Below are positions 1 to 20,951 of a DNA stretch of 20,951 nt, one piece after another. The stretch comes from a virus: IMG/VR virus record IMGVR_UViG_3300033571_001109, positions 1-20,951 of that record. One strand, 5' to 3'. Made by a program: the position numbers and the translations under genes. Each line of letters opens with the position of its first letter. Positions within the stretch are counted from its first letter, which is position 1. Under the pieces are notes generated by a model that did no database searches, had not been told where the DNA came from, and saw nothing but the letters and a program-made list of their open reading frames with translations.

Positions 1-134
1 GTGAGAGCACTGGTGCCCGTACTCTCATTGTTGGCATTGTTGTCAAATCCTGCTAGGAAAATTACATTTGCCCAGTATGGATCTGAATCAGCGGGATTGG
101 CGTTGGCCAACCCCAAGTTCCTTGAAAATAACAT
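1..134 (-). CDS. Partial LamG/concanavalin-like adhesin, N-terminal end only
   Basis: The first 44 codons of a minus-strand gene that leaves the window at its left edge. The ATG at 134 overlaps the TAA stop of the collagen-like fibre gene by one base (TAATG), and AAAGGA lies about 8 bases upstream, so the two genes are probably translationally coupled. The visible residues include DPYWANVIFLAGFD followed by an Asn-rich stretch. In my experience this DPYW-x-V-xx-L-xx-FD opening is typical of phage proteins whose first domain is a laminin-G/concanavalin A-like jelly roll, which binds glycans. The role would be a further fibre or receptor-binding subunit, which fits its place at the end of the tail-fibre cassette. 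The domain itself lies outside the window, so the assignment rests on the opening motif and context only. Confidence 0.6.
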   Translation of the reverse strand, partial: MLFSRNLGLANANPADSDPYWANVIFLAGFDNNANNESTGTSAL

Positions 135-3100
135 TATGCGAATCCTTTGACTAAACTTGCGTAGTAGTTAGTTCCATCGTAGAATACTGAAATAATATCT
201 GTGGCGCTGGCCGCTGTTGACAAGGTCTTGCTAGCACCAGCAAACAACATTGTGCTGCTTAGTGTTCTACCACCTGTGCCATCTTGCTTCAAGATCAAGG
301 TTGCATTACTACCAGCAGATACATTTCCTAGACTGTTGATTGTGGTTGTTCCAGTTAGAACCATCTTGAACACTGTTCCACTGGTCACATTGATTGTAGG
401 TGTTGCTAGTGCATTACCCATATCATAAACGCTTTCAACAACACCTTTGAAGTTGGTATTAGTGTACAAGAATGCACCACCACTGCCCAAGGTCAATACT
501 AGACTGTCAGTATTGGTATTTTGATTGGTAGTGCGGAAGTTTAGATCAGTTCCTCTTGCACCACTGGTCCAGTTCTGACTTGCACTACTGTTGATAGTTG
601 CACCAGCATACTGTGTGGCAGCACCGAATGTTGTTATACTAACTGCACTTTGTCCGCTGTTACCAGAGAAAGCAATAGAACCTAATATATCAGCACTTAA
701 GGTGGCTGTAGTCAGTGTACTGCCTGCGCCCCAACGGAATGCTCTTAATGATAGCAATGCACCTGTTGAAGTATTGCCCTGAATAAAGATGCTAGGTTGC
801 GAGTTATCACCAGGAGCACCTGTTCCCACACTTTGTCCAATAACTTTTCTATTCCAGTTAGTAGTGGCAATCGTTGCATTGGCATTTGCACTATTATCAT
901 AATTTATTGAAGCATTAACAGTGGTTGCAAAACTTCCAGTTGTCCAGTTACCGAATACTGTTCTCTTACTAGTATCATACCAACCTGTGTTACCTGCAGG
1001 ATAACCTCTTAGTAACCAACTTGTTCCATGTGAACTGGTTGTCCATGCTTCAGCAGCATAGGCTAATATGTGTGAACCACTATTAGCAGCCATGCCCACT
1101 TCAGGACTACCTGCATAGGCATTTCCATCCCAAGCAGCCACAGCAATAGCAGCCAAACCACTACCACTTGTAGGAGTAGCAGGATTTGCAATTGTTCCAG
1201 TTGAACCTATAAATCTAAATGCAATACTGGATTGATTGTAGATTGTCAGTGTGTTTTGGAAACGAACTTCACCCTTGCCGTTAGGAGCAATGTATAAATG
1301 TTCATCTGTGTTTAAAGTAGTAACTGTGTTGACATTGAATACAATATTACCTGTATTGGCTGAGGAACCTGTGGCTCCTTGTAGGCCAGTTGCGCCTGTG
1401 GCACCCTGATTACCTGCAAAGCCTTGATCTCCTTGAACACCTTGTGCGCCTGTTGCACCTTGGGCTCCAGTTGCTCCGATATCGCCATTAGTTCCGTTAG
1501 TACCATTAGTACCGGCTGCGCCAGTAGCACCCTGGGCACCTGTGGCTCCGATATCGCCATTAGTTCCATTTGTTCCAGCAGCGCCGGTTGCTCCAGTATT
1601 ACCTGTAGTTCCTTGGGCACCTGTGGCTCCAATGTTTCCTTGCGTACCTTGTGCTCCAGTAGCACCGATGTCGCCTTGACTACCCTGTGCTCCAGTAGCA
1701 CCAATGTTGCCCTGTGCGCCAGTAGCACCTGTTGCGCCTGTATTTCCGGTAGTTCCCTGGGCACCAGTTGCACCGATATTGCCCTGTGCTCCAGTTGCGC
1801 CCTGTGCTGTGAATAGTTGCCAATCACCGCTAACACCTGGTAGTCCAGTTCCATTACCGCTGATCAATAGCCAAGTGTTGCCACCATAACTTACAATGCT
1901 TCTATTGACTGTATAACTGCCAGTGATACTGTGTGGGCCTTCCCAGATGAAACTTAGTCCAGTGGCACCTTGTAGACCAGTTGCGCCTGTGGCTCCAGCA
2001 TTACCTGTAGTTCCTTGGGCTCCTGTTGCACCAGTATTTCCAGCAGTTCCTGTGGCACCAGTTGATCCCTGATTTCCATTTGTTCCGTTAGTGCCTGCGG
2101 CTCCAGTAGCACCAATGTTGCCTTCTGCTCCCTGTGCTCCTGTGGCGCCAATATTACCCACGGCACCTGTTGCACCTGACTGACCAGTAGCACCTGTTGA
2201 TCCTTGAACACCTCTTGGACCAGTTAGATTGATATTCCAACTAGATTTACTTGATCCACTGGCAACAGTTCCATATACCACCATTGTGGTCCCTGAATAT
2301 GATTGAATTTGTCCATATACAAAGGCCAACTGATCAGCACTTAGAACAAATACCAATGCTCCTACACCAAGACTGTTAGTTCCGGCGGATTTGTTAACTG
2401 TAAATGTATTGCTGGCATTTAGAGTAGGAGTTACAGTTGATGTAGAAGTCAATGTTTCATAGGCAATTCCAGTAGCACCTACTAGTCCAGTTGCTCCTTC
2501 TAATCCTGTTGCACCTGTAGATCCCTGAGCACCAGTAGCACCTTGTGGTCCTGTAGCACCTGTAGATCCCTGTGCTCCAGCATTTGTTTGTAAATTCCAG
2601 TATGAGAATGGCGCACTTGGATTTGAATTATTTGTAACAGGATCTTTATCGGTATTTGCAGCCACACAAATATAATTGTCGCCAGTTGAGTAACGAACAA
2701 TATCATTTACCACATAGGCTGTTAGGTAATCCCAAGCACCTTTCCATGTTAGTCCAACACCTGTTGCACCTTGTTGGCCAGTAGCACCAGTTGATCCGAT
2801 ACCAGTAGCACCTACAGATCCAGCGGGTCCAGTTGCACCCTGTGCACCTGTTGCACCATTAAAGCCTGTGACAACAAATGACCATGAACTGTAAGTTCCA
2901 CTGCCAATAATAGCACCAACTTGCACTGTGATACTGTTTCCACTAAATGCTGTGACAACGCCACCCATACCATAAGCACCACCTGGACTACCTGTAGCAC
3001 GGACATTGACCACATTACCTACTTGAACGCCACTTTGTGTAGCACTTAAATTTGTAGCAAATGTCTTACTGCCTGTGCCAATGGCCACGCTGTCACTAGA

Positions 3101-4768
3101 AGTTAATCCGCCTAGACCTGCTCCAGTTGCACCTGTTGGACCAGTACTACCTTCTGGTCCTGTTGCTCCAGTACTACCTTGAGGACCTGTTGCTCCTGTT
3201 AGACCAGTAGCACCAGTGGCACCTTCTGCACCGCTTAATAGACCCAATATAACGGCATTGTTGTGACTAAAACTTGTGCCCAAATAACTCTTTAAGGTAA
3301 CAGGAAATGCCCAATAACTGGTTGCCGTTCCATCGTTAGTTTCTGTTGGAGTTCCACTAACTGTCCAAACAATTCTTTTTTCTGAACTATCTTTTGATTG
3401 AATAGTAATTTCTTGAGTCTGTTGAATTAGACTTAGATAAAGATCAATGTCTTGACCATCATCATTTAAGTGACTGACATAGAGCACAGTACTGGCAGTA
3501 TTGGTAGCATTGTTAAAATTTAAGTTTCCATTGCCAGGATATGTATTAGAAGTTGAATTGCCAACCTTGTAGTTAAAGATATTATTACTTTGACCCTGTG
3601 GTCCTTGTGGTCCTGTAGATCCAGTTGCACCTGTTAGTCCAGTTGCTCCAGTAGAACCCTGTGCGCCAGTACTACCTTGATTACCAGTTAGACCAGTTGC
3701 ACCTGTGCTACCAATACTTCCATCTGTACCATTTGTTCCGGCAGCACCTGTGGCTCCTGCTGGCCCTGTGGCACCTTGTGGTCCGGTACTTCCCTGTACA
3801 CCAACTGCACCTGCTAGATTGATAGTCCAAGAATTATAAGTTCCAAAACCTACTATTGCATCTGGATTAATGTTTAATTCACCATTGCCGCTGTTATAAC
3901 TGATAACAGTACCTTGTAGTCTTGCACTAGTTGATGTACTGGCTGCAATTACACTTTGTCCAGCAGTGTAGGCCAATCCACCAGCAACTACGAATTGTTT
4001 AGGACCTGTATAATCAATTTGATTTACTGTTGTACTCTGAGTAGAATATCTTTCACCTAGACCAGTTGCACCTGTTGATCCCTGTGGTCCAGTTGCACCT
4101 GTTAGACCTTGTGATCCAGTTGCTCCTTGTGGTCCAGTACTTCCAGTACTACCTTGAACACCTTGTGCTCCAGTACTTCCTTGAATACCTATAACACCTT
4201 GGGCACCTTGTGGTCCAGTAGCACCCATTTCACCAGTAGCACCAGTTGCGCCATTGTTACCTTGTGCGCCCGTACTTCCTTGATTGCCCTGAGCACCTGT
4301 GGCTCCAATTGATCCATTTGATCCGGCAGCACCAGTTGCGCCATTGTTACCTTGTGCGCCCGTACTTCCTTGATTGCCCTGTGTTCCTTGTGCTCCTGTT
4401 GCACCTGCACTACCTGTGGCTCCAGCATTGCCCTGTAAACCAGTAGCACCTTGTGCTCCTGTGGCTCCAGTAGCACCAATGCTACCCTGTGCGCCTGTGG
4501 CACCTGTTGTTCCGGTATTGGCACTTAATACACCAGCGCCTGTGATACTTAATCCACTGCCAACTTTGATACCACCTAGTATACTGGCAGTTGCTGTGGT
4601 TAAGACATAATTGGTTACAGTGGTATTTGCTGTGATAAGAACACCACCAACAGTGACACCATTTCCAACAAATAATTCATTTGTGGTTGTGTCTAAGATC
4701 AATTCACCTACCAATGGTGTAATTGATAATCTATCTGCTGTAGAACCTCTTCTAATCTGTAATGACAT
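134..4768 (-). CDS. Giant collagen-like repeat tail fibre (1544 aa)
   Basis: Residues 1-45 ([13 protein letters not shown] start, then [17 protein letters not shown]) match the common N-terminal module that attaches phage fibres. From about residue 85 to 1130 the protein is mostly Gly-x-y triplets of the GATGAQG/GSTGPQG type, which form trimeric collagen-like helices. Folded inserts interrupt these triplets. Three related beta-domains lie near 236-320, 551-636 and 767-851, each ending in a x-SW-x-(I/F)-x-(L/V)-x-G signature. A different domain lies near 391-514. Two Trp/Tyr-rich modules near 673-729 and 938-988 resemble CBM5/12 carbohydrate-binding modules. The C-terminal ~410 residues are non-collagenous and end in a [21 protein letters not shown] region, a common fibre tip. 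No S74 chaperone-protease motif is evident. Start: AAAGGA 8 bases before ATG. Likely role: side or tip fibre contacting host surface glycans. Several long open frames on both strands inside it are repeat shadows. Confidence 0.85.
1473..1567. repeat. 23-bp direct repeat, 72-bp period, in the collagen region
   Basis: The 23 bases at 1473-1495 recur exactly at 1545-1567, an offset of 72 bp (24 codons). This again keeps the frame and the Gly-x-y register. It is a shorter example of the duplication seen at 4238-4381, and probably reflects slippage or recombination within the fibre gene. Confidence 0.8.
4238..4381. repeat. Perfect 54-bp direct repeat, 90-bp period, in the collagen region
   Basis: Bases 4238-4291 and 4328-4381 are identical over 54 bp. 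The copies are offset by exactly 90 bp (30 codons), so the reading frame is kept. Most other collagen repeats in this gene are similar at protein level but differ at synonymous positions. This pair therefore looks like a recent in-frame duplication. Recombination between the copies would add or remove 30 residues (ten Gly-x-y triplets) from the fibre shaft without a frameshift. Confidence 0.9.
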
Positions 4769-4779
4769 ATTTTATTCCT

Positions 4780-7230
4780 TTAAATGGCTCCGCCATCATA
4801 TCCCAGCGTACCTGGGCTTGTTACTGTTCCAAAATCAACAGTCTGTAATTGTAGTAAAAATTCAGTTGGGTTGTTAGCAGGACTTGCAATTTGCCCAAAA
4901 TTCAATGTACTTTGAAATGCTGTTCTTTGAACACTATTGTCGGCAAATTGAATTCCTCTAGGGAACTGAACAGCACTTGTTTTATTATAATTAGTAATTT
5001 TCTGAACAGCCAGTTCAGAATTGTATAAACTGCTACCAACAACCACTGTGGCAGTGCTGGCTAATTTAATATCTCCACCGGCAATCGTACTGGTTGTTTG
5101 ACCCAATGAAATATAACTGCTGGTGCTGTCAGTTTGTAGAATAATACTGGCATCACTAAACACACTCTTGTTAACAATGACCCTGCTTGTGGCAGTCATT
5201 GCAATGATTGTGTCATTTAATCTAGTCAAGCCCAATGCATCTGTTGAGATTCTGCTACTGCCATCTCTGTGCATGACAGTCAACGGACTGTAAATCTCAA
5301 TTGGTCTTTCGTCAGGTGTGTCTAGTCTAATACCAAAATCACTAGTGATCTGCATTTGAGCATTTCTGGGCATGTAGATCTTGCTAGACTGTGTGCTGCC
5401 TAAGAATTCAAACTTGCCTGCTTCAATGGTCAGTTGATTGGTTTCACCATTGATGTTGTTGCCTTTGGTCAACAAATCACCAGTTAATTGACTGGCAAAA
5501 GTCTGTGTGTTAAGACCAATTGTGATTAATTCATTGGTATTGGTTATGTATACGCCATTACCTGGCACTAAACAACTGGCCAATACAGGTAAACTAAATC
5601 CAACCTGACTTGATCCGCCGTTGCCATTATTCGTAACAATGAATCGACCAGTCGTATTAGAGAATGGTTGAATGTCCAGGGTTCCTAGACTAATTTGTAC
5701 ATTGCCAGTGGCTGTGGTTATGGTTATACGACCTGCTGTGGCACTGGTAATAGATCTTACACCTGTGTTGGTGATTGTATATTGACTGCTACTGTTGACA
5801 ACAGCAATTCCATCACCTGCTAGAATACTACTAACACTGGTTCCTGTTCCGCCACCTGCTGTGGTCTGATATGTCCCATCACCGAATCGAATACCATTCT
5901 GAAATGTTACTGCATTTTGTGCATTAAATGTAACCTGTGTGGCTGTGACAATGACCTGGCTCTGTGTAGAATTATAGTCAGCCAAGGTAACAGCCGCACG
6001 GACTAGACTGCCAGTCTGCTTGTGATTAAGTTGAATCTTATTGGCATCAACAATAAAATTATTAGTGTCATAGATCAATTTGGCTTGTTCATAGCCAATT
6101 TGATTTTCAATGACCAAGGATCCTAGACCCTGTATTAGACTTAGACTGGCTCTGCTGTCACTGGCCTTAATGTCATAGCCATTAGTGTATAAATCAGCCT
6201 GTAGACTGTAGATTGTGGCTGTGGTTCCAGTATTTGTACCTGTACCTATTTGATTGGCACTAGATAAAATACTTCCATCTGGAAATTTAAGTGAAGGAAC
6301 AAGAATAAATTGACCATCTGTTGCAAGGCTATTGGTAGTTAGTGTTGCACCTACATCTAAATTTCCAGAAACATTTACATTGCTTGCACCATCTTTTCCT
6401 AAATATATAGCACCAGTATTCCACCAACTAAGTGGTCCAATAATTAATTGTGAATCAGGAGCATTAATTGTTACAGAATTATTTTCTTGTCGAATATTGC
6501 TAGTAGAACCCAATGACCAATAACTTAAAGAAGGTTGACCAACTTTATTCCAATGTATTCCTCCATATGCACCCGCACTTAAATATGTGCTGTTATCATC
6601 CAACAACAATTCACTGCCACCAGCAATGATGCTAAGTTGCACAGTTGAACTGCCGCTGTTAATTCTAAATCCATTGGTCAGTAAATCTTCTGTTAGACTT
6701 ACAAGGCCACCGCCACCACCGCCAGCAGTCCAATATAATTGTCCAGAACCATCTGTGGCCAATACTTGTCCATTAACTCCATCATCATCAGGGAATCTAA
6801 ATGTGCTGGTTGTGCCCAGAGTTAAACTGGCAAATTGAACACTGCTGGTTGTGTAAACAGGTTGACCAGCATATAGATATTCTACAATGGTGGGATTGTA
6901 GGTAATGGTAATAGGTGTTTGTACTTGATTAACACCAACTACTGTGTTTGTGTTGTTAACTCTAACTGTGGCAGTGGTCTTTTCAACAATGCCAATCTGT
7001 TGAGTAACTAAACTACCTGTAAAACTATATGCAGGACTTGGTATTACATCAATTACAGTATTGTCATTGGTAATTGTTGTTTGACTTCTAAACAAGGTAG
7101 CAGTGAAATTAGGGTTAACTTCACTGACTGTGTAATTTGAGAGTGCTTCCGTAATGCCAAGCGCAGGCTTTACTATTGTTGCAGTAAAGATATAAGGGCT
7201 GGCATTAGTAATGGTGAATACAGCACTCAT
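4780..7230 (-). CDS. Trimeric-type tail fibre protein (816 aa)
   Basis: A predicted fibre lying between a virion-type protein and the collagen-like fibre. It is rich in Ser, Thr, Asn and Gly with alternating hydrophobic residues, as in beta-helical or beta-prism shafts. Residues 1-140 contain repeated ~45-residue units of the type (F)TAT/FTG followed by a hydrophobic-polar alternation. Near 145-175 there is FPDDDG, then GQVLATDGSGQLYW and a six-glycine run, a junction often seen in phage fibres. Short motifs of the form F-x-DG/DN-(S/T) followed by a polar stretch occur near 315 (FPDGSILSSANQ), 448 (FGDGTYQTTA) and 760 (FADNSVQRTAF), typical of trimer-stabilising shaft repeats. AGGA precedes the ATG by about 10 bases; the gap to the upstream gene is 6 bases. 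Role in host recognition is inferred from composition and position. Confidence 0.75.
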   Translation of the reverse strand: MSAVFTITNASPYIFTATIVKPALGITEALSNYTVSEVNPNFTATLFRSQTTITNDNTVIDVIPSPAYSFTGSLVTQQIGIVEKTTATVRVNNTNTVVGVNQVQTPITITYNPTIVEYLYAGQPVYTTSSVQFASLTLGTTSTFRFPDDDGVNGQVLATDGSGQLYWTAGGGGGGLVSLTEDLLTNGFRINSGSSTVQLSIIAGGSELLLDDNSTYLSAGAYGGIHWNKVGQPSLSYWSLGSTSNIRQENNSVTINAPDSQLIIGPLSWWNTGAIYLGKDGASNVNVSGNLDVGATLTTNSLATDGQFILVPSLKFPDGSILSSANQIGTGTNTGTTATIYSLQADLYTNGYDIKASDSRASLSLIQGLGSLVIENQIGYEQAKLIYDTNNFIVDANKIQLNHKQTGSLVRAAVTLADYNSTQSQVIVTATQVTFNAQNAVTFQNGIRFGDGTYQTTAGGGTGTSVSSILAGDGIAVVNSSSQYTITNTGVRSITSATAGRITITTATGNVQISLGTLDIQPFSNTTGRFIVTNNGNGGSSQVGFSLPVLASCLVPGNGVYITNTNELITIGLNTQTFASQLTGDLLTKGNNINGETNQLTIEAGKFEFLGSTQSSKIYMPRNAQMQITSDFGIRLDTPDERPIEIYSPLTVMHRDGSSRISTDALGLTRLNDTIIAMTATSRVIVNKSVFSDASIILQTDSTSSYISLGQTTSTIAGGDIKLASTATVVVGSSLYNSELAVQKITNYNKTSAVQFPRGIQFADNSVQRTAFQSTLNFGQIASPANNPTEFLLQLQTVDFGTVTSPGTLGYDGGAI

Positions 7231-7236
7231 TGATTA

Positions 7237-7737
7237 TTATCCTACAATGCTAGTATAATTGGTCATTGTTGTGGGATCACCAGCAGTTACGCCAGGTTCC
7301 CATGATTGAATAAAGGCCCAACGATGTGTGTTGACCTGAGGTAATAGATCACCTGTGCTCCATGTAACACCCACAATGGTGATAGGAACATTTTTACGAG
7401 CATCTGGCAATACTGGACCACTGTATAATCCACCTGGGAATGTAATGCCCACAGTACCTGAACTGGCGGAAATTACATTGACATTGGTAGCAGTTGAAAT
7501 TTGTGTTTTAGGGAATACACCTATGACTGTACTGGCTGCAAAGTTTGGCTCACCTGTGTTACGGTCGAAAGCCATTGTGTCAACAACGATGGTCTGTGAG
7601 TCTACATTAAAACGCCAGTCAGTGATATTCTGACCGTAATTGTAAACCATTGTTCTTTGTGTTGAGGGGAAGATCTGTTCGATCTGAATGTTGTCGGCGC
7701 CGCCGATATAATTTGCAAAGTTTAATACTCCAGCCAT
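7237..7737 (-). CDS. Unknown virion-type protein in the fibre cassette (166 aa)
   Basis: I do not recognise a named family. The protein begins MAGVLNFANYIGGADNIQIE, has no signal peptide or membrane segment, and appears beta-rich and acidic-neutral. An aromatic patch (THRWAFIQSWEPG) lies near residues 137-149. The central part reads FDRNTGEPNFAASTVIGVFPKT (about 58-79), which suggests a compact beta domain. It lies between the gpJ-like tip gene with its small satellite and the large fibre gene. A fibre adaptor, baseplate-like connector or attachment protein is therefore plausible, but this is inferred from position alone. CAGGAG lies 7 bases upstream of the ATG and directly follows the folded leader at 7751-7827, so translation of this gene is the most likely target of that element. 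Confidence 0.7.
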   Translation of the reverse strand: MAGVLNFANYIGGADNIQIEQIFPSTQRTMVYNYGQNITDWRFNVDSQTIVVDTMAFDRNTGEPNFAASTVIGVFPKTQISTATNVNVISASSGTVGITFPGGLYSGPVLPDARKNVPITIVGVTWSTGDLLPQVNTHRWAFIQSWEPGVTAGDPTTMTNYTSIVG

Positions 7738-7750
7738 GTGGATTCTCCTG

Positions 7751-7827
7751 AGGGTTAAAACAGACTAGTGCTAAGGCTACTAATCCGGGCTTGGGGACAC
7801 TGTATCCCCGCTGCAATATTTAACCCT
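7751..7827 (-). ncRNA. Candidate structured 5' leader RNA, three-way junction
   Basis: Read on the minus strand, the outer arms 7819-7827 and 7751-7759 form a perfect 9-bp stem (AGGGTTAAA with TTTAACCCT). Inside are two hairpins. The first is 7803-7809 with 7793-7799 (GGGGATA/TGTCCCC, loop CAG). The second is 7779-7785 with 7763-7769 (GATTAGT/ACTAGTC, loop of 9). Each inner hairpin includes one G-U pair that would be a C-A mismatch on the plus strand. This favours a real RNA transcribed in the gene direction. The outer stem ends one base before CAGGAG, the ribosome binding site of the gene starting at 7737. No U-tract follows, so it is not a simple terminator. I know of no family it belongs to; a tRNA is excluded because D-arm and T-loop consensus are absent. 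Confidence 0.45.
7817..7824 (-). promoter_or_regulatory. GTTAAATA motif, copy 1 (possible late promoter element)
   Basis: Octamer GTTAAATA on the minus strand, in context GGGTTAAATATT. It lies in the 116-bp gap upstream of the gene starting at 7737. The same octamer occurs in the other two long gaps (17497-17504 and 20596-20603), with GGTTAAATATT shared between this copy and the 17497 copy. It resembles the T4 late -10 element TATAAATA, but no matching sigma factor is visible here. It also forms part of the 5' arm of the predicted leader stem, so promoter and RNA-stem readings compete. Confidence 0.3.
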
Positions 7828-7853
7828 TGACCCTAATTACGGCTTGATAAGGC

Positions 7854-8120
7854 TTATTCTTTAGGATATTGACTCTTAACTGAATCAAGGTAGGCCATAA
7901 AGGAACCAGTCTTGGCTGGTTCACCAAAGAGTCCCGCCTTGATATCATCATATAGACAGTTTAGTTCTTCTTCAACTTGGTATGCCTGCATTCTTTTAAT
8001 GATTGCAGGCATTTCAGGATCTCCTGGAACAGTGATTAATTGCCCAGGATTTTCAGGATCCCAAGTTGTATAAAAACTTTCATTTATAGTTTGTTGTTGT
8101 TGTTGATTGCTTATTGCCAT
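7854..8120 (-). CDS. Small protein following the gpJ-like gene (88 aa)
   Basis: The open frame extends upstream to 8153, but the start chosen is ATG at 8120. AGGA lies 6 bases before it, and this start leaves the gpJ-like gene (stop at 8132) free of overlap. The protein begins MAISNQQQQQ, has a short Asp/Pro segment (WDPENPGQL), and ends in a likely helical part with EEELNCLYDDIKAGLFG and KTGSFMAYLDSVKSQYP. The pattern of an acidic helix followed by an ...AGLFG-x-x-AKTG-x-F... tail is one I associate with small proteins near phage tail-fibre genes. I cannot name a function. An adaptor or assembly factor for the tip would fit the context. Confidence 0.65.
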   Translation of the reverse strand: MAISNQQQQQTINESFYTTWDPENPGQLITVPGDPEMPAIIKRMQAYQVEEELNCLYDDIKAGLFGEPAKTGSFMAYLDSVKSQYPKE

Positions 8121-8131
8121 ATCTGTTCCTA

Positions 8132-11100
8132 TTAAGCCAGCGTTACGCTCCATACAATATTGCTAAATGCTAGAGTTCCTAATGTACTACCTACACTACC
8201 ATTGCCGTTCATAAATCCACAACCAATAACCATGGTACTACCAACTGTTAAAGTTCCAGAAGATGGCATTGTAAAGGTAGCACTTAACTTAACAGCACCG
8301 TTGTAACTTGTAGAAGATCCAAATGTTCTACCAAATTGTGGATAAATGGTACTACCGTTTGTTAAAGCACCGCTAGGCAATGGCGTTGGATTTACAGGGA
8401 TAAAAATAGTTTTACCACTACCACCATGAGTATTATCATTGCCAAATAGAAAGAATATTGGACCATTTGGATATGCTAAAAATCCAGAGCCTGTTAGTGA
8501 TGCAGTAAAACTAACAATATAGTTGTTTGAACCTGCAATCATTAGTTCAGTAATTGGTATAGTAGTATAGGCTAGCGTTTTCCAATAACCATATACGGAG
8601 GCGGAGTTGCTGTAATATTGATCATAAGTATCTGAGGTTGATACAGTAACAGATTCAGGTGCAAAATTTGTGCCTGCAGGCGCTGGAAGAAGACCTTTGA
8701 CTAGGTTATTATAGTTTACCACACCTGTTTGTAATGCACTACTGGTAATAAGTCCAGCAACATTAAGATTGTTACCAATGCTGACAGTGCCACCAAATCG
8801 TGCATTACCACTTGATCCATCTAGCCAGTACCCGCCACTGTTGTTGTCACCAAATGTAGCACCTGTACTGGCCGACTTGTTAGTGAAAATACTATTGGCT
8901 GCTAGAGCATTTGCTCGAATAGTTCCATCTGCGACTAGGTCACCTGCAATCTTAAATGTTGCGGCAATCCAAGTACCTGAACTATTATAACTTAGACTTT
9001 TACTTATTGTTCCATAATAAAAACTACCACCGTCATTGGTTATGGGATTATAACCAGTGGCTGTTAACCATGCTGCACTTAGTTCTGCATTTGTAGCAGC
9101 ATTAGGGTCTACAGTCATAGGAATATAACTTAATGGCACAAATCCTCGTGGTCCTGGATCACCTGGATCTCCTGGGTCACCTTTGGTTCCATCTGCTGCC
9201 AAACTAATAATTGGCAGTGTAATACTCTTATTAAATCCACCTGCTGTGGCACTTAATACAATTCTATTGCTGGTTGTACTTGGATATACCGTGACAGTAT
9301 CGCCAGGGAATACACTAGTGCTGGTACTTGCAATAGCAGCACCTGTTATTGACCAATCAAACAAAGCAAAACTTATATTGGTAGCAGTTGCTCTAATTGT
9401 AATACTTTGTGGAGTAAATTGATTACTAGTGCTCTTGACAAAAGTAGTTCCTTGGCTGTAATCAAAGTCAATGAAACTTGGACTTACTCCATCAGAACCT
9501 CTAGGACCAAATCCTGCTTCAATTTGAACACCTGTAGACCAAGTAGCGCCATATGAACCAAAGTTTGTAGTTGTATAAACAGGATCTGCCATGGCAGTGT
9601 ATCTATAACTGCCAGTTGTTAGGGCAACAGCATAGTCATAGTTGTCCACATAGGTATATGGAGGAGCACCGTATCTAGTAACTGGCCTTGAATCCCAACC
9701 GAATGTTTCTCTATTATATGTACCACCTGAAATTGTAACAGTGGTTCCATTAATAGGCACATTAAAATAAACTCTAGGCCTATACAGAGTATTACCATTG
9801 ATACCGGGATCAACAATGTAGAATTGTTGTGTTGCGGGTGCTGCTTGAACAATGTTACCGCCACCGTCCTTATATCGAACAGGAACTGTAACAGCGGCTG
9901 TACTGCTGGTAATAAATGTAGGATTGCCTAATTGCACACCATTATCTGTAGTGGTTGATATTGTTGTGGCTGTAAATCCAATACTGCTTGTGGTCAATGC
10001 ACCTGTGCTTAGATAGCCAGTGCTGCTACTGGCACCAATACGCCAACTGTTGTTGACAAATAATGGATCACTGTCACTTGTGGCCAATACAAATGGAACA
10101 ACTGCTCCACCTGCTGTACCATAGGCCTTGGGATTAACCACAGACAAGTTTGTTGTAACTGTGTTGCTGGTAGTACTATTGAATCTAGGAACACCGATAC
10201 TAGGTGGTTGGAATTGAACACCAAATTGTAATCCACTTACACTGCTGACAAATTCTGGTGCCCAAGCAATGCTGGTTGCACTACTAAATGCTGTCTTACG
10301 GCGAATACCTACTCCTCTAACACGGAAATAATAAGTTCCTGTGCTTAGACTTGTAACTAGTTGTGTGCTGGTACTTGATCTTGGGAAAAAACTAGTATTG
10401 GCAGGATAGTCTAAACCATAGAGTTTATATACGCTGTTGCTTTGACTTTCTGTAGTTCCATACCAATATTCCACTGCCTGCACATTGCCTGTACTAGGTA
10501 TTGCTGCTCTAACAGTAAAGTTAGGAATTTGATCTTTGGGATTAATATTGACAATAGTCGGTGCATTTAAATTAGTTAAAATGCCTGGATCGCTAATACC
10601 TGTGTTAGGTTCAGGTATAAAATCTGCTAGATCAATGCTGTCGTCATCATAGACACCATCATTGTATTCACTGGCTGTGATGCGGGCATATAAACTGCCA
10701 TCATCTGCTTTGCCTTCTTGAACTTGTGCAATGCGGAATAGTTTACCATATGGCATTGCCACAGTTTCGCTGTATCTACCCCAACCATACCAATTATGGT
10801 GGATACCAATAACATCACCTGCTTCTAATTGAATGCCACTGTAGTCCATGGTAAAGTTAATGGCCAAGTCTTCACGACTTTGTAACAATCTACGAGCAGC
10901 AATGTATTGTGCTTGAATAACTGTATTTGTATAAGGCAGTGTTAGACTTAACTGATTGTCAGGTTCGTTGGGACTACGCATTAAATTAGGAAATTCTTCT
11001 AAGGTAATGATATGGTAGCCTGCTTGATCTTTGATCCTTGTATTGGGATATTCAACTCGAACACTGTTGTAGGTGCTGTTTAAATCAATAGGATTGATAT

Positions 11101-12154
11101 CAATGCCACCAACAATTTGATTATCATCAATCTGCATTAGATTGGCGCTGGTTGGATCAGTGTCTAGATAACTGCGATTGATAATAACAGCCCACTGTCC
11201 TTTTACTTCATTCCATTGTATCCAACTGTCGCAACTATCACAGATATCTACAATATTGCTTAAGAAATTGCGAGTAGTATCAACAGGTCCATTGATACTA
11301 TATCTATTCATTGTCTGTGCTGCTCCGCCGCCTGCAGGAGTATAACTTATAGTTTGAGCAGCATAATTATTCAATGCTGTTAAACTTGTAGTATCTACGG
11401 AAGTAGAATCTAGGCCAGCACCATAGCGAGTATTTGTCAAGTAGTCTAAGATTACTGCTCCAGGACTTGACAAGGTGTTGGTAATTTTTGCAGTTATTTC
11501 AGTTAGACCTGTAATACCTTTTTCTTGATCATATTTGATCTTAACAATGGCAAATACTAATTTTGTCATTAGTTTTGTAGAATCCCAACGATTGGCTTCT
11601 GCAATACCTGCATCACTTAGTACTTGAATTGCTGTGCTTGTGGTGTTAAGAGGACGACTTGAACCATCACGATATAGATAGACATTTAACAATCCATCAG
11701 GTTGTGTTTCAGTTTCACCATCGCTGTTAATCCAACTTGTTACCTTGGTGCGATCAGTTTCATCAAATACTAATTTCTTATCACCCCAGTAAATGTCCCC
11801 GAAACTAAATGTTCCGATAGAATCAGACTCCATGGCCTCACTGAATGCTAGCACATGCCACATGTACTGTTGATCAGTGCTGATCTTAGCATCTATTGAT
11901 ATTGGCTTCATGAAAGCACTGCCATATACTACAGGAATTTTATTAGTGGTATTAGGGGCTAATTGTACTCTGTTACCAACAGCGGCGGCTTGTTGATTCC
12001 CACCTGCTCCTGCTCCTGATCTATTGGCAATAATACTAGAAACAACATAGGCTGTGACTAATCTAATACCAAATCCAATGGCTGCAATACCAAATGCGCT
12101 GGTAACTCCAATTGCGGTCGCTATATAGGCCGCTGCTGCTGTAAAGACTGGCAT
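8132..12154 (-). CDS. J: Tail tip attachment / host specificity protein, lambda gpJ-like (1340 aa)
   Basis: Large central tip protein that closes the tail tube and contacts the host. Residues 1-45 are hydrophobic (AAAYIATAIGVTSAFGIAAI), as is usual at the start of this family. Residues about 65-230 carry the hub part with NKIPVVYGSAF and FGDIYWGDKKL. Residues about 230-520 form the Phage-tail_3-like region with PGAVILDYLTNTRYGAGLD, NIVDICDSCDSWIQWN and a QYIAARRLL/LEAGDVIGI segment. Residues about 521-636 look like an FN3 domain. Near 991-1005 there is a short collagen-like GDPGDPGDPGPRG linker, and the last ~300 residues are beta-rich and divergent, as expected for a receptor-facing end with DGTIRANALAANSIF. 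It starts 1 base after the acetyltransferase stop. GGAG lies 11 bases upstream. The overall domain order is good evidence; the exact receptor is unknown. Confidence 0.88.
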   Translation of the reverse strand: MPVFTAAAAYIATAIGVTSAFGIAAIGFGIRLVTAYVVSSIIANRSGAGAGGNQQAAAVGNRVQLAPNTTNKIPVVYGSAFMKPISIDAKISTDQQYMWHVLAFSEAMESDSIGTFSFGDIYWGDKKLVFDETDRTKVTSWINSDGETETQPDGLLNVYLYRDGSSRPLNTTSTAIQVLSDAGIAEANRWDSTKLMTKLVFAIVKIKYDQEKGITGLTEITAKITNTLSSPGAVILDYLTNTRYGAGLDSTSVDTTSLTALNNYAAQTISYTPAGGGAAQTMNRYSINGPVDTTRNFLSNIVDICDSCDSWIQWNEVKGQWAVIINRSYLDTDPTSANLMQIDDNQIVGGIDINPIDLNSTYNSVRVEYPNTRIKDQAGYHIITLEEFPNLMRSPNEPDNQLSLTLPYTNTVIQAQYIAARRLLQSREDLAINFTMDYSGIQLEAGDVIGIHHNWYGWGRYSETVAMPYGKLFRIAQVQEGKADDGSLYARITASEYNDGVYDDDSIDLADFIPEPNTGISDPGILTNLNAPTIVNINPKDQIPNFTVRAAIPSTGNVQAVEYWYGTTESQSNSVYKLYGLDYPANTSFFPRSSTSTQLVTSLSTGTYYFRVRGVGIRRKTAFSSATSIAWAPEFVSSVSGLQFGVQFQPPSIGVPRFNSTTSNTVTTNLSVVNPKAYGTAGGAVVPFVLATSDSDPLFVNNSWRIGASSSTGYLSTGALTTSSIGFTATTISTTTDNGVQLGNPTFITSSTAAVTVPVRYKDGGGNIVQAAPATQQFYIVDPGINGNTLYRPRVYFNVPINGTTVTISGGTYNRETFGWDSRPVTRYGAPPYTYVDNYDYAVALTTGSYRYTAMADPVYTTTNFGSYGATWSTGVQIEAGFGPRGSDGVSPSFIDFDYSQGTTFVKSTSNQFTPQSITIRATATNISFALFDWSITGAAIASTSTSVFPGDTVTVYPSTTSNRIVLSATAGGFNKSITLPIISLAADGTKGDPGDPGDPGPRGFVPLSYIPMTVDPNAATNAELSAAWLTATGYNPITNDGGSFYYGTISKSLSYNSSGTWIAATFKIAGDLVADGTIRANALAANSIFTNKSASTGATFGDNNSGGYWLDGSSGNARFGGTVSIGNNLNVAGLITSSALQTGVVNYNNLVKGLLPAPAGTNFAPESVTVSTSDTYDQYYSNSASVYGYWKTLAYTTIPITELMIAGSNNYIVSFTASLTGSGFLAYPNGPIFFLFGNDNTHGGSGKTIFIPVNPTPLPSGALTNGSTIYPQFGRTFGSSTSYNGAVKLSATFTMPSSGTLTVGSTMVIGCGFMNGNGSVGSTLGTLAFSNIVWSVTLA

Positions 12155-12155
12155 A

Positions 12156-12608
12156 TTATGTTACACTCCATGTTTCTTCTATCTTTTTAAATCCAAATCT
12201 ATCATAACTAAGATCTGGACTATTGACCATTTTACTAATTGTATAATAATCAATTGTACCTAATTCTTTGGCTTGTTCACAGAATTGTTGATATTTTTTC
12301 AATAACTTATAACCTGCTGAACTTGTTCTGTGTTCTGGATCGACCCAATAGGCCAATTCCTGTATTCCCCAAATATCTGGATCCCAAGCATTTGGAGTTC
12401 TAACTGCTATCAACATACCTACTAGTAAATTATCTTTTTCAGCGACCAAGGCAATGCCTCGACCTGCTAGAATCTGATCAAACAATCTTTCAGCATGTTC
12501 TGTATTTTCACAATATCTTAATCTTTCAACAGGACTATAATTTCTATAGTCCAACATCATACGGATCAAGTAGGGTATATCAAATCTATCTGCAAATCTT
12601 ATTTTCAT
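12156..12608 (-). CDS. GNAT-family N-acetyltransferase in the tail-tip operon (150 aa)
   Basis: The start is taken at ATG 12608 (MKIRFADRFDIPYLIRMM), one base after the stop of the upstream tail gene. The longer frame to 12707 would overlap that gene heavily and adds a nonsense-like hydrophobic leader. GNAT features are visible. The N-terminal beta-alpha is of the IR-x-A-x-x-x-DI type (1-20), the strand LLVGMLIAV is at 61-69, and motif A is at 84-104 with ELAYWVDPEHR then TSSAGYKLLKK, where R94 and G99 stand in the acetyl-CoA pyrophosphate loop. The motif B end is SYDRFGFKKIEETW. The usual Q/R-x-x-G-x-G/A loop is only partly kept (RTSSAG). The enzyme would transfer an acyl group from acyl-CoA to an amine; the substrate is unknown. 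It occupies the place where lambda has gene K, so modification of a tip protein is a possible but untested role. Confidence 0.8.
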   Translation of the reverse strand: MKIRFADRFDIPYLIRMMLDYRNYSPVERLRYCENTEHAERLFDQILAGRGIALVAEKDNLLVGMLIAVRTPNAWDPDIWGIQELAYWVDPEHRTSSAGYKLLKKYQQFCEQAKELGTIDYYTISKMVNSPDLSYDRFGFKKIEETWSVT

Positions 12609-12609
12609 A

Positions 12610-13251
12610 TTATGGTTGTTCAGTGACAGTTGCGGGAGCAGTGTCAGGATTAACAGTAGTACCACCTGAGCCACCTGTAACAGGAAGACCAAAGTCAAAG
12701 TATGCACCTGCTAGATTAGACACATTGTCCATGCTAGTATCTGTGTTTCCATACAAGAACTTCCAATCATCCTGATTTGTTTTACGACCACCCACATTAT
12801 TTTCTAATACAGTTTTGTAACTGCTACAATTAATTACAATATTAAATGAATCATCTTGGCCTTCACGAGTTTCTGTAATATTATAACTGGTCACAATGCC
12901 TTTAAATCTATTATAGACTGATCCTAATATTCCATTGTCATTGTAAAAGCCACGACTGATCTCAATGCTACTTCCACGAATTTGATTACCCAGCACAATA
13001 AAAATATTTTCTGGATCAACACCTGCAAGTGCAATTGTAGTATCAAAACTAGTGACTCTTAGATCTCGTTGCTGTTGACCAATGGCTAACAATCCACCAA
13101 GAGCAGCATATTCTACACTACTAATAGTTTCTGTCTTATAGGCTGTGGAGAAAGTATAGGTAACAGTGGTGTTGGTATTCTTAACAGTTAATTTAACAAA
13201 CTCTGCACTGCTGACTCGTTCTTTGTCAACTACATCTGGAATACTAATCAT
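12610..13251 (-). CDS. Minor tail / tail-tip protein in the lambda L position (213 aa)
   Basis: ATG at 13251 overlaps the upstream stop as ATGA, with AGGAG placed for coupled translation. The N-terminal part is beta-rich (KLTVKNTNTTVTYTFST, about 21-37). A central segment (YDNDG-type, then FKGIVTSYNITE, about 115-130) and FNIVINCSSYKTVLEN (about 137-152) resemble hub proteins of the DUF2163/gpL kind, as far as I can tell by eye. That comparison is tentative. The C-terminus is a low-complexity Gly/Thr/Pro tail (GGSGGTTVNPDTAPATVTE). Place in the operon: after tape measure and the distal-tail-like gene and before gpJ, which is where lambda L sits. The family call is inferred largely from order. 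Confidence 0.65.
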   Translation of the reverse strand: MISIPDVVDKERVSSAEFVKLTVKNTNTTVTYTFSTAYKTETISSVEYAALGGLLAIGQQQRDLRVTSFDTTIALAGVDPENIFIVLGNQIRGSSIEISRGFYNDNGILGSVYNRFKGIVTSYNITETREGQDDSFNIVINCSSYKTVLENNVGGRKTNQDDWKFLYGNTDTSMDNVSNLAGAYFDFGLPVTGGSGGTTVNPDTAPATVTEQP

Positions 13252-13898
13252 ACAATTGCTCCTGTAGATTCATACAATTCAAAGTCACCATTGAACTGTA
13301 TATACGGTCCTGGTACAATTGTATATGTAGGCATGTTGGCACATAGCATACGGAAATTAACAGAATTGCCTACTAGGATATTACTGCCCACAAGATCTGC
13401 TGTGTCTAAAAATATAGGTCTATGCAAGGACAGCGTAACTGTGTTTCCGCTTCCTCTTTGTACAGTTTGTGTAACTGTAAATGGATATGGATATCCCGCA
13501 AATTGTATAATATCACCTGCATAAAATACAACATCAGTTGGATCAACTACCAATAGATTGGTTAAAACAACTTGTTTTCCGCTGGCACTTTGTACAGTCA
13601 TTGTGGCAATGTTTGTGGGGAAATCACCTTGATACTTGAACATAAAACTTAATTTAGGATTATTGCTGAATGTAACTGTTTGTGGTATGCTACGATCTAA
13701 TCTATCTAATTCTTCTATAAGTTGTCGACCTTGTGCATAAGGTATTAGAGCACTGACAGTAACAGTCATGCGCCATGGATTTCTTGTGGGTGTTTCGCTG
13801 ACACGAGCAATTTCATTTCGTGTATATTGCACACCTATAACTCTCCTACGATTAATTGTTATGCTCTCTGCAATGTTAATGATAGTTTGTAGGCTCAT
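13248..13898 (-). CDS. Distal tail / minor tail protein in the lambda M position (216 aa)
   Basis: First gene after the tape measure, separated by 2 bases, with GAGGAAG upstream of ATG 13898. The protein is beta-rich. An N-terminal segment (SITINRRRVIGVQYTRNEIAR) is followed by a strand (WRMTVTVSALIPYAQGR, about 42-58). The C-terminus (FRMLCANMPTYTIVPGPYIQFNGDFELYE, about 182-210) has the P-x-Y-x-I-x-PG...W/F-x-G-x-F-x-L-x-E layout that I associate with tail-tube-end or distal tail proteins. It would form the first ring after the tube, linking tube and tip. It could also be called a minor tail protein; no enzyme motif is seen. The assignment rests on this layout plus gene order. Confidence 0.65.
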   Translation of the reverse strand: MSLQTIINIAESITINRRRVIGVQYTRNEIARVSETPTRNPWRMTVTVSALIPYAQGRQLIEELDRLDRSIPQTVTFSNNPKLSFMFKYQGDFPTNIATMTVQSASGKQVVLTNLLVVDPTDVVFYAGDIIQFAGYPYPFTVTQTVQRGSGNTVTLSLHRPIFLDTADLVGSNILVGNSVNFRMLCANMPTYTIVPGPYIQFNGDFELYESTGAIV

Positions 13899-13900
13899 GT

Positions 13901-16048
13901 TTATCTTCCTCTAAATGGCAGTTCTTTCTCTGCCTGACGAACTGTACCTAGTAGCGTCATTTTATTTTCTGCAAATAATTGAGCCACGGACTTGGCATCA
14001 ATTGCACTAATAGTATAATAGTTGTTGACTGTAGATCCACCAGCACTGCCTGCACCGCCTGATAATTTATCGTTGGGAACAATTGTTCCTGCTGAGTTAG
14101 GCATAAACAATTCTGGACCTCGTTCACCGACTATGTAAGGTTGTCCTGATTGCACTGGACCACCATTGGCCTTGCCTGGTATTGGAAAAAATGAACCAAA
14201 CGCTGCGCTCAATAACTGTGTGGCTGCGGCTCTCAATTGAATTTTAATCAAATCTTGTATAACACTCTTGGCAAAGTCACCAAAGTTAAACTTACCAGTC
14301 TCAACAAACTTGTCCAATGCTGAACCCATGCTACTGAACACACTCTCGGCCATTTGTTGACCCTGCTTGAGAGGAGTCAATGATTCTTCATATCGTTTCA
14401 TTGATTCTCTAATGCCTGCAGAGAAGTCTTGTTCACGGGCATTTCTTGCATCTGCTTCTTTGTTAATCAGATCAATTCGTTTTTCATATTCAGCATTGAG
14501 TTCTTGTTCTCTTCTAAGTCTTTCATTGTTGGGTAAATCTTTGATCTTAGAAATAGCATCAAGAGTGGCTTTTCTCTGTTGCTCTAGATCAAATAACTTA
14601 GTTTGTCTTTCTTGTTCAGTTGTGCTTAAATCAAGAATCTTTTGAGTTAAATCAAAGCGGCCTTGTAATTCTTCAGTTTGTTTTTTAATCGCATCAACTT
14701 GATCAAATGCCTGTAATCTTGCCTGGTCAACTTGTTGATAATAAGCAGCCATTTCTTTAGCATCTTGTTCTGCTTGAGCCATGGTCTCTGTAGCAACTTT
14801 TATATCAATGTCTCTTCGAATCTTAGCAATATCAGAATAAGATTTTTCAGTTTCTTTACTAACTAACGAAAGAATTTCTTTGGCTCTTACACTTTCGCTT
14901 AAATCTGATTTTGATCTAATTTCTTCTACACCTTTGGCAATATTGTTACGCATTTCAAGTTCAATGCGTTCAATTTCACTAGCACTTCTTAAACTAATTT
15001 GAAGTTGAGCATCAGCAAGATTTTGTGCTGCTCTCTTACCACTTTCTAATACGGCTTTTTGTCTAGCATCAAGTTCTTGTGTTCTGCCAGCATTACCACT
15101 TTCAGGTGCGGGAGTTGCACCATCAGCCATAGACTTTTCAAGACGCTCATTGGCCGCCATAAGATCATCTAATTGTGTGGCTGCTATAGCAGCCCCTCCA
15201 CCAAGTAGAGCCAGTTTGGCAATTAGACCCACAGGACCTTTGCCAACTAGGTTGCTTAATGCCGCAGTTACTCCCAATGCCTTATTAATTGTAGCAATGT
15301 TTCTAATTAGACTGGCTCCCATGGCCACAGCAAATACTGCGCCTAGAGCATATACAGCCAATCTTGCTTTCTCAACACCTACCTCAGTGTCACCCATTAA
15401 CACAATAATAGGTTGAATTGCCTGTAGTGCGCCCATCTGTAGATTTTTGTAGGACAACTGTAGGCGTTCAGCGGCTGCTGCAGACTGTTGAACACTTTTT
15501 TCTAATTGACTAAAGTCACCAGTGGCCAATGCCTGCTGAAACTGTTTAGGATCAACAGAACGGAATGCTCTGCTCAGTAAGGTTGTGGCAATACTGGCAC
15601 GCTCACTGCCTGCTTCTAATTCACTTAGACCCCGTACAGTCTGCTGTAATAGGTCTGCTTCACTTTTGTTTCTTAGATCATCAAGGCTGACACCAACTTT
15701 ATTAAAAGCATCTCTAACCTTAAGGCTACCATCATTGGCTGCTTCAATGGCATTGTAGAAACTCATGATAACACGACCAGCATTCTCCGCCTTACCACCA
15801 GCAATATCTAGGGCTCGTTCAAACCCTAGTAATGTACCTACGGCAATACCAGTAGCATTGCTTAGATCATCAATGCGTTCTGCGGCTGATATGGCACCTT
15901 GAATAAAACCACCAAAGGCCAATCCTGCAATGGTAGTGCCTAGACTTGATAACTTAGTCCTTACAGTATCACTAACTTTGCCCAAGCGATCAAGTTGTTC
16001 AACGCCTTGTGTGGTGACTTTAACTTTAAATTCTTCTACGGTTGCCAT
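13901..16048 (-). CDS. Tail length tape measure protein (715 aa)
   Basis: The protein sets tail length and is the scaffold on which tube subunits assemble with the G/GT chaperones. The N-terminus (VEEFKVKVTTQGVEQLDRLGK) is the standard helical opening. Hydrophobic segments lie near 37-55 (TTIAGLAFGGFIQGAI), 228-247 (LAVYALGAVFAVAMGASL) and 273-290 (GLIAKLALLGGGAAIAA). A long Gln/Glu/Ala/Arg-rich coiled coil covers roughly 318-560. The C-terminal part has GSALDKFVETGKFNFGDFAK (about 573-592) and GERGPELFMPNSAGTIVP (about 643-660), which match the lambda tape measure C-terminal domain. By the usual ~1.5 angstrom per residue, 715 residues suggest a tail near 105 nm; this is only a rule of thumb. 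The gene begins 1 base after the gp10-like gene, with AGGA in the leader. Confidence 0.93.
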   Translation of the reverse strand: MATVEEFKVKVTTQGVEQLDRLGKVSDTVRTKLSSLGTTIAGLAFGGFIQGAISAAERIDDLSNATGIAVGTLLGFERALDIAGGKAENAGRVIMSFYNAIEAANDGSLKVRDAFNKVGVSLDDLRNKSEADLLQQTVRGLSELEAGSERASIATTLLSRAFRSVDPKQFQQALATGDFSQLEKSVQQSAAAAERLQLSYKNLQMGALQAIQPIIVLMGDTEVGVEKARLAVYALGAVFAVAMGASLIRNIATINKALGVTAALSNLVGKGPVGLIAKLALLGGGAAIAATQLDDLMAANERLEKSMADGATPAPESGNAGRTQELDARQKAVLESGKRAAQNLADAQLQISLRSASEIERIELEMRNNIAKGVEEIRSKSDLSESVRAKEILSLVSKETEKSYSDIAKIRRDIDIKVATETMAQAEQDAKEMAAYYQQVDQARLQAFDQVDAIKKQTEELQGRFDLTQKILDLSTTEQERQTKLFDLEQQRKATLDAISKIKDLPNNERLRREQELNAEYEKRIDLINKEADARNAREQDFSAGIRESMKRYEESLTPLKQGQQMAESVFSSMGSALDKFVETGKFNFGDFAKSVIQDLIKIQLRAAATQLLSAAFGSFFPIPGKANGGPVQSGQPYIVGERGPELFMPNSAGTIVPNDKLSGGAGSAGGSTVNNYYTISAIDAKSVAQLFAENKMTLLGTVRQAEKELPFRGR

Positions 16049-16049
16049 A

Positions 16050-16328
16050 TTATTTTCCTAAATTCTTTTTAACATAATTCTGAAGAAATGTCATTGTTGG
16101 CTTGGTCATTCCGTCAGGCCTTTGTTTACTGTAACCTTGATCCAATCTCTGTGCGTAAGGATAGTTGGCTTCAATGGTATCCTGATATAGGTTGGTATTG
16201 CGTCTAGCATTACCAGACCTAATAGGTGTGTTTGCCCTGAAGACCTTGTGTGCTTCCTTGGCCATCTTCAAAGGATCTAAGATACCTTTGATCTGATTAA
16301 TTCTAAAGTTAATTTGTCCAGCCATCAT
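16050..16328 (-). CDS. HK97 gp10 / minor tail protein-like small protein (92 aa)
   Basis: Short basic protein with TPIRSGNARRNT (34-45), then a polar strand and YPYAQRLDQGYSKQRPDGM (56-74). The order TP-(V/I)-x-(T/S)G-xAR-x...YPYA-x-x-(L/x)-(E/D)-x-G-xSxQxPxGM is the well-known signature of phage HK97 gp10/minor tail proteins that help complete the head-tail joint. It starts at ATG 16328, whose TG overlaps the GT stop (ATGA), with a second ATG directly after it; GAGG lies upstream of both. Odd point: this family is usually encoded before the major tail protein, whereas here it is between the chaperones and the tape measure. The signature is clear but the protein is somewhat short. Confidence 0.72.
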   Translation of the reverse strand: MMAGQINFRINQIKGILDPLKMAKEAHKVFRANTPIRSGNARRNTNLYQDTIEANYPYAQRLDQGYSKQRPDGMTKPTMTFLQNYVKKNLGK

Positions 16329-16857
16329 TCTTTCCCTCTTTTTATAATTTCAGCCAGTTGTTCTTGACTAAAATTACTCATAGCAGTAGGATTCTTTTGA
16401 TAGTTTTCCCAAGTCGAATACACATCTGTAATCATAATATCAAATGTAGTGGCACGGCTTGCAACTTCACTAGGGAGTAATCCGTAGGTCTTTGCAATGT
16501 GCCCAATTGATATCATTTTGGCTGTGTCCCACTGCTTTGGATCAACGACTTGGTCTTTGACTTTCCCAGCGTTTCATTGATCTTAGTCAATGCCGCAATG
16601 CTAATGTCAATAGGCAATCCTTCATCATTGCCAAGGGCAGGTTTGCCTTCAGCATTGAGAATAATTTTACGCATTAGGTTGTTTAGTTCTTGCCCTGATT
16701 TGTCCGACTGACTCTTAAAAAAATCAAAGTAGGTATTAATATCTACATAGTCTACCATCCAGAAAGTGATAGGTTCACCATATTCTGCTACTAGATTATC
16801 ATCATCAAGACGAATTTCTATAAGTTGGGGTTTGCGGGCTAATTGTTTGATATCCAT
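16325..16857 (-). CDS. Tail assembly chaperone GT, frameshift fusion (predicted 177 aa)
   Basis: Read from ATG 16857 in the G frame through GGA AAG, then -1 at GGGAAAG (16561-16567). Translation then continues from the re-read base 16561 to the stop at 16325-16327. The new frame has no stop before the downstream ORF, giving ..VKDQVVDPKQWDTAK before MISIGHIAK. That is 99 codons plus 78, or 177 aa. In lambda, gpG and the rarer gpGT bind the tape measure and recruit major tail protein; the T part binds the tail subunits. The T part here includes KTYGLLPSEVASRATTFDIM, a typical T-domain run with a Leu/Pro-Ser motif. The 63-aa frame at 16325-16516 is therefore its second half, not a free-standing gene. 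Confidence 0.85.
16513..16857 (-). CDS. Tail assembly chaperone G (114 aa, unshifted product)
   Basis: The main product when the ribosome does not slip. It has the G-type pattern: early (LIEIRLDDDNLVAEYGEPITFW, about 12-33), then an YF-x-FF segment (YFDFFKSQSDKSGQ) and LMRKIILNAEGKPAL with an ending LPIDISIAALTKINETLGK (about 82-100). This matches the small alpha/beta chaperones found between the tube and tape measure genes. It starts at ATG 16857, where AAGGA sits within the end of the preceding 57-aa gene, so coupling is expected. After the slip site the zero frame adds only 15 residues and stops at TGA 16513-16515. Confidence 0.85.
   Translation of the reverse strand: MDIKQLARKPQLIEIRLDDDNLVAEYGEPITFWMVDYVDINTYFDFFKSQSDKSGQELNNLMRKIILNAEGKPALGNDEGLPIDISIAALTKINETLGKSKTKSLIQSSGTQPK
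16561..16567 (-). promoter_or_regulatory. Programmed -1 frameshift site GGGAAAG
   Basis: On the minus strand the heptamer is G GGA AAG in the zero frame of the G gene, the X XXY YYZ pattern. It is the same heptamer used by lambda for gpG/gpGT. The -1 frame is open from here to 16325. I see no strong stem-loop after it: TCAA and TTGA 10-20 bases downstream could pair only weakly. The slippage rate cannot be judged by eye. Confidence 0.88.
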
Positions 16858-16862
16858 AAATC

Positions 16863-17036
16863 TTATTCCTTTAAATCTCTATCTCTAATATTGTGTAAGA
16901 CTGCCAGTGCGAACTTGAGTCGACTCTCAGCCTTGTCTAAATCATCTTGTGCGTGACGGATCTCATTTAGAGTCTTGGCCACTTCACCTAAAATACTATC
17001 AACTAATTCTGGTGTAGTTAATTGATTAAAATCCAT
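16863..17036 (-). CDS. Small helical protein upstream of the chaperone gene (57 aa)
   Basis: A complete small gene: ATG at 17036, TAA at 16863-16865, GGAAG about 6 bases before the start. It begins MDFNQLTTPELVDSILGEVA and is dominated by a charged helix with spaced Leu/Ile/Ala (about 12-50, e.g. LDKAESRLKFALAVLHNI), so a short coiled coil is likely. The end DRDLKE lies at the AAGGA that serves the next gene. This overlap and the SD before its own start indicate real translation and coupling to the chaperone gene. No family is recognised. A helper of tail assembly is a guess from position. Confidence 0.7.
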   Translation of the reverse strand: MDFNQLTTPELVDSILGEVAKTLNEIRHAQDDLDKAESRLKFALAVLHNIRDRDLKE

Positions 17037-17065
17037 CTATCTTCCTTTCTATAAGTCAATGATAT

Positions 17066-17491
17066 TTACAGAATATAATAGTAATCCCTAGGATAACGCA
17101 CCATTCTCTTACCAATTGATGAGGGATCAATTCCATAATGCTTTGCTGCCGCTAGCCTACTTTCAAAGATTCCATCAGGTGTTTGAATCTTTTTTCCATT
17201 TTTTCCATTACTGCCTGTTGCCCTTCCTTTTTTTGATTTGTCAATCATGTTATCTTGTTGTGTTCCAACAAATAGATGCTTAGGATTAACACAACTAGGA
17301 TTATCACATCGATGACAAACACATTTGTTTTCAATATTATAACCTGCTATTTGAGCACTAAATCTGTGTGCCCCCAAAGTCTTTCCATTAAAACTAAACA
17401 TTCCATGACCAAATTTATTTTTACTTCCTTGCCAAATCCAGCAAGAGGAAGTTTTTTTTACATAAGAATAAAATCTATTAAGTGCATCCAT
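17066..17491 (-). CDS. HNH endonuclease, probable free-standing homing enzyme (141 aa)
   Basis: The N-terminus has the W-x-W pattern CWIWQG (17-22), then GHGMF, AHRFSAQIAG (41-50), and the catalytic zinc-type run CHRCDNPSCVNPKHL (59-73), with DN at 80-81. This is the HNH_3-type ββα-metal fold (Cys/His pairs, H42, H60, N69 and H72 as likely active or metal residues). A second part (TPDGIFESRLAAAKHYGI, from about residue 104) is of the NUMOD/AP2-like DNA-binding type. Such proteins nick or cut DNA at specific sites and often move between phages. It lies directly behind the terminator of the major tail gene and has only a weak ribosome site (AAGG 12 bases upstream). It may be expressed through read-through or the GTTAAATA motif upstream. 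Confidence 0.88.
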   Translation of the reverse strand: MDALNRFYSYVKKTSSCWIWQGSKNKFGHGMFSFNGKTLGAHRFSAQIAGYNIENKCVCHRCDNPSCVNPKHLFVGTQQDNMIDKSKKGRATGSNGKNGKKIQTPDGIFESRLAAAKHYGIDPSSIGKRMVRYPRDYYYIL

Positions 17492-17496
17492 ACAAA

Positions 17497-17504
17497 TATT
17501 TAAC
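17497..17504 (-). promoter_or_regulatory. GTTAAATA motif, copy 2
   Basis: Octamer in GGTTAAATATT, 5 bases before the HNH ATG. As a -10 element it would place the start of RNA inside the HNH gene. It could therefore serve the downstream tail genes (57-aa gene, chaperones) rather than the endonuclease. Shared with the copies at 7817 and 20596. Confidence 0.3.
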
Positions 17505-17524
17505 CTTGAAAGCCCAAGACTTAT

Positions 17525-17551
17525 AAAAAAGCCCTACCACTTAGATAGGGC
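17525..17551 (-). terminator. Intrinsic terminator after the major tail protein gene
   Basis: On the minus strand GCCCTATC and GGTAGGGC (17551-17544 and 17538-17531) form an 8-bp stem with a TAAGT loop. One of the pairs is a T-G wobble. Six T residues follow at 17530-17525. The hairpin starts about 22 bases after the major tail protein stop. It would reduce read-through into the HNH gene and the tail-assembly genes, matching the need for much more tube subunit than chaperone. Confidence 0.82.
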
Positions 17552-17572
17552 CTGTTTTGAATCAATTTAAAA

Positions 17573-18061
17573 TTAAACTGAACCTGAAGTGAAGTCGCCA
17601 ACAACATCAATGTTTAATGGGCTAACCCATACAGGACTGTCTGGTGATACTGTAGGTGCTAGACCTGTAATATAACCTGTTCCTGAAACATATTTGTCGC
17701 CTGCACCTGTACCTTGGTAATACAATCTAAAATACAACAGAGTTTTGTTGTTTGATAGGTTGAATAAGCCCTTGGCAGTGGCGCTGTTTGCGTCTGCACT
17801 TGTTGCCCCGAAATAAGCAGAGTCATCTAAGACTACATTTAAGCCGAGTTGGTTTGTTGCCGCAATAGCAACAGCGTATTCACTTGTGCTGTCTAATTGT
17901 TTCCAACGGAATGTTCCATTACCATTGTTTAGGGTAATGTTTTGCATTCCAGAAACATTTAGAACACCAGTTGCTGTGCTTGCAGTTGTGCTGGCGATGG
18001 TCGCTGTGCTAATGTGTAGCGTAGCGAAGTCACCAGTTCCTGATACATTAATATAAGCCAC
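17573..18061 (-). CDS. Major tail (tube) protein (162 aa), GTG start
   Basis: The start codon is GTG at 18061 (GTG GCT TAT), preceded by AAAGGAG with a 7-base spacer. No ATG fits the strong ribosome site. The protein begins MAYINVSGTGDFATLHIST and is beta-rich throughout, as for lambda gpV-like tube subunits. The end LLYFRLYYQGTGAGDKYVSG (about 108-127), then GYITGLAPTVSPDSPVWVSP and a final V-x-GDFTSG, is the typical closing of phage tube proteins. Hexameric rings of this protein stack around the tape measure. Place: after the terminator-like gene and before an intrinsic terminator. The small size (162 aa) is within the lower range for tube proteins. Confidence 0.82.
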   Translation of the reverse strand: MAYINVSGTGDFATLHISTATIASTTASTATGVLNVSGMQNITLNNGNGTFRWKQLDSTSEYAVAIAATNQLGLNVVLDDSAYFGATSADANSATAKGLFNLSNNKTLLYFRLYYQGTGAGDKYVSGTGYITGLAPTVSPDSPVWVSPLNIDVVGDFTSGSV

Positions 18062-18077
18062 GGTTGTTCTCCTTTTG

Positions 18078-18470
18078 TTATGCTGTGGTGTTTAATCTGT
18101 ACTCAACGGTGTAAATGATTACATCGTCTTGTATCTCCGTGGTATAATCACTTTCGCTTCCGAAATTTGTTATACCTGTCCTATCTTTCGCACCTAATAT
18201 AGTGGTAATGGCTTGACTTAGGCCTGTTGGTTGATTCTTAGCATCTACTGCAAAGTATCCTGTAACAGTTAGATCATTTTGAAATACATCATCACCACTC
18301 AAGGTAGGGATCAAAGTAGTCTGTGTGACTTGTGTTTGATCCAGATACATTTTCTTCATGTTCTTCATGTATAAGGGCTCTCCAGCAGTGTTCCAAGGCA
18401 ACTCTGAGACTACCTTGATAGTAGCCGTTGAAGTTGCTGTGGTTAGATATGATAACAGTTCTGCTCTCAT
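18078..18470 (-). CDS. Tail terminator-like protein (130 aa)
   Basis: ATG 18470 overlaps the connector stop by one base (TAATG). The protein begins MRAELLSYLTTATS and has the order ELPW...G-x-PLYMKNMKKMYLDQ (about 23-43), then a YFAVDAKNQP segment (about 72-81) and an end EIQDDVIIYTVEYRL. A short helix followed by (x)LPW, PLY-x-KN and Y-x-D is the pattern of lambda gpU/Gp17-type proteins that stop tube growth and dock the tail to the head. No enzymatic motif. The position between connector and major tail protein supports the call. Confidence 0.75.
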   Translation of the reverse strand: MRAELLSYLTTATSTATIKVVSELPWNTAGEPLYMKNMKKMYLDQTQVTQTTLIPTLSGDDVFQNDLTVTGYFAVDAKNQPTGLSQAITTILGAKDRTGITNFGSESDYTTEIQDDVIIYTVEYRLNTTA

Positions 18471-18988
18471 TATCTAACTCTTACTAGATTTTGACGACTA
18501 GGTGCTTTCTCTGTGATGTCAATTGTGTTGTCACCTGAAAAATCATACCAGTCACCTGCGTTTAGCAAATCTGTGAACATTGCTCTAAACTTCTCATCAT
18601 AGAAACCAATCTTCTGACGCTCTGCTGAGTCTGTGTTGCCAAAATCTGCAACCTTGGGGTACAAGTATTCAGCAAGTGCGAAATAAACACACATGTCTTG
18701 AAACTCGTCCTTGCGGGTTAGAATCTTAGCACCAACTGGACTAGGCAAACTATAACCAGTCCTAGTGGCAATGCTACTCAAATCAGTAGTTCTACTGATA
18801 TAGTAATTCTTCCACCAGTCACTGGCTCTAATCTTGTTAAGGATACGAGTGGTCGCTTTGATCAACGCATCCTCAACAATAACATCAGTAAAGCCTTCAT
18901 TAGCCTCAAATAGGCGTTGGTCAATTGCTAGAACATCTTCATATTCAGCAAAACTTATAACTGTACTACCTGAAGTAATGAATGCCAT
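18470..18988 (-). CDS. Head-tail connector / head completion protein (172 aa)
   Basis: The open frame reaches 19036, but the true start is most likely ATG 18988 (MAFITSGSTVISFAEYEDV). It has GGGGAA close upstream and does not overlap the capsid gene. Helical region: EDALIKATTRILNKIRASDWWKN (about 38-60), then SLPSPVGAKILTRKDEFQDM (about 79-98) and a long amphipathic helix (CVYFALAEYLYPKV). This arrangement fits the small helical adaptors of the HK97 gp6/SPP1 gp15 class, which form a ring beneath the portal. The family is not certain from sequence alone. The place just after the capsid gene supports the role. Confidence 0.68.
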   Translation of the reverse strand: MAFITSGSTVISFAEYEDVLAIDQRLFEANEGFTDVIVEDALIKATTRILNKIRASDWWKNYYISRTTDLSSIATRTGYSLPSPVGAKILTRKDEFQDMCVYFALAEYLYPKVADFGNTDSAERQKIGFYDEKFRAMFTDLLNAGDWYDFSGDNTIDITEKAPSRQNLVRVR

Positions 18989-19002
18989 TATATTTCCCCT
19001 AA

Positions 19003-19866
19003 TTAAAGAACTGTAGAATCGAAAGTTGCGGCACAACCGTAACCTTCATAGACAACACCAGTACCATACATAGCAGAAGCAACAATGTCAGTGCCTAGGT
19101 AACTAGCACGGCGTTGTGTTTCGATCTGAATGTCACGCATAATGCCTAGGCCTAGAGCGTCACGGTGGAAAATACCACCAACAAAGTCACCAGCAGCGCC
19201 AGTGTTAGAGAAGTTAGATGTTTCAAATACTGGAACACCGAACAAACGACCAACATAACCTTCACGCATTGCTTCATTGGCAACATCATTGCTTGTGCCA
19301 TTGGCGCCAAACGCTGTGTTACCTTGTGTAGTCAATGCTGCTTTTAAGTCATAGGCTACGCTTGGGTGTAATACACAAACTAAACCATCTGTAGGAACAG
19401 CACCATTCTTCAACTTAGTGATGGCTTGCATCAATAATGCTGGAGTAATAGTTGTGCTGGTAGAACCAACAGTGTTAGAAGTGAAAGAACTGAACTTGGC
19501 AATCAAGTCCTGGTCCATCTTACGAGCAATAGCGTCACCGAATAAACGGCCTAGGTCAGCAACGACATTGCTAGAACTTGCGTTCAATGCCATGTCAGTT
19601 ACTAGAGTACGGATACCAACTTGTGCAACATCAAATGTAGCAACATTGGTAGATACTTCTGTGTTAGATACCTCATCACCCTCAGTAACTGCTACAGCAG
19701 TCTGAATTGGGTAAATTGGAACCTGAATTGTTTTACCTTGAGCAGGGCCCAAAGAATAATTTTTTACAATACCGCGCATGATACTGCGCTCGCTTGCAAC
19801 GAATAATGCTTCTTGAACGATGGTAGGTAGTAAGTCGTTCAAAGTTGTCATTGTAGATCCAGCCAT
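19003..19866 (-). CDS. Major capsid protein, HK97 fold (287 aa)
   Basis: AAAGGAG lies close before ATG 19866. N-terminal helical arm (1-40), then the E-loop region (GKTIQVPIYPIQTAVAVTEG, about 44-63, and TEVSTNVATFDV, 69-80). The spine helix and P-domain follow: LGRLFGDAIARKMDQDLIAK (105-124). Then LVCVLHPSVAYDLKAAL (162-178) and GYVGRLFGVPVFETSN (203-218), a very common signature of this fold. The C-terminus contains A-domain strands (IQIETQRRASYLGTD, 247-260). No protease or N-terminal delta domain is fused; the scaffold is the separate gene upstream. This is the classic order scaffold then capsid. Confidence 0.93.
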   Translation of the reverse strand: MAGSTMTTLNDLLPTIVQEALFVASERSIMRGIVKNYSLGPAQGKTIQVPIYPIQTAVAVTEGDEVSNTEVSTNVATFDVAQVGIRTLVTDMALNASSSNVVADLGRLFGDAIARKMDQDLIAKFSSFTSNTVGSTSTTITPALLMQAITKLKNGAVPTDGLVCVLHPSVAYDLKAALTTQGNTAFGANGTSNDVANEAMREGYVGRLFGVPVFETSNFSNTGAAGDFVGGIFHRDALGLGIMRDIQIETQRRASYLGTDIVASAMYGTGVVYEGYGCAATFDSTVL

Positions 19867-19886
19867 TTTAAGTCTCCTTTAATTTG

Positions 19887-20558
19887 TTAGGCTATACCGT
19901 TTGATTTACGATATTGTGCGTAAATCTTACGGTCTTCTGGGTTAGACATATTCAATTTAGAAATGTCAACCTTATCTTGCTTTTGACCAATATTAGATTT
20001 GCCTGAGGAGGTGGCTGGTGTTGCTGACTTAAAGTGAGGATTAGTGTCAAGGAATTCTTTGACTAAATCATCTACTCTGAAAGGCTGACCCGAATCGTTA
20101 TATCTAACTTTTCCTTCTTTGTCAACGATTTCCACTTGACCATCTTCACCTAGACGAACACTGGGTTTTAACAGTGTGCGAACTTGCTCGGCATTGACTG
20201 CCTTGTAGTTTGCTGCTGCTGTAACCAATGGCACATCCACAGTATATTCTCTAATAATTTGATCACGACGCTGAATTTCAGCATCTTTCTTTGCTGCCAT
20301 ATCTTGTAGAACTTTTTCAAATTCACCACGCTTGACACTTTCTTCTTGCTTACGCTGTTCTGCTTGTTGCTTGAGTGTCTTAAGTTCATCGATATCACCT
20401 AGTTCGGCAAAGGTCTTTTCATATTTTTTAGATATGCTGGCCTTCATCCTTGCCATGTGCTGATCAAATTCCTCTTGTGTGTAAGTTTTGACTGCGGCCT
20501 GATTATTTGTAGTGGACTCATCAGTATTGTCCAGATTGCCTATGTCTTGGTTGCTCAT
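19887..20558 (-). CDS. Capsid scaffold protein (223 aa)
   Basis: Highly charged, coiled-coil protein typical of phage scaffolds. Residues about 28-110 are rich in Glu, Lys, Gln and Arg with a heptad-like order (TQEEFDQHMARMKASISKKY, then a second part near 58-105). Residues 137-165 have a short beta hairpin-like stretch (GQVEIVDKEGKVRYNDSG). The C-terminus has KLNMSNPEDRKIYAQYRK (201-218), a basic helix-loop of the sort that binds the capsid protein. GGGAGG precedes ATG by about 10 bases. The protein would guide procapsid assembly and then leave or be degraded. Confidence 0.85.
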   Translation of the reverse strand: MSNQDIGNLDNTDESTTNNQAAVKTYTQEEFDQHMARMKASISKKYEKTFAELGDIDELKTLKQQAEQRKQEESVKRGEFEKVLQDMAAKKDAEIQRRDQIIREYTVDVPLVTAAANYKAVNAEQVRTLLKPSVRLGEDGQVEIVDKEGKVRYNDSGQPFRVDDLVKEFLDTNPHFKSATPATSSGKSNIGQKQDKVDISKLNMSNPEDRKIYAQYRKSNGIA

Positions 20559-20595
20559 AGTAAGCGTGCCTCCCTTTCAGAGTTGTTTAATATGT

Positions 20596-20603
20596 TATTT
20601 AAC
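20596..20603 (-). promoter_or_regulatory. GTTAAATA motif, copy 3
   Basis: The octamer lies 38 bases before the scaffold ATG, at a suitable distance for a -10-like element (RNA start near 20588, before the ribosome site). It overlaps one arm of the inverted repeat 20598-20625. See copies at 7817 and 17497. Confidence 0.35.
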
Positions 20604-20625
20604 GAACTTGGTATAAATCGTTAAA
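20598..20625 (-). repeat. Inverted repeat in the leader of the scaffold gene
   Basis: TTTAACGA and TCGTTAAA are perfect 8-bp arms with a 12-base spacer. On the minus strand the stem can grow by one G-U pair. No T-tract follows, so it is not a standard terminator. It could be an operator, leader hairpin or RNA-stability element in the 75-bp gap between the 49-aa gene and the scaffold gene. Confidence 0.5.
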
Positions 20626-20633
20626 CTTTAGGC

Positions 20634-20783
20634 TTATTTGCCTTTTTTCTTGGCAGCAGCCTGTGATGCCTTGATGGCTTGTGCTTGTTTTACTGCCTGA
20701 GCACGGGTGGGATATACTTTCCCTTGTGTGCCGTATTGATAACCTTTGCCGCCTCTAGGGCCTGTTGCTCGATGTATTGGCAT
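20634..20783 (-). CDS. Small basic phage protein, GGKGYxYG type (49 aa)
   Basis: Complete small gene: ATG 20783, TAA at 20634-20636. The protein reads MPIHRATGPRGGKGYQYG, then TQGKVYPTRAQAVKQAQAIK and a Lys-rich end. The combination GGKGYxYG-x-x-GKVY-x-x-(A)-x-A-x-x-QAxAI(K/x)ASQ is one I know from many short phage proteins near head genes or at the ends of larger ones. The function is not established to my knowledge. It could be a nucleic-acid-linked or scaffold-associated peptide. Its start overlaps the stop of the 24-aa gene by one base (TAATG). Confidence 0.75.
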   Translation of the reverse strand: MPIHRATGPRGGKGYQYGTQGKVYPTRAQAVKQAQAIKASQAAAKKKGK

Positions 20784-20857
20784 TATTTCTTAGGCGGCTT
20801 AGGACGCTTTTTGTTCTTAGCGGTTCTCATGCCGCGAACTGGTAATGGATTGTTCAT
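20783..20857 (-). CDS. Microprotein, very basic (24 aa)
   Basis: ATG 20857 has AAGGAAG about 7 bases upstream, a good ribosome site. The protein reads MNNPLPVRGMRTAKNKKRPK and ends PPKK; nearly a third of residues are Lys or Arg. The stop overlaps the start of the next gene (TAATG). The strong ribosome site and the exact coupling argue for expression. It might be an RNA- or DNA-binding peptide, or simply a translated leader that feeds ribosomes to the 49-aa gene. Confidence 0.55.
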   Translation of the reverse strand: MNNPLPVRGMRTAKNKKRPKPPKK

Positions 20858-20895
20858 GATTGACTTCCTTTATAAAATAGTGTATCATTAGCAGT

Positions 20896-20951
20896 ATGCG
20901 AAAGAATACACCTGAAAACATTTTTAATTCTACAATAAAAACTCCAAACGA
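20896..20951 (+). CDS. Possible start of a divergent plus-strand gene, truncated
   Basis: Plus-strand ATG 20896 opens a frame that stays open to the window edge (18 codons, MRKNTPENIFNSTIKTPN). It would be the only plus-strand gene here and is divergent from the minus operon. The pattern TPE-x-x-F-x-x-x-(V/I)xK-x-(P/S) is often the opening of phage HNH endonucleases, where a W-x-W motif follows, but that part is missing here. TATAAAATA at about 20871 on the plus strand might be a promoter element; a clear ribosome site is not visible. With so short a stretch, a chance open frame is not excluded. Confidence 0.3.
   Translation, partial: MRKNTPENIFNSTIKTPN

Follow-up and report, generated by a model that had tools for sequence, protein, structure and literature searches.

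Coat operators of MS2-type single-stranded RNA phages are hairpins with an ANYA tetraloop and a bulged A. In two-site repression by CsrA/RsmA, GGA motifs occur in a hairpin loop and at the Shine-Dalgarno (SD) box. Late promoters of phage T4 have the consensus TATAAATA (PMC3014915), and the T4 late sigma factor gp55 contacts the -10 region only (PMC3184105). The ribosome site of T4 gene e is hidden in read-through RNA and free in late RNA (PMC3014915).

We compared with these systems the leader of a tail-region gene, gene A, in the window, that is, the whole analysed stretch of 20,951 nucleotides of viral DNA. Like the T4 late promoters (gp55/gp33/gp45), the promoter of this leader has an [N]TAAATA box and no -35 element, and such boxes occur in the sense orientation only, before late structural genes. 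Unlike them, it belongs to genomes of about 30 kb, with no match to the gp55 profile in 21 records, and is followed by a hairpin, H1, at one gene only. The similarity to T4 gene e, namely a stem close to the ribosome site whose upstream arm includes a late promoter, is restricted to the window; the stem is not conserved across the family and hardly alters SD accessibility. With the MS2 operator, H1 shares the short hairpin and the four-base NNYA-type loop near a ribosome site. However, H1 lies upstream of the SD box, is found in tailed DNA phages and has no known coat-like binder, and an MS2-type coat operator was rejected, as the loop is C-CNYA-G and not ANYA. The similarity to CsrA/RsmA consists in one short motif that an upstream hairpin carries in its loop and that recurs at the SD box, at a set spacing. 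The motif is, however, CCNYAG and not GGA, and CsrA two-site repression was rejected since the H1 loop contains no GGA. The Rfam family freshwater-2 (RF02980) is also cis-regulatory, ends in an A-rich ribosome site followed by ATG, and has a weak match in one related leader (L058). It was rejected as well: this match scores 13.5 bits against a cut-off of 49.9 and rests on the AGGAGA-ATG tail, while the best score in 22 records was 24.7 bits, none being above 49.9, and similar scores were scattered elsewhere and in control genomes.

The gene A leader in the window

The leader occupies a gene-free gap of 116 nt between the ORF 7854-8153 and the gene 7237-7737. The relevant features of the window are the following.

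7237-7737, minus strand: gene A (166 aa), downstream of the leader, encoding a predicted beta-sandwich tail-region protein
7745-7754, minus strand: CCCUCAGGAG, the SD box, overlapped at 7748-7753 by CCUCAG, which repeats the loop motif
7751-7759, minus strand: 3' arm of the outer stem, AGGGTTAAA, window-specific
7761-7787, minus strand: conserved hairpin H1, in the window 9+2 bp with one bulged A (from covariation and fold)
7771-7776, minus strand: H1 loop CCUUAG, family consensus C-CNYA-G (from the loop profile)
7793-7809, minus strand: inner 5' hairpin of 7 bp (arms 7793-7799 and 7803-7809), not conserved in sequence, predicted to be 5'-terminal in the late transcript
7811, minus strand: predicted transcription start, placed by the distance between TATAAATA and +1 in T4
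7817-7823, minus strand: late-promoter box TTAAATA of the T4 gp55 type; in relatives, this box reads ATAAATA or CTAAATA
7819-7827, minus strand: 5' arm of the outer stem, pairing with 7751-7759 and overlapping the promoter box, probably present in read-through RNA only
20596-20602, minus strand: second TTAAATA box, 37 nt before the scaffold-like gene 19887-20558, with no H1, at an orthologous place in relatives

A sequence-only reading had described this leader as a three-way junction with a perfect outer stem and two inner hairpins. In the window sequence the fold is there. The 9-bp outer stem is perfect, 7751-7759 (AGGGTTAAA) being the reverse complement of 7819-7827, and both 7-bp hairpins of the minus strand (7763-7769/7779-7785 and 7793-7799/7803-7809) are present, each with one G-U pair whose plus-strand counterpart would be C-A. 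The stem adjoins CAGGAG directly (7751 versus 7750), and is not separated from it by one base as had been stated. Folding of 7738-7853 (minus strand) against shuffled controls, proposed as a check, gave -36.0 kcal/mol, z = -2.43, with 3 of 200 shuffles equally good. The bare junction 7751-7827 (minus strand) has -30.1 kcal/mol and z = -3.83, matched by 0 of 200 shuffles, a value flattered by the fact that the region was picked for its folding. The three-way junction beats chance in the window sequence. As had been supposed, the leader matches no Rfam family: none of the 4227 Rfam families scored above its gathering cut-off in the window and 20 relatives, and an Rfam search of the window leader up to E=10 produced no match.

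In T4, transcription starts about 6 nt downstream of a TATAAATA-type box. With the same spacing, we infer that the late transcript of the window would begin near 7811 and lack the 5' arm of the outer stem. As this arm overlaps the TTAAATA box, the outer stem is probably absent from late transcripts. The computed accessibility of the SD box is low both with and without the upstream RNA, and thus folding alone gives no switch. The weak hairpin predicted at the SD box in relatives is reduced in the window to two pairs, and RNAfold favours another small hairpin there. The window's own H1 is bulged and is missed by the covariance model of the family.

Promoter and hairpin in related leaders

About 100 related leaders, defined as the DNA before the gene A start codon, were found via the 166-aa protein. 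They have a common plan: an [N]TAAATA box, a short hairpin, an SD box and ATG. Compensatory changes in these homologous leaders, by which the sequence-only reading had proposed to judge its fold, very strongly support the 3' inner hairpin (7763-7785) and do not support the outer stem. One of the three helices is conserved in relatives, 7763-7785, better delimited as 7761-7787. Helices connecting the promoter region with the SD region are no longer than in shuffled sequences in about 70 leaders, except for a 9-bp case in L001, a near-identical relative of the window; the outer stem is identical there and unique to these two. Thus the structured leader RNA on the transcribed strand, at the ribosome site of a tail-region gene and probably near the mRNA 5' end, stood, whereas the three-way junction as a functional unit did not.

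Nearly all relatives have the promoter box at this position. ATAAATA was counted in 574 kb from 20 contigs, each oriented by gene A: the coding strand has 89 copies and the non-coding strand 0, a striking avoidance of antisense late promoters. No other hexamer is avoided on the non-coding strand as strongly as TAAATA. The sites are intergenic in 71 of 89 cases, with intergenic sequence making up 13% of the total. A logo of 87 sites contains the box only, with no -35 signal. ATAAATA also precedes the scaffold-like gene, a portal-sized gene and others. The window has no ATAAATA on either strand (6.1 expected), its late promoters being of the TTAAATA form. Judged from sequence, the box is a T4-type late promoter signature. 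Some late leaders of the scaffold gene (G014, G018, G019, G025) also begin with a hairpin, several having AUUA-like loops unlike the CNYA of gene A.

H1 has at least 8 bp and no bulge in most relatives. In 47 distinct hairpins, 96.8% of cells are paired and all eight pairs have changes on both sides; the covariation score is 1.22, against 0.26 for shuffled and at most 0.26 for slid versions. A larger set of 89 distinct leaders, in which entry required at least 6 of 8 positions paired without gaps, keeps 97% of the pairs at gene A protein identities down to 29%. For the eight pairs of these leaders, Fitch parsimony on the gene A tree yields about 185 compensatory double changes, an estimate that depends on a single tree and on possible recombination between leader and gene. 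Sixteen further distinct leaders failed the ungapped test; in several of these, including the window type, the stem is bulged or mismatched or the loop deviates slightly. Within the 89 leaders, G-U pairs on the sense strand number 113 and A-C combinations, which would be G-U on the other strand, number 5. The selected molecule is therefore the sense RNA and not a DNA palindrome. On this comparative evidence, H1 is a real RNA structure.

The stem varies freely, and the loop is near-invariant, with the consensus C-CNYA-G; RNAfold predicts a CNYA tetraloop closed by C-G. C1, Y4 and G6 are present in 71/71 loops, C2 in 69/71 and A5 in 67/71, a uniformity that is partly built in, since a loose pattern, C[CT]N[CT][AT][GT], was used to pre-select the candidates. 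Independent controls on the loop were provided by the covariance model, held-out loci and a pattern scan. A few leaders lack the exact loop. The distance from the loop to GGAG is 20 nt in 42 of 71 leaders and 18-23 nt in all 71 (candidates were GGAG or GGAA starting at least 12 nt after the loop and within 32 nt), whereas the distance from promoter to loop ranges from 12 to 42.

The loop motif recurs at the SD box. The hexamer formed by the five bases before GGAG and its first G matches C[CT]NYAG in 50 of 70 protein-found leaders, against 4 of 131 other GGAG-bearing genes of the same contigs. It may form a weak mini-hairpin, whose two inner pairs can form in 70/70 and 66/70 leaders and further pairs in about 60%. 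A pseudoknot between the loop and the SD box was considered and rejected, as no pairwise covariation links loop position 3 with SD position -1, and the four loops with A5 changed to T have no compensating change.

The element is specific to gene A. Matches to the covariance model of H1 lie before gene A, with essentially none in other parts of the contigs and about one copy per contig, and the element was present again in held-out loci outside model building. A pattern consisting of the box, the loop and the SD motif, with no requirement for base-pairing, has 59 matches in IMG/VR. Directly before gene A, as identified by a profile HMM, are 55 of these; one contig is cut just past the start codon, and three matches have no gene A. 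Relatives of gene A in IMG/VR number at least 150. No match was found in Pfam or PHROGs, no relatives among GenBank or cultured phages by DNA or protein search, and none in bacterial or archaeal genome contigs. The predicted fold is a beta-sandwich (pLDDT 84), and structure search yielded weak likeness only, to Ig-like or BppU-type and other tail proteins. By this model, the gene A product resembles a beta-sandwich of tail proteins more than an RNA-binding fold.

Possible modes of regulation

The hairpin before the tail gene points to an undescribed candidate RNA switch or a putative protein-binding site controlling gene A. A two-site operator fits best, because the loop is fixed and the stem free, the distance to the SD box is fixed, the SD box carries the twin motif, and the element is restricted to a single gene. 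We put the probability that the 5'-end hairpin and the SD-proximal twin motif form a translational operator on the late mRNA at roughly one in two. In such an operator, the leader would be the 5' untranslated region of a late transcript started just past the T4-type promoter (TAAATA box, no -35), and the RNA would fold H1, with its C-CNYA-G loop, at or near the 5' end. About 20 nt past H1 would lie the SD box, overlapped by the second hexamer copy (C-YUYA-G-GAG) and able to form its own weak hairpin of 2-4 bp. An RNA-binding protein would most likely read both similar loops together, H1 being the strong anchor and the SD copy the weak site, which would be locked or released to set the translation of gene A. 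We infer that the protein would act by repression rather than activation. Against such an operator speak the tail-type fold of gene A, the two-pair SD mini-hairpin and the bulged H1 of the window, the low computed SD accessibility, and the leaders with a deviating loop. Protection of the mRNA by its paired 5' end would be a likely side benefit.

Such protection is also the main rival to the two-site operator: H1 might serve mainly as a stabiliser against 5'-end-dependent decay, its loop being conserved for stability only. Predicted late transcripts have 0-3 unpaired 5' nucleotides in 59 of 72 leaders, and in the three leaders with H1 displaced downstream (L001, L002 and L003) some other hairpin occupies the 5' end, starting 1-2 nt from its predicted position. 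However, 5-11 nucleotides are free at the 5' end in several leaders, and the near-invariant loop, the loop-to-SD spacing, the SD twin motif and the restriction to one gene are left unexplained. As the main function of H1, stabilisation is possible and somewhat doubtful.

Another possibility is that H1 is a translation enhancer or a ribosome standby element in direct contact with the ribosome or S1, with no dedicated protein. This would agree with a loop-to-SD distance that stays within 18-23 nt and with a motif running on into the SD box. On the other hand, one would expect a general enhancer to precede further late genes as well, e.g. capsid genes, whereas the model finds H1 essentially before gene A only, and we consider this explanation decidedly unlikely.

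For the window phage alone, one may imagine a role similar to that in T4 gene e, where the outer stem hampers the ribosome site in read-through RNA until late transcripts without the arm appear. The window has the geometry for it, a 9-bp stem whose arms lie at the promoter box and immediately beside CAGGAG, and T4 gene e is a precedent (PMC3014915). However, outside the window and its near-identical relative the leaders do not exceed shuffles in this respect, and the arm does not lower the computed SD accessibility (0.39 with it, 0.36 without); such a role seems very improbable. It is hardly credible that the inverted repeat, although intergenic and beside a promoter, is a DNA site, such as a regulator or nuclease palindrome, against which the G-U excess on the sense strand (113 versus 5) argues, or a transcription terminator. 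Intrinsic termination was rejected separately: T runs after the stem are of length at most 3 in 53 of 72 leaders, and terminator prediction calls none at the site.

The phage group

The element occurs in uncultured phages with genomes of about 30 kb; complete relatives, e.g. L083-L084, L089-L090 and L097-L098, carry entire head and tail modules, and no polymerase, sigma factor or conserved replication gene was detected in them. Direct terminal repeats (123, 79, 123, 55 and 55 bases) were observed in several contigs at 27-33 kb, which is consistent with complete small genomes. The genes common to 12-14 of 14 compared genomes look structural or packaging-related, as labelled by profile hits for the proteins of the window and G001 together with gene position. 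The 77 non-structural proteins compared with Pfam and PHROGs include methyltransferases and HNH, ParB-like and glycosyltransferase proteins, and the families listed for them, 25 in the case of PHROGs, comprise no polymerase and no sigma factor. One primase-helicase-like gene is common to two genomes. The gp55 family profile (phrog_234) had no match in 21 records, several of which are possibly fragments. Since neither gp55 nor a conserved replication gene was found, the promoter may depend on a divergent factor or on one supplied by the host or a helper. Virophages use the promoters of giant viruses. By analogy, these phages could be helper-dependent and rely for late transcription on the machinery of a T4-like phage infecting the same cell, the hairpin letting a protein of the helper or of the phage itself time the tail gene; we regard this as unlikely.

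Several other genes of the group deserve mention. In the window, 134-4768 (minus strand) encodes a 1544-aa collagen-repeat fibre with an N-terminal Mtd_N domain of the major tropism determinant type. An HNH homing-type endonuclease gene lies between structural genes at 17066-17491 (minus strand), with TTAAATA just upstream at 17497-17503. In L177 (946-1473), and also in L205, the leader contains, just past CCTCAGG, an HNH endonuclease gene, antisense at 985-1434. Copies of the hairpin element flank this gene on either side and differ in sequence type, as might result from the import of a foreign leader and gene A by homing.

The leader of gene A represents a candidate cis-regulatory RNA of phages that covariation supports very strongly and whose layout of promoter, hairpin and SD twin motif is precise. 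It belongs to one tail gene only, and the phage group that carries it has no relative in the searched GenBank phage collection. The late promoter raises the question of who supplies a sigma factor to phages that seemingly do not encode one, and the leader may serve as a handle for finding a new RNA-protein pair.
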